A DNA stretch of 64,000 nucleotides from Erwinia sp. E602 (GTDB taxonomy: Bacteria; Pseudomonadota; Gammaproteobacteria; Enterobacterales; Enterobacteriaceae). Position 1 is the stretch's first letter. Each line of letters begins with the position of its first letter. Shown here piece after piece: positions 1 through 64,000 of this stretch. The stretch covers positions 2,356,001 to 2,420,000 of the forward strand of contig NZ_CP046582.1 of the NCBI RefSeq assembly GCF_018141005.1, in the 5' to 3' direction. Made by a program: the position numbers and the translations under genes. A model generated the notes under the pieces. That model searched no databases, had not been told where the DNA came from, and was given only the letters and a program-made list of their open reading frames with translations.

Positions 1-1
1 T

Positions 2-328
2 AGTGTTCTTAACAGCGGAAGGCTGCTGATGATCGATGCTGACGGTCGTGTGCTGCTGTTCCGCTTTAGCCATCATAATGATGCACTTGCCGGGCAACGC
101 CAGGCGGTGGCGTGGAGAACGGTGAAACTTTTACGCAGGCAGCCGTGCGCGGTTTGCTTTGAGTTATACACAATAAATATTAAACTGTATAAATATACAG
201 TATCGCTATTAAACCGCATTTATTCCCGTCTGCAGCAAGATATTGATCGTGAAACGTACCATAACCAGCCCTTTCAACCTCCAGTCGGCGCGCAACCGTT
301 AAGCAGAATTACAGAGATCGGCGGTTAA
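2..328 (+). pseudogene. Nudix hydrolase N-terminal remnant
   Basis: The frame is open from base 2 to the stop at 328. Its first part reads like the first strands of a Nudix hydrolase (RLLMIDADGRVLLFRF, then a DALAGQ segment). In Nudix proteins the ATPGGG segment and the Nudix box GX5EX7REUXEEXGU should follow; here the frame runs into unrelated Lys/Tyr/Leu-rich sequence, so the catalytic part is missing. I infer a decayed gene or a deletion/insertion junction near base 105-120. The upstream end lies outside the window. An accidental resemblance is possible because only about 30 residues carry the signal. Confidence 0.4.
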
Positions 329-365
329 GCAACGTGGGTCAACACATAAGCCGCGTTGGCGTTGA

Positions 366-890
366 TCAGACCAGTGCTTTACTCAGAATCACGCTGCGGT
401 AGTTGGTATGCGACCACTGCACGTGTTCGGTAAAGCGATAGCCGAGCCGGGTGTACCAGTTGACCAGGTGCGTGGCCGGTTCGGCGGTATCCAGCGCCAG
501 CTCGGTGGCACCGCTGAGCCGCGCCTGCGCCTCGGCTGCCTGCAGCAGTTGCCGCCCTAACCCCTGCGCCTGCAGGGTCGGGTCGACGGCAAACTGAGCG
601 ATTGAGGCCACTTCCGGGCGATCGTACCAGCCGCAGCCGTGGGTCTGTTGTGGATTGCGAAACAGGATGGTGCCGCGCAGACGGGGTTCCTCGCTGGCGA
701 TCAGGCACAGCCCCTGCGCCACGCGTTCGGCGGTGACCGCCACGCTCTGGTTTACGGCCATATAGTTCAGCCCCAGATTCGCGAGCTGCCGATAGGCGCT
801 ATGCAGCAGCGTGGTCAGTTCCTGCAATGAGTCCGCTGCGCTGAGCGGACGAATAATGAGTGGCGGTATCTGGTGCGTAATGACCGACAT
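366..890 (-). CDS. GNAT-family N-acetyltransferase
   Basis: A 174-residue protein of the usual single-domain GNAT size. The acetyl-CoA-binding motif A is visible as IAQFAVDPTLQAQGLGRQLL (about residues 96-115, with the Q-x-x-G-x-G pyrophosphate loop), followed by a helix and the C-terminal NWYTRLGYRF segment that is typical of motif B. The substrate cannot be told from sequence. The start ATG is preceded by GGAATTC, an acceptable ribosome-binding site. It stands alone between the Nudix remnant and a small exported protein, with the same strand as the latter. The family assignment is confident; the function is unknown. Confidence 0.85.
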   Translation of the reverse strand: MSVITHQIPPLIIRPLSAADSLQELTTLLHSAYRQLANLGLNYMAVNQSVAVTAERVAQGLCLIASEEPRLRGTILFRNPQQTHGCGWYDRPEVASIAQFAVDPTLQAQGLGRQLLQAAEAQARLSGATELALDTAEPATHLVNWYTRLGYRFTEHVQWSHTNYRSVILSKALV

Positions 891-998
891 GCGGTGAATT
901 CCCTGTCTGAGCCGTTAGAGATCGGCAGGGACTTTACCCCGCACAGGCACAGTCGGCCAATACGTTTTACTGATAAACATCACCACAACGGTCGGCCG

Positions 999-1379
999 TT
1001 AAGGACAGTCGTGAAAAACCTTGACCATCGCGGCCTGATAAACGTCCCGCTTGCCCGAGGAAAATACGACCACGCCGCTGACCGTACTCCCTTTTTTCAG
1101 CCAGCCTTTCGTCAGCAAATCATCCACCGTATCGACACCGAAGCTTTGCGTGTCTGACGCATAGGCTCTCAGACAGAGGGTCGCAAGATCGATATCCTGA
1201 TCAGTCGGATTGGCGATAGACACGTCAAAGGTTTTGGTAAACGCACTCTTACTCCCCGCCCACATGGACCCCTCTGACTTTGACTGCGCGTACACCAGCA
1301 GATTTGCAGGCGCGTTAGCGACTGCTGCGCCACAGGCAGCAGAAAACAACATGGTGCAGGCGATAAATAAGCTCTTCAT
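999..1379 (-). CDS. Small exported protein, DUF4354-like
   Basis: A 126-residue protein starting MKSLFIACTMLFSAACGAA, a clear Sec signal peptide, with probable cleavage near ANA. The mature part is a predicted beta-rich domain containing SFGVDTVDD and two Cys residues (TLCLRAY and the C-terminal HDCP), which could form a disulfide in the periplasm. I chose this start over an in-frame one 18 bases upstream because AAGGAA sits seven bases before it. From memory it resembles enterobacterial DUF4354 proteins of about 120-130 residues, whose function is not known. Monocistronic by appearance. Confidence 0.7.
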   Translation of the reverse strand: MKSLFIACTMLFSAACGAAVANAPANLLVYAQSKSEGSMWAGSKSAFTKTFDVSIANPTDQDIDLATLCLRAYASDTQSFGVDTVDDLLTKGWLKKGSTVSGVVVFSSGKRDVYQAAMVKVFHDCP

Positions 1380-1594
1380 ATTAATTTCCTTGTGCAATTG
1401 ATTACGGACTTTCCACCCAAAAACAGCACGGTGGTCCGTTTAGTAAGTTAATCGCACAGTGATAAACGCAGGCACAATTATAAAGACGCATTGGGGGAAT
1501 AAAGAGCGGTCCGACGCGCAGGAAACGGGGTAAAGAGCGTGCAGGCAGGAGCAAAACGCTCCCCACCCTCAACAGCAGCGGGGGACGTTCCTGT

Positions 1595-2206
1595 TCAGTC
1601 ACGAATCAGCGGCACATGGGGCGCGGCGTCAGCAGGCAGGTGGCCGCTCAGGCGCGGGTCAGCTTTCACCTCAACCTGAAACGCATAAGGGGTAAATCCG
1701 GAGCGAATGTAAAAATTCAGCGCTGCCGGGTGGTCAAAGCTGCAGGTGTGCACCCAGAAGCGGTTGATCGGGTTTGACCACGCGCGGGTTATCGCCTGGT
1801 TCATTACCCAACGCCCCAGACCTTTGCCGGTTGCCGCGCCGGTCAGGCCAAGGAACGACAGTTCGCACTGGTGCGGCTGGCTGAAATCCAGCTCAAGCAT
1901 GCCAGTGTCCTCAGCGCCGTCACGCACCACGTAAATTTCCACGCTGTCGTTGCGGAGGATCTCCGCCAGTTTCTCGTCGGACATCAGCAGCCGCGAAAAC
2001 CACAGCCAGTCGCTGCCGACCTTGCGAAAAAGTTGACGGTAGGCCTGCAGATCGCAGCCGCTGAAGCGTACGAGGCTGATGCCGGCAGGCTGTGGTACGG
2101 CCTTCAGTTGCGGTTTAGTGTGCATTTCCAGACAGGTCACCACGGTGGCAACGTGCCCGGCGGGAACATCAGAATAACCGGCTGGCAGAGGTGTGTTCTC
2201 AGACAT
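1595..2206 (-). CDS. GNAT-family N-acetyltransferase
   Basis: A 203-residue protein starting MSENTPLPAGYSDVPAGHV. A GNAT core is visible in the second half: ELSFLGLTGAATGKGLGRWV has the beta4 strand and a G-K-G-L-G acetyl-CoA loop, followed by FWVHTCSFDHPAALNFYIRS, the usual beta5/alpha4 with a Tyr likely to act as general acid. The N-terminal ~75 residues are extra. The longer in-frame start at 2278 was rejected because GGAGATTTT lies just before the internal ATG. The acceptor substrate is unknown. Confidence 0.85.
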   Translation of the reverse strand: MSENTPLPAGYSDVPAGHVATVVTCLEMHTKPQLKAVPQPAGISLVRFSGCDLQAYRQLFRKVGSDWLWFSRLLMSDEKLAEILRNDSVEIYVVRDGAEDTGMLELDFSQPHQCELSFLGLTGAATGKGLGRWVMNQAITRAWSNPINRFWVHTCSFDHPAALNFYIRSGFTPYAFQVEVKADPRLSGHLPADAAPHVPLIRD

Positions 2207-2478
2207 CTGTAAAATCTCCCTGGATTCAGTGGCAAGAGAGTACCCGCTGGCGAACCGGATGGGAACGGCGTGGGTCATAAGAAAAAATGATATCGCCCCC
2301 CGCTGAGCCGCTCAGCCCCCTGCAGCTTCGCCGCTGCCCGTTCACCAACCTGTGAGAATTTTTTTCAGATAACGCCGTAGCAATTTTGCAGACCGGTTAT
2401 GTTTTCCGGTGCTACACTGTCAAACTGTGATCGTTGTCATGTCGTCATTATAAACACTGAGAAAACAGAGATATCACT

Positions 2479-3114
2479 ATGCAACACATTGTCGAAGGTT
2501 TCCTGAACTTTCAGAAAGAGATTTTTCCGCACCAGAAAGAGCTGTTCCGCAGCCTTGCCTCCAGCCAGAATCCCAAAGCGTTGTTTATCTCCTGCTCAGA
2601 CAGCCGTCTGGTGCCCGAACTGGTCACCCAGCAGGATCCGGGACAGCTTTTTGTCATTCGTAATGCCGGCAATATCGTGCCCTCTTTCGGCCCCGAGCCG
2701 GGCGGCGTCTCTGCCACCATCGAGTATGCGGTCGTGGCGCTGGGCGTGACCGATATCGTGATTTGCGGCCACTCTAACTGCGGCGCAATGAAGGCGATTG
2801 CCACCTGTCAGTGTCTGGATCCGATGCCGGCGGTGGCCCACTGGCTGCACTATGCCGACGCGGCCAGGGCCGTGGTGGAGAAAAAAGAGTACGCCACGGA
2901 AGAAGAGAAAGTGAATGCGATGGTGCAGGAGAACGTCATCGCCCAGCTGAACAATATCAAAACCCACCCGTCGGTGGCGGTTGGCCTGCGCGATAAGGCG
3001 ATCCGCCTGCACGGCTGGGTCTATGATATCGAAACCGGCGTGATCCGCGCGCTGGAAAAAGACACCAAAGAGTTTGTCACGCTGTCTGAAAACCCGGGCG
3101 TATTCTTCGAATAA
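2479..3114 (+). CDS. cynT: Beta-class carbonic anhydrase, CynT-like
   Basis: A 211-residue enzyme that interconverts CO2 and bicarbonate. Zinc ligands and the catalytic dyad are visible: C39-x-D41-x-R43 in [11 protein letters not shown] and H98-x-x-C101 in CGHSNCGAM. The sequence is much closer to remembered E. coli CynT ([33 protein letters not shown] all shared) than to Can. No cyanase gene cynS or permease cynX follows, so the role is probably general bicarbonate supply, not cyanate detoxification. It has its own 270-base upstream region and is followed by a LysR gene in the opposite orientation, which lacks evident CynR identity. Confidence 0.93.
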
Positions 3115-3119
3115 GCCCA

Positions 3120-3143
3120 ACGGGCAGGGACGCCCGCAAATTT
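3120..3143 (+). terminator. Weak hairpin after carbonic anhydrase gene
   Basis: CGGGC and GCCCG arms start six bases after the stop codon and are followed by CAAATTTTG. The stem is only about five base pairs, so this is a modest candidate intrinsic terminator. Confidence 0.35.
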
Positions 3144-3309
3144 TGCATCCCCCTCCCTATTTTCCCGCGACAGCTCCCAGTGTTCAAATACCGGCCTGAC
3201 CCCCTGCTCTTCATCGCGTTTTCCCAGCGCGCTGACAAATGCATCGTGCCGTTCGGCCGCCAGCCGTAAGCGCTGTTAAATATCGGTGTTCTGCGGGTGG
3301 TTCTGCGCG

Positions 3310-4272
3310 CTAACCGTCCTGATGCAGCATCCGCATTACCCGCGGGTGATCGCTGGCCGGTAAGCGCTGAAAAGCAGGCAACAGTTGCTCTGCCGCCTCG
3401 GCCAGCGCGGCGATCAGACGGTCGGCCGCTGGCGACAGCTGGCGCCCCTGCGGGGTGATCACGCCAAAGAAATAGGGGATCTCTTCCTGCAATTCGCGAA
3501 TGGCGACGCCCTGCAGCGGCATGCCCCACGCGGTTACCGGCTCGAGGATCGCCACCCCCAGCCCGGCGCGTACACAGGAGAGAATATTGGCCGAGGAGTT
3601 GGTTTCGATCGTTTCGTGCGCCGGAACCCTGAGTTTTTTCAGCACTTTCTCGAAACGTCCGCGCAGGCGCAACGGGTTCCACGGCGCAATCAACCGCCGG
3701 CCGGCAAGGCTGGCCAGCGCGATCCGGGGCTGTGCGGCCAGCTCGTCGTCTGCGGGCAGCGCCACCACGCAGCGCGCATGGCCGATCCAGTGCAGTTCCA
3801 CCGCGTGATGCTCCAGCGGCAGGCTGCACAGGCCAACGTCTGCCTGGCCACTGATCACCGCGTGGGTGGTCTGCTCCGCGGCTTCGCTGATGATCTGCAC
3901 TTTATTCTCCAGCCCCATTCGCGCCAGCGCCAGCGGCAACAGGCCCGCCGCCAGCGCAGGGGTGGCGGCCACCGCCAGCGGCCTGACCATCTGGTGGCCA
4001 ATCTCCTGCGCCCGCAGGCGGATCTGCTCCAGCGACTGCAGCGCCTTTTGCACGTACTGATGCAGCTGCAGCGCCTGTTCCGTCGGATGAATGCGCGGGC
4101 CGTTACGGATAAACAGCGGATAGCCGAGCACCGTTTCCAGTTCCTGGATCAGCCTTGATACGGCCGGCTGCGAACGATTTAACGCCCGCGCCGCCGCCGT
4201 GACGCTGCCGGTCTGGATCACCGTGGTGAACGCTTCCAGCTGCTTTAAATCAATATCGTTGAGGGCATTCAT
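3310..4272 (-). CDS. LysR-family transcriptional regulator
   Basis: A 320-residue LysR regulator. The winged helix-turn-helix occupies residues ~8-67 (LKQLEAFTTVIQTGSVTAAA, then LNRSQPAVSRLIQELE), followed by the linker helix and a periplasmic-binding-protein-like effector domain from ~90 to 300. It is transcribed away from the Gfo/Idh/MocA operon, with a 643-base spacer, and convergently toward the carbonic anhydrase gene. LysR proteins often control the divergent neighbour, so the sugar operon at 4916 is the best guess for a target. However, the palindromes upstream of that operon look LacI-type, not LysR-type (T-N11-A). The effector is unknown. Confidence 0.9.
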   Translation of the reverse strand: MNALNDIDLKQLEAFTTVIQTGSVTAAARALNRSQPAVSRLIQELETVLGYPLFIRNGPRIHPTEQALQLHQYVQKALQSLEQIRLRAQEIGHQMVRPLAVAATPALAAGLLPLALARMGLENKVQIISEAAEQTTHAVISGQADVGLCSLPLEHHAVELHWIGHARCVVALPADDELAAQPRIALASLAGRRLIAPWNPLRLRGRFEKVLKKLRVPAHETIETNSSANILSCVRAGLGVAILEPVTAWGMPLQGVAIRELQEEIPYFFGVITPQGRQLSPAADRLIAALAEAAEQLLPAFQRLPASDHPRVMRMLHQDG

Positions 4273-4722
4273 CGTTAATGTCAGATCTCTTACGGGCTGG
4301 GTAACCCAACCCTCAAAATTTGCAGGTCAGTTCAGGCACATAATAGTCAGCCTGGGCTGAATAAGCTATTGATTAGCCGCTTAATGGCATCATTGCGCGA
4401 TTAGGTGACACCGTCACGTAAAGATTCATTGCGCGGTGTTTAAAAGTACCTGCCATCCCCACGAGGCAGGGCAACTTAACTCGCCCTGCCCGGCGTTCTC
4501 ATCACATCATGCCAGCGGGCACCGCGCACACTCAGAACAGCCCTGTCGGACCAGAGCAGGAAGTAAGCGTTTGTCTTCCCCGGCGCAGAATCTATGCAGC
4601 AGGTAGCATCATTCGAATCTGGCGCCGTCGCGAAGCGAATATAAAAAAATACAATTATTTTTCATTACCTTCCGTTAACTTTTGCTATGAAAATCTGTTT
4701 CATCTCTCCTGCTGGCGCTAAA

Positions 4723-4740
4723 TTTGCACCCGGGTGCTTT
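4723..4740. promoter_or_regulatory. Upstream operator, LacI-family type
   Basis: TTTGCACCCGGGTGCTTT contains the perfect 12-bp palindrome GCACCCGGGTGC with a central CG, the usual layout for LacI/GalR-family operators. It lies 193 bases before the oxidoreductase start. The same 12-mer recurs at 4884-4895, with centres 158 bp apart, which is about 15 helical turns and so suits DNA looping. Confidence 0.7.
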
Positions 4741-4880
4741 ATGTTGATTTTTTGTGATCGCGCTACTGAAATCTGCATAAAGTCGATTGACGAAAATTGT
4801 GCCGTGTTGAAAAGTGCAGCTCATGACAGGCAGCGCCACAACGCTCAACCCGGTCTGAATTACGTCTTGTTGCCAACACT

Positions 4881-4898
4881 TTTGCACCCGGGTGCAAA
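4881..4898. promoter_or_regulatory. Promoter-proximal operator, LacI-family type
   Basis: TTTGCACCCGGGTGCAAA is an 18-bp perfect palindrome ending 17 bases before the oxidoreductase ATG and just before its ribosome-binding site. A bound repressor here would block transcription or early elongation. No LacI-family gene is found in the window, so the repressor must be encoded elsewhere. Confidence 0.8.
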
Positions 4899-4915
4899 GA
4901 ATTAAGGAGTCACAC

Positions 4916-6094
4916 ATGCTTAACGGTGAAAGAAAAATCCCTCGCCCCCTGCGCTGGGCGATGATCGGTGGCGGTCGTCTGAGCCAGGTCGGCTATAAAC
5001 ATCGCAGCGGTGCCCTGCGCGATAACACCGCTTACCAGCTGGTCGCCTGCGCGTTCGATATTGACGCCGCTCGCGGCCGCGATTTTGGCATTAATCTGGG
5101 CGTGGCGGCCGATCGCTGCTACGACACCTACCAGCAGCTGCTGGCGGAGGAAGCCAGACGGGAAGACGGCATTGAGGTGGTGACCATCGCCACGCCAAAC
5201 GGCACCCACTATGAGATCGCTAAAGCCGCTCTGAACGCCGGCATTCACGTAATTTGTGAAAAGCCGCTGTTCTTCACCACCGCGGAAGCCAGGGAAATCA
5301 AAGCGCTGGCCGCAGAGAAAAATCTGATCGTTGGCGTCACCTACGGCTTCTCCGGGCATCCGCTGCTGATGCAGATGCGCGCGATGATTGCCAACGGTGA
5401 TATCGGTGAAGTGCGCATGGTCGAGCTGCAGTACACCCACGGCTTCAGCGCCAACGACAGCGCCGATAAGTTCAGCGAAGCGCAGAAGTGGCGCGTTGAC
5501 CCGAAAATCGCCGGGCCAACCTTTGTGCTGGGGGATATCTCTACCCACACCTTCTATATCTCGCAGCTGGTGCTGCCGGCCCTCAGGATTAAGTCGCTGC
5601 TGTGCGATCGCCAGAGCTTTATCCCTTCCCGCGCGCCGCTGGAAGACAACGCCATGGTGCTGATGCACTACGAGAACGGCGCCGTCGGCCGTATGTGGGC
5701 GTCCTCTATTAACGCCGGTTCTATGGACAGCCAGTTTATTCGCGTGATCGGCTCCCAGGCCAGCCTGGAGTGGAGCGACTACAACCCGGGCGAGCTGAAG
5801 TATGAGGTGCAGGGCCAGCCGAGCCAGATGATGCACCACGGTATGCCGTACCTGCACGAAAGCGCACTGGCCGACGAACGTTTAGGGGCGCTGCACACCG
5901 AAGGCCTTGCCGAATCCTGGGCGAATATCTACCTGAAATTTGCCATTGCCATCAGCGCCACCCAGCGCGGCGACCAGCAGACGCTGGATGCGCTGATCTA
6001 CCCGGATATCGATGCCGGGCTGGAAGGAGTGCGCTGGATTGAAAACTGTGTACGTTCTGCCGACAACGGCGCCACCTGGGTTAACTACGAGTAA
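4916..6094 (+). CDS. Gfo/Idh/MocA-family oxidoreductase
   Basis: A 392-residue NAD(P)-dependent dehydrogenase. The Rossmann fold starts with WAMIGGGRLSQVG (about residues 13-25), and the family signature CEKPLFFT appears near residue 123, where the Lys helps catalysis. The C-terminal alpha/beta domain follows, with a GDISTHTFY segment bearing the usual catalytic His. Members oxidise sugars, inositols or their derivatives. I chose the ATG with AAGGAG seven bases upstream; an in-frame GTG 24 bases earlier falls inside the operator palindrome. It forms an operon with the TIM-barrel gene nine bases downstream. The substrate is not known, but the pair looks like a sugar or polyol catabolic module. 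Confidence 0.9.
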   Translation: MLNGERKIPRPLRWAMIGGGRLSQVGYKHRSGALRDNTAYQLVACAFDIDAARGRDFGINLGVAADRCYDTYQQLLAEEARREDGIEVVTIATPNGTHYEIAKAALNAGIHVICEKPLFFTTAEAREIKALAAEKNLIVGVTYGFSGHPLLMQMRAMIANGDIGEVRMVELQYTHGFSANDSADKFSEAQKWRVDPKIAGPTFVLGDISTHTFYISQLVLPALRIKSLLCDRQSFIPSRAPLEDNAMVLMHYENGAVGRMWASSINAGSMDSQFIRVIGSQASLEWSDYNPGELKYEVQGQPSQMMHHGMPYLHESALADERLGALHTEGLAESWANIYLKFAIAISATQRGDQQTLDALIYPDIDAGLEGVRWIENCVRSADNGATWVNYE

Positions 6095-6103
6095 GGCCTG
6101 ACC

Positions 6104-7045
6104 ATGAAATTATCATTCTGTACCGACAGCCTGGGCCACCTGCCCTTTGAAGCGATGCTGGATAAACTGCTGGAGCTGGGCGTTAACGGCGTTGAAATGA
6201 CCACCGGTGGCTGGTCTTCAGCACCGCACCTGCGCACCGACGAACTGCTGGCCAGCGCGCAAAAGCGCCAGCAGCTGCGGCAGGCGCTGGAGAGCCGCGG
6301 CATGGCCATCGCCGCGCTGAACGTCTCCGGTAACCCGCTTGACCCGGGTGAGCTGGGCCAGCGCCACAAAAGCGACACCGAAAAAGCGCTGCAGCTGGCC
6401 GGTGAGCTGGGGGTGAAGAAGATCGTGATGATGAGCGGCCTGCCGCCGGCCAGCCCGCACGACACCATCCCGAACTGGATCACCTATACCGTCAGCTGGC
6501 CGCCAACGCTGAAAAACTGCCTGGACTATCAGTGGAACGAAGTGGCGATCCCTTACTGGCAGGGGCTGGTGCAGCGTGCGAAGGAGAACGGCGTGGAAAA
6601 ATTCGCGCTGGAGAACTTCAGCTCGATGCTGGTGTGGAACCCGGAAACCCTGTTCCGTCTGCGCGACGCGGTGGGCCCGACCGTCGGACTGAACCTCGAT
6701 CCGAGCCACCTGCTGTGGATGGGCGCTGACCCGATCGCCGCCGCCCGCGCCCTTGGCCCGGCCATCCACCACGTGCACGGTAAAGACGTGCGCCTGGAGC
6801 GCGGCCTGGTCGGTATTAACGGCCTGCTGGAGACCAAACCGGTGGAAGACGTCGCCAACCGTGCCTGGAACTACGTCGCGGTCGGCTGCGGCCAGGATCT
6901 GCAGTGGTGGAAGGAGTTCTTCTCCGTGGTGCGCATGATGGGCTATAACGACTGGGTCTCGCTGGAGATGGAAGACCTGACCATGTCGGTTGAGGCCGGT
7001 GTTACCTCCTCTATCGCCGCCCTGCAACAGACCATCAGTCAGTAA
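6104..7045 (+). CDS. Xylose-isomerase-like TIM-barrel protein
   Basis: A 313-residue sugar isomerase/epimerase of the AP-endonuclease-2-like TIM-barrel family. Metal-ligand segments expected of the family are visible: FALENFSS (Glu), GLNLDPSHLLWMG (Asp and His), HHVHGKDV (His and Asp) and VSLEMED (Glu). It follows the dehydrogenase by nine bases, so the two are surely cotranscribed. In related inositol- and sugar-degrading clusters an oxidoreductase and such an isomerase act in succession on a keto-sugar. No transporter or kinase accompanies them here. Confidence 0.88.
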   Translation: MKLSFCTDSLGHLPFEAMLDKLLELGVNGVEMTTGGWSSAPHLRTDELLASAQKRQQLRQALESRGMAIAALNVSGNPLDPGELGQRHKSDTEKALQLAGELGVKKIVMMSGLPPASPHDTIPNWITYTVSWPPTLKNCLDYQWNEVAIPYWQGLVQRAKENGVEKFALENFSSMLVWNPETLFRLRDAVGPTVGLNLDPSHLLWMGADPIAAARALGPAIHHVHGKDVRLERGLVGINGLLETKPVEDVANRAWNYVAVGCGQDLQWWKEFFSVVRMMGYNDWVSLEMEDLTMSVEAGVTSSIAALQQTISQ

Positions 7046-7055
7046 CTGCCAGAAT

Positions 7056-7083
7056 GCCGCACCGGATTAACAGATGGTGCGGC
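7056..7083 (+). terminator. Hairpin after the TIM-barrel gene
   Basis: Eight perfect base pairs GCCGCACC/GGTGCGGC around a 12-base loop, ten bases after the stop. There is no T-run, so termination may need Rho, or this may only protect the 3' end. Confidence 0.4.
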
Positions 7084-7158
7084 GAGTAGCGCAACCATTA
7101 ACTCAACATGGACATATTACGAAATAGGATGTAAAAAGGAGGCACTTTTTCTTTTAAT

Positions 7159-7217
7159 TATAATGCCTGGTGAAAACCCGATCCGCTGCTTCGCCCGGCG
7201 GGGTTCACCGCCCTTTT
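7159..7217 (+). promoter_or_regulatory. Promoter and leader hairpin before ribH-like gene
   Basis: TATAAT at 7159-7164 is a perfect -10, though no good -35 is seen 17 bases upstream. The short leader contains GGCGG/CCGCC (7197-7201 and 7208-7212) followed by CTTTT, a small terminator-like stem. The upstream GGTGAA (7169-7174) can instead pair with TTCACC (7204-7209), giving mutually exclusive folds. It is too short and lacks the conserved core of an FMN riboswitch. Confidence 0.35.
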
Positions 7218-7229
7218 CTGGAGTCATTC

Positions 7230-7664
7230 ATGTCCGCGTTAAGAGTCGCCTTTATTAAAGCTAACTGGCACAGTGAAATTGTTTCTCAGGCGCTGGCTGG
7301 TTTTCAGCAGGAGCTGGATAGCAGCAACACCCCGTATGAACTGAAAACCTGGGATGTTCCGGGCGCGTTTGAGATGCCCCTGCTGGCACAGCGTCTGGCC
7401 CAGAGCGGCAACTTTGATGCGATCGTCTGCGCCGCGCTGGTGGTTGACGGCGGCATTTACCGCCATGATTTTGTTGCCCAGGCGGTAGTGACCGGTCTGA
7501 TGCAGGCCCAGCTGGCGACTAACGTACCGGTTTTCTCCGTTTCACTGACCCCGCATAACTTCCAGCCGTCGGCTGAATTTATCGATTTCTATACCGAGCA
7601 TTTTGTGAAAAAAGGCAAAGAAGCGGCGCGCGCCGTGGCTCAGATTCACGCCATTGCAATCTGA
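7230..7664 (+). CDS. ribH2: 6,7-dimethyl-8-ribityllumazine synthase, RibH2 type
   Basis: A 144-residue cytosolic enzyme of riboflavin synthesis joining 5-amino-6-ribitylaminouracil with dihydroxybutanone phosphate. Features visible: IKANWHSEIV at the N-terminus, WDVPGAFEMPLLA for the substrate loop, and GGIYRHDFVAQAV with the catalytic His in an RHDFV context. That context is typical of the decameric RibH2 type, not of the main enterobacterial RibH. It is therefore probably a second copy beside the housekeeping ribH-nusB locus elsewhere. I chose the ATG after CTGGAG; a longer ORF from 7170 would translate the leader hairpin. Confidence 0.88.
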   Translation: MSALRVAFIKANWHSEIVSQALAGFQQELDSSNTPYELKTWDVPGAFEMPLLAQRLAQSGNFDAIVCAALVVDGGIYRHDFVAQAVVTGLMQAQLATNVPVFSVSLTPHNFQPSAEFIDFYTEHFVKKGKEAARAVAQIHAIAI

Positions 7665-7676
7665 TTCTCGCCCGTT

Positions 7677-7704
7677 GTTCAGGCACGCTGCGGCGTGCCT
7701 GAAC
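7677..7704. terminator. Twelve-bp perfect hairpin after ribH-like gene
   Basis: GTTCAGGCACGC and GCGTGCCTGAAC flank a TGCG tetraloop. This very stable stem starts 12 bases after the ribH2 stop. The T-run is short (CCCTT), but a terminator is the most likely role. Confidence 0.65.
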
Positions 7705-7835
7705 CCTTACGCTGCCCCCGTTTTGCCCGTAACCCGCTGAACGATTAGCCTTCCGTAAGCAGTACCGCTTTGCCACAGATGACAACAGGATGTCAGCAAA
7801 TCCGATAGCGATCACAAAATACGATAAAGTTTACA

Positions 7836-7862
7836 AAAAGACCGTTTCGGAACGGTCCTTTT
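7836..7862. terminator. Bidirectional intrinsic terminator
   Basis: GACCGTT (7840-7846), TCGG loop, AACGGTC (7851-7857), preceded by AAAAA and followed by CTTTT. It works in either direction and closes the ribH2 transcription unit ahead of the ymg cluster. Confidence 0.8.
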
Positions 7863-7882
7863 AGTGAGACAAAAGTCTTATA

Positions 7883-7940
7883 CAATCAAGTTGTTACCGA
7901 TTACATTGCTTGATTGATAGCCCAGGGCTATGATTAGCCC
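7883..7940. promoter_or_regulatory. Two inverted repeats upstream of ymg-like gene
   Basis: CAATCAAG (7883-7890) is repeated inverted as CTTGATTG (7909-7916), and GGGCTA/TAGCCC (7925-7930 and 7935-7940) lies just downstream. They are 100-160 bases before the TTG start at 8041 and look like operators. The protein that binds is unknown. Confidence 0.4.
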
Positions 7941-8040
7941 AATAACATCCAGGTAAATTGTTCGTTTGATTATAAGCGCCGTTGCTAAAATTATCGGGTA
8001 AGTCAGATGAACGTGTTGAAGCCATTGTGGAGGAGTTAAT

Positions 8041-8352
8041 TTGTATTTTTCTGATGAAGAGACAGGTAACGTCGTCGTCGGCGAGGCCGCCATTCACCTC
8101 ATCTTCAACTCGGAAGAAGTGACCCTTCGATCGCTTATCGACACCCTGCGGGAGATGGCGGAAAGTGAAGCCGACGATCTGCGCGTTATGCAGATTTATA
8201 AAGCCCGAAAATGGCTGATGGGCTTACGCGAGCCCGCCACCAGCCTGAGCCTGCCGCATGGCATGAAAACGCCGCGCAGCGCTTTACCTGCCGAGCCACC
8301 GCTGCCTGCCAGCGCCACTATGTTGAGTTTTGCTGGCGCGACGCGACGATAA
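8041..8352 (+). CDS. YmgA/YmgB-family small protein, extra paralogue
   Basis: 103 residues from a TTG codon that lies five bases after GGAGGAG. The middle (VVVGEAAIHLIFNSEEVTLR to about residue 60) follows the pattern of YmgA-type connector proteins: an all-helical domain with a GEA-x-x-L start and a repeated LIDTLREM helix. The C-terminal 40 residues are Pro/Ala-rich and disordered-looking. A 10-codon reading frame (8007-8039, beginning MNVLKPLWRS) covers the ribosome-binding site and ends one base before the TTG, so translation may be coupled. By similarity the role may be in Rcs/biofilm or acid-resistance signalling, but this copy is not recognised as a named gene. Confidence 0.7.
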   Translation: MYFSDEETGNVVVGEAAIHLIFNSEEVTLRSLIDTLREMAESEADDLRVMQIYKARKWLMGLREPATSLSLPHGMKTPRSALPAEPPLPASATMLSFAGATRR

Positions 8353-8467
8353 AACGTCTGCTTCCCTGACCGGGTCGCATCTGATAAGCCGCCGGGTCAC
8401 GGAAGACCGCACCCCCACTGTATAATGCGCACAGCGTTGCTGGCGCCCTCTCATTGTGCCGATTTAA

Positions 8468-8601
8468 CTTATTGATTTTATGCAATAAGCACTTTTTGAT
8501 CAATCAACCGCTCAGTAATCCCACAAAATCCTGTACCATTAAGACATTATTGTATAACTTTATCCCGACAGGCTGGGAAATCCCTTACGATTGAGGACGT
8601 A
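8468..8601 (+). promoter_or_regulatory. Predicted promoter region of the ycgZ operon
   Basis: CTTATTG/CAATAAG (8468-8474, 8483-8489) forms an inverted repeat with an 8-base spacer, followed by TTGATCAA. A candidate -10 TATAAC lies at 8553-8558 with CTGTAC 16 bases before it. In E. coli the ycgZ-ymgABC operon is repressed by the MerR-like BluR and induced by blue light/cold. No bluR or bluF is seen in this window. Confidence 0.35.
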
Positions 8602-8847
8602 ATGATGCGCCAGAGTGGCCATGAATCCGAAAATGCTGAAAACCACTCGCATTTTATCAGCTCCCCCTCACTACCTTCGCAACAGGAGACGATGGGGAAA
8701 ATTGTGGTAGAAATTCTGCGTTCCGGTGACCCCCTGAACCGCAAATCCCTGTGCGCCCGGCTACTGGGGCATCTGGAAGCGGCGAGCAGTCAGGAACAGG
8801 AACGTCATTACCATCAACTGATTGAACTGCTTTTTGGTCGGACGTAA
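8602..8847 (+). CDS. ycgZ: YcgZ-like two-component connector
   Basis: 81 residues. The C-terminal 55 residues align by eye with remembered E. coli YcgZ: QETMGKIVVEILRSGDPLNR against QETLGEIVTEIL, then KSLCARLLGHLE against KSLCAKLLCRLE, and a terminal LLF. In E. coli YcgZ acts with YmgA and YmgB to activate the Rcs phosphorelay, raising colanic acid and lowering curli. The ATG follows TGAGGACGTA. It heads the row ycgZ-ymgA-ymgB, the same order as in E. coli, which supports the identification. Confidence 0.85.
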   Translation: MMRQSGHESENAENHSHFISSPSLPSQQETMGKIVVEILRSGDPLNRKSLCARLLGHLEAASSQEQERHYHQLIELLFGRT

Positions 8848-8857
8848 GGGACAGCAC

Positions 8858-8889
8858 ACAGAGACGTAGTGATACAGAGACGTAGTGAT
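8858..8889 (+). repeat. Perfect 16-bp tandem duplication before ymgA
   Basis: ACAGAGACGTAGTGAT occurs twice in direct succession (8858-8873 and 8874-8889). The second copy runs into the ymgA start codon, so the initiation region itself has been duplicated. Confidence 0.9.
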
Positions 8890-9178
8890 GAAGCACAGTG
8901 ATGATGACAAAATGATCGATATCCTGATCGGTGAAGCGGTTCTCTCGTTGTTACATGAGAACGGCCCGATCAGCAGCGCGGCGCTGGTGGCGCGGCTGGA
9001 GCTGATGTCAGAGAATGAAGATGCCGCACAGGTTTCTTTGCTCCATCGGGCGATTGTTGAAGTGCGTGAAGGCATCTCCACCGCGCGCAACCGCAACCAC
9101 GCCGAACCCAGCGCCAGTGATTCTCACCGGCACGTTTCCAGCATTAAAAACGTGCCGCAGGGCAGCAAAAAACATTAG
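8888..9178 (+). CDS. ymgA: YmgA-like two-component connector
   Basis: 96 residues. The core DILIGEAVLSLLHENGPISS through a LVARLELMSENEDAA segment and the following LLHRAIVEV helix match the layout of E. coli YmgA (GQAVLQIL, LIKQLLVMKSAEEDA, LIDSIIRDF). The C-terminal 30 residues are basic and unconserved, as in E. coli. It lies 40 bases after ycgZ. Translation could begin at GTG 8885 or ATG 8888; I use the ATG. The preceding 16-bp tandem duplication leaves only a weak ribosome-binding site. Confidence 0.75.
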   Translation: MKHSDDDKMIDILIGEAVLSLLHENGPISSAALVARLELMSENEDAAQVSLLHRAIVEVREGISTARNRNHAEPSASDSHRHVSSIKNVPQGSKKH

Positions 9179-9266
9179 TTGTACGCTTTATTCCGGCGAC
9201 GGGCAGGATCGCCCCGCCGTACCGGTTTCGATCGCTAAACAGCACGCCTACCCATAAGAGAAGAAA

Positions 9267-9521
9267 ATGCAGCAAGTCTACTCAGAACTCTCTGTTCTTA
9301 ATTTTTTTCGTAACGCCGGTGAGTCGCTTGCTCAGGAAACCGCCCTGCTGGGTTTAGTCATCAAGAAAATCGTTGCTGCCAGCAGCGAAGTCAGTAACAA
9401 GACGGTGATTATTCAGCTGATCGCTGAACTGGATCAGAGTATCGATGAGGCTTACAACGAGGTGATCCGCAATACGCTGGAACTGGTGGTCAGCTATACC
9501 CCGGATGACCCCAGCGTTTAA
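9267..9521 (+). CDS. ariR: YmgB/AriR-like biofilm and acid-resistance protein
   Basis: 84 residues. It matches remembered E. coli AriR (YmgB) along most of its length: LNFFRNAGESLAQETALLG against a YFRSSGNLLEEESAVLG segment, NKTVIIQLIAELD against NKNIILSLIHSLE, and the terminal VIRNTLELVVSYTPDD against VIRKTLEIVLRYTADD. AriR is a small all-helical dimer that resembles Hha-type proteins and modulates biofilm and acid resistance through Rcs. RBS AAGAGAAG precedes the ATG. Third gene of the conserved ycgZ-ymgA-ymgB row; no ymgC follows. Confidence 0.88.
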   Translation: MQQVYSELSVLNFFRNAGESLAQETALLGLVIKKIVAASSEVSNKTVIIQLIAELDQSIDEAYNEVIRNTLELVVSYTPDDPSV

Positions 9522-9699
9522 CCGGCGTCTGGCAAACGCCAGCTTGTCACTGAAATAGTAATCTGTCCATTTACACCTGCCCCGTGCCCGGTCGCTACAT
9601 CGGGCCACTTTTCCCATTGCTCATCCTCCTATAGTGCCCTGCGGGCCACCGCCGTGGCCTGTACTCGCGGAAATGTTCCGTTCGATCCAGGAGAGAGCC

Positions 9700-10008
9700 A
9701 TGTCAGTGAATGTGATCCCATCCGGCCTGTTTATCTATCGCTATCAGGATCGGCAGATCGAGGTCAGCCCCGAACAGATGCACCACGCCAGTCCGGTGGT
9801 CTGCCCCGGTCAGTCCGCTGGCGCGGAGAACGAAACCTGGCTGTTTACTTTCTCTGCAGAGCTGGCCGACGGCAGCGAGGCCGTCTGGCAGGTTTACGTT
9901 GAGGTCGGCCCCGAGTATCCCTACGCCGTACGCTGCAGCGGCGCGCGGCTGGTGAACGGGGCCGTGGTGAAACTGGAGGATTTTAACTTTAGCTGCGGCC
10001 ACGAATAG
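9700..10008 (+). CDS. Hypothetical 102-residue protein
   Basis: Starts MSVNVIPSGLFIYRYQDRQI after CCAGGAGAGAG, a strong ribosome-binding site; the longer frame from 9634 was rejected for that reason. No signal peptide or membrane segment. It is a compact mixed sequence with two Cys (VVCPGQ and FSCGHE at the end) and many aromatic residues, looking like a small beta-sheet domain. I do not recognise a family. It ends directly before a good terminator and may be a monocistronic unit or the end of the ymg transcript. Confidence 0.65.
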   Translation: MSVNVIPSGLFIYRYQDRQIEVSPEQMHHASPVVCPGQSAGAENETWLFTFSAELADGSEAVWQVYVEVGPEYPYAVRCSGARLVNGAVVKLEDFNFSCGHE

Positions 10009-10013
10009 CACAA

Positions 10014-10053
10014 TGGCCAGGTTCGCTCAACGAGCTCGCCAGGCCACTTTTTT
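10014..10053 (+). terminator. Intrinsic terminator
   Basis: TGGCCAGG and CCAGGCCA arms (with one A-A mismatch) and inner pairs are followed by CTTTTTT at 10047-10053. It lies six bases after the 102-residue gene. Confidence 0.75.
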
Positions 10054-10202
10054 CAGCATGATTTACGGCGTTCAGTGCCAACGCATTCCTCAGCGTTACA
10101 GAAGCTTACCCCGCCTGACTCAGCGTTACCGATCGCACTCGCCGGCCAGGGTTGCCAACGCTTTGCTGATAACCCGTTCGGTTCTGCTCCGCTGTAGACA
10201 GT

Positions 10203-11453
10203 CTAACGGTGTTTCTGCAGCGCAAAAGTCGGCTTGTTGCGGGTAACCGAATAGGTCACGCTCACCGGTTTGCCCGGCGTGGTGGTGACGTCCACCGAAT
10301 CGATGGTTACACGACCATAGCCAAACAGCGTCTTAACGTAGCCACCCACTTTATGCTTGCCGGCGGGCATAAACAGCTGGCGTTTTTCACCTTTACCCAG
10401 GGTTCCGGCATCGGTCCCGTCGATGGTCAGCGTCAGCTTTGAGCCGTCATCGGCTTTGGTGACGACATGGGTAATACTTATCTGGGTCGGGCCGCTGCTG
10501 AACGGCGGCGCGTTCGGATCGGCTTCTGGCTTAACGTTTGCCGTACTGCTGGCCGGTGCCGAGGCGATATCGTTGCCGGCGATAACCTTCGGTGCCGAAG
10601 CGATCTCGCTGCCGGCAAGCACTTTTGCCGATGAATCCGCCGCCGGGGCTGATGCTGCGTCGATTGCGGCAGATGGCGTGCTCACGGAGCCGGCGGTCTC
10701 CGGGGTGGCCTGGCTGGCCGTTGCCGCCGGGGCGGCGACGGTGTCAGTCCCGGACTGAGTGGCCGCCGTGGTAGCAGACGGCACCGTCTGCCCTGCGGCG
10801 TTAGCCGTTATGGCCGTTCCTGCTGAACCTGCTTCGTTAGCCGCTGTGGCCGCAGCTGTTGTCGCTGCGGGCTGGCTGACGCTACTGGCAGCGAGTGCCG
10901 TCGTTCCAGCGGCAGGCGTGGCGGTCGCCGCTGCTGCGGTCTCACCGCCGGTCGCTGGCGTTACGGATTCGGTACCCGGTGCGGCGATCGGACGCGACAT
11001 CGATCCGACGGCGGCCTGCCCGGCTGCTGCGCCGCTGCTGCCGCTGGCCTGAGTAGCGGTATCACCAGCCGCTGCCGTACCTGCCGGTGTTGCTGCCCCG
11101 GCGGCCTGCTCTGTGGTCACGCTGCTGCCGCTGGCCGCATTAACGGCCTGTGTGCCGGAGGTTTCGTCCGGCTGGATGGCCACCCAGCCCGTCGACGGTT
11201 GCTGTGTACCGCCGGCGGGTGAGGATGCCCCACCCTCCACCGGCGTTACGGTGCCGCTGGCGGAAGTGTCCACCGGCTGAGCACCGCTAACCGCAGCGGT
11301 TTGCGCTGCGGGCGTAGTGTTTTCAGCCGACGCCGGGCTGGAGGCCTGAACGGGGGCCGGTGCCTGCGACAGGGTAGTCAGGCTGCTGATGCTGGTGCAG
11401 CCGCTCAGCACGCAGGCGGCGGAAATAAGGGTCAGAGCAGAACGACAGGACAT
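10203..11453 (-). CDS. Low-complexity Ala/Thr/Ser-rich lipoprotein
   Basis: 416 residues. It starts MSCRSALTLISAACVLSGCT with lipobox LSGC, so Cys19 should be lipidated. Residues ~30-310 are a long Ala/Thr/Gly/Ser-rich low-complexity stretch with imperfect repeats, including AGSEIASAPKV followed by AGNDIASAPAS. The last ~95 residues form a compact domain (SITHVVTKADDGSKLTLTID, then GKHKVGGYVKTLFGYG) that could be PEGA-like. I infer a surface or periplasm-spanning stalk that displays the C-terminal domain. AAGGAAG precedes the start. Function unknown; repeat-rich stretches like this commonly vary in length among strains. Confidence 0.75.
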   Translation of the reverse strand: MSCRSALTLISAACVLSGCTSISSLTTLSQAPAPVQASSPASAENTTPAAQTAAVSGAQPVDTSASGTVTPVEGGASSPAGGTQQPSTGWVAIQPDETSGTQAVNAASGSSVTTEQAAGAATPAGTAAAGDTATQASGSSGAAAGQAAVGSMSRPIAAPGTESVTPATGGETAAAATATPAAGTTALAASSVSQPAATTAAATAANEAGSAGTAITANAAGQTVPSATTAATQSGTDTVAAPAATASQATPETAGSVSTPSAAIDAASAPAADSSAKVLAGSEIASAPKVIAGNDIASAPASSTANVKPEADPNAPPFSSGPTQISITHVVTKADDGSKLTLTIDGTDAGTLGKGEKRQLFMPAGKHKVGGYVKTLFGYGRVTIDSVDVTTTPGKPVSVTYSVTRNKPTFALQKHR

Positions 11454-11650
11454 GATGACGCAACTTCCTTAGCTAAAAATTTAACAGCGTATGATAACGC
11501 GCCCGGGACAACGACAACAGCATGACAGCGTTCGGTTTACTCTGATTTACGCCGCTTTTAGCGCAGCGGACGCCTTTCAGCCGGGCTGTTCTGCTGGCAA
11601 CCTAAAACAAAGTGCGTTAAAATATTTTTTCATTTTTTAAAAAAGTATTG

Positions 11651-13321
11651 ATGCGTGTTATAAAAATGTCGAATTCTCCTAAATTTATTCCCCTGCTTTC
11701 TCTCTCAGCGCTGCTGGTCTGCTCCAGCCTGCATGCTGAAACGCCAGCCACCCCTAAGACCGACGTTCTGCTGATTGGCGGCGGTATCATGAGCGCCTCA
11801 CTGGGCACCTGGTTACAGGAACTGCAGCCGGGCTGGAAACAGCTGATGGTTGAGAAGCTGGACGGCGTGGCGCTGGAATCCTCTAACGGCTGGAACAATG
11901 CCGGTACGGGCCACTCGGCCAATATGGAGCTGAACTATACGCCGCAGCGCGCCGATGGCAGCATCGACGTGACTAAAGCGCTGGAGATCAACGAACAGTT
12001 TATGATCTCGCGCCAGTTCTGGACCGCACAGGTCAAGCGCGGCATCCTTAACAACCCGCATTCGTTCATCAACTCCACGCCGCACATGAGCTTCGTCTGG
12101 GGCGACCAGAACGTCAGCTACCTGACCAAGCGCTACGAAGCGCTGCAGCAGACCACCCTGTTCCAGGGCATGAAGTTCTCTACCGATCAGAACCAGATCA
12201 AACAGTGGGCTCCGCTGGTGATTGAAGGTCGCGATCCGCAGCAGAAAGTGGCGGCCACCTGGACGCCGGCCGGTACCGACGTTAACTACGGCGAGATCAC
12301 CCGCCAGCTGATCGGCAGCCTGAAGAAAGACACCAACTTCACGCTGGAAACCTCGGCCGAAGTGACCGACTTCAAGCGCAACGACGATAACTCCTGGCAT
12401 GTGACCATCACCGACGTGAAAAGCGGTAAAGAGCACGCGGTGGACGCGAAATACGTGTTTATCGGTGCCGGCGGCGGCGCGCTGAAGCTGCTGCAGAAAA
12501 CCGGTATTCCTGAAGGTGAAAACTACGCCGGCTTCCCGGTGGGTGGCTCCTTCCTGGTGACCGAGAACCCGGAGCTGACCAGACAGCACCTGGAGAAAGT
12601 CTACGGTCAGGCGTCGGTTGGCGCACCGCCAATGTCGGTACCGCACCTGGACGCCCGTTTCCTGGACGGTAAGCGCGTGGTGCTGTTTGGACCTTTCGCC
12701 ACCTTCTCCACCAAGTTCCTGAAAAACGGCTCGCTGTTTGACCTGCTGAGCACCACCACCACCAGTAACGTTATGCCGATGACCCACGTGGGCATGGACA
12801 ACTTCGATCTGGTGAAATACCTGATTGGTCAGGTGATGCTGAGCGATGACGACCGCTTTGAGGCGCTGAAGGAGTACTTCCCGAACGCGCGTAAAGAGGA
12901 CTGGAAACTGATTCAGGCCGGTCAGCGCGTGCAGATCATCAAGAAGGACGCGGAGAAAGGCGGCGTGCTGAAACTCGGTACCGAAATCGTGACCGATCGG
13001 CAGAAAACCGTAGCGGCCCTGCTGGGTGCCTCCCCGGGCGCATCCACCGCGGCACCGATCACCCTGAACGTGATGAAGAAGCTGTTCCCTGAGCAGTTCA
13101 ACTCACCAGAGTGGCAGAGCAAGATCCGTGGCATCATCCCAAGCTACGGTCAGGAGCTGAACGGCAACGCTGGCCTGACCCAGCAGGTGTGGAACGATAC
13201 GGCTGCGACCCTGCAGCTGGTCACCCCACCGGTGATTGATATGAACCACGCGGCTCCGGCTGCTGATGCTGCCCCGCAGCAGAAGCGCGCCGACAGCCCG
13301 CAGCACGATATGGCACTGTAA
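11651..13321 (+). CDS. mqo: Malate:quinone oxidoreductase
   Basis: 556 residues; oxidises L-malate to oxaloacetate and passes electrons to quinone, bypassing NAD-linked malate dehydrogenase. FAD-binding motif [18 protein letters not shown] sits at about residues 38-55, and long blocks agree with E. coli Mqo: [54 protein letters not shown] hydrophobic N-terminal segment ([15 protein letters not shown]) resembles a signal peptide; E. coli Mqo has one too. No good ribosome-binding site is seen before either candidate ATG (11651 or 11666), so the start is uncertain. The C-terminus carries an Ala/Pro/Gln tail. Confidence 0.95.
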
Positions 13322-13329
13322 CAGCGTCA

Positions 13330-13356
13330 GGCGCCTCCGCGTAAAGCGGGGGCGCC
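13330..13356 (+). terminator. Strong hairpin after mqo
   Basis: GGCGCCTCCGC pairs with GCGGGGGCGCC around GTAAA (11 pairs including one T-G wobble), nine bases after the mqo stop. There is no T-run, but a transcript end is likely. Confidence 0.5.
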
Positions 13357-13467
13357 AGTTCTCTCTCCTGCCTTCCCCGGAAAAATCCTCCTCCTTCCGC
13401 CCTGAATTCTCATCTTCCCTTACCACACTTCCTTTACGTGGGCGCGGTCCAGTAGCGCTGCCGGGTA

Positions 13468-13953
13468 TTATTCTTTCCGCCATTTACTCCACGGGTCTTC
13501 AGCAGGAGGCAGGGGGCTTTTTTTCACCGCGACTTCGTCCGCGGGCGTGCTGTCACCTTGCGCAGCAGGATCGCCAGGCGAAGTAGGATGCTGTTGCGCA
13601 GCAGAACCGGCTGGCGGGGTAATATCAGGCCGATCGGCACGTTTCGCCGGATCAACGCCGCGCGCCGGACGGCAGGCAGGCGGCGAAGCCTGCTCTGCGG
13701 GATGAGCAACCGAAGGTCTGGCATGGCGCTGCAGTGCGTCCTGTAAGGCCAGGTATAACGCCTCAACTTCCGCGCGTGCCCACGGGGTACGCCGCAAAAA
13801 TTTCAGGCTGGATTTGATGCTGGGGTCGCTTTTAAAGCAGTTAATGTTGACCCGCTGCGCCAGTTCAGCCCAGCCGTAACGCGCAACCAGCGCATTCAGC
13901 AGGGCCTCGAGCGTAATGCCATGCAGGGGATCTTTTGAGCCAGGATTCGTCAT
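13468..13953 (-). CDS. VF530-family (DUF2132) protein with disordered tail
   Basis: 161 residues. Residues ~7-75 hold the VF530 domain: [60 protein letters not shown]. Family members are small proteins thought to bind DNA or nucleic acid; their role is unproven. The other ~85 residues are Pro/Ala/Arg-rich and end SKWRKE, much longer than the usual ~70-80-residue VF530 protein. Start chosen at the ATG after CCGGAATGAA; an upstream in-frame ATG at 14046 would add unrelated sequence. Convergent with mqo. Confidence 0.82.
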
Positions 13954-14141
13954 TTCATTCCGGTCAGTTAGCGTGTGGGACGCACACCATACTGAGCGCC
14001 TCTGGCTTATGCAACGACCTATGCCGCAAGTACTCGGCAGTTTCACCGCTTATTTACGCATTTGATTTAAGTCGCTCCGGCTAAAGTAGGCTGATTACAC
14101 GTGGTTTTTTCTAACGAACTCTGACTATAAGGCCTTATTGC

Positions 14142-15821
14142 GTGGCAAAAATCTTCTTACGCAGCGGCAGCCTGGATGCGCTGCTGGCCCTCGGTGAAAA
14201 TGGCCAGCCGCTGTGGCTTTCTGCCTTACAGCTGCGGGAAACGCTGCGCCTGCGCCAGCAGCCGCAGATTGCCGACTGTCTGGCGATCCCCCAGCCTAAC
14301 GACGCCGGCGATCGCCTCGACTGGTATTCACCGGTCAGCGGCAAAGTCACCTCCTGGGCCGCCGCCAGCAACGGCGCGCGGGCGGCGGCGCTGACCCAGC
14401 TGCGCGCCTGCCAGCAGGTGATGCTCCAGCTCAGCGAACAGGCCTGTGCCTCGGCGAAACCAAGCCAGCGGCTGTTTGGCGCGCTGCTGAGTAAGGCGCT
14501 GCAGTTCCCCGATGAGTTTCACGTCTACCTGGTCGACGGCAGGCCGGTGATCACCTTCTGGGGGTTTGTCAGCCTGGAAAAGCGCGCGCACAAAGACGCG
14601 CTGGACTGCCTGCAGCTGGCGGAAGAGGACGAAATGCCAGCGCTGGGGCTGTCACGCCTTGCGGCCCCTGCCGCGCTGGCCGCTTCGGCCGCACCTGTCG
14701 CCCCTGCGGCGGTGGCCGCTGCGACGCCAGCAATCCCCCCTGCTCCCTCTGCCCCCCCGGCCAGCCTGTCTGAACCGCTGGTGATGCCCGCTATTCCACC
14801 GCTGCAGATCGTCGATGAGCCGGAAGAGGCGGTAAATACCGTTACAGAATCCGCACCGACGGCAGCGACCAGCCCGGCGGCGAGCCGCTCGCGCGGCGGT
14901 ATGCGCTATATCTGGGCGCTGCCGGTGGTGGCGATGCTGGTCGCCATCGGCGTGCAGTGGCTGCCACCGATGGGCGACGCTGAGCCGCAGGCTTCGGCCC
15001 CGGCGGCGCAACCTGCCGCGATGCCGACGGATTCGGCTTCGGCTTCGGCTTCGGCACAGCCTGCTGCGGCGTCTGTCCCTGTTTCAACCGTTGCTCAGAC
15101 CGCGAAGCCAGCTGCAGCTGTTACAGCTTCTGCACCAGAGACTACCCCGTCCACAGCCGCGACGGCGGCTAACGCCAGCCCCGCACCGGCCACCTCTGCG
15201 GCTCAGCCCGCAGCATCGGCATCCGTCGGTCAGCCGGCAGCGCCAGTGGCCGGACAGGCTTCTGCCGGCACGGCACAGAGCACCGCAACCGCCCTTTCTC
15301 CGGCCACAGCCGCAATGACTCAGGGCGCTACCGCCACAACCGGTGGCACGCTGCCGCTGGCCCCGGCCACCCACGCCGCACCGGCGATCGCGCCGGAACC
15401 AGAGCCGGAAGCCGATCTGCCGCCGCCGGATAAAGATGACCTGGTGCTGCCGGCGGAGGCGGTCAGACTCGGCTCGCCGAAGTTCCTTAACGGCAACTGG
15501 CGGGTGATCGTGCAGCAGGCTGCGCCGCTGACCGGCCGCCCGCCACAGCTGAAATACCAGCTGCGCAACGGCACGGGCACCGCGCGCATCACCCAGGGCG
15601 ACGGCGTAACCTGCCGCGCCGACGTTGAGGCGGCGGTGATGCCGTCCGGCAACCTGGTGATTAAAAGCCGCAACACCGCCCGCTGCAGCGACGGTACGCG
15701 CTATCGTATGCCGGAACTGCTGTGCCGCCAGGGCCTGACCGGTGCCGCCCAGTGTAACGGCAGCTATAACGACAGTAACAATACGGTGCTGCCAATGACC
15801 ATGAAACGTGAGACCCGATAA
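14142..15821 (+). CDS. srfA: SrfA-like membrane protein of the srfABC operon
   Basis: 559 residues from a GTG start. Order: an N-terminal globular domain (1-160) with KIFLRSGSLDALLALGENGQ; a Pro/Ala linker (170-250); one membrane segment ALPVVAMLVAIGVQWL (about 259-274); a second low-complexity Ala/Thr/Ser linker to ~420; and a C-terminal domain with several Cys (DGVTCRADVEAAV, NTARCSDGTRYRMPELLCRQ) probably outside the cytoplasm. The layout suggests an N-in, C-out anchor that joins a cytosolic to a periplasmic domain. It overlaps srfB by one base (TAATG). In Salmonella srfA is known as an SsrB-regulated gene; its biochemical role is not established. The assignment rests mainly on the unmistakable srfBC that follow. 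Confidence 0.75.
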   Translation: MAKIFLRSGSLDALLALGENGQPLWLSALQLRETLRLRQQPQIADCLAIPQPNDAGDRLDWYSPVSGKVTSWAAASNGARAAALTQLRACQQVMLQLSEQACASAKPSQRLFGALLSKALQFPDEFHVYLVDGRPVITFWGFVSLEKRAHKDALDCLQLAEEDEMPALGLSRLAAPAALAASAAPVAPAAVAAATPAIPPAPSAPPASLSEPLVMPAIPPLQIVDEPEEAVNTVTESAPTAATSPAASRSRGGMRYIWALPVVAMLVAIGVQWLPPMGDAEPQASAPAAQPAAMPTDSASASASAQPAAASVPVSTVAQTAKPAAAVTASAPETTPSTAATAANASPAPATSAAQPAASASVGQPAAPVAGQASAGTAQSTATALSPATAAMTQGATATTGGTLPLAPATHAAPAIAPEPEPEADLPPPDKDDLVLPAEAVRLGSPKFLNGNWRVIVQQAAPLTGRPPQLKYQLRNGTGTARITQGDGVTCRADVEAAVMPSGNLVIKSRNTARCSDGTRYRMPELLCRQGLTGAAQCNGSYNDSNNTVLPMTMKRETR

Positions 15822-18805
15822 TGCTGCTGGCAACCATTACTGATTTCAAACCCAATATGACGCTGGTGCAGAACAGCGGTATTCAGTTTCTTGATTTTGC
15901 ACTGACGCCGGTCTGCGACGCCGACTGGCCGGGCAAGTTTGTGCGCCAGACGGCCAACGGCCCGCTGCTGCGGCTGGATTATCATCCGCAGAGCGGCAAA
16001 TACCTGCTGCCGCAGACCGCCGGCATGCCGCCGGAGCTGGTGAAGCCGGAGTTCAGCTTCCCGCTGGCCCAGTCGCTGGCGCTGCTGAACGGGCAGTGGC
16101 TGCCGCTGCCGTTCTTCCGCTTTAACCCACCGCGCAACTTCACCGGCGGCCCGGATAACTGGGCGCGGGTGCAGGTGGTGGCGCTGGACGCACCGGACGA
16201 GAAAGGCCGCACTCACCGCATCGTGCTGGCCTTTGACACCCGGCTGGCGACGGAGGGCGAAGATGCGCTGGCGCTGAACGAGAGCGACGTGCGCAACGGC
16301 GTCAGCTTTGCGCTGGCCCACCGCAGCGAGGAGCTGGGCGAGTTTCTCGATCAGACCTGGGTGGACGGCTGGCTGCGCGAGGCGTTCAGCGAAAGCGCCA
16401 GCGAGCGCGAACAGCGGCCACAGGTCAATATCAAAACCGCCCTGCGCGAATTTGAGTACCAGGCGCACTACCTGAATATCCTGCAGCTGCTCGGTGAGCA
16501 GCTCAGCGTGCCGGAGCTGAAGATCAGCGCCGCCACGCTGCAGGAGCCGGCGATTAACGTCGACCTGATCCTCGACGTCGGCAACTCGCACACCTGCGGC
16601 ATTATGGTGGAAGATCACCTCGACGATCATCAGGGCCTGAAGCACACCTACGAGATGCAGCTGCGCAACCTGAGCGAACCTCACCTGCGCTATAACGAGC
16701 TGTTTGAAAGCCGGGTGGAGTTCGCGCTGGCGCAGTTTGGCAAGCAGAACTACTCGCGCGAAAGCGGCCGGGAAGACGCCTTTATCTGGCCGTCGATCGT
16801 TCGCGTCGGCCGCGAAGCGGTCAGGCTGGCCCAGCAGCGCCTCGGCACCGAAGGGGCCACCGGCCTCTCCAGCCCGCGCCGCTACCTGTGGGACGAAGAG
16901 AGTTACACGCCGGGCTGGCGCTTCAGCCGCACGCCGGGCAATCAGCAGCTGGAGCCGGCGGCCATCGCGCTGCCGCTTACCTGCCTGATCAACGACGACG
17001 GCGAGCCGCTCTACCGCCTGCCGCTGGAAGATCGGCTGCCGGTGTTTGCCGCGCAGTACAGCCGCAGTTCGCTGATGAGCCTGATGCTATCAGAGCTGCT
17101 GGCCCAGGCGCTGCTGCAGATGAACAGCCCGCAGCAGCGGCAAAAGATGCTGCACAGCAGCGCCCCGCGTCAGCTGCGTAACATTATCCTCACCCTGCCT
17201 TCCGCGATGCCGAAACCCGAGCGGGAGATCTTCCGCCGCCGCATGCAGGAGGCGATCGCGCTGGTGTGGAAAGCGCTCGGCTGGCACCCGGCGGATGAGG
17301 ATTTCCGCAGCGAGAGCGACCGCGCCAGCAGCCTGCTGCCGGTGCCCGAGGTGCAGATGGAGTGGGACGAAGCCACCTGCGGCCAGATGGTCTATCTGTA
17401 TAACGAAACCCAGGTCAACTTTGGCGGCCGTGCGGAGGCGTTCTTCGCCAGCATGGCGCGCCCGGACCGCGCCCGCGCCGCCGATGAACCGGCCGGAAAA
17501 ACCCTGCGCATCGCCTCGATCGACATCGGCGGCGGCACCACCGACCTGGCGATCACCCAGTACCGGCTGGACGACGGCGCCGGCAACAACGTCAAAATCA
17601 TGCCGCGCCTGCTGTTCCGCGAAGGCTTTAAGCTGGCCGGTGACGATATCCTGCTCGACGTGATCCAGCTCTACGTGCTGCCCGCGCTGCAGGCGTCCTT
17701 CCGCCAGGCCGGCATGGTCAACCCGGAAGCGGTGATGACCCGGCTGTTCGGTCATGAAGGCCGCCTTGACGGCCACTCCACCCTGCGCCAGCAGGTGACG
17801 CTGCAGCTGTTTATTCCGCTTGGCCAGGCGATCCTCGAAGCCTACGAGCGTTTCGACCCGCTGGATCTGGCGGCGGAGATCGACGCCCGCTTTGCCGAGC
17901 TGCTCGCACACCGCCCGACCGACCCGCTGCTGGAGTACGTTAACCGCGAGATCCAGCGCGAACTGCCGGCGGAAGCCGCACGTTTTGACATAATGCAGGT
18001 GCCGCTGGTGGTGCGTCTGAGCAAGCTGCACGCCGAGTTCCTCTCGCCGCGCATGAACATCACCCACAGCCTGCGTTCGATGTCGGAAGTGGTGGCGGTG
18101 TATGACTGCGACGTGCTGCTGCTGACCGGCCGCCCGTCGCGCTTCCCCGGCGTGCAGGCGCTGTTCCGCCACCTGCAGCCGCTGCCGGTCAGCCGCATCC
18201 TGTCGCTGGACGGCTATCACACTAACGACTGGTATCCGTTTAACAAGCAGGGAAAAATTGAGAACCCAAAATCGACCGCCGCGGTGGGTGCGATGCTGTG
18301 CCTGCTGTCGCTGGATCTGCGGCTGGCCAACTTCTGGTTTAAGGCCGGTGATTTCCAGCCCTATTCCACCATCCGCTACCTTGGCATGCTCGACGCTACC
18401 GGCGCGCTGAAGGCGGAGGACGTGTGGTACAGCGATATCGACCTCGATCAGCACAGCTTTAACCTTGAAGTGCGCAACCGCTTCCAGGTGCGCGGGGCGC
18501 TGACGCTGGGTTTCCGCCAGCTGGATAACGACCGCTGGCCGGCATCCCCGCTCTATTCCCTGACGCTGGTCGATCCGCAGCTGGCGCGCAGCGTGGCCGG
18601 CGACCGGGTTCTGCGCGTTAAGCTGGCGGTCAGCCGGCCCTTCGGCGAGTTTGGCCCCGAGCGCTTTACCCTGGCCGACGCCCAGCTGGACGACGGCAGC
18701 CAGGTGCCGCTGGAACACCTGCGGCTGAGCCTGAACACCCTGGCCAGCAACGGCTCCGGCATGGCACATTACTGGATCGACAGCGGGAGCGTGTACCGTA
18801 AATGA
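15821..18805 (+). CDS. srfB: SrfB: large actin/Hsp70-fold ATPase-like protein
   Basis: 994 residues, the normal SrfB length. Two nucleotide-binding motifs of the actin/Hsp70 superfamily are visible: ILDVGNSHTCGIM with D252-V-G-N-S (phosphate 1) and IDIGGGTTDLAI with D568-I-G-G-G-T-T-D (phosphate 2). A later stretch SEVVAVYDCDVLLLTGRPSR may supply the adenosine loop. No signal peptide or membrane segment. It sits between a membrane protein and a P-loop protein with 1- and 4-base overlaps, so the three products are probably made in fixed ratio and work together. Known as a virulence factor in Salmonella by regulation and as part of a reported SrfABC toxin in Xenorhabdus; the mechanism is unresolved. 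Confidence 0.9.
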   Translation: MLLATITDFKPNMTLVQNSGIQFLDFALTPVCDADWPGKFVRQTANGPLLRLDYHPQSGKYLLPQTAGMPPELVKPEFSFPLAQSLALLNGQWLPLPFFRFNPPRNFTGGPDNWARVQVVALDAPDEKGRTHRIVLAFDTRLATEGEDALALNESDVRNGVSFALAHRSEELGEFLDQTWVDGWLREAFSESASEREQRPQVNIKTALREFEYQAHYLNILQLLGEQLSVPELKISAATLQEPAINVDLILDVGNSHTCGIMVEDHLDDHQGLKHTYEMQLRNLSEPHLRYNELFESRVEFALAQFGKQNYSRESGREDAFIWPSIVRVGREAVRLAQQRLGTEGATGLSSPRRYLWDEESYTPGWRFSRTPGNQQLEPAAIALPLTCLINDDGEPLYRLPLEDRLPVFAAQYSRSSLMSLMLSELLAQALLQMNSPQQRQKMLHSSAPRQLRNIILTLPSAMPKPEREIFRRRMQEAIALVWKALGWHPADEDFRSESDRASSLLPVPEVQMEWDEATCGQMVYLYNETQVNFGGRAEAFFASMARPDRARAADEPAGKTLRIASIDIGGGTTDLAITQYRLDDGAGNNVKIMPRLLFREGFKLAGDDILLDVIQLYVLPALQASFRQAGMVNPEAVMTRLFGHEGRLDGHSTLRQQVTLQLFIPLGQAILEAYERFDPLDLAAEIDARFAELLAHRPTDPLLEYVNREIQRELPAEAARFDIMQVPLVVRLSKLHAEFLSPRMNITHSLRSMSEVVAVYDCDVLLLTGRPSRFPGVQALFRHLQPLPVSRILSLDGYHTNDWYPFNKQGKIENPKSTAAVGAMLCLLSLDLRLANFWFKAGDFQPYSTIRYLGMLDATGALKAEDVWYSDIDLDQHSFNLEVRNRFQVRGALTLGFRQLDNDRWPASPLYSLTLVDPQLARSVAGDRVLRVKLAVSRPFGEFGPERFTLADAQLDDGSQVPLEHLRLSLNTLASNGSGMAHYWIDSGSVYRK

Positions 18806-21195
18806 AATCAATTAATCAAATTCTCTCCGCCCAGGCCGTGAAAAAACGTGACGCCCTGACGCAGGGCATCGAACAGGCGCTGGCCTGGCTGGAACTCAAC
18901 CGCCAGCAGTCACCGCGGCTGGATCTGGAAGCCGACTCGTTGAGCGTCAAGCTGCTGCGCCAGCATAATAAGGCCAGCGCGCTGGTCAGCGCGGTGCAGA
19001 AGCCTCCGGCCATCGGCCTGTTCGGCCTGGCGCAGCAGGGTAAGTCCTATCTGATCGCCCGGCTGGCGGCCAGCGATAAAGGGCGGCTGGAGTGCGCGCT
19101 GGGCAACAGCGTGCTGGATTACGCCAGCCAGCTCAACCCGCAGCAGCACACCGCCGCGCCGGTGCTGCGCTTCAGCGCACAGCAGCACGCCAGCGACAGC
19201 AGCTGGCCGGTGCGGCTGGACCTGCTGAGCGAGACTGAACTGGTGGCGGTGCTGGCGCTGCAGTACCGCCAGTCGCAGACGGATCGCGCCGCCGCGCCCG
19301 ATGAGTCGCAGCTGAACGAACGCCTGCAGAACGTGGCGCCCTACCGCCAGGCGGAGCCGGTGGCCGGCATTACCCCGCAGCAGGTGGTGGCGCTGTGGGA
19401 TCAGGTAAATCAGCTGCAGCGCCGCCAGGACCCGGCGCTGGAGAGCCACTTCTGGCCGCAGGCGGTGGAGCTGGCGCCGCTGCTCGGCGTTGACGAGCGC
19501 GCGCGGCTGTTCTCGCTGCTGTGGGGCGAAGATCGCCAGCTGACCGCGCTCTATCGCCAGCTGGCGCACGCCCTGCACCATCTGGCCGGCGCCCGCCGGG
19601 TACTTGCCCCGATCGGCGTGCTGGATGAGCCGTCGTTCAGCCTGCTTAACGACAGCGGCGTCAGCCAGTTTAACGCCAGCAGCGACCTGATCGTGCAGGT
19701 CGCGCCGCTGCACCAGGGGCGCACCCTGCCGGCGGTGAATATCGCGCTGGCGGAGCTGACCCTGCTATGCCGTGAGGTACTGCTGCCGCTTTACAGTACC
19801 CCGCGTGAAGCGCTGTTCAGTGAGGTCGATCTGCTTGACTATCCCGGCCTGGTAACGCCCTCGGTGCTGCCGGACGACGAGCAGCACGCGCTGGCGCTGG
19901 GCTTTCTGCAGGCGCGCCGCCCGCTGCTGCTGCAGCGCGCGACCCTTAAGCAGACGCTGACCCATCTGCTGGTGTGCAGCGCCTCGGGCCACCGCCTGGA
20001 GACGCCGCTGGTCGGCCGGCTGCTCGACCAGTGGGTTAAGCAGACCCAGGGAGAGAACAGTCAGCAGCGCAGCGGCCGTAAGCCGGGTCTGATCTGGGCG
20101 ATGACGCCGTTCGATCAGCGCCTGACCCACGGCCATAACCATGACGCTGCCGTGCAGCGCTTCGTCGGTCAGCCCGGCGATGCCTGGGGCGCGATGCTGG
20201 CGATGGATGAAAAAGGCGTGCAGCGCATGGCCGGCTACCTCTCTAACGAGGTGCTGCGCGAGGCGAAACTGGCGCGGATGGAGGTATTACGCAGTGAGGT
20301 GCAGCGCGAGCTGACCGAAAACCTGCTCGGCCAGTGGGCGCAGAACGTGGAAGCCGACGACGCCGCGGCCCGCCTGCGCATCGCCGAAACCCTGCTGAAG
20401 GCCCTGCAGACCCGCACCGGCGTTCACGGCGAACTGCTGGAGCGGCTGGTGCCGGTGCGTGACACATTGCGCCATCTGTTTTTACAGCGTGAACAGCGCA
20501 ACGAACGCCTGCTGGCGGATGAGTACAGCATCAGCGATGACGACCCGTTTGGCATCGGCGTGGCCATCGACCTGCTGAGCGAAACGCCGCTGACGGCGGT
20601 GCAGACCAGCTACCACAGCGTGCCGGAAGTCGACCACGACGCCGAATTTGCCCAGCAGGTGTACCGCTACTGGGTCAACCAGCTGCGCCAGCTGCCGGAA
20701 AACGGCCCGCTGCTGGAGCTGCTCGGCGTCAGCAAACCGACGCTGGAGATGCTGACCAGCGAGCTGATCACCGCCAGCGTGCGTCAGGGGGTGGAACCGG
20801 CGCTGGCGCGCATTCTGGCCAACGACGACGCCCAGGGCCTGCCGGCCGGGCAGGTCGCCGACCGCCAGGTGTCGCGCGCGCTGAGCGTGATCGGCGATTT
20901 TGTCGCCTGGCTGGGCTTTCAGCAGCTGCCGGAGGCTGAACGGCCGGAGAGCCGCATCAACCGCGGGCAGAAGATTTTCGCCAAACCGGAAGTGCAGACC
21001 GCCAGCCTCGGGCCGGGCCAGCGCCTGACCCGGCTGGCGCTGAAGCCGAATAACCACGCGGCCTTCTACATCTACGACTGGCTGGTCGGGCTGAATACGC
21101 TGATCGTGCAAAACGCCGGCTGGTCCGCCGCACGTGAAGTCAGCCCGGAACAGCGCGAGCAGCTGGCGCAGACGGTAGCGATGATTCGACGGTAA
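18802..21195 (+). CDS. srfC: SrfC: P-loop, dynamin-like putative virulence effector
   Basis: 797 residues. A Walker A/G1 motif is visible at 75-82 (GLAQQGKS in IGLFGLAQQGKSYL) and a G3-like motif D346-Y-P-G349 in EVDLLDYPGLV, as in dynamin-type or septin-type GTPases; no clear G4 (N/TKxD) was found. The rest is mainly helical with Gln/Leu/Arg-rich stretches. The start ATG overlaps the srfB stop as ATGA. I infer that it uses GTP or ATP together with the SrfB ATPase, near the membrane through SrfA. Annotated in databases as a putative virulence factor; the real function is open. Confidence 0.9.
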   Translation: MKSINQILSAQAVKKRDALTQGIEQALAWLELNRQQSPRLDLEADSLSVKLLRQHNKASALVSAVQKPPAIGLFGLAQQGKSYLIARLAASDKGRLECALGNSVLDYASQLNPQQHTAAPVLRFSAQQHASDSSWPVRLDLLSETELVAVLALQYRQSQTDRAAAPDESQLNERLQNVAPYRQAEPVAGITPQQVVALWDQVNQLQRRQDPALESHFWPQAVELAPLLGVDERARLFSLLWGEDRQLTALYRQLAHALHHLAGARRVLAPIGVLDEPSFSLLNDSGVSQFNASSDLIVQVAPLHQGRTLPAVNIALAELTLLCREVLLPLYSTPREALFSEVDLLDYPGLVTPSVLPDDEQHALALGFLQARRPLLLQRATLKQTLTHLLVCSASGHRLETPLVGRLLDQWVKQTQGENSQQRSGRKPGLIWAMTPFDQRLTHGHNHDAAVQRFVGQPGDAWGAMLAMDEKGVQRMAGYLSNEVLREAKLARMEVLRSEVQRELTENLLGQWAQNVEADDAAARLRIAETLLKALQTRTGVHGELLERLVPVRDTLRHLFLQREQRNERLLADEYSISDDDPFGIGVAIDLLSETPLTAVQTSYHSVPEVDHDAEFAQQVYRYWVNQLRQLPENGPLLELLGVSKPTLEMLTSELITASVRQGVEPALARILANDDAQGLPAGQVADRQVSRALSVIGDFVAWLGFQQLPEAERPESRINRGQKIFAKPEVQTASLGPGQRLTRLALKPNNHAAFYIYDWLVGLNTLIVQNAGWSAAREVSPEQREQLAQTVAMIRR

Positions 21196-21286
21196 ATGTG
21201 GGGGGCGTTCCGGGCAAGGCGATTGTGCTGCGTAGCCCGGAAACGTCTGTTGACTTAGCGACAGAACCGTAAGCGCCACTCAAATG

Positions 21287-21299
21287 GTGACACTGTCAC
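21287..21299. repeat. GTGACACTGTCAC palindrome
   Basis: Inverted repeat with GTGAC/GTCAC arms about 90 bases after srfC. Close copies GTGACACCGTCAC occur at 4405-4417 and 48150-48162. They could be binding sites of one regulator or scattered elements. Confidence 0.5.
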
Positions 21300-21366
21300 A
21301 TACTGTGGTTTAGCAGATGACGGTATTCCGATATCTGCTGACCGCTCCACACCAGGTACGAGCAAT

Positions 21367-21639
21367 TCAGCCCTCATCGTTACAGATGCAAAAGGCCCCG
21401 TCGGTCTCCGCTTCTGCTTCCTGCATCACCTGCACTATCCTCGCCAGCGCCGGCCGCTGTGGGTGTTGCTGCAGATGGCACAGGGTAACCCGCAGCGGCA
21501 GATTAAGCTGACCGGTCAGCACATCCCACAGCGCATCAAGATTGTTACCGAAGTAATTCAGCTCAAAACGCGCGGCAAACTGGCGATAAAAATCGGCGGC
21601 GTCCGCGACCTCGCTGAGATCAAAGCGTTCTTCACGCAT
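21367..21639 (-). CDS. Barstar-family ribonuclease inhibitor
   Basis: 90 residues, the usual barstar size. The conserved segment ADFYRQFAARFELNYFGNNL followed by DALWDVL matches the barstar pattern, in which the helix with the N-x-D-A-x-W-D part plugs the ribonuclease active site with an acidic residue. It protects the producing cell by binding the barnase-like enzyme encoded just upstream; the ATG follows that gene's stop by one base (TAAGATG), so the two are translationally coupled. Placing the inhibitor second in the operon is unusual for a toxin-antidote pair but works for an exported toxin. Confidence 0.9.
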   Translation of the reverse strand: MREERFDLSEVADAADFYRQFAARFELNYFGNNLDALWDVLTGQLNLPLRVTLCHLQQHPQRPALARIVQVMQEAEAETDGAFCICNDEG

Positions 21640-21640
21640 C

Positions 21641-22219
21641 TTATTTCACCTGTTCAAAGTGGCGATAGTGATCGCGGGTGACGAAGATCAGCCCGTCGCT
21701 GGAGTACAGCAGCCGGTCGGCGCCGCGCCGCCCGCACTGATAGTTGACGTCGGCTTCATACCAGCTGCGGCCGCTTTTCTCCGGCAGCCCGCCCTCGCGG
21801 TTGCTGAAGCGATCGCCGCCGATCGCCCGCCCCGGCAGCACCTGACACAGGTTACCTTTTGCCGGGTCCCAGCCCTGTCTGCGCGCCGCCGACTTGCGGA
21901 TATAGTAGTCCGGCAGCCGCTGATGCTGCTGAATATAGTTGGCCACCCGCGATTCAGCGGTAAGCCGATCGATAGTGGCGGCCGGACTGCCCGCTGCTGA
22001 TCCACGCTCGTTTTCCCCGCCAGCGCCACTGGCTACCGAGCCGTAACCAGCGGGTTCCGTTCTTTCCGCGCGGGAGGCCGAGCCCGAATGGGTTGACCTC
22101 GCCGCGGTATCCGCCATTGTTCCCGTGGCTGAATGAGAAGTCTGCCCGTCGGGCTGACGCAGCCCGGCGTAAGTGGCGATAAGTGCCACCACGCCAGCGA
22201 TAATCAGTTTCTTACTCAT
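21641..22219 (-). CDS. Barnase-like exported guanyl-specific ribonuclease
   Basis: 192 residues. An N-terminal hydrophobic segment LIIAGVVALIATYAGL (5-20) acts as signal or membrane anchor, residues 21-85 are a Ser/Thr/Gly/Ala-rich linker, and 86-192 is a full microbial RNase (barnase) domain. It has RLPDYYIRKSAARRQGW, GGDRFSNREGGLP, SWYEADVNYQCG, DRLLYSSDG and RDHYRHF. Catalytic residues line up as Glu155, Arg165, Arg169 and His184 (barnase Glu73, Arg83, Arg87, His102). Cys125 and Cys162 may add a disulfide. It cleaves RNA and would act on other cells or extracellular RNA. The barstar gene follows immediately. Confidence 0.93.
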   Translation of the reverse strand: MSKKLIIAGVVALIATYAGLRQPDGQTSHSATGTMADTAARSTHSGSASRAERTEPAGYGSVASGAGGENERGSAAGSPAATIDRLTAESRVANYIQQHQRLPDYYIRKSAARRQGWDPAKGNLCQVLPGRAIGGDRFSNREGGLPEKSGRSWYEADVNYQCGRRGADRLLYSSDGLIFVTRDHYRHFEQVK

Positions 22220-22246
22220 GGTGTATTCCTGTGGTGCATCGCTGTG

Positions 22247-22270
22247 AAAAAAGGGGCCAGAGGCCCCTTT
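22247..22270 (-). terminator. Intrinsic terminator of the sugar-binding protein gene
   Basis: GGGGCC/GGCCCC arms (22253-22258, 22262-22267) with six As on the + strand, giving CCCCTTTTTT for minus-strand transcripts. It separates the binding protein gene from the barnase gene. Confidence 0.85.
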
Positions 22271-22314
22271 GCACTAGAACGATAACAACTTTTTTCCGCC
22301 ATGATGACCGAAAA

Positions 22315-23232
22315 TCACATCTCTTCGTATTTTTTCATATTCTCTTTGGTGACCAGCTCAAACGGGATCCAGTGGTACGAGTCGAGTTTCTCACCCTTGA
22401 TCATCCGCTGGGCGACGTCCACCGAGGCTTTGCCCTGCCCGACCGCATCCTGGAATACCGTGACCTGCATTTTGCCGGAGGCCAGCGCCTTCAGGCCGTC
22501 CGGGGTGGCATCAATGCCGCCGATCAGAATTTTGCTGTCTTTCTTACCGGCCTGCTGCAGCGCCATAATCGCGCCGATCGCCATCTCATCGTTGTTGGCG
22601 GCAACGATATCCACCTGCTCACCGTTGGTCAGCCAGTTGAGCATCAGATCCATGCCCTCGTTACGCGAGTAGTTAGCGGTTTGCTTCAGGACAACCTTCA
22701 TTTTTGGATACTTAGCCACCACCAGTTCGACATCTTTGGTGCGCTGCACCGCGCCGGCATCGCTCAGGTTACCGATCATCACCGCCACATTGCCCTGATA
22801 GTTGGCCTGGCGGGCCAGCTCCTCCATCTGCAGGGTACCGGACTGCTTCTCATCGGAGCCGACAAATACCACGCCCGGCGGCAGCTTCACGTCGCCCGGC
22901 GTGCGGTTTACGTAGACCAGCGGGATCTTCGCCGCGCTTACCAGTCTGGTCATCGCCGGGGTGCCGGCGGAGTTGACCGGATCGACGATAATCGCGTCCA
23001 CCCCGGCGCTGATAAAGCTCTGCACCTGGTCGGTCTGACGGCCCACATCACCACGAGCATCCTCAAACTGCACTTTGATGCCGCGCTCTTTGGCCTCTTT
23101 ATCGATCGCCTGACGAATGATGGTGAGGAAGTTCTGATCAAAGTAGGCCATCGATACGCCGATGGTTTCGGCCAGCGTCGACGCGGAAAAACCCAGGGCA
23201 GCCACCAGTACTAACTTTTTAAGATGTTTCAT
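22315..23232 (-). CDS. Ribose-type periplasmic sugar-binding protein
   Basis: 305 residues: signal peptide MKHLKKLVLVAALGFSASTLA, then a type I periplasmic-binding fold with TIGVSMAYFDQNFLTIIRQA, VDAIIVDPVN, AANNDEMAIGAI and GIDATPDGL, all typical of the RbsB/xylose group. It should deliver a sugar to an ABC importer or chemoreceptor, but no permease or ATPase gene is near and it is bounded by its own terminator. It is therefore an orphan binding protein that may use a transporter encoded elsewhere. The ligand is unknown. Confidence 0.9.
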   Translation of the reverse strand: MKHLKKLVLVAALGFSASTLAETIGVSMAYFDQNFLTIIRQAIDKEAKERGIKVQFEDARGDVGRQTDQVQSFISAGVDAIIVDPVNSAGTPAMTRLVSAAKIPLVYVNRTPGDVKLPPGVVFVGSDEKQSGTLQMEELARQANYQGNVAVMIGNLSDAGAVQRTKDVELVVAKYPKMKVVLKQTANYSRNEGMDLMLNWLTNGEQVDIVAANNDEMAIGAIMALQQAGKKDSKILIGGIDATPDGLKALASGKMQVTVFQDAVGQGKASVDVAQRMIKGEKLDSYHWIPFELVTKENMKKYEEM

Positions 23233-23362
23233 TATTCTTCTCCGCGGGCAAGAGGTTCGGATGAGTATAAAATGGAATGATTAGTCCACGTCGAGATAAT
23301 AATGAAACATACGATTTGCCCGCAACAGGATTAGTGCAATTTCTCAACTCAGCTCACGCTAA

Positions 23363-23389
23363 ATAAAAAAACCGGCACGGTGGCCGGTT
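23363..23389 (-). terminator. Intrinsic terminator of the phosphatase gene
   Basis: AACCGGC (23370-23376) and GCCGGTT (23383-23389) with a six-base loop. Seven As on the + strand give a T-run for minus-strand transcripts. It lies 28 bases after the phosphatase stop. Confidence 0.85.
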
Positions 23390-23416
23390 TCAGGAAAAGG
23401 ATGGAACGTTGCAGAG

Positions 23417-25018
23417 TTACCGCGCGATTTTCTCAACCGCCGATCCTTCCAGCGCGGCTTTCACCACTTTGAACACATCGGTGTTATCGATATACGCGCC
23501 GTTACTGAGGCCCACGTATCTGGCATAACCGGCATCGGTGCCCTGAACCCGGGCAGCGAAGGCTGCAGAACCCGCGCCTTTGGCCCACAGCGGTACCAGC
23601 GCGTTAGAGTGGTTGCCGGTCGGGCGGAAGGAGATGCCGGGCATCTGCCCTTTGCCTTTATTCGCCACCGCTTCGAAGGCGGTTTTCTGCGCGTCCGCAC
23701 CCATCGGCATGCCGTTGTCGTGATCGGTGGTAACGATCAGCAGCGTTTCTTCCCAGCTGCTGTTCTTCTCTACCCAGTTAACCACGGCGCTTACCGCGTT
23801 GTTGAAGTCGGCGGTCTCTTCAATCAGGCGACCATACTCCACGCCGGTACAGTTCGGGTTGTAAGAGTTACCCCAGTCGCCCTTGCCGGTACAGGCGTTG
23901 CTGGTGTGCGCCGCCCAGTCGGTGGCTCCGCCTTCAACCATGACGAAGAAGCCGTTGCCGTTTTTGCTCAGGTGCCGGATAGCACCCTCGGTCATGGTGG
24001 CCAGCGTAGGCACGCTGCGGATATAAGCATCGCCGGACGGCGTGGTGCTGTCTTTGCCGGTAAAGGCGGCCTGACGGCCCTGCTGCAGGGTGCCGTTAGG
24101 CGCAACGTCAGGCGAGCCGATCAGCGGACCATCGTATTTCAGGGCACCGCTGGCCAGCTGGCTGAACTCTTCGCTGCTGCGCAACACTTTCCACGGGCTG
24201 GTGGCGTTTTCCGGGGTGAGTTTGCCTGCCTGCAGGGCGTCCCACTCCTCTTTAGCCAGATAGCTGTTAGCGTCTTTGCCACAGCCAACCTCCGATTCGT
24301 CCTTCGCCAGTTTGTCACAGGCGGTGCCGTTGACGTTAAAGCCCGGCAGGCCGGTACCCATAATCAGATCCAGTTTGCCTTCGGTCAGCATCTGGCGGGC
24401 GATTGCGTGGTAATCGTTACGCGAGGCGTTCTGAGCGCCAAACGCGGCGGGCGTGGCGTGGGAGAACGGCACGCTGGTGACCACGCCGGTGGCTTTACCC
24501 TGCGCTTTTGCGACAAGAGTAACGAAATCAACCGGCTTGCCGTTATTGTCGTAGTTGATGGCGTTGTTGTAGGTTTTGATCCCTGAAGCCAGCGCGGTGC
24601 CGGCCGCGGCACTGTCGGTCGGCTCGGTGGCCAGGTATTCGTAACCTTTGAACGGCAGATCTTTGTTCGCCGCGTCCGGTGTGATGTCCCAGGCTTTCTG
24701 CGGGTCATAGTTAACCAGCGAGTCGGCATTATGGGTGGCTTTTTTCGACGCGTTCAGTGGGAAAGTGGTCATGGCAAACTTCACCGGGAAACCGGCGTAC
24801 GGCGTTTTATCACGTGCACCGTACTGCCAGTAGGCCGTGGCATCCCAGGTCCCCCAGCCCGCCCCGTCGTTAATCATCACGATCACGTTTTTCGCTTTGG
24901 TTTCAGTCGCCAGTGCCGGCTGCGCGACGCTAACGCCGGTGACCGATAACATGCACAAGGCAAGGTAACGTTTGCGAAACAGACCGGTGGCGCTGGCGGG
25001 GGTGTGTTGATTAACCAT
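23417..25018 (-). CDS. Secreted alkaline phosphatase
   Basis: 533 residues. The signal peptide region (RKRYLALCMLSVTGVSV to ALA) is followed by NVIVMINDGAGWG with the metal-binding Asp, PTDSAAAGTALASG with the nucleophile Ser in a D-S-A context, TDHDN and a GNHSNALVP segment with zinc-binding His. This is an alkaline-phosphatase-superfamily phosphomonoesterase of the periplasm or medium, longer than E. coli PhoA (471) and distant from it, so I give no symbol. Start chosen at the ATG preceded by GGAGAGTCTC rather than the one 27 bases upstream. A Pho-box-like sequence about 100 bases upstream suggests phosphate-starvation control by PhoB. Confidence 0.9.
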   Translation of the reverse strand: MVNQHTPASATGLFRKRYLALCMLSVTGVSVAQPALATETKAKNVIVMINDGAGWGTWDATAYWQYGARDKTPYAGFPVKFAMTTFPLNASKKATHNADSLVNYDPQKAWDITPDAANKDLPFKGYEYLATEPTDSAAAGTALASGIKTYNNAINYDNNGKPVDFVTLVAKAQGKATGVVTSVPFSHATPAAFGAQNASRNDYHAIARQMLTEGKLDLIMGTGLPGFNVNGTACDKLAKDESEVGCGKDANSYLAKEEWDALQAGKLTPENATSPWKVLRSSEEFSQLASGALKYDGPLIGSPDVAPNGTLQQGRQAAFTGKDSTTPSGDAYIRSVPTLATMTEGAIRHLSKNGNGFFVMVEGGATDWAAHTSNACTGKGDWGNSYNPNCTGVEYGRLIEETADFNNAVSAVVNWVEKNSSWEETLLIVTTDHDNGMPMGADAQKTAFEAVANKGKGQMPGISFRPTGNHSNALVPLWAKGAGSAAFAARVQGTDAGYARYVGLSNGAYIDNTDVFKVVKAALEGSAVEKIAR

Positions 25019-25603
25019 GAGACTCTCCGTGTAAAATTTCATCACAACAAATCATTGCAAAGATTGTTGATATGTTTAATTTTGTTGCAGTTTTCGCAGC
25101 GCAGTATCGATGGCGTTTATGACAATTTCATGACCACTGACGACGTTGAAGGTTAACAGCTGACCACAGGCAATAAGATCGCTCTTCTTTAAGTGACTGT
25201 TTTTAAATTGAGTTAAGTCACATTTTTCTGTCACTGATAAGATTAACCCGTAAAATGTAAACCACTGTAAAGACACCTACAGCGGCGCTTGTCCCATCTC
25301 CGCATACGGCATACCGTTTAGATTTTGCTGTTACGCGATGACGTTATGCAGTTCTGTTGTGCATATGCCAGCCGGCAATGACATAACACAGCGGGCTGCC
25401 AGCGCTCAGCACACAGCGCTTTACGCTTCATACTCTGGATTGATTACCATCCCCTCTGTGAGTGAGTAAGACGTTCGCACCCTGCGACCATCATTAATGG
25501 TGGCTGGCAGCAGATGCACTCTTTTAGGTTTACGCTTAATCCTGAATCGACCCGCCTTGCGCACGACCGATTATGAGAAATCCTTCAGAGATATGAGGTA
25601 GTA
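25019..25603. other. Intergenic region before phosphatase and reductase genes
   Basis: 585 bases that hold the upstream regions of the divergently read phosphatase (minus) and OYE reductase (plus). Besides the Pho-box candidate I see a small ACCAT/ATGGT hairpin near 25489-25503 and no gene. A 66-codon frame at 25076-25276 lacks a ribosome-binding site and overlaps the Pho box. Confidence 0.5.
25119..25136 (-). promoter_or_regulatory. Candidate Pho box
   Basis: On the minus strand TGGTCAT GAAA TTGTCAT fits the PhoB direct-repeat layout (7-base CTGTCAT units with a 4-base A/T-rich spacer), with 5/7 and 6/7 matches. It is about 100 bases before the phosphatase start, and a possible -10 GATACT follows it about ten bases on. 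Confidence 0.55.
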
Positions 25604-26698
25604 ATGAGTCAACTGTTCAGTCCGACACGCATTGGTAAGCTTGAACTTGAAAACCGCATCGTGATTGCGCCGATGTGTCAGTATTCCGCTGAGAACGGTC
25701 TTGCCACCTCATGGCACCGTATTCACCTTGGCCAGCTGGCGCTCTCCGGTGCCGGGCTGCTGATCATAGAGGCCAGCGCCGTCGAAGCGATCGGGCGCAT
25801 CTCCTCCGGCGATCTCGGGCTGTGGGATGACGCCACTGAAGCCGCGCTGGGCGAGGTAATTGGCGATATTCGCCGCTGGTCGCCCATTCGCCTTGGCATT
25901 CAGCTAGGCCACGCCGGGCGCAAGGCCTCCAGCGAGGTGCCCTGGGAGGGCGGTCAGCAGCTGGCCAGCGATCGCGGTGGCTGGCAGACGGTGGCCCCAT
26001 CGGCGCTGCCGTTTACCGATGGTGATGCACCGCCTGCAGAACTGAGCCTTGCCGGTCTGGCCGCGGTAAAACAGGCCTTCGTCGATAGCGCCCTGCGCGC
26101 GGTGCGGCTGGGCATTGAACTGATTGAGATCCACGCCGCGCACGGCTACCTGCTGCACCAGTTCCTGTCGCCGCTGAGCAATCAGCGCAGCGACGAGTAC
26201 GGTGGTTCGCTGGAAAACCGCATGCGCTTCCCGCTGGAAGTGTTCCAGGCCGTGCGCGAAGCGGTCCCTTCAGCGGTCGCGGTTGGCGCACGCCTGTCGG
26301 CCACCGACTGGGTGGAGGGCGGCTGGGACGTGGAACAGTCGATCGTCTTCAGCCAGCGCCTGCAGGCGCTGAACTGTGATTATCTGCATATCTCCAGCGG
26401 CGGCCTCTCCCCCGCTCAGGCCATCAGCGTCGGGCCGGGCTATCAGCTGCCGTTTGCCCGCGCCATCCGTGAGCAGGTATCTATCCCGGTGATTGGCGTT
26501 GGGCTGATTACTGACCCGCATCAGGCTGAGGCGGTGCTGCAGGACGGCGACGCCGACCTGGTAGCGCTGGCGCGCGGCATCCTCTATAACCCACGCTGGC
26601 CATGGCACGCAGCGGCCGCGCTTGATGCACAGGTTCGCGTTGCTCCACAGTATCTGCGTTCGGAGCCGCATGAGGTTAAGGGGACTTTGCGGCGCTAA
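25604..26698 (+). CDS. NADH:flavin oxidoreductase, YqjM/XenA-type old yellow enzyme
   Basis: 364 residues, one FMN-binding TIM barrel. Visible: N-terminal LENRIVIAPMCQYSA with the Cys typical of the YqjM/thermophilic-like OYE class, LGIQLGHAGRKASS with the catalytic-side His-Ala-Gly-Arg-Lys, the family signature EIHAAHGYLLHQFLSPLSNQ then RSDEYGGSLENRMRF, and the C-terminal GLITDPHQAEAVL / LVALARGILYNPRWP phosphate-binding part. These enzymes reduce activated C=C bonds and nitro compounds with NAD(P)H. Alone between unrelated genes. Ribosome-binding site ATGAGGTAGT precedes the ATG. Confidence 0.93.
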   Translation: MSQLFSPTRIGKLELENRIVIAPMCQYSAENGLATSWHRIHLGQLALSGAGLLIIEASAVEAIGRISSGDLGLWDDATEAALGEVIGDIRRWSPIRLGIQLGHAGRKASSEVPWEGGQQLASDRGGWQTVAPSALPFTDGDAPPAELSLAGLAAVKQAFVDSALRAVRLGIELIEIHAAHGYLLHQFLSPLSNQRSDEYGGSLENRMRFPLEVFQAVREAVPSAVAVGARLSATDWVEGGWDVEQSIVFSQRLQALNCDYLHISSGGLSPAQAISVGPGYQLPFARAIREQVSIPVIGVGLITDPHQAEAVLQDGDADLVALARGILYNPRWPWHAAAALDAQVRVAPQYLRSEPHEVKGTLRR

Positions 26699-27099
26699 GG
26701 GATCGGTTCAGGCAGCTTCGGCCAGGCGACATTACGGCGCCTGCATGCTGAACGAACCTTGGCCGAGTAACACGCTCTGCTGGCGAATTCAGCTGAACTC
26801 AACGGTCAGAGGCTGACGATATAAACCAAGGCCAGCGAGGGCGCGGTTTTCCCTTTGCTGGCTAAACGGGCCATTAAAACCTGCTTAGCCAGAAATTAAC
26901 ACCGCCGCTGCCGAAGCACTCTCTTTATTGAGGGTAATATGTATGTTGTAACTAATAAGGATTGCGTTATAAACATCGTTGCCCCTCACCCTGCCGGTTT
27001 GCTCGGTAAATCCGCGACTGGCTGCCGTCGAGCGATGCAGGTAAACCTCTTAAACTACCCGCCCGACAACACGCTTAGTTAAGGTCAGACTTTGCTTAA
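26699..27099. other. Intergenic region without a supported gene
   Basis: 400 bases. The only notable frame is 47 codons (26939-27082) after GAGGGTAAT, with no recognisable content. AT content rises here compared with neighbours, and the following small genes are also unlike the core genome, which suggests an accessory insertion zone from about 26.7 to 29 kb. Confidence 0.4.
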
Positions 27100-27363
27100 T
27101 CAATAACTCTCCGATGGGGGCGCCAGCTCTTCAACCAGCACCAGCGGACATTTCTTCACCCTGCAGGCGTGGCTGTACGCCAGTTCGCAGACCGAGCAGA
27201 CGTCCTTCTCTTCGCTCTCATAGTGGTAATCCATAAAATAGCGGAACGTGCCGCCCCGCTTTGCGCAACGTACGATATGCTGTGGCGCAAAGATCTCATC
27301 CAGCTGCCTGAAGGTCAGGGCTGACGGGTTGTGGAACCCTACTCTTACGCGATAAGTTGTCAT
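27100..27363 (-). CDS. Hypothetical 87-residue protein with Cys cluster
   Basis: Starts MTTYRVRVGFHNPSALTFRQ. The C-terminal half has CSVCELAYSHACRVKKC, four Cys spaced C-x2-C-x8-C-x4-C, which suggests a metal site. No signal peptide. The longer reading frame to a TTG at 27447 has a second GFHNP segment upstream, so the true start could be earlier; I chose the first ATG with no strong ribosome-binding site. Not recognised. Same strand as the 57-residue gene upstream, from which it is separated by an intrinsic terminator. Confidence 0.45.
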   Translation of the reverse strand: MTTYRVRVGFHNPSALTFRQLDEIFAPQHIVRCAKRGGTFRYFMDYHYESEEKDVCSVCELAYSHACRVKKCPLVLVEELAPPSESY

Positions 27364-27462
27364 GCCGTAATTATGTGGCAGCGGGTTATGAAAGCCCAAC
27401 AGGTTGTACGTGTTGCTCAGATTGGTGAAATTTATCGGTAAGGGCAAAATGGCGACGGGCAG

Positions 27463-27483
27463 AAAAAAACCGCCCTGTGGCGG
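27463..27483 (-). terminator. Intrinsic terminator after the 57-residue gene
   Basis: CCGCC/GGCGG arms (27470-27474, 27479-27483) with seven As on the + strand, so minus-strand transcripts end in a T-run. It lies six bases after the stop at 27490 and so supports that small gene being real. Confidence 0.75.
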
Positions 27484-27489
27484 CTCCGG

Positions 27490-27663
27490 TCAGAAATGAG
27501 GAAAGGTCAGTTTTTCGCTAAGAAATTTAAACCCTTCTGCTTCAAATCGGGTCAGTGTCATAGGTACGGCATTAGCAGGTTTGAAGAATCCGCTTTGATG
27601 ACGGTAAAACCAAACCTGAGGTTTAGATAACCCCGTTCCAATCCAGTAAAATCCGGTGTCCAT
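27490..27663 (-). CDS. Hypothetical 57-residue protein
   Basis: Found by reading the minus strand by eye; its length is below usual gene-calling cut-offs. It starts MDTGFYWIGTGLSKPQVWFY and ends KFLSEKLTFPHF. It is rich in aromatic residues (five Phe, two Trp, two Tyr) with no signal or membrane segment. GGAACAGCTTT before the ATG is a fair ribosome-binding site, and an intrinsic terminator follows six bases after the stop. No family is recognised. The peptide has the composition of a structured protein, not of random sequence. Confidence 0.55.
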   Translation of the reverse strand: MDTGFYWIGTGLSKPQVWFYRHQSGFFKPANAVPMTLTRFEAEGFKFLSEKLTFPHF

Positions 27664-27872
27664 AAAGCTGTTCCGGTCATGTATTGAACGCCCACTCTAA
27701 CACGCTGAGATAAAAATTACCTGAAGGGATTTGTTGGGTTTTGTCATTCCCGTGGGTATCTGGCTGATTACTGGCTGTAAAGCGGTTAAAATTAAAGGCC
27801 GCCGGGCGACGTTATCAGAAGGCAGAAAGTTCAGACCTGGAGATGACAGCCAGCCAATTCTGCTGCATCAAA

Positions 27873-27902
27873 CTGAAAACCCCGCGGATGCAGGGTTTTC
27901 AG
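27873..27902 (-). terminator. Hairpin after the Sel1-repeat gene
   Basis: CTGAAAACCC and GGGTTTTCAG form ten perfect pairs around a ten-base loop, just after the lipoprotein stop on the minus strand. T-rich arms make an intrinsic terminator plausible. Confidence 0.6.
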
Positions 27903-27910
27903 CGGGATAA

Positions 27911-28456
27911 CTAAGGCTGCGGGTAATACTTCTGCTTAATCTCCTGCGCCAGCGCTGCGGAGTTGTCCCTTTGCTGTTGCGTTAACGCGCCGCGAAAGAT
28001 GGCGTCCTGAGAAAAAGCCTTTTTATTGTCGAACTGCTGAGCAAGCAGCAGATAAGCAAAAGCTCTGACCTCATCCTTTTCGACGCCCCAGCCGTTCTTA
28101 AAGAACACTGCCGCCGGTAACAGGGCCGGCTTGCCGCCGTTTTCGATCGATTTTTCAAACCAGGCTGCGGCCGCGTTGTTGTCTTTGGCTTCACCCGACT
28201 CAGCGGACGAGTAGATAACGCCCAGCATATACTGCGCCTCGGCGTTGTTGCCCTGCGCGGCTTTGTTCAGCCACTTCATTGCCTCAGCGTGGTTAGAGCC
28301 TCCGCGCGCCTGCCCGGAGTGATACAGCCGGTAAAGTTCGACCTGCGCACTGCTGTCACCGGCCCTCGCCTTCTGCTCAATATCGGCCTGAGACGAACCT
28401 GAATCGCAGGCAGAAATACCTAAACACGCGGCCAGCAGCCAGCCAATCTTTTTCAT
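27911..28456 (-). CDS. Sel1-repeat lipoprotein
   Basis: 181 residues. MKKIGWLLAACLGISACDSG carries a lipobox ISAC, so the protein should be lipid-anchored at Cys17, with Asp at +2 suggesting retention in the inner membrane. The rest has Sel1-type repeats: DSSAQVELYRLYHSGQ, HAEAMKWLNKAAQGNNAEAQ, YMLGVIYSSAE, NNAAAAWFEKSIENGG. Such repeats make alpha-solenoids used for protein contacts. Function unknown. It ends with a hairpin and stands alone. Confidence 0.8.
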   Translation of the reverse strand: MKKIGWLLAACLGISACDSGSSQADIEQKARAGDSSAQVELYRLYHSGQARGGSNHAEAMKWLNKAAQGNNAEAQYMLGVIYSSAESGEAKDNNAAAAWFEKSIENGGKPALLPAAVFFKNGWGVEKDEVRAFAYLLLAQQFDNKKAFSQDAIFRGALTQQQRDNSAALAQEIKQKYYPQP

Positions 28457-29019
28457 ATCCCGCTTCCCGTCAGTAAAATTATCGGCGATCCTAACGGCGT
28501 GAGGCGGTAAAGGGAAGTCACAAGCGTGGTTGAATAGCAGTGTGAGGCGTAAAAAACGCCCGACTTTATGGGTTCAGTTCAATCTATGGGTGGGTCGTTC
28601 ACAAAAAGCTCAGGGTAGGATTCAAACCTACGCTCAGGCAGTAACGACTACGCACACCACTGCCTGATATCGCTTATGTCACGCTTCGCCCCGTCAGGGC
28701 CAGCGCCCGCCTGTCTCTCACAGCTGACGTAAATTCATTCAGGCTTTACCAGGCTGTTCAGCGCAGTCTGTGCCGCTAAAACGCCGCAGTTACATCAACA
28801 ACTTAGCGCTGATGGCGTCTCTCACCACGATCATGAAGAACGCTCATGTTGCTGTGAAATTTAATCACTTTTACTCAAGTCACAACTCTGGCATAAATAA
28901 CATCATGTTATTAACAGTAGCCTACAGCAAGACTACTGGGTGATAAAGACAAAATTTAAAAATCCTGAAAAGCAAGAAATTAATTCAGGTTTTATATCAG
29001 ACTCAGGATACCGATTAAT
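28457..29019. other. Gene-free region with tRNA-like arm and palindromes
   Basis: About 560 bases before mesX. On the minus strand GTAGG-TTTGAAT-CCTAC (28615-28631) has the size and loop of a tRNA T-arm, but no complete cloverleaf can be built around it. TCAGGCAGT/ACTGCCTGA (28634-28642, 28659-28667) is a nine-bp inverted repeat beside it. AATAACAT-C-ATGTTATT (28896-28912) is a perfect 17-base palindrome 108 bases before mesX and a candidate operator. Confidence 0.5.
28896..28912 (+). promoter_or_regulatory. Candidate operator upstream of mesX
   Basis: Perfect palindrome AATAACATCATGTTATT about 108 bases upstream of the mesX ATG. It does not look like a MetJ box (AGACGTCT). The binding protein is unknown. 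Confidence 0.4.
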
Positions 29020-29997
29020 ATGAATACAGAATTTGCCTTTACTGTTAAACGCATCAGCTTTGATGAAGATTACAACCCATCCGAAAATACGCGCATTACC
29101 ACCAACTTCGCCAATCTGGCCCGCGGTGAGAAACGCCAGGAGAACCTGCGCAACACGCTGGTGATGATTAATAACCGTTTCAATACCCTGGCGCACTGGG
29201 ATAATCCAACATCAGATCGTTATTCTGTGGACATTGAGATCGTTTCCGTTGAGATTGATATCGAAGGCAATGGCAAAACCTTTCCGGCGATTGAAATCCT
29301 GAAGACTCATATCGTTGATAAAAAAACCAGGCAGCGTACCGAAGGGATTGTCGGCAACAACTTCTCTTCTTACGTTCGCGATTATGATTTCAGCGTCTTA
29401 TTGTCTGAGCATAATAAGAGCAATGCCGGATTCAGCACGCCAGCCAACTTTGGTGATTTGCACGGTAATTTATTTAAATGTTTCGTTAATTCGGATGTCT
29501 ATAAAACCAACTTTAATAAAGCCCCGGTTATCTGCCTGAGCGTATCCAGTAAAAACGTCTATCAGCGCACTGACTTCGAGCACCCGGTGCTGGGCTTCGA
29601 ATACCAGCAGGATGCGCTGTCCCTGACCGATCACTACTTCAATAAAATGGGTCTGCAGGCGCGCTACTTTATGCCTAAAGGCAGCGCCGCGCCGTTAGCC
29701 TTCTACTTCAACGGCGATCTGCTGAACGATTACACCGATCTTGAGCTGATTAGCACCATCAGCACCATGGAGACGTTCCAGAAGATCTATCGCCCTGAGA
29801 TTTACAACGCAAACTCGGCAGCAGGAGAAGTCTATCAGCCAAGCCTGAACCACCTGGATCACTCCTTAACCCGCATTGTTTACGATCGCGTGGAGCGCAG
29901 CCAGCTGGCCGTTGAACAGGGTAAATTTACTGAAGAGAACTTCATTAAACCGTACCAGCACATTCTTGAGCAGTGGTCTGCTAACTACGCTGCCTGA
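29020..29997 (+). CDS. mesX: MesX (DUF1852), partner of methionine synthase MesD
   Basis: 325 residues, start MNTEFAFTVKRISFDEDYNP after TCAGGATACC. It matches my memory of DUF1852 proteins, which lie directly upstream of short MetE-like synthases. In the published description of folate-independent methionine synthases, MesD needs the DUF1852 protein MesX and oxygen for methionine formation; MesX was proposed to act as an oxygenase. The mesD-like gene begins 29 bases downstream, which supports the assignment. No known metal motif is obvious to me by eye. Cytoplasmic; no signal peptide. Confidence 0.85.
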   Translation: MNTEFAFTVKRISFDEDYNPSENTRITTNFANLARGEKRQENLRNTLVMINNRFNTLAHWDNPTSDRYSVDIEIVSVEIDIEGNGKTFPAIEILKTHIVDKKTRQRTEGIVGNNFSSYVRDYDFSVLLSEHNKSNAGFSTPANFGDLHGNLFKCFVNSDVYKTNFNKAPVICLSVSSKNVYQRTDFEHPVLGFEYQQDALSLTDHYFNKMGLQARYFMPKGSAAPLAFYFNGDLLNDYTDLELISTISTMETFQKIYRPEIYNANSAAGEVYQPSLNHLDHSLTRIVYDRVERSQLAVEQGKFTEENFIKPYQHILEQWSANYAA

Positions 29998-30026
29998 TCG
30001 GCTAAAATTATAAGGTCTTTATTATT

Positions 30027-31058
30027 ATGAAAAAGTTATTACCCACCTCGACCGCCGGCAGCTTACCTAAGCCTTCATGGCTGGCAGAGCCTGAGCAACT
30101 CTGGTCGCCGTGGAAACTGCAGGGACAGGAACTGACTGACGGAAAGCTGGACGCCCTGCGTTTGTGTCTGGAAGATCAGCTGCGTTCCGGCATTGATATC
30201 GTCAGCGACGGGGAGCAAACGCGTCAGCACTTTGTCACCACCTTTATTGAGCACCTTGACGGCGTTGATTTTGAAAATCGTAAGACCGTTAAAATTCGCA
30301 ACCGCTACGAAGCCAGCGTGCCGACGGTGGTGGGTGCCGTATCCCGCCAGAAGTCCGTGTTTGTTGAAGATGCGAAGTTCTTACGCCAGCAAACCACGCA
30401 GCCGATCAAGTGGGCCCTGCCCGGCCCGATGACGATGATCGACACGCTGTATGACCACCACTACCAGAGCCGTGAAAAGCTGGCCTGGGAATTTGCCAAA
30501 ATTCTGAATCAGGAAGCCAAAGAGTTAGAAGCGGCGGGCGTTGATATTATTCAGTTCGACGAGCCGGCGTTTAACGTCTTCTTTGACGAGGTTAACGACT
30601 GGGGCATCGCCGCGCTGGAAAGAGCCGTTGAAGGGCTTAAGTGCGAAACTGCGGTGCATATCTGCTACGGCTACGGCATCAAAGCCAATACCGACTGGAA
30701 AAAGACGCTGGGTTCAGAGTGGCGCCAGTACGAAGAGATCTTCCCGAAACTGCAGAAATCGAGCATTGATATCGTCTCGCTGGAGTGCCAGAACTCCCAC
30801 GTGCCGATGGACCTGATTGAGCTGATTCGCGGTAAAAAAGTGATGGTCGGTGCGATTGACGTGGCCACCAACATCATTGAAACGCCGGAAGAAGTAGCCG
30901 ACACGCTGCGCAAGGCCCTGCAGTTTGTCGATGCCGACAAGCTCTACCCGGCGACCAACTGTGGCATGATCCCGTTATCCCGCCGTATCGCCAAAGGCAA
31001 AATGATGGCCCTGAGCGCCGGTGCTGATATTGTCCGCAGGGAACTGCTGGGTAAATAA
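30027..31058 (+). CDS. mesD: MesD-type core methionine synthase (MetE C-terminal family)
   Basis: 343 residues, about half of MetE, holding only the catalytic zinc barrel. Start STAGSLPKPSWLAE, GIDIVSDGEQTRQHF, IQFDEPAF, VHICYGYG with the His-x-Cys zinc ligands, and YPATNCGMIPLS with the second Cys near the C-terminus. It transfers a methyl group to homocysteine without the N-terminal folate-binding half of MetE, so the methyl donor is probably not methyl-tetrahydrofolate polyglutamate. The preceding mesX makes the MesD class the best fit. A housekeeping MetE or MetH presumably exists elsewhere. Confidence 0.88.
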   Translation: MKKLLPTSTAGSLPKPSWLAEPEQLWSPWKLQGQELTDGKLDALRLCLEDQLRSGIDIVSDGEQTRQHFVTTFIEHLDGVDFENRKTVKIRNRYEASVPTVVGAVSRQKSVFVEDAKFLRQQTTQPIKWALPGPMTMIDTLYDHHYQSREKLAWEFAKILNQEAKELEAAGVDIIQFDEPAFNVFFDEVNDWGIAALERAVEGLKCETAVHICYGYGIKANTDWKKTLGSEWRQYEEIFPKLQKSSIDIVSLECQNSHVPMDLIELIRGKKVMVGAIDVATNIIETPEEVADTLRKALQFVDADKLYPATNCGMIPLSRRIAKGKMMALSAGADIVRRELLGK

Positions 31059-31074
31059 TATCGCCGGTGATCGG

Positions 31075-31109
31075 ATCGCTTAAACGGCCATCAGTCCGGG
31101 TTAAGCGAT
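31075..31109 (+). terminator. Hairpin after mesD
   Basis: ATCGCTTAA and TTAAGCGAT form nine perfect pairs 16 bases after the mesD stop; further GG/CC pairs extend inward. No T-run, so a moderate candidate. Confidence 0.5.
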
Positions 31110-31246
31110 TCGATGCAAACTATTAACTTCTCCTCCTTCAACGGCTCTGTCCTGACGATATCGATCATCAGGCTGGCTAACCATCACCAGCGGGTTGTGC
31201 AGCATCCACCTCGCTCGTTAGCGGATAAATGTACGCACCCTGTCCG

Positions 31247-31534
31247 TCATTCATTCAGGTCCGGGGCTGCAGGTGTCCCGGAGGTGTTAATTATCTCAGC
31301 ACAACAACGTTCGGAAATCAGCAGATCAATCACCCTGTTAATCTGCCTCAGTTGTTTCTGTTGCTGTAGATTCACCAGATAAAGCCACAGAAACACAGGC
31401 GGTGAGAAAACGCCGACCAAAAACAGACCTAACTCAGCACAGCTGGTCACCGGTTTGAGACTGGAAAATGATATCACCACCGTCAACGCTATCGCATAGA
31501 CGGCGGTTAGCAGCATCCCTATCGCAGACAACAT
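31247..31534 (-). CDS. Small two-helix membrane protein
   Basis: 95 residues from an ATG preceded by AAGGATATGT. Two hydrophobic spans, MLSAIGMLLTAVYAIALTVV (1-20) and LGLFLVGVFSPPVFLWLYLV, are followed by a Gln/Lys/Arg-rich tail (NLQQQKQLRQINRVIDLLIS) that should be cytoplasmic and may form a coiled coil. The tail has a Cys-Cys pair. Not recognised. Convergent with mesD and upstream of nothing obvious. Confidence 0.55.
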   Translation of the reverse strand: MLSAIGMLLTAVYAIALTVVISFSSLKPVTSCAELGLFLVGVFSPPVFLWLYLVNLQQQKQLRQINRVIDLLISERCCAEIINTSGTPAAPDLNE

Positions 31535-31647
31535 ACATATCCTTAACTGAAAAATACCGCTGTCTACTCTACCTCTTTGACCGGTTCGGTTTGGCATCGG
31601 TCGTGCGGAATGGGCAGGTTATGCCTTGCAACAGCACCATGCCCCTG

Positions 31648-32604
31648 TCACCCATACACCCCATCCATCGTAAGTATCAGAACTGGCGTGGTAATTGCCG
31701 AAAAAACGGTGGTGATCAGCATGCTGGCGGCGGCCGGGCCGACCAGAGCGTTGAACTGCTGCGACATAAGATACACATTCACCCCGACCGACATCGATGC
31801 CAGCAGCACCACCACTTTGCTCTCCAGCGGCGGCAGGCCGAGCAGCGCGGCCAGCGCCCACACCACCAGCGGCATCACGACAAGCTTAATCGCGCTGAGG
31901 GTGTAGCTGATGGCCAGCCCGTCGCGGATGCGATACACCGCCAGGCTCATGCCAAGGGCGATCAGCGCCAGCGGTACGGCAATCTGACCGATCATCGTCA
32001 GCGGCCGGTCGATGATTGCCGGCAGGGTCAGGCCGCTGAAGCTGAAGGCGGTGCCGGAGAGGATGCCGATAATCAGCGGGTTGCGCAGCACGCTGGCGGT
32101 CGTTTTACCGATGCCCTTCACGGAGAGCGATCCGTGCCTGTACCACTCGACCGAGGCGGTGGCCAGCGTCCACAGCAGCAGGCCGTTAAATACCAGCACC
32201 AGCGCCACCGACGGCATCGCCTGGTCGCCGATCATCACCTTCGCCACCGGAATACCCAGCAGCACGTTATTGGAAAAAATACCGCCGAGGGCAAATACCG
32301 AGCCGGCCACGCCGTCGAGCTTAAATACCCGGCTGGCGATCAGGCGACCGATGATAAATACCAGCAGGCAGCCGCCAAAGAAAGCCAGCAGCAGGCGCAC
32401 GTCCACCGCCGGGCCGGCGCTAAAGTCGCACATCAGGCGGAACAGCATCGCCGGCAGCGCCAGGCGGAACACCACCCGGTTAAGGGCGGTGGTAATGGTC
32501 TCCGGCCAGTTGCGCCAGCGCACCAGCAGCCAGCCCAGCGCGATCAGCATAAATAATGGCATCGCCGCCAGAACCTGGTGTAAAAACGAGCTAAAAAGTG
32601 ACAA
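31648..32604 (-). CDS. AEC-family (auxin efflux carrier-like) transporter
   Basis: 318 residues with about ten membrane helices. Starts MSLFSSFLHQVLAAMPLFML; the family pattern includes LALPAMLFRLM near residue 50, GIFSNNVLLGIPV near 110 and RNPLIIGILSG near 175, the repeated half with N-x-L-x-G helix breaks. Bacterial members move small carboxylates such as malonate or malate. No substrate genes are next to it, so I leave it unnamed. Single-gene unit. Confidence 0.88.
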   Translation of the reverse strand: MSLFSSFLHQVLAAMPLFMLIALGWLLVRWRNWPETITTALNRVVFRLALPAMLFRLMCDFSAGPAVDVRLLLAFFGGCLLVFIIGRLIASRVFKLDGVAGSVFALGGIFSNNVLLGIPVAKVMIGDQAMPSVALVLVFNGLLLWTLATASVEWYRHGSLSVKGIGKTTASVLRNPLIIGILSGTAFSFSGLTLPAIIDRPLTMIGQIAVPLALIALGMSLAVYRIRDGLAISYTLSAIKLVVMPLVVWALAALLGLPPLESKVVVLLASMSVGVNVYLMSQQFNALVGPAAASMLITTVFSAITTPVLILTMDGVYG

Positions 32605-32822
32605 TGTAACCTAACCCCGAACTCTTCAGATTTGCGGACGTAATGTAAAAAACCAGGATGAACTCTTTCGCGGCACCGTTAGCGCAATACAGCCTTAGGC
32701 GCCCCTGGCCTGCTACGGCCAGGCAGGATGCAGAGCAATACGCCTTATAACAGGCTGTCGCATCGCGAAGGGACGACTTCTAAATAAAAACAGTGGCATC
32801 ATAAGGTCTGAACGATGGATAA

Positions 32823-32839
32823 GCGGGCAAAGTGCCCGC
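32823..32839 (-). terminator. Hairpin after AI-2E transporter gene
   Basis: GCGGGCA/TGCCCGC with an AAG loop, six bases past the stop of the minus-strand gene. On the minus strand it is followed by TTATCC, so termination strength is uncertain. A second stem CTGGCC/GGCCAG lies near 32704-32722. Confidence 0.45.
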
Positions 32840-32845
32840 CCGGCG

Positions 32846-33865
32846 TCAGATCAGCTTCGCCTCGCGCAGCTCGCTTTTCAGGTAGGCGTAATAAACCGGG
32901 GCGGCCACCACCCCGGCCAGGCCAAAGGCCGATTCAAACACCAGCATCGCCAGCAGGATCTCCCAGGTTTTGGCGCTGATACGGGTGCCGAAGATACGCG
33001 CGTTAATAAAGTACTCCAGCTTGTGGATCAGGATCAGGTAGACCAGCGCGATCAGCGCGGCTTCCAGCGAGATCGACAGGCCGATCAGCACAATCACCGT
33101 ATTGGAGATCAGGTTGCCGATAATCGGCAACAGCCCGGCAACAAAGGTCAGCACCACCACCGTTTTGGCGAACGGGAAGTGCAGTCCGAACAGCGGCAGT
33201 ACGCCAAACAGGAAGCCACAGGTCAGCACCGTGTTCACCAGCGAGACTTTAATCTGGGCAAACACTACGTTATGGAACGCAGCGGCCAGGTTGGTCAGCC
33301 GGTCCAGCAGCGCCTCTTTCAGCGGCGCGTCGGAGCGGAATATTGAGGCAGGCCGCAGCGAGATAATCGCCCCGAGCAGCATGCCGATCAGCATGGTGGC
33401 AAAGGTATGGGCGGCGTTGCGGCCAAAGGTCTGCACCACCACCAGGTGTTCGCGCAGCCAGGTCACCACCTGGTGCTGCAGCTCATCGATATCCGACGGC
33501 AGATAGCGGGTGATCACCGGCGAAAGCGTGTGCTGGGCGTCAACCAGCAGCTTGGTGGCGGTGGCGTGGAACTGCGCCGGGTTCTGGAAATCATGCAGCA
33601 GGAAGGTGATGATCTTCGTAATGCCGGTGACCAGCGCGAGGATAATCACCACGCTGAGGAACAGGATGCTGATCCAGCGGGCGATCGGCCCCTTTACCAG
33701 CCGCTCCACCAGCGGCGTCAGCGCCAGAATGATCTCATAGACGATAAATCCGGCGAGAAAACACGGCAACAGCCGCAGCGGGAAGATGGCAAACAGTGCG
33801 ATTAAAATCAGGCCGTAGCTGGCGGCCTGACACCAGTGCGCCTGGCTGGCATTGCGTATTTCCAT
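32846..33865 (-). CDS. AI-2E family (UPF0118) transporter
   Basis: 339 residues. Membrane helices cluster at the N-terminus (SYGLILIALFAIFPLRLLPC onward), followed by a soluble stretch (~100-150, FHATATKLLVDAQHTLSPVI) and five or more C-terminal helices with LPIIGNLISNTVIVLIGLS, the usual place of the family signature. Family members are exporters or cation/proton antiporters; only some act on AI-2. The start is the ATG at MEIRNASQ, after GGACAGGACG. It shares its strand with the metQNI-like genes but is separated by 78 bases. Confidence 0.85.
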   Translation of the reverse strand: MEIRNASQAHWCQAASYGLILIALFAIFPLRLLPCFLAGFIVYEIILALTPLVERLVKGPIARWISILFLSVVIILALVTGITKIITFLLHDFQNPAQFHATATKLLVDAQHTLSPVITRYLPSDIDELQHQVVTWLREHLVVVQTFGRNAAHTFATMLIGMLLGAIISLRPASIFRSDAPLKEALLDRLTNLAAAFHNVVFAQIKVSLVNTVLTCGFLFGVLPLFGLHFPFAKTVVVLTFVAGLLPIIGNLISNTVIVLIGLSISLEAALIALVYLILIHKLEYFINARIFGTRISAKTWEILLAMLVFESAFGLAGVVAAPVYYAYLKSELREAKLI

Positions 33866-33943
33866 GACACGTCCTGTCCTGTCTGATAGCAAAAGTGTAA
33901 CCAATTCAGACAGTATACACCGCCAGCCGCGCTTTGGGCTGCT

Positions 33944-34615
33944 TTAACGGCGGTGCGCCAGCCGTCTTACCAGCCGGTCTCCGGTCATCTGCACGATTTG
34001 CACCAGCAACACCAGCACCACCACCGTGCCGATCATCACCGGCTGATTAAATCGCTGGTAGCCGTAGCGGATCGCCAGGTCACCCAGCCCGCCGCCGCCG
34101 ATCACCCCGGCCATGGAGGAGAAGCCAATCAGCATCACCAGCGTCAGCGTCACGCCGGCCAGCAGCGCGGGCAGTGCTTCCGGCAGCAGCACTTTGCTGA
34201 TCACGTGCCAGCCGCTGCCGCCCATCGACAGGATCGCTTCAATGCGCCCTTTCGCCACCTCATCCAGCGCGCTCTCAACAATGCGGGCAAAGAACGGCAC
34301 CGCGCCGAGCGTAATCGGCACCACCGCCGCGCTGCTGCCGAGCGTCGTGCCGACCACCAGTCGGGTAAAGGGGATCAGCGCAATCAGCAGCACCACAAAC
34401 GGCAGCGAGCGGCCGATATTGACCAGGGTGCCGATCAGCGCATTGACCCGTGGCAGCGGCAGGATGCCGCCACGGCGGCTGATAAACAGCAGCACGCCCA
34501 GCGGCAGCCCGAACAGCAGGGTAAATACCCCGGCCAGCGCCACCATATAGAGGGTTTCCAGCGTGGCCTGCGCCATCAGCTGCCACAGTTCGTTGATATC
34601 GAGACTACCGCGCAT
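33944..34615 (-). CDS. metI: Methionine-type ABC importer permease (MetI-like)
   Basis: 223 residues and five predicted membrane helices, as in MetI (217). [21 protein letters not shown] opens the permease domain, and the ATPase-contact EAA loop reads [20 protein letters not shown]. It forms the channel of a MetNI-type importer with the ATPase gene it overlaps by 11 bases and the binding protein gene upstream. The surrounding oxygenase and cysteine synthase suggest a sulfur compound other than plain L-methionine. Confidence 0.9.
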
Positions 34616-35474
34616 AGTTCACTTCCTGAGTTAACGGCCAGCCTTCCGGCGCTTGAGCGTGGCCGGTCCGTTCAGCGCCGGTCGCCCGGGCGAAAGGTTC
34701 CACGCCTGCGGCAATGCCGTGCCGCTGAAGAAAGCGCAGTTCGGCCTGTTCATCGTGCAGCAGCGCGTTACGCAGCAATGAGTCCGGCTGCCTGAGCAGG
34801 TTGCTCAACGCTCCGCTCTCCACCACCCGCCCCTGCTCCAGCAGCGCGGCGTGATCGCAGATGGCTTTCACCACCTCCAGCTGATGGGTGATCATCACGA
34901 TGGTCAGCCCGAACCGCTGGTTAATCTGCTGTAACAGCGCCAGCACCGAGGCGGTAGTCTCGCTGTCCAGCGCGCTGGTGGCCTCATCGCACAGCAGGTA
35001 GTCCGGTCTGGCGGCCAGCGCGCGGGCAATACCCACCCGCTGCTGCTGGCCTCCGGAAAGCTGTGAGGGAAAGGCGCGGGCTTTCTCAGTCAGGCCGACC
35101 AGCGCCAGTAATTCGCTGACCCGTGCCTCCCGCTCAGGGCGTTTCACACCGGCGATCTCCAGCGGCACCGCCACATTGGCGGCAACGCTGCGTGAATGCA
35201 GCAGGTTAAAGTGCTGAAAAATCATGCCGCTGCGCTGACGCTGCTGTCGCAACGCGCGATCGTCCAGCTGCATGATGTCAGCCCCCTCCACCTGTACGCG
35301 CCCGCTGTCCGGGCGCTCCAGCAGATTAAGGCAGCGGATCAGGGTGCTTTTCCCTGCCCCGCTGCGGCCGAGAATGCCGTAAATGGCCCCGTCGGGGATA
35401 CGCAGCGAGACGTTATCCAGCGCCGGCGGTTGCCCGGCAGCATAGCGTTTGGTGACCCCGTCGAGGACAATCAT
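34605..35474 (-). CDS. metN: Methionine-type ABC importer ATPase lacking the NIL domain
   Basis: 289 residues. Walker [10 protein letters not shown] (about 35-43), Q-loop, signature [15 protein letters not shown], Walker [15 protein letters not shown] and the switch His in VMITHQLEV are all present. MetN proteins are normally ~340 residues, with a C-terminal NIL (methionine-sensing) domain of ~100 residues. Here the chain ends after a ~55-residue tail with no such fold, so feedback inhibition by imported substrate is probably lost. It overlaps the permease gene by 11 bases and follows metQ by one base. Confidence 0.9.
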
Positions 35475-35475
35475 C

Positions 35476-36282
35476 CTATTTACCTGCTACCGGGATCACC
35501 GAACCGTTATAGTTCTGCTGAATAAACCCGGCCACCTGCGTTGACTCCAGATCTTTCGCCAGCTGCTTAATGCGTGGGTCGTTAGCCAGCTTCGGCGTGG
35601 TGACCAGAATATTGGCGTACGGGTTATTAACCGCGCTCTCCAGTCCCAGCGCGTCCTTCGCCGGGGTTAACCCCGCTTCCAGCGCGTAGTTGCCGTTGAT
35701 CACCGCCAGCTGCACGTCATCCAGCGTGCGCGGGATCTGCGGCGATTCCACTTCCAGAATTTTCAGATGTTTGGGGTTCTCAGCGATATCTTTCGGCGTG
35801 GCCTGATTTTTTGAGGGATCGTTGTAGCCCGCCTTAAGTTTGATCAGCCCCTCTTTCTGCAGCAGATAGAGCGAACGGCTGAGGTTGGTGACGTTATTCG
35901 GCACCGCCACCGTGGCACCGTCCGGTACCGCCTGCAGGGTTTTCACTTTGCGCGAATAGATACCCAGCGGTTCAATATGCACCGTGGCGGCGACAACAAA
36001 TGTCTGCCCCAGCGCTTTTTCCTGCTCTTTCAGATACGGCACGTGCTGGAAGTAGTTAGCGTCGACGTCGCCGTGCGCCAGCAGTTCGTTGGCGTTAATG
36101 CCGCTGGTCAGCTCGATGATTTTCAGATCCAGCTGCGGATCGCTCTTTTTTACAAAGTTAAGGATTTCAGCGTGCGGCACCGGGTCGGCGGCCACGCGCA
36201 GCGTCTCAGCCTGGGCGCTGAAGGCGAATGCAACAGATAACGCGATGCCGGCCAGCGGGAACGAAGTGAAGCCTGTAGTCAT
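35476..36282 (-). CDS. metQ: NlpA/MetQ-family substrate-binding protein, not a lipoprotein
   Basis: 268 residues. Signal peptide ends ...AFSAQA before [16 protein letters not shown], the usual start of NlpA-family mature chains; [20 protein letters not shown] is the family signature. E. coli MetQ is a lipoprotein, but no lipobox Cys is present here, so this one should be soluble in the periplasm. It binds the ligand of the metNI-like importer. First of the three transporter genes, 15 bases after the oxygenase gene, so all are one operon. Confidence 0.9.
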
Positions 36283-36297
36283 TGCGGTTCCTTAAGA

Positions 36298-37329
36298 TTA
36301 AGCGGTGTGTTGGGGTTGTTGTTGTTGTAACTGGTCATACCAGCGCGCGGCAACGTCCGGGTGCGAACGCAGGCGGCCTTTCAGGTAGTTCCAGCCGACG
36401 TCGCGCAGCAGCGGGTTACGCGGGTCGCTGGCCGGCCCCAGCGCCAGGCGGGCAATTTCCGGCGCCAGCTGATAAACCGGAATGGTTGCGTCCAGCTGTG
36501 CGCCGAGGAAGAAGGCGATCGACAGGCGATCTTTATTGGCCGGCGGTGCCACCACCCGGTGGACGGTCGCCCGCAGGTAGCCGTTACTTGCCAGCTCCAG
36601 CAGCTCGCCGATATTGACCACAAAGGCCCCCTGCAGCGGCAGCGCATCCACCCAGCGGTCCGGCTCAACCTCCACCTGCAGGCCGCGCTGGTTGTCCTGC
36701 AGCAGGAAGCTGAGGAAGCCGGAGTCCTTGTGCGCTCCCACCCCCTGGCTGGAGGTGCCGGCGGTCTGGCCGGGATAACGGATCAGTTTGATATGTTCGT
36801 TGGGCTTATCGCCATACAGCGGGTCGAAGGCATCGGGGGCCAGATCCAGCGCCCGGGCGAAGGCGCGCAGCAGGCGCAGCGACATCTGCGTCATCGCCTG
36901 CTGCCAGGCCAGCAGTACCGGTTTCAGATCCGGCAGCGCCTGCGGCCACTGGTTTGGCCCCTGCAGCCGTTTCCAGCCGGCGTCACCCGCCTGCACCGGC
37001 AGCGGCTGGCGTTCGGCGCCGATGTCGAACTGCTCCCGCCAGTCCGGCTGGCTGCGGGTGAGTTCGGAACCGGCGCGGTTGTAGCCGCGAAAATGCGGCG
37101 AGTGCAGCATGGCAACCTGCTGTTTTTCCTCATCCGGCAGCGCAAAAAACTGGCGCGACAGCTGCTGCACCTGCGCAGAGAGCGCCGCGTCCACGCCGTG
37201 GTTAATCAGGTAGAAAAAGCCCACTTCGCGCGCGGCGAAGCTCAGCTTGTCGAAGAACGCCTGCTGGCGGGCGGCATCGCCATCCAGCTCGGATAAATCA
37301 AGAATCGGCAGAGAGGTAATCTGGCTCAT
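36298..37329 (-). CDS. Isopenicillin-N-synthase-like Fe(II) oxygenase
   Basis: 343 residues of the 2-oxoglutarate/Fe(II) dioxygenase superfamily. The N-terminal DIOX_N part starts SLPILDLSELDG and has GFFYLINHGV. The catalytic jelly roll has GAHKDSGFLSFLLQD with the His-x-Asp iron ligands, ATVHRVVAPP with the distal His, and DRLSIAFF with the R-x-S that usually binds the co-substrate carboxylate. It should oxidise a small amino-acid-like compound. Its place between a cysteine synthase and a methionine-type importer points to a sulfur amino acid derivative, but this is inference. Confidence 0.88.
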   Translation of the reverse strand: MSQITSLPILDLSELDGDAARQQAFFDKLSFAAREVGFFYLINHGVDAALSAQVQQLSRQFFALPDEEKQQVAMLHSPHFRGYNRAGSELTRSQPDWREQFDIGAERQPLPVQAGDAGWKRLQGPNQWPQALPDLKPVLLAWQQAMTQMSLRLLRAFARALDLAPDAFDPLYGDKPNEHIKLIRYPGQTAGTSSQGVGAHKDSGFLSFLLQDNQRGLQVEVEPDRWVDALPLQGAFVVNIGELLELASNGYLRATVHRVVAPPANKDRLSIAFFLGAQLDATIPVYQLAPEIARLALGPASDPRNPLLRDVGWNYLKGRLRSHPDVAARWYDQLQQQQPQHTA

Positions 37330-37350
37330 AACTGTTCCCTTAACATCATT

Positions 37351-38400
37351 TCACGAGGCGTTCTGGATCGCCGGGTTGTGTAACAGTGCGTTGACCTGCA
37401 GCTGACCAATGGTCAGGTTGTGGTTAAACAGGTCGGTGGAGAGGTAGCTGAGGCCGCTATCGGCCAGCAGGGTAACAATGCGTTTGCCGTGGTTCTCCGG
37501 GCGCTGCGCCACTTCCCGCGCCGCCCACAGCACGCCGCCGGCGGATTCACCGATCAGGATGCCGTCGCTCTGCGCCACGGCGCGGGCGGCCTCGGTGGCC
37601 TGCCAGGACTCAACGGCAATCGCTTCATCAATAATCGACAGATTCAGGTTGGGGGGGATGCGCTCCGGCAGCACACCGCTGAAGGCGTGGACGCCGGTCA
37701 GTTCACGGATATCTTCCCGCCCTGCGGCCGGAACAGAGTGCGGCCCCGGTTCGACGGCGATAATTTTGATCGCCGGGTTCTGCTGCTTCAGATACTGACC
37801 GACGCCGGAGATGGTGCCGCCGGTGCCGACCGCTACGATGACGATATCCAGCTGCCCGGCGGTCTGCTGCCAGATCTCCGGGCCGGTGGTCAGCCGGTGC
37901 GCGCCCGGGTTAGCCGGGTTCTCCAGCTGCGCGGCGTGGAACACGTTAGGCTGGCGGGTAATCACGTTCTGCGCCAGCCAGCGCGCCGCCGCCACAAAAT
38001 CACCGTCGCAGTTTTCGAGGATCTCGCGGAAGCCCTCGACCTGGCTGTACGGGATCACCTCCGCGCCCAGCGCGCGCAGGATCTGAAAGCGCTCCTCGCT
38101 CAGCCGGTCGTGCAGATAAACCCGGAACGGATAGCCTTTCGCCGCCGCGATCGCCGCCAGGCCGATGCCGGTATTACCGCTGGTGGTGTCGGCGATGGTG
38201 TCACCCGGTTTCAGTTTGCCGCTGCGTTCCGCCTCTTCGATCATCGCCAGCGCAATGCGGTCCTTAACGCTGTGGTTGGGATTGAAATACTCCAGCTTGG
38301 CAAGGATCTCCGCCGGCAGCGCGAACTGCGCGATAAAGCGGTTCAGGCGCAACAGCGGCGTATTGCCCACCAGTTCGGCGATCGAATTATGAATAGTCAT
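37351..38400 (-). CDS. Cysteine synthase-like PLP enzyme
   Basis: 349 residues, fold type II PLP enzyme. NHSVKDRIALAMIEEAERSG has the PLP Lys in an S-V-K-D-R context, TTSGNTGIGLA is the substrate loop, GTGGTISGVGQYL binds the phosphate and LLADSGLSYLSTDLF is the usual C-terminal Ser motif. It makes cysteine from O-acetylserine and sulfide, or a related beta-replacement product. Longer than CysK (323) with an extra ~25 residues at the C-terminus. The start overlaps the end of the ABC ATPase gene by 14 bases. In this cluster it could capture sulfide released from the imported compound. Confidence 0.88.
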   Translation of the reverse strand: MTIHNSIAELVGNTPLLRLNRFIAQFALPAEILAKLEYFNPNHSVKDRIALAMIEEAERSGKLKPGDTIADTTSGNTGIGLAAIAAAKGYPFRVYLHDRLSEERFQILRALGAEVIPYSQVEGFREILENCDGDFVAAARWLAQNVITRQPNVFHAAQLENPANPGAHRLTTGPEIWQQTAGQLDIVIVAVGTGGTISGVGQYLKQQNPAIKIIAVEPGPHSVPAAGREDIRELTGVHAFSGVLPERIPPNLNLSIIDEAIAVESWQATEAARAVAQSDGILIGESAGGVLWAAREVAQRPENHGKRIVTLLADSGLSYLSTDLFNHNLTIGQLQVNALLHNPAIQNAS

Positions 38401-39196
38401 ACTCAGGCTCCTCAGTGAGTTCAGCACCCAGCAGCGCCAGTGCACGGGCGCGCAGTTCCACCAGCCGCGGATCGTTGCGGCGACGCGGGTAAGGCAGGTC
38501 GACGGTAATCGTTTCGATAATGCGCGCCGGGCGCGGGCTGAAGATCACCACCCGGTTGGCCATCAGCAGCGCCTCTTCCACGTCGTGGGTGACCATCAGC
38601 GTGGTAAAACGCTGCTCGCGCCACAGCGCCACCAGCTCCTGCTGCATGCGGATACGGGTCAGCGAGTCGAGCTTGCCCAGCGGCTCGTCGAGGATCAGCA
38701 GGCGCGGATGGTTGACCAGCGCCCGCGCCAGCGCCGCACGCTGCGCCATGCCGCCGGAGAGCTGATGCGGCCAGGCGTTGGCGAACTGGCTGAGGCCGAC
38801 TTTCTCCAGCGTGGTATCAATGCGTTCGCGCCCAGCCGGGGTCAGCGCACCGCGGGTCTGCAGGCCAAGCGCCACGTTGCGCCAGACGCGCCGCCACGGG
38901 TACAGCGTCGGGTCCTGAAACACCACCACCCGGCTGGGGTGCGGCGCGGTCAGCGGCCGATCGTCCTCCAGAATCTCGCCTTGCGAGGCTTGATCCAGCC
39001 CGGCCACCAGCCGCAGCAGCGTCGATTTACCGCAGCCGGAGGGGCCAAGCAGCGCGACAAACTCCCCCGGTGCCACCTGCAGCGAGACGTTATCCAGCAC
39101 CGCCAGGCTTTCGCCCTGCAGATGGAACGCATGGCTGACCTGGTTAACGTTCAGCGCCAGACCGGCCGGGTTTTCTCTCTGCTCTGCTACTGCCAT
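38387..39196 (-). CDS. SsuB/TauB-like ABC transporter ATPase
   Basis: 269 residues. Walker A GPSGCGKST (about 52-60), Q-loop FQDPTLYPW, signature LSGGMAQRAALARAL, Walker B LLILDEPLGKLD and VTHDVEEAL. The nitrate/sulfonate/taurine (SsuB/TauB) subgroup is indicated by the RPARIIETITVDLPYPRRR tail. The matching binding protein and permease genes are on the other strand, starting 192 bases away, so the importer is split over two divergent transcripts. First gene of the long minus-strand operon that continues to metI. Confidence 0.88.
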   Translation of the reverse strand: MAVAEQRENPAGLALNVNQVSHAFHLQGESLAVLDNVSLQVAPGEFVALLGPSGCGKSTLLRLVAGLDQASQGEILEDDRPLTAPHPSRVVVFQDPTLYPWRRVWRNVALGLQTRGALTPAGRERIDTTLEKVGLSQFANAWPHQLSGGMAQRAALARALVNHPRLLILDEPLGKLDSLTRIRMQQELVALWREQRFTTLMVTHDVEEALLMANRVVIFSPRPARIIETITVDLPYPRRRNDPRLVELRARALALLGAELTEEPEYDYS

Positions 39197-39388
39197 TGGT
39201 TCACCTCATTAACGGATACACGCTGACTATTCCGTTTTTTTGCTGCCGGGTGAAATACCAATAGTGGCAAAGGTTTACAGCGCGCCAGATAACGTGATTT
39301 TGCATTTCCACATGCGGGATTGTTATTTCAGACCGGCGGAAAATGTTGTCATAGTGCGGTGATAATTCAGCCAAAAGGGATAAACAGC

Positions 39389-40432
39389 ATGACTCTTTCT
39401 CGCGGTGTTTCGCGTCGTAACTTTATTCAGACTCTGGGTGTGGCAGGGGCAGGACTGGTGCTGGCACCCTCGCTACCGGTATGGGCGGCGGGCAGTGACG
39501 AGAAGCTGACCACGGTGAAGCTGGCATGGGGCCAGACGGCGGTGTGTCAGTCGCCGATCTCGGTGGCGCTGAAGCAGGGTTTCTTTAAGAAGTACGGGCT
39601 GAACGTCGAGCCGGTGAACTTCAGCGGCCCGACCGACGCCCTGCTGCAGGCGATCGCCACCGGCAAGGCGGACGGCGGTATCGGCATGGCATTACGCTGG
39701 CTGAAGCCGCTGGAGCAGGGCTTTGACGTTGATCTTACCGTTGGTACCCACGGCGGCTGTATGCGCCTGCTGGCACCGAAAGACAGCGGCATCAACAGCG
39801 TGCGCGATCTGGTGGGCAAAAGCGTGGCGGTGACCGACCAGGCAAGCCCGATCCGTAACTTCTTTGCCATCCAGCTGGCGAAACTGGGTATCGACCCGGA
39901 TACCCAGGTGAACTGGGTACAGTACCCGGCCGACCTGTTCGGCGAGGCGCTGCGCAAGGGGGAAGTACAGGCGCTGGCCACCGACGATCCGCAGGGCTGG
40001 CTGATTAAGAAACGCGACGGGCTGGTGGAGGTGGATAACAACCTCAACGGCGAGTACAGCAACCTGACCTGCTGCGTGCTGGGCCTGCGCGGTTCGCTGG
40101 TGCGCGATAACCCGAAGGTCGCGCAGGCGATCAGCCAGGCGATTATCGACGCCCAGCAGTGGACGGCCGATCACCCGGCGGAATCGGCGAAGATCTTCGC
40201 CCCGTTTGTGCCGGGCAACGTGTCAGCGGATGACATCGCCGCGATGCTCAGCGAGCACACCCACGCCCACCACTCCAGCGGCGCGCAGCTGCGCAAAGAG
40301 GTGGCGATCTACGTCAATGAGCTGAAAACCATTAAGGTGATCCGCGAAGACACCGACGCGCAGAAGTTTGCCGAGCACTACGTGCCGGACCTGCTTGGCG
40401 GCCAGGGCGAACACGCCCACCACAGCGCATAA
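39389..40432 (+). CDS. Tat-exported ABC substrate-binding protein, SsuA/TauA-like
   Basis: 347 residues. The N-terminus SRRNFIQTLGVAGAGLVLAP is a twin-arginine signal, so the protein is probably exported folded. The mature chain has VKLAWGQTAVCQSPISVALK, the start of NMT1/SsuA-type aliphatic sulfonate binding proteins. The C-terminus is His-rich (SEHTHAHHSSGAQL and EHAHHSA), which suggests metal binding. Start chosen at the ATG after AAAGGGATAA; the longer frame was rejected. It precedes its permease by nine bases. Confidence 0.88.
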   Translation: MTLSRGVSRRNFIQTLGVAGAGLVLAPSLPVWAAGSDEKLTTVKLAWGQTAVCQSPISVALKQGFFKKYGLNVEPVNFSGPTDALLQAIATGKADGGIGMALRWLKPLEQGFDVDLTVGTHGGCMRLLAPKDSGINSVRDLVGKSVAVTDQASPIRNFFAIQLAKLGIDPDTQVNWVQYPADLFGEALRKGEVQALATDDPQGWLIKKRDGLVEVDNNLNGEYSNLTCCVLGLRGSLVRDNPKVAQAISQAIIDAQQWTADHPAESAKIFAPFVPGNVSADDIAAMLSEHTHAHHSSGAQLRKEVAIYVNELKTIKVIREDTDAQKFAEHYVPDLLGGQGEHAHHSA

Positions 40433-40441
40433 GGAGTCGTG

Positions 40442-41452
40442 ATGTCCAGTGAAACCCTTGCCTCCCCGCTGACGCGCCGCGACCCGCCGGTGCACCTGTC
40501 GGCCACCCTGCTGCTGGCCGCGGCCGCCTGGTGGGGGCTGGCCGCGCTGATGATCCTCTGGCCGGATAAGCCGGTCGGCTTTGCCGCACCGCGTTTTGTC
40601 ACCGAGACCCATCAGGTCTTTGTGGTGCTGGCCGCCGCGCTGAGCCTGACGGTGCTGGCCGGGCGGCTGCTGGCGCTGCCGCGCCTGCTGGCACCGCTGC
40701 TGCGCGGCGCGCGCTGGCTGGTGGCGCTGGCGCTGCTGTTCGCCGTCTGGGAGATCGTCACTGCCAAGCTGGCGCTGCTGCCGGTGCCGTTTTTTGCGCC
40801 ACCGCGGGCGCTGGTCGAAGCATACGCTACCGACTGGTACCGGCTGGGCGACAGCGTGCTGAACTCGATGCGGCTGCTGGCGCTGGGGTTTGTGTTTGGC
40901 AGCCTGAGCGGCTTTGTGACCGGGGTGGCGATCGGCTGGTCGCGCGGGCTGGGCTACTGGGTGCACCCGGTGCTGCGCTTCCTCGGCCCGGTACCCTCCA
41001 CCGCGCTGCTGCCGCTGGCGCTCTACTTCTTCCCCTCCAGCTTTTCGGCGGCGGTGTTTCTGATCGCGCTGGCCACCTGGTTCCCGGTGACGGTGCTCAC
41101 CTGGTCTGGCGTCGCCAGCGTCGATCAGCGCTACTACGACGTGGCGCGCACGCTGGGGGCCAGCACGCTGTTCCTGGTATTGCGCGTGGCGATCCCGGCC
41201 TCGTTACCGCAGGTGTTTGTCGGGCTGTTTATGGGGCTGGGGGCGTCGTTTTCCGTGCTGGTGGCGGCGGAGATGATGGGGGTGAAATCCGGGCTGGGGT
41301 GGTATCTGCAGTGGGCTCAGGGCTGGGCGGCCTACGCCAATATGTACGGCGCGCTGATCGTGATGGCGCTGCTGTTCTCGTCGCTGATCACCCTGCTGTT
41401 TGCGGTCCGCGATCGCTCGCTCGCCTGGCAGCGCGGCACGGTGAAGTGGTAA
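40442..41452 (+). CDS. SsuC/TauC-like ABC transporter permease
   Basis: 336 residues, longer than SsuC (~260), with two or more extra N-terminal membrane segments (LSATLLLAAAAWWGLAALMI and FVVLAAALSLTVLAGRLLAL). The typical core is TDWYRLGDSVLNSMRLLALG, then an EAA loop around YYDVARTLGASTLFLVLRVA. It should pair with the divergent ATPase at 38387-39196. GAGTCGTG precedes the ATG. Confidence 0.88.
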   Translation: MSSETLASPLTRRDPPVHLSATLLLAAAAWWGLAALMILWPDKPVGFAAPRFVTETHQVFVVLAAALSLTVLAGRLLALPRLLAPLLRGARWLVALALLFAVWEIVTAKLALLPVPFFAPPRALVEAYATDWYRLGDSVLNSMRLLALGFVFGSLSGFVTGVAIGWSRGLGYWVHPVLRFLGPVPSTALLPLALYFFPSSFSAAVFLIALATWFPVTVLTWSGVASVDQRYYDVARTLGASTLFLVLRVAIPASLPQVFVGLFMGLGASFSVLVAAEMMGVKSGLGWYLQWAQGWAAYANMYGALIVMALLFSSLITLLFAVRDRSLAWQRGTVKW

Positions 41453-41509
41453 CGATAAGCCAGAGTGAAGTAAGACGATGACGGGGCAGGTTTACCTGCC
41501 CCTGCGTCA

Positions 41510-41851
41510 TCAGGCGTGCGCGGCAATCTGTACCTGACGGCGCCATGCGCCCGGCGACTGGCCAAACTGGCGCTTAAAGCTGCGGTTAAACGACTGCTGG
41601 GAATCAAAACCAAAGCTGATCGCCACATCCAGAATCGGCTCACCGCCCCGGGCGAGGCGTTCAGCGGATTTTTTCAGACGACGTTCGCGAATGTATTCAC
41701 CCATTGCATAGCCGGTATGCTGTTTAAACATGCGCTGCAGGTGCCATTTGGAGTAACCGGCGCGGGCAGCCACGGTGTCTAAATCCATCTTGCCTTCAAT
41801 GTGGCCGTCAATCCACTGCAGTAAATCCTGAATAAAGTCATCATGGCTCAT
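41510..41851 (-). CDS. AraC-family regulator of SoxS/MarA/RamA type
   Basis: 113 residues, just the DNA-binding domain. Two helix-turn-helices: VAARAGYSKWHLQRMFKQHT (first) and DVAISFGFDSQQSFNRSFKR (second), both close to SoxS, RamA and TetD. Such stand-alone proteins bind mar/sox/rob boxes and switch on efflux and oxidative-stress genes; their activity is set by their amount, not by a ligand. The start is the ATG after GGGGAAGACCG. No MarR-type repressor is adjacent, so I do not assign a name. Confidence 0.85.
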   Translation of the reverse strand: MSHDDFIQDLLQWIDGHIEGKMDLDTVAARAGYSKWHLQRMFKQHTGYAMGEYIRERRLKKSAERLARGGEPILDVAISFGFDSQQSFNRSFKRQFGQSPGAWRRQVQIAAHA

Positions 41852-42067
41852 CGGTCTTCCCCTAAAAAGTATCAATCAAAAATGCACTTTAATAAAAGTA
41901 AGTCAGCCGGGCCTATAATGCAAGTTTTATTGTTGCATTAAATTCTGACGGGCAGGTTGCGCCGAACGAGTAGCGATGGATAGGGGAAAAAGGATCGACC
42001 AGGCAGGGAGAGTTAAAATTGGGTTGAGCGCCCCGCCGCCGTCAGCAGCGGGACGATTAAGGGAGTG

Positions 42068-42532
42068 CTATTCGGTGACAGCCACGCAGTCATCCTGCGT
42101 CTTTGGTGCACCGCGCTGCAGAATATCGCGCAATGCCTCGGCAACGGTTCGTTTCGCCAGCACCGCCAGCGAGGCCTGTTCCGCTTCCCATGCCAGCTCT
42201 TTGAAGTACCAGCAGGCGTTGGCGCTGACCGTGCAGCGCGCCGGCACTTCCGGCCGGCAGGCCATCAGCGGTTTATCTTCGATCACCGCGCTGTAAATAT
42301 CACACAGGGTGATCTGGTCAGCAGGCCGCCCGAGGCGAATGGTGCCGCTGCGGCCGAGCGTAGAGACGATAATACCGTCGCGGGTCAGCGGCACCATCAT
42401 TTTGCGTACAAAGCTCGGGTTAGCCTCAAGGCCATCGGCGAGCATTTTACTGGTACAGCGTTTATCTTCGCCGTCCGCTTTAGCGATGCAGAGCACCATC
42501 TGTAAGGCGGTGGGAAAACGATTATCAAGCAT
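42068..42532 (-). CDS. Rrf2-family regulator with three Cys
   Basis: 154 residues. The winged helix is at the N-terminus (RFPTALQMVLCIAKADGEDK, then TSKMLADGLEANPSFVRKMM). Cys at MACRPEVPARCTVSANACWY are spaced C-x7-C-x6-C, near but not equal to the C-x5-7-C-x5-8-C pattern of cluster-binding Rrf2 proteins such as IscR and NsrR. It may therefore hold an iron-sulfur cluster or sense thiol oxidation. Targets unknown. Neighbours are other small regulators, each on its own promoter. Confidence 0.82.
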   Translation of the reverse strand: MLDNRFPTALQMVLCIAKADGEDKRCTSKMLADGLEANPSFVRKMMVPLTRDGIIVSTLGRSGTIRLGRPADQITLCDIYSAVIEDKPLMACRPEVPARCTVSANACWYFKELAWEAEQASLAVLAKRTVAEALRDILQRGAPKTQDDCVAVTE

Positions 42533-42733
42533 GCGGTGATCCTTGCTTTTTGCCGTTCATCCACGGATGAAGCATTGAATTAAAAAGCATTTAAAATCAA
42601 TAAAATAAAAAATAACTCAGAACGCTAATATATCAAAGCGCGGCGCGTTTTTGAAGATGGTGACTAAGCACTATGGGCTATTATCACCATCACCATGATT
42701 TAGCACAGTTTATTATTACCGGTCCTGACAGAT

Positions 42734-43588
42734 TCAGGCGGTAATCTGCTGCAGCGCCGCCGCGCTCTGTTCGTCATTGGGAATATAAACCAGCAGACGA
42801 TCGCCGTTGCGCGGCGCGGACCACCAGTTATTCTGCCGCAGGGTCAGTACGCCCGCCTGCGGGTGGCGGAACTGCTTAATATGGTTATCAATCGCGCGAA
42901 TTTCATAACGCTGCCACATCAGGCGAAACTCTGCCGACTCGCGCAGCAGGCGATCCAGCAACTCCTGCCAGCGCGGGTCGTCATGGTGTTCGCCCATCTG
43001 GGTGCGAAACAGCGCCACCATATGCGGCATCAGCTGCTCCTGGTCAACCACCGCCGCCCGCCAGTCAGGGTGGGTAAAGGCCAGCAGGATGCAGTTGCGG
43101 TCCTCCGGGGCGATGCTTTCCAGATCGACATTCATCAGCCGGCACCAGGCCTGGTTATAGCCCATGATATCAAAACGTTTGCTCTGAATAATCGCCGGCA
43201 GCGGGTGCAGAGAATCCAGCAGGATCTGGCCGTGGGCCGACACCACTTCACAGCTTTTTGCCAGCTCCCTCGCCGGTGACTCATGCCCGGCCAGCCGGAA
43301 CAGGTGCTGGGTCTCGGCCTCGTTACACTGTAACGCCGCAGCGATCGCCGCCAACGTTTTCGGTGAGGCTTTAATCTCGCGGCCCTGCTCCAGCCAGGTG
43401 TACCAGGTGACGCCCACGTCGGCCAGCTGCGCCACCTCTTCCCGCCGCAGGCCCGGCGTGCGTCGGCTGCGCTGGCGCGGCAGCCCCAGCCGCTGCGGGT
43501 CGAGGCTTTCGCGGCGGCTGCGCAGGAAGGTCGCCAGCAGCTGTCGGTTTTTTTCAGTGCCGCTGACCGGCAGGATCGCTTCGCTCAT
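42734..43588 (-). CDS. XRE-family regulator with MmyB-like ligand domain
   Basis: 284 residues. Helix-turn-helix at about 35-90 (TPGLRREEVAQLADVGVTWY, EQGREIKASPKTLAAIAAAL), followed by the MmyB-like domain (FDIMGYNQAWCRLM, FTHPDWRAAVVDQEQL, FRLMWQRYEIRA, LTLRQNNWWSAP). That domain resembles a PAS-type pocket and may bind a fatty acid or other ligand. It is divergent from the DHA2 efflux pump at 43703, so it probably controls it. Confidence 0.88.
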   Translation of the reverse strand: MSEAILPVSGTEKNRQLLATFLRSRRESLDPQRLGLPRQRSRRTPGLRREEVAQLADVGVTWYTWLEQGREIKASPKTLAAIAAALQCNEAETQHLFRLAGHESPARELAKSCEVVSAHGQILLDSLHPLPAIIQSKRFDIMGYNQAWCRLMNVDLESIAPEDRNCILLAFTHPDWRAAVVDQEQLMPHMVALFRTQMGEHHDDPRWQELLDRLLRESAEFRLMWQRYEIRAIDNHIKQFRHPQAGVLTLRQNNWWSAPRNGDRLLVYIPNDEQSAAALQQITA

Positions 43589-43613
43589 TCGGTGTTCTCC
43601 ACGCAGGCGGGTA

Positions 43614-43711
43614 GTGTTTATACCATGATAAGCAAAAACTGGTACCCGTTTCAGAAAGCGTTATTCTCAGCCCGGTTACTGATTAACACAAGGGTTTACA
43701 CCATGAAAAGC
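43614..43711 (+). repeat. Near-identical 20-bp repeats at the pump start
   Basis: GTGTTTATACCATGATAAGC (43614-43633) and GGGTTTACACCATGAAAAGC (43692-43711) match at 17 of 20 positions, 78 bases apart and in frame. The second holds the start codon of the efflux pump. They may be operators for the divergent XRE regulator. Confidence 0.55.
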
Positions 43712-45121
43712 GGTTATGATTCCACCACTCTCGGCCGCAGCGGACTGCTGGTGCTGTTAGCGGGTCAGCTGTTGCCGATGATCGATTTTTCGATAGTTAA
43801 CGTAGCGCTGGACGCAATGTCCGCCTCGCTGCACGCCTCGCCGATCCAGCTGGAGCTGATGGTGGCGCTGTACGGTATCGCCTTTGCCATCAGCCTGGCG
43901 ATGGGCGGCCGGCTGGGCGACAACCTCGGCCGCCGCCGGGTGTTTATCTGGGGGGTAACGCTGTTTGGCCTCTCCTCGCTGCTGTGCGGGCTGGCCCCCA
44001 ACGTTACCACGCTGCTGCTGGCGCGGGCGCTGCAGGGGGTGGGCGCGGCGCTGGTGGTGCCGCAGATTCTGGCGACGCTGCACGTGACGCTGCACGGCCG
44101 CGAACATTCGCGCGCGCTGGGCCTGTACGGCGGCATTGGCGGGCTGGCGTTTATCATCGGTCAGGTGCTGGGCGGCACGCTGATTGAGCTCAATCCCGGT
44201 GGCTTCGGCTGGCGCAGCGTGTTCCTGATTAATATCCCGTTCTGCGTGGCGATCCTGCTGCTGGCCACGCGCACCCTGCCGGAGACCCGTAACGATCGCC
44301 GGGTGGCGCTGGACCGGGCCGGCACCTTCTGGCTGGCCGCCGCCACCGGCAGCCTGCTGATTTCGCTGTCGCTCGGCCCGCTGCTGCACTGGTCATGGCC
44401 ATGCCTCGCGCTGCTGGCGCTGTTCCCGCTGCTGCTCGGCCGCCTGTGGCAGGTTGAGTTACGGCTGGAGCGCAGGGGCGGTTCACCGCTGCTGCCGCCC
44501 GCCCTGCTGCGCCTGCCCGGCGTGCGTTTCGGCCTGACCATTGGCGTGCTGTTCTTCGCCTGCTGGAGCGGCTTTATGTTTGTGGTGGCGCTGACGCTGC
44601 AGTCCGGGCTGGGCATGACGCCGTTCCAGTCCGGTAACGCCTTTATCGCGCTGGGCAGCGCCTACTTTATCGGCGCGATGCTCTCCACCCGCATGGTGGC
44701 GCGCTGGGGTAAGGTTGCCACGCTGCTGGCCGGCTATGCCATTCAGATGAGCGGCCTGCTGGCGCTGATGCTGACGCTGGAACGCGGCTGGCCGCAGATC
44801 GGCATCCTCGCCCTCGCTCCGGCCACCGCGCTGATTGGCTTCGGTCAGTCGTTTATCGTCAGCTGCTTCTACCGCATCGGCCTCGCCGATGTACCGAAAA
44901 CCCACGCCGGGGCCGGCAGCGCGGTGCTCTCCACCGTGCAGCAGACCGCGATGGGGCTCGGCCCGATGCTGCTCGGCGCGGTATTCAGCCACGTGCTGCA
45001 GCCGCACGACGACTATCGCCAGGCGATCCTCATCACCCTCGGCGTCGAGTGGGGGTTAATGCTGGTACTGGTGGTGTTTGCCCTGCAGAAGCGCGGTATC
45101 AGGATAATGCAGCCTGAATAA
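43703..45121 (+). CDS. DHA2-type MFS efflux transporter, 14 helices
   Basis: 472 residues. Motif C/D1 region LVLLAGQLLPMIDFSIVNVA (helix 1) is the standard start of the DHA2 group, GGRLGDNLGRRRVF is motif A after helix 2, and about 14 hydrophobic segments follow. These pumps export drugs or metabolites with proton exchange. Start at the ATG after CAAGGGTTTACACC; an in-frame ATG 78 bases upstream in a related sequence is an alternative. Divergent from the XRE/MmyB regulator, with a 114-base spacer. Confidence 0.9.
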   Translation: MKSGYDSTTLGRSGLLVLLAGQLLPMIDFSIVNVALDAMSASLHASPIQLELMVALYGIAFAISLAMGGRLGDNLGRRRVFIWGVTLFGLSSLLCGLAPNVTTLLLARALQGVGAALVVPQILATLHVTLHGREHSRALGLYGGIGGLAFIIGQVLGGTLIELNPGGFGWRSVFLINIPFCVAILLLATRTLPETRNDRRVALDRAGTFWLAAATGSLLISLSLGPLLHWSWPCLALLALFPLLLGRLWQVELRLERRGGSPLLPPALLRLPGVRFGLTIGVLFFACWSGFMFVVALTLQSGLGMTPFQSGNAFIALGSAYFIGAMLSTRMVARWGKVATLLAGYAIQMSGLLALMLTLERGWPQIGILALAPATALIGFGQSFIVSCFYRIGLADVPKTHAGAGSAVLSTVQQTAMGLGPMLLGAVFSHVLQPHDDYRQAILITLGVEWGLMLVLVVFALQKRGIRIMQPE

Positions 45122-45129
45122 CGGGTTTC

Positions 45130-45159
45130 GTGATGCCGCAGAACTTACTGCGGTATCAC
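45130..45159 (+). terminator. Hairpin after the DHA2 pump gene
   Basis: GTGATGCCGCA pairs with TGCGGTATCAC (11 pairs including one G-T) eight bases after the stop. There is no T-run; likely a transcript end. Confidence 0.5.
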
Positions 45160-45305
45160 AGCCACGTTGGCTGCTGGCTTACCTTGCCATCCCGTTTATT
45201 GTTGTAACGTTAGCTGAAAAGAAATCAATTTATTATGCATTGTCAGTATCAGCGAAGATTTTTACCGGAAACCTCTGCCGACTGATTTGCCACCGCTAAA
45301 CCCTC

Positions 45306-46229
45306 TCAAAAGATCGAGCGGCCGATGCGGTCGGCCAGCAGCTCCAGCGCGGCGGTGCCGGCCAGCGAGTTTCCGGCGCTGTCCAGCTCCGGCGACCAGA
45401 CGGCAATGGTCATCTCGCCGGGCACCACGGCAATGATGCCGCCGCCGACGCCGGATTTACCGGGCATGCCAACGCGCCAGGCAAATTCACCTGCACCGTC
45501 GTACATGCCGCTGGTGACCATTAGCGCGTTGACCTGGCGGGTCTGCTTCGGCGTCAGCAGCGCCTCGCCCTGCGGGCCCAGCCCGCCATTGGCCAGATAG
45601 AGAAAGCAGCGCGCCAGCTCGACGCAGCTCAGCGTCATCGCGCAGTAGTGGAAATAGGTTTGCAGCACCGTCGGCACGTCGTTGGCAAAGTTGCCAAACG
45701 CCTTCATCAGCCAGGCGATCGCCGCGTTACGCGCCGAGTGGTCAAACTCCGATCGCGCCACGATGCGGTCGTAACTGACGTCAGCCTGCCCGGTCAGGCC
45801 ACGCACCAGCTCCAGCATGCGCTGGCGCGGCGCGGTCAGACGCGTTTCCAGCATATCGCACACCACCAGCGCACCGGCGTTAATGAACGGGTTGCGCGGA
45901 ATACCCTGCTCCAGCTCCAGCTGCACCAGCGAGTTAAACGGCTGGCCGGAGGGCTCTTTGCCCACCCGCTGCGCAATCTCACGATCGCTGTAGCGGCTTA
46001 ACGCCAGGGTTAAGGACAACACCTTAGAGATCGACTGGATCGAAAACCGCTCCAGCGCGTCGCCAGCCTGGTACACCGTGCCATCCAGCAGGCAAACCGC
46101 GATGCCCAGCCGGTCGGCGGGCACCTGCGCCAGCGCAGGTATATAGTCGGCGACCTTGCCCTGCCCGATCAGCGGCCTGACCTGCTGCAGGATCTCCTGC
46201 AACAGCGCGTTATCCAGTGCACTTGCCAT
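45306..46229 (-). CDS. glsB: Glutaminase
   Basis: 307 residues; hydrolyses glutamine to glutamate and ammonia in the cytosol and belongs to the serine-dependent beta-lactamase-like glutaminases. [16 protein letters not shown] has the catalytic Ser-x-x-Lys. [39 protein letters not shown] and [12 protein letters not shown] agree with remembered E. coli GlsB (YneH, 308). The frame stays open far upstream through a hexanucleotide repeat coding (Met-Ala)n, but the true start is the ATG after GGGGAATA that gives [14 protein letters not shown] like E. coli. Confidence 0.95.
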
Positions 46230-46334
46230 TATTATTCCCCGATTGACCTGAACGGCCTGATTTTGCGCGCGATTCTGCCGACTGAAGGCGGCTTCGTCAA
46301 ACGTTCTGCCTGAAAGGTTGCGCTGACTCACGCT

Positions 46335-46421
46335 CGCCATCGCCATCGCCATCGCCATCGCCATCGCCATCGCCATCGCCATCGCCATCGCCATCGCCAT
46401 CGCCATCGCCATCGCCATCGC
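46335..46421. repeat. CGCCAT hexanucleotide microsatellite, 14.5 copies
   Basis: 87 bases of pure CGCCAT repeat, 106-192 bases upstream of the glsB ATG. On the minus strand it reads ATGGCG, i.e. alternating Met-Ala codons in frame with glsB. Such tracts change copy number by slipped pairing. A hexamer cannot shift the frame, but it can change spacing or add start codons. Confidence 0.95.
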
Positions 46422-46597
46422 AGGTCAAAATAGCACCGCTATCGAATATTTATTCTTTTATTTGACGTTTTGATGCTGCTTTACAAAATTATTAAATTTT
46501 CGATGTCATCTGCCTGCTAAATAAAAGACAATACCTCCACATTTGCTGTGCACCCTTTATGACAGTTAACACTTTCTCAACACATCGCTAACTTCAA

Positions 46598-47782
46598 ATG
46601 CCATCATCAACTGTTTCCCGGAAAGTCGCCTGGCTGCGCGTGGTCATGCTCGCTATTGCTGCGTTTATATTTAACACCACCGAATTTGTGCCGGTCGGCC
46701 TGCTCTCGGATATCGGCGCCAGCTTCGCCATGCCCACCGCCCAGGTCGGCCTGATGCTCACCATCTACGCCTGGATCGTCGCGCTAATGTCGCTGCCGAT
46801 GATGCTGCTGACGCGTAACGTTGAGCGCCGCCTGCTGTTAATCATCATCTTCGTGCTGTTTATCGCCAGCCACGTACTGTCGTCAATGGCCTGGGACTTC
46901 ACCACGCTGGTTGTCTCGCGCATCGGCATCGCCTTTTCCCACGCCATCTTCTGGTCGATCACCGCCTCGCTGGCGATCCGCGTCGCCCCGCCCGGCAAGA
47001 AAACCCAGGCGCTGAGCATGCTGGCCACCGGCACCGCGCTGGCGATGGTCCTCGGCCTGCCGATTGGCCGCATGATCGGCCAGCTGCTCGGCTGGCGCAT
47101 AACCTTTGCAGCGATTGGCGTAGTGGCCCTGATAACCCTGGTACTGCTGGTAAAACTGCTGCCGCGCCTGCCCAGCGAACACACCGGCTCGCTCAAAAGC
47201 GTACCGATGCTGTTCCGCCGCCCGGCGCTGGTCGCCCTCTATATTCTGATTGCCGTCACCGTCACCGCACATTATACCGCTTACAGCTATATCGAACCCT
47301 TTATGCAAAACGTCGCGGCAATCAGCGGCGGCTTCACCACCTTCCTGCTGTTAATTTTCGGCGCGGCCGGAATCGTCGGCAGCATATTGTTCAGCCTGTA
47401 CGGCAATAAATATCCCGCTACCTTCCTGTCAGGCGCGATCGCCCTTATTACCGGCAGCATGTTCCTGCTCTGGCTGGCGGCCTCCAGTACCCTCTCCATC
47501 TCCCTGCTGTGCATTATCTGGGGCATGGCGATGATGATCATTGGCCTCGCCGTTCAGGTGCGCGTCCTGGCGCTGGCCCCCGACGCCACCGACGTCGCCA
47601 TGTCGCTGCTCTCCGGCATCTACAACATCGGCATCGGCGGCGGCGCGCTGCTCGGCAACCAGGTCAGCCTGCATCTGAACATGGCCAGCATCGGCTACGT
47701 CGGCGGCGCCATCGGCCTCTGCTCCCTGCTCTGGTGCGCCATCAGCCTCAAACGCTACCCCCAACTCCGCATCAACGGATAA
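46598..47782 (+). CDS. sotB: SotB sugar efflux transporter
   Basis: 394 residues, 12-helix MFS protein. Near-identity with remembered E. coli SotB (YdeA) in [80 protein letters not shown] and [20 protein letters not shown]. It exports sugars such as arabinose and lowers their toxicity. Divergent from glsB with the repeat region between them. Confidence 0.93.
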
Positions 47783-47838
47783 AGGGCCAGCTCGATCAAA
47801 CAGCCAACGAGCCCTGAAAATCACCAGACAAAGAGAAT

Positions 47839-47938
47839 GCCCGCCATCAGGGAGGGCAGCGGGATGAGCCCGGAGCGGGGTAACCCGCGGAGGGTCGCCC
47901 GCTGACAGGCCCGACTGTCTCGATCACACAGGCAACGC
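47839..47938 (+). repeat. Flanking repeat, copy A
   Basis: Begins GCCCGCCATCAGGGAGGGCA, then GCGGGATGAGCCCGGAGCGG, GGTAACCCGCGGAGGGTCGC, and ends near CTCGATCACACAGGCAACG. It is nearly identical to copy B 128 bases later and, inverted, to copies C and D beyond rhaR. The G/C-rich body can fold. Not recognised as REP, ERIC or BOX. Confidence 0.85.
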
Positions 47939-47966
47939 GCCCTTAATCCCCCCAGCCACCACCGCC

Positions 47967-48065
47967 GCCCGCCATCAGGGAGGGCAGCGGGATGAGCCCG
48001 GAGCGGGGTAACCCGCGCAGGGTCGCCCGCTGACAGGCCCGGCACTCTCGATCCCACAGGCAACG
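47967..48065 (+). repeat. Flanking repeat, copy B
   Basis: Direct copy of A with only a few differences in the core (CGCAGGG for CGGAGGG, and CCGGCACTCTC for CCGACTGTCTC). Confidence 0.85.
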
Positions 48066-48117
48066 AGCCTCAGACTCGATCCCACACCCAACGAACCCAA
48101 AAAAACCCCACAAATGC

Positions 48118-48138
48118 AAAAGGAGCCACAAAGGCTCC
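48118..48138 (-). terminator. Terminator of the rhaBADM operon
   Basis: GGAGCC/GGCTCC arms (48122-48127, 48133-48138) with AAAA before them, so minus-strand transcripts run CTCCTTTTG. It is 21 bases after the rhaM stop. Confidence 0.75.
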
Positions 48139-48158
48139 ATTCAGTAAAAGTGACACCG

Positions 48159-48473
48159 TCACTCCAGATAAAACACCGACTTCAGCTCCGCACTCACCGG
48201 ACTGTTATCCGCATTCGACGGCATCAACTCCCGCATCGACCGCCACCAGCGCTGACACACCTCGGTCTGCGCCACCGCTGCCCAACGCTCTTCTGACTCA
48301 ATCTCCACCACCGCAAACAACAAATCCCGCTCTGCATCCAGAAAAATACTGTAATGATGCGCCCCGTGATCCTTCAACACCTGCGCCAGCTCCGGCCAGA
48401 TCGGATCGTGCCGCTGCTGATACTCCTGATGCTTATCAGCATGCACCTGCATCACAAAGGCTTTACGCAACAT
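48159..48473 (-). CDS. rhaM: L-rhamnose mutarotase
   Basis: 104 residues, same size as E. coli RhaM. It interconverts the alpha and beta anomers of L-rhamnose so that the isomerase gets its preferred form. Shared blocks: [69 protein letters not shown] and FYLE at the end. The catalytic His is in DHGAHH. It overlaps the end of rhaD by 11 bases, the last gene of the operon. Confidence 0.95.
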
Positions 48474-49305
48474 GCGGATGCGTCGCTTCCAGCGCCGCGC
48501 GCCAGGGTTTCACGCCAAAACGTTCGCCCAACGCCACCAGCTCTTCCGTAGTGATGCTCTGCTTCATCCCGCCCATCGACAGCACCTTCACCACCACCTC
48601 CGACGACTTCTCAGCGGTATCGATCAGGCCAAAGGTCTCATCCAGCGTCGGCCCCGCGCCAAAAATACCGTGGAACGGCCACATCACCAGCGTATGCGAC
48701 TTCATATTCTCGGCCGTCTGGGTACCGATACCGTCGGTGCCCGGCACCATCCACGGCACAATACCGACGCCGTCCGGGAACACCACCAGACACTCGGTGC
48801 TGCCTTCCCACAGCAGGCGGGTAAAGCTGGCCGGATTCAGATCCACCACGTAGCTCAGCGCCATAAAGTTGGTGGCATGGCAGTGCATAATCACCCGATC
48901 GGCACCGTTGGTCACCACCTTGCGCACGCTGTGCGACTGGAAGTGCGACGCCAGCTCGGAGGTCGGCACGCCGCCGTTGCTCAGCCCCCAGTGAATGGTA
49001 AAGGCGCGGCCGTCGCTGCTGACGCGCAGCAGCACCAGACAGTCGGCCGGATCTAACTGCACGTTGCGGAAAAACTTGCCGGAACCGGTCACAAGGAACC
49101 AGCAGTCGGCCAGCTCGGGCGCGGGCTGGCTCAGCTCCAGCGTGCGCGGCTCGGGATAAAAATCGGCGGCGAACGGCTGCACTTCCTCGTCCAGCAGGCG
49201 CAGCGACACGTTACCACCGTTACGCTCATCCCAGCCCTTCAGCCACATATCGGTGGTCGCTTTCACCATGCCCTGCACAAACCAGGATTTAAGAATCTGT
49301 TGCAT
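48463..49305 (-). CDS. rhaD: Rhamnulose-1-phosphate aldolase
   Basis: 280 residues (E. coli 274), class II zinc aldolase that splits L-rhamnulose 1-phosphate into dihydroxyacetone phosphate and L-lactaldehyde. [14 protein letters not shown] near the N-terminus, [12 protein letters not shown] for phosphate binding, [14 protein letters not shown] with the His-x-His zinc ligands and MWPFHGIFG with the third His. Follows rhaA by 14 bases, with GGAAGTAAA before its ATG. Confidence 0.95.
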
Positions 49306-49319
49306 TTTACTTCCTTAAC

Positions 49320-50576
49320 TTAACGTTGGCTGAGAATCTGTTGTTCATACTGACGGACGTCGCCTAACCAGCTGGCACCGGCCGGCACGTCGTGACGCAG
49401 GCACCAGGCCTCCCACACCGCCTGCCACGGCAGCGACTTCTGCTCCTCCAGCAGCGCCAGCCGCGCGGTATAGTCGCCGCCGTTTTCCAGCGCCCTGAGC
49501 TGGTCGACCGGCTCCAGCAGCGCGCGCAACAGCGCCTTCTTCGCGTTGCGGGTGCCGATTACCCATGCGGCGATGCGGTTAATTGACGCGTCGAAGAAGT
49601 CCAGCCCGATATGTACCTTATCGAACAGCTTCTGCCGCACGATCTCGCTGGCGATGGCCTGGGTCTCATCATCCAGCAGCACCACGTGATCGCTGTCCCA
49701 GCGCACCGGGCGGCTGACGTGCAGCAGCAGGCGCGGCACGTAAAGCATGGCGGTGGAGATCTTGTCGGAGATCACCTCGGTCGGGTGGAAGTGGCCGGCG
49801 TCCAGCGTCAGCGCGATCTGGCGGCTGGCGGCGTAGCCGAGGCAGAACTCGTTGGAACCGACGGTGTAACTCTCCGCGCCGATGCCGAACAGCTTGCTCT
49901 CCACCGCGTCGATATGCAGCGATTCGTCCAGCTTCTCGCTGATGATCTCATCCAGCGACTCCAGCAGCCGCTGACGCGGTGCCAGGCGATCGACGGTCAG
50001 ATCCTTCATGCCGTCCGGCACCCAGATGTTCATCACCGACGGTGTGCCCAGCTGCTCGCCAAAGTACGCTGAAATTTTACGACTGGCCTTACAGTGGTCG
50101 ATCCAGAACTGGCGGATCTCCGCGTTGCCGTGCGCGAGGGTAAAGCCGTCGGCGCTCAGCGCGTGGGAGAAACAGGTCGGGTTAAAGTCCAGCCCCAGCC
50201 GGTGCTGTTGCGCCCAGCTGACCCAGCCGGCAAAGTGCTCAGGCTTGATCTCGTGACGATCCACCGTCTGTTCGGTGTCCAGGTAGATGGCGTGCAGGTT
50301 AAGCCGCTTCGGCCCGGGGATCAGCTTCATTGCCTGCTCCAGATCGGCGCGCAGTTCGTCGACGCTGCGCGCGCGGCCCGGGTAGTTACCGGTGGCCTGA
50401 ATGCCGCCGGTCAGTGCGCCCTGCGGGTTTTCGAAGCCGCGCACGTCGTCGCCCTGCCAGCAGTGCATCGATACCGGCAGCCGGTCGAGCTGGGTCATTG
50501 CCGCTTCCACATCCACGCCGATATCGGCGAAACGCTGTTTTGCCAGCGCGAAGGCCTGGTCAATTGCCTGGGTCAT
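49320..50576 (-). CDS. rhaA: L-rhamnose isomerase
   Basis: 418 residues (E. coli 419), a metal-dependent TIM-barrel enzyme converting L-rhamnose to L-rhamnulose. [20 protein letters not shown] at the N-terminus, [35 protein letters not shown] with the metal-binding His/Asp, and [14 protein letters not shown] [13 protein letters not shown] are visible. The ATG overlaps the rhaB stop (ATGA), so the start at 50576 is firm; two earlier codons in frame are discarded. Confidence 0.96.
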
Positions 50577-52045
50577 ACACAAAGCTCCTTAGCTGATGGC
50601 GTCAGTGACTCAAATCGCGCCAGATGGGGGCGATACGCATCACTGCCGTGAGGTTCAAAACGAATAAGAGGAAAATGCTGGCGCAGCTGCTGGCGGAAGG
50701 CGCTGACGTCGGCGACCTGCCCCGCGGCGATCAGCTGACAGCCGATATTGCCGAGGGTCGAGGCCTCCACCGGCCCGGCCAGCACCGGGATGCCGCAGGC
50801 ATCGGCGCACAGCTGGTTCAGCAGCGGGTTCTGGCAGCCGCCGCCGACGATATGCAGCTGGCTGAACCGCCCGCCGCGCAGCGTCTCCAGCTGCCGCAGC
50901 ACCTGGCGGTAACAGAGCGCCAGGCTGTCAAAGATGCAGCGCGCCAGCTCGGCGGCGGTGGCGGGCACCGGCTGGCCCAGTTCGGCGCAGGCGTCCTGAA
51001 TTTCGCGCACCATATTGGCCGGGTTGATAAAGCGATGGTCGTTGGGATTAACCAGCCAGCGGCAGAGCGGCTGGCGTTCGGCGTCGGCGATCAGCGGAGC
51101 GAGCTGGCTGATTTCCAGCTCGCTGCACACCCGCTGCAGCAGCCACAGCCCCATAATGTTTTTCAGCACGCGGAAGCGCCCTTCCGCGCCACCTTCGTTG
51201 GTGATATTGGCCTGCAGCGCCGCGCCGTCGGTAAACGGCTGGCGGCTTTCAAAGCCCATCAGCGACCAGGTGCCCGAGCTGAGATAAGCGGCGTCCGCAT
51301 CGCTCAGCGGCGTGGCCAGCACCGCGCTGGCGGTGTCGTGGGTAGCTACTGCCACCAGCGGGATCGCGTGGCCACGCGGGCTGGTCCAGGCACCGATACG
51401 GCGGCCGGGGGCCGAAGGCGTGCCAAACCACGCCGGGTTTGCGCCGCACCAGCGCAGCAGTTCGCTGTCCCATTCGCCGCTGTGGATATTCAGCAGCTGG
51501 GTAGTGGTGGCGTTGGTGTACTCCCAGTTGAGCTCACCGCTCAGCCGGTAGTGCAGATAGTCGGGGATCAGCAGCGCATGCGCCACCTGCGGCAGGTCGG
51601 CCGCGTTATCACGGCACAGCGCGCGCAGCTGGTAGAGGGTGTTAAACGGCAGGAACTGGATGCCGGTGCGCTGATAGATGGTTTCGCTGCCCAGCTCGCG
51701 GCAGGCCTGGGCCATCAGGCCGTGGGTGCGGTCGTCGCGGTAGGCGACCGGCAGGCCAACCCGCTGGCCGTCGGCGTCCAGCAGCACGTAGTCCACCGCC
51801 CAGGTATCGATGCCGATACTCTCGGGCACGATGCCTTCGGCGTCGAGGCTGACCAGTGCGGCGACGATAAAGGCTTCCAGCGCGTCGAGATCCCAGCACT
51901 GGCGGCCGTCAACGTTGACCAGCTTATTGGTACAGCGGCTGATTTCCCGCAGGCTGACCGCGCCGCCCTGCGCGGCGTGGCTGGCCAGCATCACGCGGCC
52001 GCTGGAGGCGCCTAAATCGATAGCGACAAAATGACGAGTGCTCAT
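50573..52045 (-). CDS. rhaB: Rhamnulokinase
   Basis: 490 residues (E. coli 489), FGGY-family sugar kinase that phosphorylates L-rhamnulose. Phosphate-1 motif [35 protein letters not shown] then [17 protein letters not shown] and the C-terminal [20 protein letters not shown] adenosine motif. Start chosen at the ATG after GGAACGTAAC, discarding six codons. First gene of rhaBADM; a RhaS-type site and CRP-type site lie upstream in the 297-base gap to rhaS. Confidence 0.96.
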
Positions 52046-52091
52046 AGTTACGTTCCCGATCAATCAATGTGACCAGTGTAAAAGAGCCGCG

Positions 52092-52147
52092 TTTTGCCAC
52101 CTTCTTGCCACTGCCAGTCCGATCTGCTCACTGGCAAAACGGCAAAG
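52092..52147. promoter_or_regulatory. Candidate RhaS binding site at the rhaB promoter
   Basis: TTTTGCCACCTTCTTGCCA (52092-52110) has two TTGCCA boxes 11 bases apart, one helical turn, as in AraC-family half-sites. The inverted partner TGGCAAAACGGCAAA lies at 52132-52146. The TTTTGCCA word recurs in the rhaT-aldA spacer. Confidence 0.6.
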
Positions 52148-52150
52148 ATG

Positions 52151-52170
52151 AACGTGAACAGGCTCACACT
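52151..52170. promoter_or_regulatory. Candidate CRP site between rhaB and rhaS
   Basis: AACGTGAACAGGCTCACACT contains GTGA-N6-TCAC, both conserved halves of the CRP consensus, near the middle of the divergent spacer. In E. coli CRP also acts here, on rhaBAD and rhaSR. Confidence 0.65.
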
Positions 52171-52342
52171 TTTACCGCAGAGGGCCGGAAAATGCTTCTG
52201 TGACGCCCGCCTCATTTTCGCAACGCCGACGGCGGTTTCTTTAATAACTGACGGCGATCGCCGCTTCTGCTGTCGTAAATTCAAGGTGCCCGCGTCGGGC
52301 GCTGGGTAGACTCTGTGAACTGTTTGTTAAGGAGGGGCGATC

Positions 52343-53164
52343 ATGACCGTATTGCACAGCGTTGACTTTTTTCCGGCCGGTCACTGTCCGGTGGCGATTG
52401 AACCGCGGGCCCCGCAGGGCAGCTTCCCCGAGCACTATCACGATGACTTCCATGAGATTGTGATCGTTGAACAGGGTTCGGGGATCCACGTGTTTAACGG
52501 CCAGTCGCAGCCGCTGTGCGGCGGCTGCGTCTGCTTTGTGCGCAATCACGATCGCCATCTGTATGAGCAGACCGACAACCTGTGCCTGACCAACGTGCTG
52601 TACCGCGGGCCGGAGGCGTTCCATTTCCTCTCCGGGCTGCAGCAGCTGTTGCCGGCCGAGCAGAACGGCCACTATCCGTCGCACTGGCGCATCAGCAGCA
52701 AGGTGCTGGCCCAGGCGCATCAGCTGACCGCGCAGATGGCCAGCCCGCTTGAAGAGGGTTTTGCCGCGCAGGCCACGCGTGAGATGCAGTTTATGCAGCT
52801 GCTGCTGTTGTTGCGTCAGGGAAGCAGCAGCGCGCAGGCGGACGATCATGAGGGGCGTTTGCGCGCGCTGCTGGACTGGCTGGCCGACCACTACAGCGAG
52901 GAGATCGACTGGGAGGCGCTGGCCGATCGTTTTGCGCTGTCGCTGCGTACCCTGCACCGGCAGTTGAAGCAGCAGACCGGCAGTACGCCGCAGCGTTATC
53001 TGAACCGTCTGCGCCTGCTGGAGGCGCGCCATCTGTTGCGCCACAGCGATATGCGCATTACCGATATCGCTTTTCAGTGTGGATTTGGTGACAGCAATCA
53101 CTTTTCAACGCTGTTTAAGCGTGAGTTTGGCAGCGCACCGCGTACACTGCGTCAACATGACTGA
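52343..53164 (+). CDS. rhaS: RhaS, AraC-family activator of rhamnose genes
   Basis: 273 residues. An N-terminal cupin-like sensor domain ([20 protein letters not shown], with His residues) binds L-rhamnose, and the C-terminal domain (from ~170) has two helix-turn-helices: [20 protein letters not shown] and [20 protein letters not shown]. In E. coli RhaS turns on rhaBAD and rhaT. GGAGGGGCGATC precedes the ATG. Divergent from rhaB, followed by rhaR after 11 bases. Confidence 0.94.
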
Positions 53165-53175
53165 TGAGGTGACCC

Positions 53176-54027
53176 GTGACTGCTCCCCTGCGGCTGTTAA
53201 AAGCTGACTATCTGCCCTCTGAGCTGCTGCCGGTAGCGGTGGCCGAGCGCACCCCGCAGCCCTCTTTCCCTCCGCACGTCCATGAATTCAACGAGCTGGT
53301 GCTGGTCTGGCGCGGCAACGGTCTGCACGTGATGAACGATCGGCCGTGGCTGGTGACCTGCGGTGATATTTTTTATCTGCACGCCGATGACTGCCACAGT
53401 TTTGACGCAGTGCACGATCTGGTGCTGGACAATATTATCTACTGCCCGGAGCGTTTCCAGCTGGCGCTGGACTGGCAGCAGCTGTTACCGCCGCGTGACG
53501 CCGGGGCCTGGCGGTTGACGCTGCGCGGGATGGCGCTGGCGCGCGGGGTGGTGAAGCAGCTGGAGCAGGAGAGCCGCAAGACCGATCCGCTGTCGCGGCA
53601 GCTGAGCGAGGCGCTGTTTTTGCAGCTGGCGCTGATTTTGCAGCGGCACCGTTACGCGGCCGATTGTCCGTATCAGTTGCCGGAGGGGGAGCAGCTGGAT
53701 TTGCTGATGGCGGCGATTCAGGGGCAGATGGCGCAGCCGTTCGATCTGGCGCGGTTTTGTCAGCATCATCAGCTGTCGGAGCGCGGGCTGAAGCAGCTGT
53801 TTCGTCAGCAGACCGGGATGACGATTGGTCATTATGTGCGGCAGCTGCAGTTGTGTCAGGCGAAGTATTTGCTGCGCGCCAGCGATTGTCTGATTGGTGA
53901 GGTGGCGGCGCGCTGTGGTTTTGATGACAGTAACTATTTTTCGGTGGTGTTTACCCGTGAGACGGGGATGACGCCGAGCGCATGGCGACAGCAGTTTTTA
54001 CGCGGGGTGGTTGCGCTTTCTGTTTGA
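53176..54027 (+). CDS. rhaR: RhaR, AraC-family activator of rhaSR
   Basis: 283 residues from a GTG start after GAGGTGACCC. The sensor domain has [20 protein letters not shown], then HVMNDRP and [11 protein letters not shown], like E. coli RhaR, and the C-terminal helix-turn-helices are [20 protein letters not shown] and [20 protein letters not shown]. In E. coli RhaR with L-rhamnose and CRP raises its own operon, which then makes RhaS. It ends just before the repeat pair C/D. Confidence 0.94.
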
Positions 54028-54042
54028 TCGAGAATAAAAGCG

Positions 54043-54136
54043 CGTTGTCTGGTTGATCGAGACTATCGGGCCTGTCAGTGGGCGACCCTTCGCGGGTTAC
54101 CCCGCTACGGGCTCATCCCACTGCCCTCCCTGATAA
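54043..54136 (-). repeat. Flanking repeat, copy C (inverted)
   Basis: Reads CGTTGTCTGGTTGATCGAGA through CGGGTTACCCCGCTACGGGC to CTGCCCTCCCTGAT on the + strand, the reverse complement of copies A/B with scattered changes. Confidence 0.8.
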
Positions 54137-54201
54137 TCTGACTCTTTGTTGTCTGCTGGTTTTTTAAGGGCTCGTTGTTTTTGGGATCGAGAGTACAAGC
54201 T

Positions 54202-54294
54202 CGTTGCCTGGTTGATCGAGACTGGCGGGCCTGTCAGCGGGCGACCCTCCGCGGGTTACCCCGCTGCGGGCTCATCCCACTGCCCTCCCTGATA
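54202..54294 (-). repeat. Flanking repeat, copy D (inverted)
   Basis: Second inverted copy, 159 bases after C. It is closer to the A/B sequence than C is (CGTTGCCTGG; GTCAGCGGGCGACCCTCCGC). Confidence 0.8.
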
Positions 54295-54355
54295 ATCTAC
54301 TTCTTTGTGGTCTGCGGGTTTTATGACTGGCGGCGGTGTGCCGCCAGCCGGGGGA

Positions 54356-55390
54356 TCAGGAGACCATGCCGAGGCCAACGATGTTGGCGGCGAGGATGAT
54401 GACGAAGCAGCCGACGGTGAGGACGCGGACCGGGCTGCGGCCGACGTTGTTCCACTCTTTGAGCACCAGGCCGACGAGGCCGCCGCAGAGGACGTAGAAG
54501 CTCATGTGCAGCATCCAGCTGACGAAGTCATACTGCGCCGGGATGCGGGCGTGGCCCCAGGCGTAGAAGAAGAACTGCAGGTACCACATGGTGCCGCCAA
54601 GCAGTGAGAGCAGTACGTTGGCGATCAGGATGGATTTGGCAACCGAGAAGTCGGCTTTGACCGACAGGTTGGCTTTTGTGGCCAGGCGGATAAAGCAGAA
54701 GCCGAGGTTGATCAGTGCGCCACCGCCCATGATCACCACGTAGCTTGGCAGCGCGACGTAGAGCGGGTCGATACCGGCGGCGGCGGCGGCTTCGTGCATC
54801 GGTTTGGCGGCGTCCATGGCGAAGGACATGCCGGCGGAGAAGATGCCGCAGAGTACCGCGAGGATCAGCCCCTTCTTGAGGTTAAACTCTTCGGCGGTGA
54901 TGCCCATCGCCCGCTCTTTCAGCAGCCCGGCGCGGGAGACGATCGCTACGCCAATCAGCGCCACCAGCACACCCACCAGCGTAAGGCGGCCGCCGGACGA
55001 GCTGAACAGTTCGACAAAACGCCCCTGCAGCAGCGGCGTCATCAGCGTGCCGACCACCAGCGTGATGCCGATAGCGATGCCGATGCCCATCGACATGCCG
55101 AGGTAGCGCATGGTCAGGCCATAGTTGATGTTACCGATGCCCCACATCGCGCCGAACAGAAACACCGGCAGCAGTTGCGACAGCGAGAACGAGCTGTAGT
55201 AGCCCCAGAAGTTGGGCAGCAGGATGGCGCTGACCGCCCACGGCAGGATCAGCCATGACATCACTCCACCGACCGACCACATGGTTTCCCATGACCAGTT
55301 ACGTACCTTCTTGAATGGCGCATAGAAGCAGGCGGCGCTGGCCGCCCCCACCAGGTGCCACAGAATGCCAGAGATAATCGCTTCACTCAT
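54356..55390 (-). CDS. rhaT: L-rhamnose/proton symporter
   Basis: 344 residues, exactly the E. coli RhaT length, with ten membrane helices. [57 protein letters not shown] and [20 protein letters not shown] are hallmark segments. It imports L-rhamnose with protons across the inner membrane. It lies outside the inverted repeat pairs but belongs to the regulon: TTTTGCCA motifs are present upstream, as at rhaB. Divergent from aldA. Confidence 0.96.
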
Positions 55391-55774
55391 TGGTTGTTTT
55401 CCTTCGTTGTTGTTTGCCCTGTTGACGAAGGAGTCTACGGAGAAGCCCCTCCGGGCAACCTTTGGCTGGCTGCCCCGGATTGTACGGAAATGGCAAAATT
55501 CAGCGGCTTCTGCCGACCGCTGTCACAAATCCACCGAAATCACCGTTTTGCTACTGAAAAAGTCCGTTTTTAGCTAAGTCGCTCATATTCGGGATTTACT
55601 GTCGGTTTTGCCAGCCCGGTCATGGCGTTCTTGTCAATTTTGCCAGCGGGCTCTCATTGCTGGCAGTCAGCTCAAGGAAGTGCCCGCCGGAATGCGTCAG
55701 TTTCTTACCCGTGTAACAGCGCGCTGCCTGTTTATTAACAACCGTATAAACACGTTTTGACGAGGATCCAACCA
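55391..55774. promoter_or_regulatory. rhaT-aldA divergent control region
   Basis: 384 bases. TTTTGCCA occurs at 55606-55613 and 55638-55645 (plus strand, toward aldA) and as TGGCAAAA at 55491-55498 (pointing at rhaT). The same word is the core of the RhaS-type site at rhaB, which suggests RhaS control of both genes. A possible -10 TATAAA is found near 55745, just upstream of aldA. Confidence 0.5.
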
Positions 55775-57211
55775 ATGACCCCAGTTCAGCATCAGATGTA
55801 TATCGACGGCCAGTTCGTGGAAAACCGCAGCGGCCGTTGGATCGAGGTGATTAACCCGGCGACCGAAGCCGTGCTGTCGCGTATTCCTGAAGGCAGCGCC
55901 GAAGACGCGCGACGGGCGATCGATGCCGCCGCAGCCGCACAGCCGGGCTGGGAAGCGCTGCCGGCCGTGGAGCGCGGCAACTGGCTGCAGAAGCTGGCCG
56001 CCGGCATCCGCCAGCGCGCCAGCGAACTGGCGGCCACCATCGTAGCCGAAGGCGGTAAAACTCAGGAGCTGGCGGAGACCGAAGTGTTCTTCACCGCCGA
56101 CTACCTTGACTATATGGCCGGCTGGGCGCGTCGTTATGAAGGTGAGATCGTGCAGAGCGATCGCGCCCGTGAAAATATTCTGGTGTTTAAGAAGGCGATT
56201 GGCGTCACCACCGGCATTCTGCCGTGGAACTTCCCGTTCTTCCTGATCGCGCGCAAGGCCGCACCGGCGCTGCTGACCGGCAACACCATCGTAATTAAGC
56301 CGAGCGAGCTGACGCCCAATAACGCGATTATTTTTGCAGAGATCGTTGACAGCATCGGCCTGCCCGCCGGGGTGTTCAACCTGGTGACCGGCTACGGCCC
56401 GGAGCTGGGCCCGGAGCTGGCGGCCAACCCGAAGGTTGGTCTGGTCAGCCTGACCGGCAGCGTGGGTGCCGGTATTGCCACCATGCAGGCGGCGGCGAAA
56501 AACGTCACTAAGGTGTCACTGGAGCTGGGCGGTAAGGCCCCGGCAATCGTCATGAACGACGCCGACCTCGATCTGGCGGTCAGGGCGATCGTCGCCTCAC
56601 GGATGATCAATACCGGGCAGGTGTGCAACTGCGCCGAGCGGCTTTACGTGCAGGAAGGCGTTTATGACCAGGTGGTTGAACGTCTGACCCATGCGTTCGG
56701 GCAGGTCACCTTTGGCGATCCGGCCACCCGGAAAGGGCTGGATATGGGCCCGCTGATCACCGCCGCTGCCCTGCAGCGCGTTGAGCAGAAGGTGGCCGAC
56801 GCGCTGGCGGCCGGTGCCACGCTGGTCACCGGCGGTAAGCGCGCGGGTGACACAGGCTTCTTCTTCCAGCCGACGCTGCTGACCAACGTGCAGCAGGAGA
56901 TGGCAATTATGCAGGAGGAGACCTTCGGCCCGGTGCTGCCGGTGATGAAGTTCAGCACGCTGGATGAAGCGATCGCGCTGGCCAACGACAGCGAGTACGG
57001 CCTGACTTCGTCAATCTTCACGCAGAACCTCAATACCGCGATGACCGCGTTAAAAGCGCTGAAGTTTGGTGAAACCTACGTTAACCGCGAAAACTTCGAG
57101 GCGATGCAGGGTTTCCACGCCGGCTGGCGTAAATCGGGCATCGGCGGTGCGGACGGCCGCCACGGGCTGGAAGAGTACCTGCAGACCCACGTAGCTTATT
57201 TACAGTATTAG
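55775..57211 (+). CDS. aldA: Lactaldehyde dehydrogenase
   Basis: 478 residues (E. coli AldA 479), NAD-dependent aldehyde dehydrogenase. Visible: PWNFPFFLIARKAAPALLTG, general base E250 in VSLELGGKAP, and nucleophile C284 in TGQVCNCAERLYV. It oxidises the L-lactaldehyde made by RhaD to L-lactate; a fucO-type reductase for the anaerobic route is not in the window. In E. coli aldA is away from rha, so its place here next to rhaT is meaningful. The start at MTPVQHQMYIDGQF follows GACGAGGATCC. Confidence 0.94.
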   Translation: MTPVQHQMYIDGQFVENRSGRWIEVINPATEAVLSRIPEGSAEDARRAIDAAAAAQPGWEALPAVERGNWLQKLAAGIRQRASELAATIVAEGGKTQELAETEVFFTADYLDYMAGWARRYEGEIVQSDRARENILVFKKAIGVTTGILPWNFPFFLIARKAAPALLTGNTIVIKPSELTPNNAIIFAEIVDSIGLPAGVFNLVTGYGPELGPELAANPKVGLVSLTGSVGAGIATMQAAAKNVTKVSLELGGKAPAIVMNDADLDLAVRAIVASRMINTGQVCNCAERLYVQEGVYDQVVERLTHAFGQVTFGDPATRKGLDMGPLITAAALQRVEQKVADALAAGATLVTGGKRAGDTGFFFQPTLLTNVQQEMAIMQEETFGPVLPVMKFSTLDEAIALANDSEYGLTSSIFTQNLNTAMTALKALKFGETYVNRENFEAMQGFHAGWRKSGIGGADGRHGLEEYLQTHVAYLQY

Positions 57212-57218
57212 TAACACC

Positions 57219-57241
57219 CGCCGCGCAAATAAGGCGCGGCG
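57219..57241 (+). terminator. Terminator of aldA
   Basis: CGCCGCGC and GCGCGGCG with an AAATAAG loop make eight perfect pairs, followed by TCAATTTAT, eight bases after the aldA stop. Confidence 0.7.
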
Positions 57242-57384
57242 TCAATTTATCCTCCGCCGCTCCCCTCCGCCGCAGCCGCGATGAAATAGTAATATCTCGC
57301 GAAATTATGAAGCATTTAGAAACTTACACCCGAACTTTAATTGCTTTATTTAGTATTTAATCCATATTTTTAATTTGCAGCCAT

Positions 57385-57404
57385 TAAGTGATCATAATCA
57401 CAAT
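57385..57404 (+). promoter_or_regulatory. CRP site before the leader-peptide gene
   Basis: TTAAGTGATCATAATCACAA has GTGA-N6-TCAC with symmetrical GTGAT/ATCAC halves. Its centre (57394.5) is 41.5 bases before the predicted start base 57436, the class II CRP position. Confidence 0.75.
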
Positions 57405-57423
57405 TCATCCTCCTGTTATTGCG

Positions 57424-57429
57424 TAAATT
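57424..57429 (+). promoter_or_regulatory. -10 element of the peptide gene promoter
   Basis: TAAATT matches TATAAT at four of six positions and is spaced from the CRP site as in class II CRP-activated promoters. A start near 57436 gives a 20-base leader that includes AAGGGGGA, the ribosome-binding site. Confidence 0.55.
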
Positions 57430-57455
57430 GACCTCCTCAATCAAGGGGGAATACC

Positions 57456-57572
57456 ATGAAAATATTGAACAAACAACAGATAAAATCAGTCAGTGGCGGC
57501 ACCTATCCTGCCAAATGGCCTTGGGACTGGTGGAAAGCATCGAAGAAAAAGAAACACTGTGAAAATAGCTGA
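57456..57572 (+). CDS. Double-glycine leader peptide, microcin-like (38 residues)
   Basis: Read by eye; too short for most gene callers. The product starts MKILNKQQIKSVSGG, a typical double-glycine leader (hydrophobic and acidic/amide pattern ending V-S-G-G) of class II bacteriocins and microcins cut by C39-peptidase ABC exporters. The predicted mature part of 23 residues begins TYPAKWPWDWW, then a KKKK-containing stretch, and ends HCENS: four Trp, seven Lys, one Cys. AAGGGGGA five bases before the ATG is a strong ribosome-binding site, and a CRP class II promoter lies just upstream. No exporter, modifying enzyme or clear immunity gene is adjacent. It could be a bacteriocin, a signal peptide for cell-cell talk, or an orphan remnant. 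Confidence 0.75.
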   Translation: MKILNKQQIKSVSGGTYPAKWPWDWWKASKKKKHCENS

Positions 57573-57586
57573 TTAATAATTAAAGG

Positions 57587-57615
57587 GTCGCCGTTAGCAA
57601 AACGATGACGGCGAC
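57587..57615 (+). terminator. Hairpin after the peptide gene
   Basis: GTCGCCGT and ACGGCGAC (eight perfect pairs, 13-base loop) start 15 bases after the peptide stop. No T-run follows. The rest of the stretch up to rluF (57616-57863) has no supported gene. Confidence 0.5.
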
Positions 57616-57863
57616 GTTGATGCACATCACCGTTATGCATTATTAGCACCATCACCCGTGAGAATTGTATAAAACTTCTGCTAACAACCGCTTTTCCACA
57701 CGCTTTATGCCTTCTTTCCCTGTAGCTACCCAATGAACTCATTCAGCGCCACGTGCACCCTTTATTATGTTTGCTCCACTGCACTGCAGAACATACTGGT
57801 GCCTAACGCCGTCTGCAGGATCGGCTGGACAAATGGCCGCTGCGGCAGCCGTTGAACGATGAC

Positions 57864-58745
57864 TCAGCGCCCTTTCTTTTTACGCCCTGGCTGGGCAAAA
57901 CGCTTGCGGTTAGAGGGCGTCGTGGCTTTCTCAGCGGCTTTCGTCACGCCACCTTTGGTCGCGCCGCTGGCCGGTTTTTTTGCCTGGGACGGTTTCTGAC
58001 GCGTTTTGTGACTGCTGTCTTCTGAAGAGGAGTCCTCAATCAGCTTAAACAGTGCGATCAGTTCGTCATCGGTCAGGTCACGCCACTCGCCGGGCGGAAT
58101 GCCCTTCAGGTTGACGTTCATGATCCGCGTACGTTCCAGCTTCATCACCTCGTAGCCAAAATGTTCGCACATGCGGCGGATCTGACGGTTAAGCCCCTGC
58201 ACGAGGGTGATGCGAAACACCATCGGTGCCTCTTTTTTCACCTTACACTTTTTGGTGACGGTGCCCAGCATCGGCACGCCGGCACCCATGCCGCGAATAA
58301 ACTCCTCGGTGACCGGCTTGTTAACCGTGACCACGTACTCTTTCTCGTGATCGTTGCCGGCCCGCAGGATTTTGTTCACCAGGTCGCCGTGATTGGTCAG
58401 GAAGATCAGCCCCTGCGAATCTTTGTCCAGCCTGCCTATCGGGAACACACGTTTGCTGTGATTAACGAAGTCGACGATGTTGTCGCGCTCGCCGTCTTCG
58501 GTGGTGCTGACGATGCCAACCGGCTTGTTGAGGGCAATCAGCACCAGATCCTCTTCGTTACGCGGTTCAATCAGCTGACCGTTCACCTTTACCACGTCGC
58601 CAGCCACCACCTGGTCACCGACGGCGGCGCGCTTGCCGTTGATAAACACATTTCCCTGTTCAATATAGCGGTCGGCCTCGCGACGCGAGCAGATTCCGCT
58701 CTCGCTGATGTACTTGTTAAGACGTGTAGATGAATTAGTCAGCAT
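57864..58745 (-). CDS. rluF: 23S rRNA pseudouridine(2604) synthase
   Basis: 293 residues. An S4 RNA-binding domain (about 7-55, [20 protein letters not shown]) is followed by the RsuA-type catalytic domain with D107 in [20 protein letters not shown], and [20 protein letters not shown]. Nearly identical to remembered E. coli RluF through residue ~235; the Lys/Ser-rich tail (to GRKKKGR) differs in detail but ends alike. It makes pseudouridine at position 2604 of 23S rRNA. Confidence 0.96.
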
Positions 58746-58841
58746 GGTTCCCCCGTAAAAAAGCGGACTATACCTCAGCCGGGGTAGCTTGCGAAGCGTC
58801 AGTAACGTCTTTTTCAGCGGCCGGCAGCCCGCACCGGCTGA

Positions 58842-58950
58842 CCGTCGGTGAGTTTATGGTCACCGACGGGTGATGGTCGGCAAAGGATTTGTTGTTGCGA
58901 TGACATATCGCGGCGTGGCAGGAGCAGCGGGCAGGCGCGTGGCCTGCCCG
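58842..58950. terminator. Two strong hairpins between surE-like gene and rluF
   Basis: CCGTCGGTGA/TCACCGACGG (58842-58851, 58860-58869; ten pairs) and CGGGCAGGC/GCCTGCCCG (58928-58936, 58942-58950; nine pairs) lie in the 240-base gap. The latter is about 35 bases past the surE-like stop. Neither has a T-run. Confidence 0.5.
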
Positions 58951-58983
58951 TGGCGGGATAACGAAGGAAGCTGGCCGAAAGCG

Positions 58984-59874
58984 TTACGGCTGCTGTAATG
59001 CAGGATCGGCAAGCAGTTTTTTCACCTGCTGCAGCCCCTGTTGCGTATTCCACTGGCCGTCAAACAGCGTCCAGGTGATCCAGCCGCGGCTGAGCCAGCC
59101 GCCGTCGGTATCGCTGTTATCCGCGCCCAGCAGTTGATCATTCATCATCTGCTGCACCTTTCCGTCAGGCTGGATCTGATAGTAAAACTGCGGCGTTGGG
59201 CGAGGCTGGTTTTCAATCACTTTTACCCCGGCAATCTGCTTTTTATCGCGCGCCGGGTAGTTGATGCTCACCCCGATACCGGCAGGCAGTAACGGCTGGC
59301 CCGCCAGGCGCTGCCGATCCAGTTTTTTCACCACCTGCACCACATAGTCGATCGCCTGTGGCCAGTATTTTTTGGTCGCAGGCCAGCCCTGGCTCATCTC
59401 CTCTGGCGTCAGAATGTAACCAATGCTGGCGGCTATCGCCGGGTAACCGAAGCGCACGGCGCGCGCCGCTGCCGAAACGGTGCCTGAGTTAAGCTGAGAC
59501 GCACCGGTATTGGGCCCGTCATTGACCCCGGAGATCACCAGGTCCGGTGGGTTATCACGCAACACCCCGAACAGTCCAAAGTCGACCGAGTCGGCCGGGG
59601 TACCCGGGAAGCAGAACTGCCGATCGGCATTTTTCTGCACGCTGAACGTTTTGCCCATCCTCATAGTGATGGCAGAACCGATCCCGCTCTGATTTTCTGC
59701 CGGGGCGACCAGCCACACGTCATAGCCATTGTCCGCTAGCTGACGCTGTAGCTGGGTGATCCCCGGCGAGCGGCAGCCATCATCGTTAACCAGCAGTATG
59801 CGCAGCGGCGCAGCCTGTACGACAACACTTAAGCCGCTGGCGGCCAGTGCGAGGGTGACAAGACTCTTTTTCAT
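58984..59874 (-). CDS. Exported SurE-like 5'-nucleotidase
   Basis: 296 residues. Signal peptide MKKSLVTLALAASGLSVVVQ..A, then a full SurE fold: ILLVNDDGCRSPGI (metal-binding N-D-D), VAPAENQSGIGSAIT, and VISGVNDGPNTGASQLNSGT (SG-N-x-G-x-N). SurE is normally a cytosolic phosphatase acting on nucleoside monophosphates; a version with a signal peptide should work in the periplasm. It follows the porin gene by 34 bases, so the two probably form an operon for taking up and trimming nucleotides or other phosphate esters. The C-terminal 60 residues are unlike E. coli SurE. Confidence 0.87.
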   Translation of the reverse strand: MKKSLVTLALAASGLSVVVQAAPLRILLVNDDGCRSPGITQLQRQLADNGYDVWLVAPAENQSGIGSAITMRMGKTFSVQKNADRQFCFPGTPADSVDFGLFGVLRDNPPDLVISGVNDGPNTGASQLNSGTVSAAARAVRFGYPAIAASIGYILTPEEMSQGWPATKKYWPQAIDYVVQVVKKLDRQRLAGQPLLPAGIGVSINYPARDKKQIAGVKVIENQPRPTPQFYYQIQPDGKVQQMMNDQLLGADNSDTDGGWLSRGWITWTLFDGQWNTQQGLQQVKKLLADPALQQP

Positions 59875-59908
59875 TTTACTCTCCTTGTGGTGTTATCCAG
59901 CCAGGGGA

Positions 59909-61228
59909 TCAGAACAACCCGAATTTGTATTCCAGGCTGAACGCGCCCCCAATACCGGAAGATCGCTGAAAATCGTCCCCGCTGGCGTTGAGCGCCGGCT
60001 TGCCGTGCGACAGTTTCCAGCTGTAGCTGGGGCCTAACCCCGCAAACAGCGTGAAACCGGGTAGCCGTTCCGGTGCCCAGGAGATAAACCCGCCATATTC
60101 CCACTCGCGCATCGCCACGCCGCGATAGCGCATATGGTCACCGTAGTAGGCGTACAACCCGGCCAGCCATTCCGGCGAAATCTGATACTGGCCGTAGCCA
60201 TACAGCATCTGTTCGCCATCGTTAACATAGTCGTTGCCCGGGGCGTCGGCTTTGCTATTGAAGGCACCGCGGGTATTTTTACCCAGATGCCAGTAGAAGC
60301 GGCCAAGATTGTTATCCAGCCTTGCGCGGGTTACTGACCAGCCGATTCCCGCCTCGGTGCGGGCGGTGGCAATGCCGACCAGGCCAAAAAGGTGCTGCGC
60401 CTGATGGCTGAAGCCACGCGCCCCCTCCCACTCGCGCAATCCCTGGTTGTAATAATAAACGCCGCGCAGCAGCAGGTTGAGGTCTTCAGCCAGCGGCTGC
60501 GACCAGGCCGACTCGACGCCCAGCCGGCGGATGTAGTCTTTACTTTCGCCCCCCACCAGGGTGATGGCGCGCCCCTTCTGCGGCTGCCAGGTAAAATCGG
60601 CGGTGGCAATATAGTCGATGCGCTTATTACTGCTCAGCGTCATAAAATGGCGTTTTTCCGGCTCGTCACGCTCGGAAAATTTATTGACCAGCGCGGCACG
60701 GGCGTAAAACTGTTCAAATCGGCCCTCCGCGCTCAGCCCCTGCCAGCTGCTGGGTGCAGCGCGGCTACGGGTAACGTTCAGCACGCCAAATTTGTACAGC
60801 TGCTGCCAGCCGGCCTTCATCTGCAGAAACTGAGTAGCATCACCAACATGGCTACGCAGATAGAGCTGGCCTAGCTTGCTGAACCCCTCCGCGTGGCCGT
60901 GGTTATCGCGCACCAGATCGCGCCCGGCAAATGAGCGGTTGGCGTAGAGTTTGCCGACCCCGTACCAGGAGGCATCCAGCCCAAAACCGTAATACGCGCC
61001 GCTGCGGTAATCGACAAGCAACCCCTGCGCCCAGGCATTCTGCGGCCCGATCCCCTGCTCCTCAAGAGCATCGGTGGTATTGGTCATCCAGATATTTTTT
61101 AACGTAACGTCGAGGTGGCTATCCGTCAGCAACCCGTGCAGGCTGTCCCGCCCGGCCGCCGCCTGGCCCGCCCACAGCCCTGCTGCCAGCAGCAGCGCGC
61201 TTTTTTTCACCCTGATGGTGTTTTTCAT
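59909..61228 (-). CDS. OprD-like outer-membrane porin
   Basis: 439 residues. Signal peptide VKKSALLLAAGLWAGQAAAG, then a beta-barrel with alternating pattern (SGAYYGFGLDASWYGVGKLY, WEYGGFISWAPERL) ending LEYKFGLF with the terminal Phe needed for barrel assembly. DSHLDVTLKNIWMTNTTDAL near the mature N-terminus is like the OprD family, which passes amino acids, small peptides or sugars. Start at the ATG after GGGAGGAGAGA. First gene of a likely operon with the surE-like gene. Confidence 0.85.
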   Translation of the reverse strand: MKNTIRVKKSALLLAAGLWAGQAAAGRDSLHGLLTDSHLDVTLKNIWMTNTTDALEEQGIGPQNAWAQGLLVDYRSGAYYGFGLDASWYGVGKLYANRSFAGRDLVRDNHGHAEGFSKLGQLYLRSHVGDATQFLQMKAGWQQLYKFGVLNVTRSRAAPSSWQGLSAEGRFEQFYARAALVNKFSERDEPEKRHFMTLSSNKRIDYIATADFTWQPQKGRAITLVGGESKDYIRRLGVESAWSQPLAEDLNLLLRGVYYYNQGLREWEGARGFSHQAQHLFGLVGIATARTEAGIGWSVTRARLDNNLGRFYWHLGKNTRGAFNSKADAPGNDYVNDGEQMLYGYGQYQISPEWLAGLYAYYGDHMRYRGVAMREWEYGGFISWAPERLPGFTLFAGLGPSYSWKLSHGKPALNASGDDFQRSSGIGGAFSLEYKFGLF

Positions 61229-61501
61229 TCTCTCCTCCCTGGTTCCCTGAACAGCTGACCGGATGTACCGCTCCCTCATCCGCGTTACCTCGTCACCCTT
61301 GCTGCCCGCACTGCGGCGCGGGCGGTGGCTGACGAGTGAATTTTATAGCTCCAGTAACAGACGTGATAAATCAACACTGAAACAGTAACATCAGTGACAA
61401 TCAGGAAAATACAGGAAGTATTGGTTGATTTAGAAAACTGTGAAGCAGATTACGGCAAAAGCAGATCTGGCGATTATTTAGGCACTAAATGCAAAAATCA
61501 G
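61229..61501. other. Region between porin gene and IS
   Basis: 272 bases up to the IS. CTCGTCA/TGACGAG (near 61288 and 61331) brackets a G/C-rich stretch that could fold, about 65-100 bases before the porin start. The rest is AT-rich and holds the porin promoter; no gene seen. Confidence 0.4.
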
Positions 61502-61529
61502 TGACTAGTCCTGGTATAAGTTGACACCT

Positions 61530-62402
61530 TCAGCCAGCGATCAACGCCTGATGAACCTCATCAGGCGTTTTATATTTTAGCGCCAGATGTGGACGCTCCC
61601 CGTTGTAGATTGCTACCGACTCCGCCACCATTTTTTTTGCCTCATGCAGATCGGCCGGACGGTGCAGGAGAAATTCCGTTTTCAGTATCCCGTTGACTCT
61701 TTCTGCCAGCGCATTCTGATAACAGTCGTAACCATCGGTCATCGAACAGGTTATTCCATATTTTTGATGCATCGCCTGATACTTTTCCGAGCAATACTGG
61801 ATCCCCCTGTCTGAGTGGTGTATCAGTTTCAGTTGACCGCGCCGGTGTCGTAAGGCACAGCGAAGCGCCTCCATAACCTCTTCAGTTTTAAGGCTTTCAT
61901 GGACGTGGTAGCCCATGATTTTACGTGAGCAGGCGTCGGTTATCAGACTCAGATAAACCATGTCACCCCGGGTTGGAAGATATGTAATATCTGCAACCCA
62001 GGCCTGTTCAGGACGGCTAATTATCACCTGGTCTGGACCCTTTTTTAGCAGATTTGGATGCCTGCGGAACCGATGATGGCTGTTAGTTGTTTTGTGGTAT
62101 GCACGCTTGCAGGGAACCAGCATTCGGTGTTCAGACAGCAGTGTGAACAGCCTGTCACGCCCCACTGGCGGGGCTATCTGTGCCTGGCTGTGAAGCAGGT
62201 AATGAAGTTTCCGTGTGCCTATTCGCGGCTGGCGTAGCCTGACTTTCGCCACGAAACGTATGACCTCAGCCGACTGCCTCCGGCGGGCGATATCCCGTTT
62301 GTTTTGCTGGTACCAGGACTGTCTGCTGTGCCCAAAAAACTGACAGACACGGCTGACCGTCAGCTTTTTGGCCGGAGTTTGCGCGAGGACTTCCCGGGCC
62401 GC
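61530..62402 (-). CDS. IS3-family transposase OrfB (frameshifted part)
   Basis: 290 residues in the -1 frame after orfA. Segments: SRQSWYQQNKRDIARRRQSA, TRKLHYLLHSQ, the DDE core WVADITYLPTRGDMVYLSLI, IHHSDRGIQYCSEKYQ and NALAERVNGILKTEF, then IYNGERPHLALKYKTP. It starts in the overlap with orfA; a GTG at 62252 could also begin an ORF but would miss the first 50 residues. The frameshift window is A-AAA-AAG at 62408-62402 (minus strand), in orfA frame as gtA AAA AAG. Makes an OrfAB fusion transposase. Confidence 0.9.
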   Translation of the reverse strand, partial: AAREVLAQTPAKKLTVSRVCQFFGHSRQSWYQQNKRDIARRRQSAEVIRFVAKVRLRQPRIGTRKLHYLLHSQAQIAPPVGRDRLFTLLSEHRMLVPCKRAYHKTTNSHHRFRRHPNLLKKGPDQVIISRPEQAWVADITYLPTRGDMVYLSLITDACSRKIMGYHVHESLKTEEVMEALRCALRHRRGQLKLIHHSDRGIQYCSEKYQAMHQKYGITCSMTDGYDCYQNALAERVNGILKTEFLLHRPADLHEAKKMVAESVAIYNGERPHLALKYKTPDEVHQALIAG

Positions 62403-62761
62403 TTTTTTACGATGCTTACCCCGTAATCATTTTTTAAAACGTTCACAACCGCTTCAAAAAACTCAGCTTTCTGGCTGACCAGTTCAAGCTGTTCTTCAAG
62501 TTCCTTGATTCTTTGTTGTGGTGTGAGAGGGGTCGGGGGCTGATTCACAGGCAGACTCCTGGTTGAGAGATTGGGCAAAGTTGGACTCCAGTTAAGGCGT
62601 CCATGTTTGCGTAACCAGGACAGAACGGTTGAACGTCCCTGGATGCCATAGCGCTGCTGGGCTTGTTTGTAGGTCAGTTCGCCTTTCTCGACCTGCTCAA
62701 CAACGGCCAGTTTAAAAGACAGAGTGTAATCTCGTTGGGTGCGTTTGAACTCAGTATTCAT
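62360..62761 (-). CDS. IS3-family OrfA (DNA-binding)
   Basis: 133 residues starting MNTEFKRTQRDYTLSFKLAV after CCGGAGAACGTG. Helix-turn-helix QAQQRYGIQGRSTVLSWLRK, followed by a leucine-zipper-like helix (QQRIKELEEQLELVSQKAEF). It binds the IS ends and supplies the N-terminal part of OrfAB through the -1 frameshift. Confidence 0.9.
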   Translation of the reverse strand: MNTEFKRTQRDYTLSFKLAVVEQVEKGELTYKQAQQRYGIQGRSTVLSWLRKHGRLNWSPTLPNLSTRSLPVNQPPTPLTPQQRIKELEEQLELVSQKAEFFEAVVNVLKNDYGVSIVKKRPGKSSRKLRPKS

Positions 62762-62817
62762 CACGTTCTCCGGAATTAAGTCGGAAACGTGTCAACGCTA
62801 TTCAGGACGGGTCACAG

Positions 62818-62844
62818 TATAAAAAAAAGCCGGGTTATCCCGGC
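62818..62844 (-). terminator. Intrinsic terminator of the MHS transporter
   Basis: GCCGGG-TTAT-CCCGGC (62829-62834, 62839-62844) with eight or more As on the + strand gives a T-run for minus-strand transcripts. The IS has inserted immediately beyond it. Confidence 0.88.
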
Positions 62845-62873
62845 CTCTGGTGGGCAGTGATGCGGTTAAGAGG

Positions 62874-64000
62874 TTACCGCCCGGTGCGTCGCTGGCTGTT
62901 GAACAACGCCACGGCGCTAATCAGCGCCAGCGCTACCAGATAGTAGCTCGGGGCCAGCGCGGTGCCGGTCAGGCTAATCAGCAGCGTACAGATCAGCGGC
63001 GCAAAGCCGCCAAAAATGGTCACCGCCAGGTTGTAGGCGATGGCCATGCCGCTGGCGCGGGTCTGCACCGGGAACAGATCGGCCATCATCGACGGCACGG
63101 CGGCAAAGTAGGCGGACTTCAGCAGCGCCATCCAGCCAACCAGCAGCATCAGCGTGGTCGGTGAAGTGTGGTTGACCACCAGCATAAACGCCGGCCAGAT
63201 GGTCACGCCCAGCAGCCCCAGCGCCCACCACATGATACGTACCCGGCCGACCTTCTCCGCCCAAAGGCCCATCAGCGGCGTGACCACCGTCAGGATCACG
63301 CCGGCCAGCAGCGTGGCACCAAAGGCCACCGAACCGGAGAGGTGCAGGTTTTTGGTGGCGTAGGTCGGCACATAGTTGAGCATATAATTGACCCCGGTGG
63401 AGATGACCATCAGCCCCATCGCCAGCAGCAGCAGGGTTTTCTGCTGGCCTCCCAGCATCTTCAGCGGCGACTCCACCTTCTTCTGCGCCACAAAGGTGGC
63501 CGGCTCATGCACGTGGCGGCGGATGTAGAGCCCCACCGGGCCAATCAGCAGGCCAAAGAAGAACGGAATGCGCCATCCCCAGTCCTGGATCTGCGCTTCG
63601 CTGAGCCAGGTGGTCAGCCCGAGGCCAAACGCGGCGGCCATCAGCGTGCTGGCCCCCTGGGTGGCGAACTGCCAGCTGGCGATAAACGCCCGCCGCTGCG
63701 GGAAATGCTCGACAAGGAACGCGGTAGAACTGCCGAACTCACCGCCGGCCGAAAAGCCCTGAATCAGGCGCGCCAGCAGGATCAGCAGCGGTGCCGCCAC
63801 GCCGAGGGTTTCATAGCCCGGCATCACGGCGATCATCAGCCCGCCGATCATCATCAGCGTAATCGACACCAGCAGCGCCTTTTTGCGCCCGTGGCGGTCA
63901 GCATAGGCGCCGAGCACCACCGCGCCCAGCGGACGGATCAGGAACGAGATGCCGAAGCTGCCGAAGGTCAGCAGCAGCGAGACCGACGGGTCAGCCGTCG
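62874..64000 (-). CDS. MHS-family MFS transporter (truncated by window end)
   Basis: The frame is open from 64000 inward, so the N-terminus (about 60 residues) lies outside. What is seen: GISFLIRPLGAVVLGAYADR, HGRKKALL (motif A), LIQGFSAGGEFGSSTAFLVE (MHS signature), then about nine more helices. The family takes up metabolites such as citrate, proline/betaine, shikimate or alpha-ketoglutarate with protons. The substrate cannot be told. It ends before an intrinsic terminator. Confidence 0.88.
   Translation of the reverse strand, partial: TADPSVSLLLTFGSFGISFLIRPLGAVVLGAYADRHGRKKALLVSITLMMIGGLMIAVMPGYETLGVAAPLLILLARLIQGFSAGGEFGSSTAFLVEHFPQRRAFIASWQFATQGASTLMAAAFGLGLTTWLSEAQIQDWGWRIPFFFGLLIGPVGLYIRRHVHEPATFVAQKKVESPLKMLGGQQKTLLLLAMGLMVISTGVNYMLNYVPTYATKNLHLSGSVAFGATLLAGVILTVVTPLMGLWAEKVGRVRIMWWALGLLGVTIWPAFMLVVNHTSPTTLMLLVGWMALLKSAYFAAVPSMMADLFPVQTRASGMAIAYNLAVTIFGGFAPLICTLLISLTGTALAPSYYLVALALISAVALFNSQRRTGR

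Follow-up and report, generated by a model that had tools for sequence, protein, structure and literature searches.

The 38-codon gene described here probably encodes a short secreted Trp/Lys-rich peptide, likely antibacterial, that would leave the cell through an unlinked C39-peptidase ABC exporter (PCAT); we put the probability of this reading at roughly 0.6. The gene lies in the window, by which we mean the whole 64-kb stretch of DNA that was analysed. The leader type, the signals of the gene, the exporters with their catalytic residues, the scattered leader genes and their co-occurrence with one type of exporter can all be read in the sequences. We infer that the 15-residue class II microcin-type leader would be recognized and cut behind Gly15 by a PCAT encoded elsewhere in the genome, releasing a 23-residue cationic, Trp/Lys-rich peptide that would most likely act as a small membrane-active antibacterial. 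Expression would be expected when cAMP-CRP is active.

The precursor gene, its leader and its core

The gene occupies 57456..57572 on the + strand (38 codons and TGA) and yields a 38-residue product, MKILNKQQIKSVSGGTYPAKWPWDWWKASKKKKHCENS. Its ATG at 57456 stands behind the Shine-Dalgarno sequence AAGGGGG (57443..57449, +; read from the sequence and graded strong), just as an earlier sequence-only reading of this DNA had described a small gene with a strong ribosome-binding site. It sits alone in an AT-rich stretch with aldA (NCBIfam aldehyde dehydrogenase PRK10090) on one side and rluF (23S rRNA pseudouridine(2604) synthase) on the other, the latter convergent and pointing toward the precursor gene. 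The neighbouring ORFs include no exporter, and no small ORF with a hydrophobic stretch, the mark of an immunity-like gene, was flagged beside the precursor, which agrees with the earlier remark that neither kind of gene is near. For the tie to sugar catabolism genes that the same reading had suggested, nothing was found beyond position.

The double-glycine leader, MKILNKQQIKSVSGG (57456..57500, +), has 15 residues and ends VSGG, with a cut predicted after G15 from a leader model and a profile match. The position model was built from 18 fifteen-residue leaders of PCAT loci in other genomes of the genus, the window peptide being excluded. Across 3,369 candidate starts in the window, it gave the 38-residue peptide 24.8 bits and the runner-up 6.4 bits; left-out training leaders scored between 4.9 and 42.7 bits. 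In other loci, 25 distinct sequences exceeded 15 bits, namely the 18 training leaders, the window peptide and six more, all six from stretches around exporters. Because of the distance between 24.8 and 6.4 bits, and because the other high scorers all come from exporter loci, the leader is, on its sequence, genuine in type and far beyond chance, and the microcin-like reading proposed earlier is strongly supported by a model built without the peptide. A profile match to the window leader in its own genome had an E value of 1.3e-4, with the peptide itself a row of the profile. The leader also has the length (15-20 residues), GG/GA end and class pattern that define class II microcins. The model TIGR03949 (lactobin A/cerein 7B bacteriocins) matches the peptide with 15.8 bits, on the leader only and below its curated cut-off of 21.5; over the own genome it gave two matches below the cut-off, one of them the window leader, and TIGR01847 gave one sub-cut-off match, elsewhere. 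Searched with the 38 residues, Pfam returned no match and NCBIfam just two below cut-off, one of them on the leader.

The 23-residue core, TYPAKWPWDWWKASKKKKHCENS (57501..57569, +), for which we found no convincing homologue, contains 4 Trp, 6 Lys, 2 Pro and 1 Cys and carries a net charge of +4, so the count bears out the Trp/Lys-rich part with one Cys noted previously. At least 4 Trp together with at least 6 Lys/Arg occur in 26 of 524,543 overlapping 23-residue windows of long ORFs. Among the 67 precursors assembled below, the window peptide has the highest Trp fraction and the shortest core, bar one five-residue core that is probably cut (20-residue precursor).

The conservation test proposed in the earlier reading had a divided outcome: leaders of this type, likewise spaced at 15 residues, occur in 27 of 37 genomes of the genus, but no convincing homologue of the whole 38 residues was found in 60, 37 or 392 genomes. 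A search of the 60 relatives produced one weak match (E 0.006), whose alignment reads through three TGA codons of a 0.3-Mb genome; the best non-self match in the 37 genus genomes had an E value of 0.04, and the 392 family genomes returned only the peptide itself at E <= 0.005. Searches with the 38 residues found no homologue in phages, only partial matches in plasmids (the 20 listed all at E >= 3), no candidate in the protein database and no relevant solved structure, and the core DNA pattern had no match in genome_contigs and viral_contigs, where the own genome may be absent. Since the core is without a detectable relative, a young or decaying gene is possible. Around aldA, ten relatives carry different next genes, with rluF within the stretch in 3 of the 10 (L067, L068 and L072). 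Of the 37 genus genomes, only the own one matches 57227-57786; the other matches fall within aldA, on rluF including its edge, and on 47 bases (57787-57833) that recur elsewhere in two genus genomes.

Regulatory signals around the gene

A CRP-like palindrome, GTGAT-CATA-ATCAC, lies upstream of the gene (GTGATCATAATCAC, 57388..57401, +; centre 57394.5). The full palindrome is observed once in the 64-kb window against 0.06 expected. Shuffling the local sequence 5,000 times with dinucleotides preserved produced a single GTGA-N6-TCAC, the looser form, and no full palindrome; the site is well above chance. Gene order implies that the site would be able to serve only the precursor gene, since it lies beyond the end of aldA and rluF is transcribed toward it. 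A possible -10 element, TAAATT (57424..57429, +), matches the consensus at 4 of 6 positions and implies a start at 57436, 41.5 bases from the centre of the palindrome. Of the CRP class II promoter proposed earlier, the palindrome is there, but the 'exactly -41.5' spacing is partly circular, as the start at 57436 was itself inferred only from the 4-of-6 match. A promoter scan did not include the TAAATT promoter in its list; it gave a weak + strand promoter, TTGACC-18-TACCAT (57428-57457), and one - strand promoter, two in total compared with 1.4 in shuffles. From these sequence features, control of the precursor gene by CRP is plausible. The hairpin reported behind the gene was recovered by folding at about 57584..57618 (+), with energies between -18 and -20 kcal/mol over the stretches folded, though no T-run follows it on the + strand.

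Exporters and scattered leader genes

The sequence-only reading had placed export elsewhere in the genome and called for a search for a C39 transporter with an HlyD partner. The genome encodes three C39 domains above cut-off (a fourth match lies below it), all three exporters keep the catalytic Cys, His and Asp, and each is accompanied by an HlyD-type gene, with adaptors that score under the curated cut-offs of the matched models. The PCAT and HlyD-type adaptor typical of class II microcin systems are thus present, and the proposal of export from elsewhere is supported by three exporters, one of them in an operon without a precursor. The first PCAT belongs to a radical-SAM XyeA/XyeB triceptide cluster (L035:4422-10315; about 1.476-1.482 Mb of G000:C2) made up of a TIGR04495 precursor (match at L035:4422-4583), the radical SAM protein XyeB, an aspartyl-protease-like protein, an HlyD-type adaptor and the PCAT. 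The second forms an HlyD-PCAT pair beside its own 71-residue precursor (L036:10189-10404, -), which is glycine-rich, has the leader ELTETEIDDVAGG and lies ~104 kb from the window gene. In the third case, a LuxR-family response regulator with a receiver domain, a TolC-family protein, an HlyD-type adaptor and the PCAT follow in a row on one strand (C2:4714772-4720296). No leader gene was found in the 18 kb around this operon, nor in 14 kb of the closest relative locus (G032, PCAT 80% identical), and we consider it the most likely exporter of the window peptide. No leader features that separate the three exporters were found. An ORF fragment upstream of the LuxR gene (in L034), reading MKIL...VSG-stop, was dismissed as a candidate sister precursor, because no Shine-Dalgarno sequence was seen and the fragment is absent from the matching G032 region.

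Relatives of the third PCAT occur in 14 other genus genomes at 62.7 to 80% identity, the next type reaching at most 45%, so that 15 of 37 genomes carry this TolC-type exporter. The order TolC-HlyD-PCAT is kept in all 15 loci, and a LuxR-family gene is found in 12 of them, in L105 beyond the far side of the PCAT. A search for that TolC in the other 44 PCAT loci gave no match (59 of the 62 C39 matches in the genus were examined; G009:C34, G023:C5 and G015:C1 were left out). Within the stretch read, six of the 15 TolC-type loci hold leader genes, two full-length ones in four loci and a single very short one in the other two; the remaining nine hold none, although in G022, one of these nine, two leader matches lie ~9 kb away. 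TolC-HlyD-PCAT loci also occur in named genomes, among them Mixta, Pantoea, Enterobacter, Intestinirhabdus, Erwinia and Paraburkholderia xenovorans (25 of the 61 across named genomes were examined). Eight of nine Pantoea loci are without a leader gene in the stretch read; in three of the examined loci (L231-L233) the PCAT is immediately followed by two microcin-like genes. On chromosome 3 of Paraburkholderia xenovorans LB400 (L248), the PCAT of such a locus shares 66% identity with the own-genome PCAT, and its occurrence in another bacterial class suggests horizontal transfer.

A leader profile of 16 rows, comprising the window peptide and leaders from relatives, gave six matches in the own genome at E <= 10: the window gene, four far genes and the precursor of the second exporter. 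For five of the six, the nearest PCAT is at a distance of 57.8 to 976 kb. The four other orphan genes, whose leaders are outside the profile that found them, encode 90, 73, 81 and 49 residues (E 1.3e-4, 0.017, 0.028 and 0.41). A relative of the 90-residue orphan is annotated as a hypothetical protein in Erwinia sp. 198 and Candidatus Pantoea varia; immediately ahead of the 49-residue gene is an ORF of 96 residues containing two hydrophobic stretches, a layout reminiscent of an immunity gene. As five leader genes stand apart from any exporter, several unlinked peptide genes may share a single exporter.

The same scattering is found across the genus. A 23-row profile, whose leaders come partly from the same genomes so that its E values are partly circular, gave 123 matches at E <= 0.3 in 27 of 37 genomes, 93 of them more than 12 kb from any C39 match or on another contig (60 of 85 at E <= 0.01); distances are given for the 31 of these 93 that share a contig with a C39 match. 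The orphan status claimed for the window gene is correct in that no exporter adjoins it, but the gene is no isolated oddity, being one of many scattered genes. Outside the own genome, 75 far matches have E <= 0.1; 60 stretches covered 64 of these, 11 (E 0.02-0.09) being left out, and two of the stretches (L180 and L229) had no leader ORF under the extraction rule. Together with five own-genome loci, the far stretches provide a set of 67 precursors, 66 of them distinct. A Shine-Dalgarno-like word of four precedes 65 of the 67, and a flagged non-leader small ORF with a hydrophobic stretch lies beside 12. One stretch (L188 of G032) contains tandem short leader genes of 52 and 40 residues, starting at 1957 and 2252 of the reversed locus, the first of them behind a CRP-like site; they are perhaps a two-peptide system. 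Another (L193) likewise carries two leader genes in tandem; its genome, G028, gave no C39 match at E <= 1e-10.

CRP as a shared regulator of the scattered precursors was considered and rejected, with strong sites (10-position score of at least 9) upstream of only 3 of 66, compared with 0.2 in shuffles. At a score of at least 8 there were 5 of 66 against 3.6, and a 22-base consensus at 15 or above gave a mild excess, 6 of 66 against 1.5. Fur sites showed no clear excess upstream of the 66 precursors; the FNR consensus matched at all ten positions in two upstream regions, against 0.07 in shuffles.

Scattered leader matches (E <= 0.05) were found in 13 of 15 genomes with the TolC-type exporter and in 9 of 22 without it, at means of 3.3 and 1.1 per genome; this co-occurrence has a Fisher p of 0.007 and a Mann-Whitney p of 0.0013 in tests that ignore kinship and with a profile derived partly from the same genomes. 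Four genomes have three to seven scattered matches and no TolC-type exporter (G018, G006, G025 and G013); G010 and G034, in turn, carry the exporter but gave no leader match. In an even draw of 295 family genomes, a C39 domain was present in 53 of 54 with leader matches at E <= 0.005 and in 48 of 241 others, again with kinship ignored. Among the matches listed for the 22 family genomes of at most three contigs, two of them from the genus, about 31 were far and 20 near. Tentatively, and at somewhat less than even odds, Erwinia and its relatives may possess a hub-and-spoke network in which one LuxR-governed exporter with a TolC-like channel of its own handles the products of many unlinked peptide loci dispersed among housekeeping genes, each locus being a single gene with its own promoter and most lacking an immunity gene. 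If so, the window gene would be among the smallest outputs of the network, a Trp/Lys-rich mini-peptide under carbon-source control.

Alternative readings and known systems

Antibacterial action is our first choice among the roles considered; a relic and a signal come next and stand about level, both unlikely. The gene could be a relic or have newly arisen, its microcin leader fused to a core that is degenerate or random, and without function at present: none of the genomes searched holds a convincing homologue, only a probably cut 20-residue precursor is shorter among the 67, and the AT-rich aldA-rluF stretch has other genes beside aldA in the ten relatives read. Yet start, Shine-Dalgarno sequence, leader and CRP-like site are all intact, and 4 Trp with 6 Lys in 23 residues is unusual, as the counts for long ORFs given above indicate. 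A secreted, pheromone-like signal, exported by a PCAT, sensed by neighbours and lacking antibacterial action, would suit the very short core, the lack of an immunity-like gene beside the precursor and the LuxR-family response regulator in the exporter operon. That regulator has a receiver domain, however, and no kinase gene was noticed next to it, short of a dedicated search; with few exceptions the other scattered precursors are longer and resemble microcins, and the Trp/Lys-rich composition would fit membrane activity. Trp-rich cationic antimicrobial peptides such as indolicidin are animal peptides with unrelated precursors; the likeness lies in being short, cationic and rich in Trp, Pro and Lys, and no homology is claimed.

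The presence of XyeA, XyeB, HlyD-type and PCAT genes in the same genome raises a further reading, in which XyeB would cross-link the core as a triceptide that leaves via the PCAT of the Xye cluster. The XyeA leader also ends VSGG and the window core has several Trp residues, but the XyeA leader is 41 residues long and different upstream, and the three XyeA-like cores (L035, L084 and L111) begin W-V/I-N, a start that the window core lacks although it contains W-W-K. With TIGR04495 (XyeA) giving no match to the peptide at E <= 1 and the cluster ~930 kb away from the window gene, we regard this as very improbable.

For the preferred reading, export of an antibacterial peptide by an unlinked PCAT, the closest known systems are the class II microcins of the microcin V type, also of Enterobacterales, which share the 15-residue GG leader pattern; PCATs and HlyD-type adaptors are likewise present in the genome. 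The window gene differs from them in having neither an immunity-like gene nor an exporter beside it and in its dissimilar core. At 38 residues its precursor is half the shortest known, the range being 75 to 120 residues in the part of PMC11494933 drawn on. In the parts used of PMC9746304, PMC13174018, PMC13101503 and PMC11494933, class II microcins come in clusters of PCAT, adaptor, microcin and immunity genes without TolC, with many Erwiniaceae candidates and with several microcins and PCATs per genome. The putative Erwinia/Pantoea class II microcins of PMC13174018, probably from the same bacterial group, are many and have GG/GA/GS leaders of 15-20 residues; as far as that part of the paper goes, those tested were given priority for having an exporter or immunity gene close by, and the cluster does not encode TolC, whereas here the precursors are scattered and one exporter type has its own TolC-like gene. 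Shared-exporter microcins (MccH47, MccM; Serratia marcescens) likewise involve several precursors per genome and often more than one PCAT, but in the two Serratia strains in the portion of PMC13101503 used, precursors lie close to a PCAT and not, as here, 57.8 kb or more away.

A literature search across titles and abstract starts, with bioRxiv and most subscription journals outside its scope, found no description of scattered orphan precursors with a LuxR-TolC-type exporter. The pneumococcal PCAT, of a Gram-positive host and without an outer-membrane channel, is said to have several unlinked substrates. It likewise exports GG peptides, for communication and competition (PMC7018657, in part), but from a Gram-positive cell. 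Published pipelines, as presented in the sections used of PMC9746304, PMC13174018 and PMC11494933, rely on exporter or immunity neighbours and on known microcins of 75-120 residues and may miss unlinked, very short precursors. If exported, the products of the scattered leader genes of the genus would make up an extensive set of peptides not yet read, and the matching of exporters to precursors, a question called open in the part of PMC13101503 drawn on, would become directly testable.

Two further features of the window were seen in passing. Similar GC-rich intergenic repeats, perhaps REP-like, appear as look-alike ORFs at window positions 54100-54400 and at L036:10640-11040, one copy near rhaT and the other near the second PCAT. 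At 61530-62764 (-), two ORFs resemble orfB and orfA of an IS3-family element.
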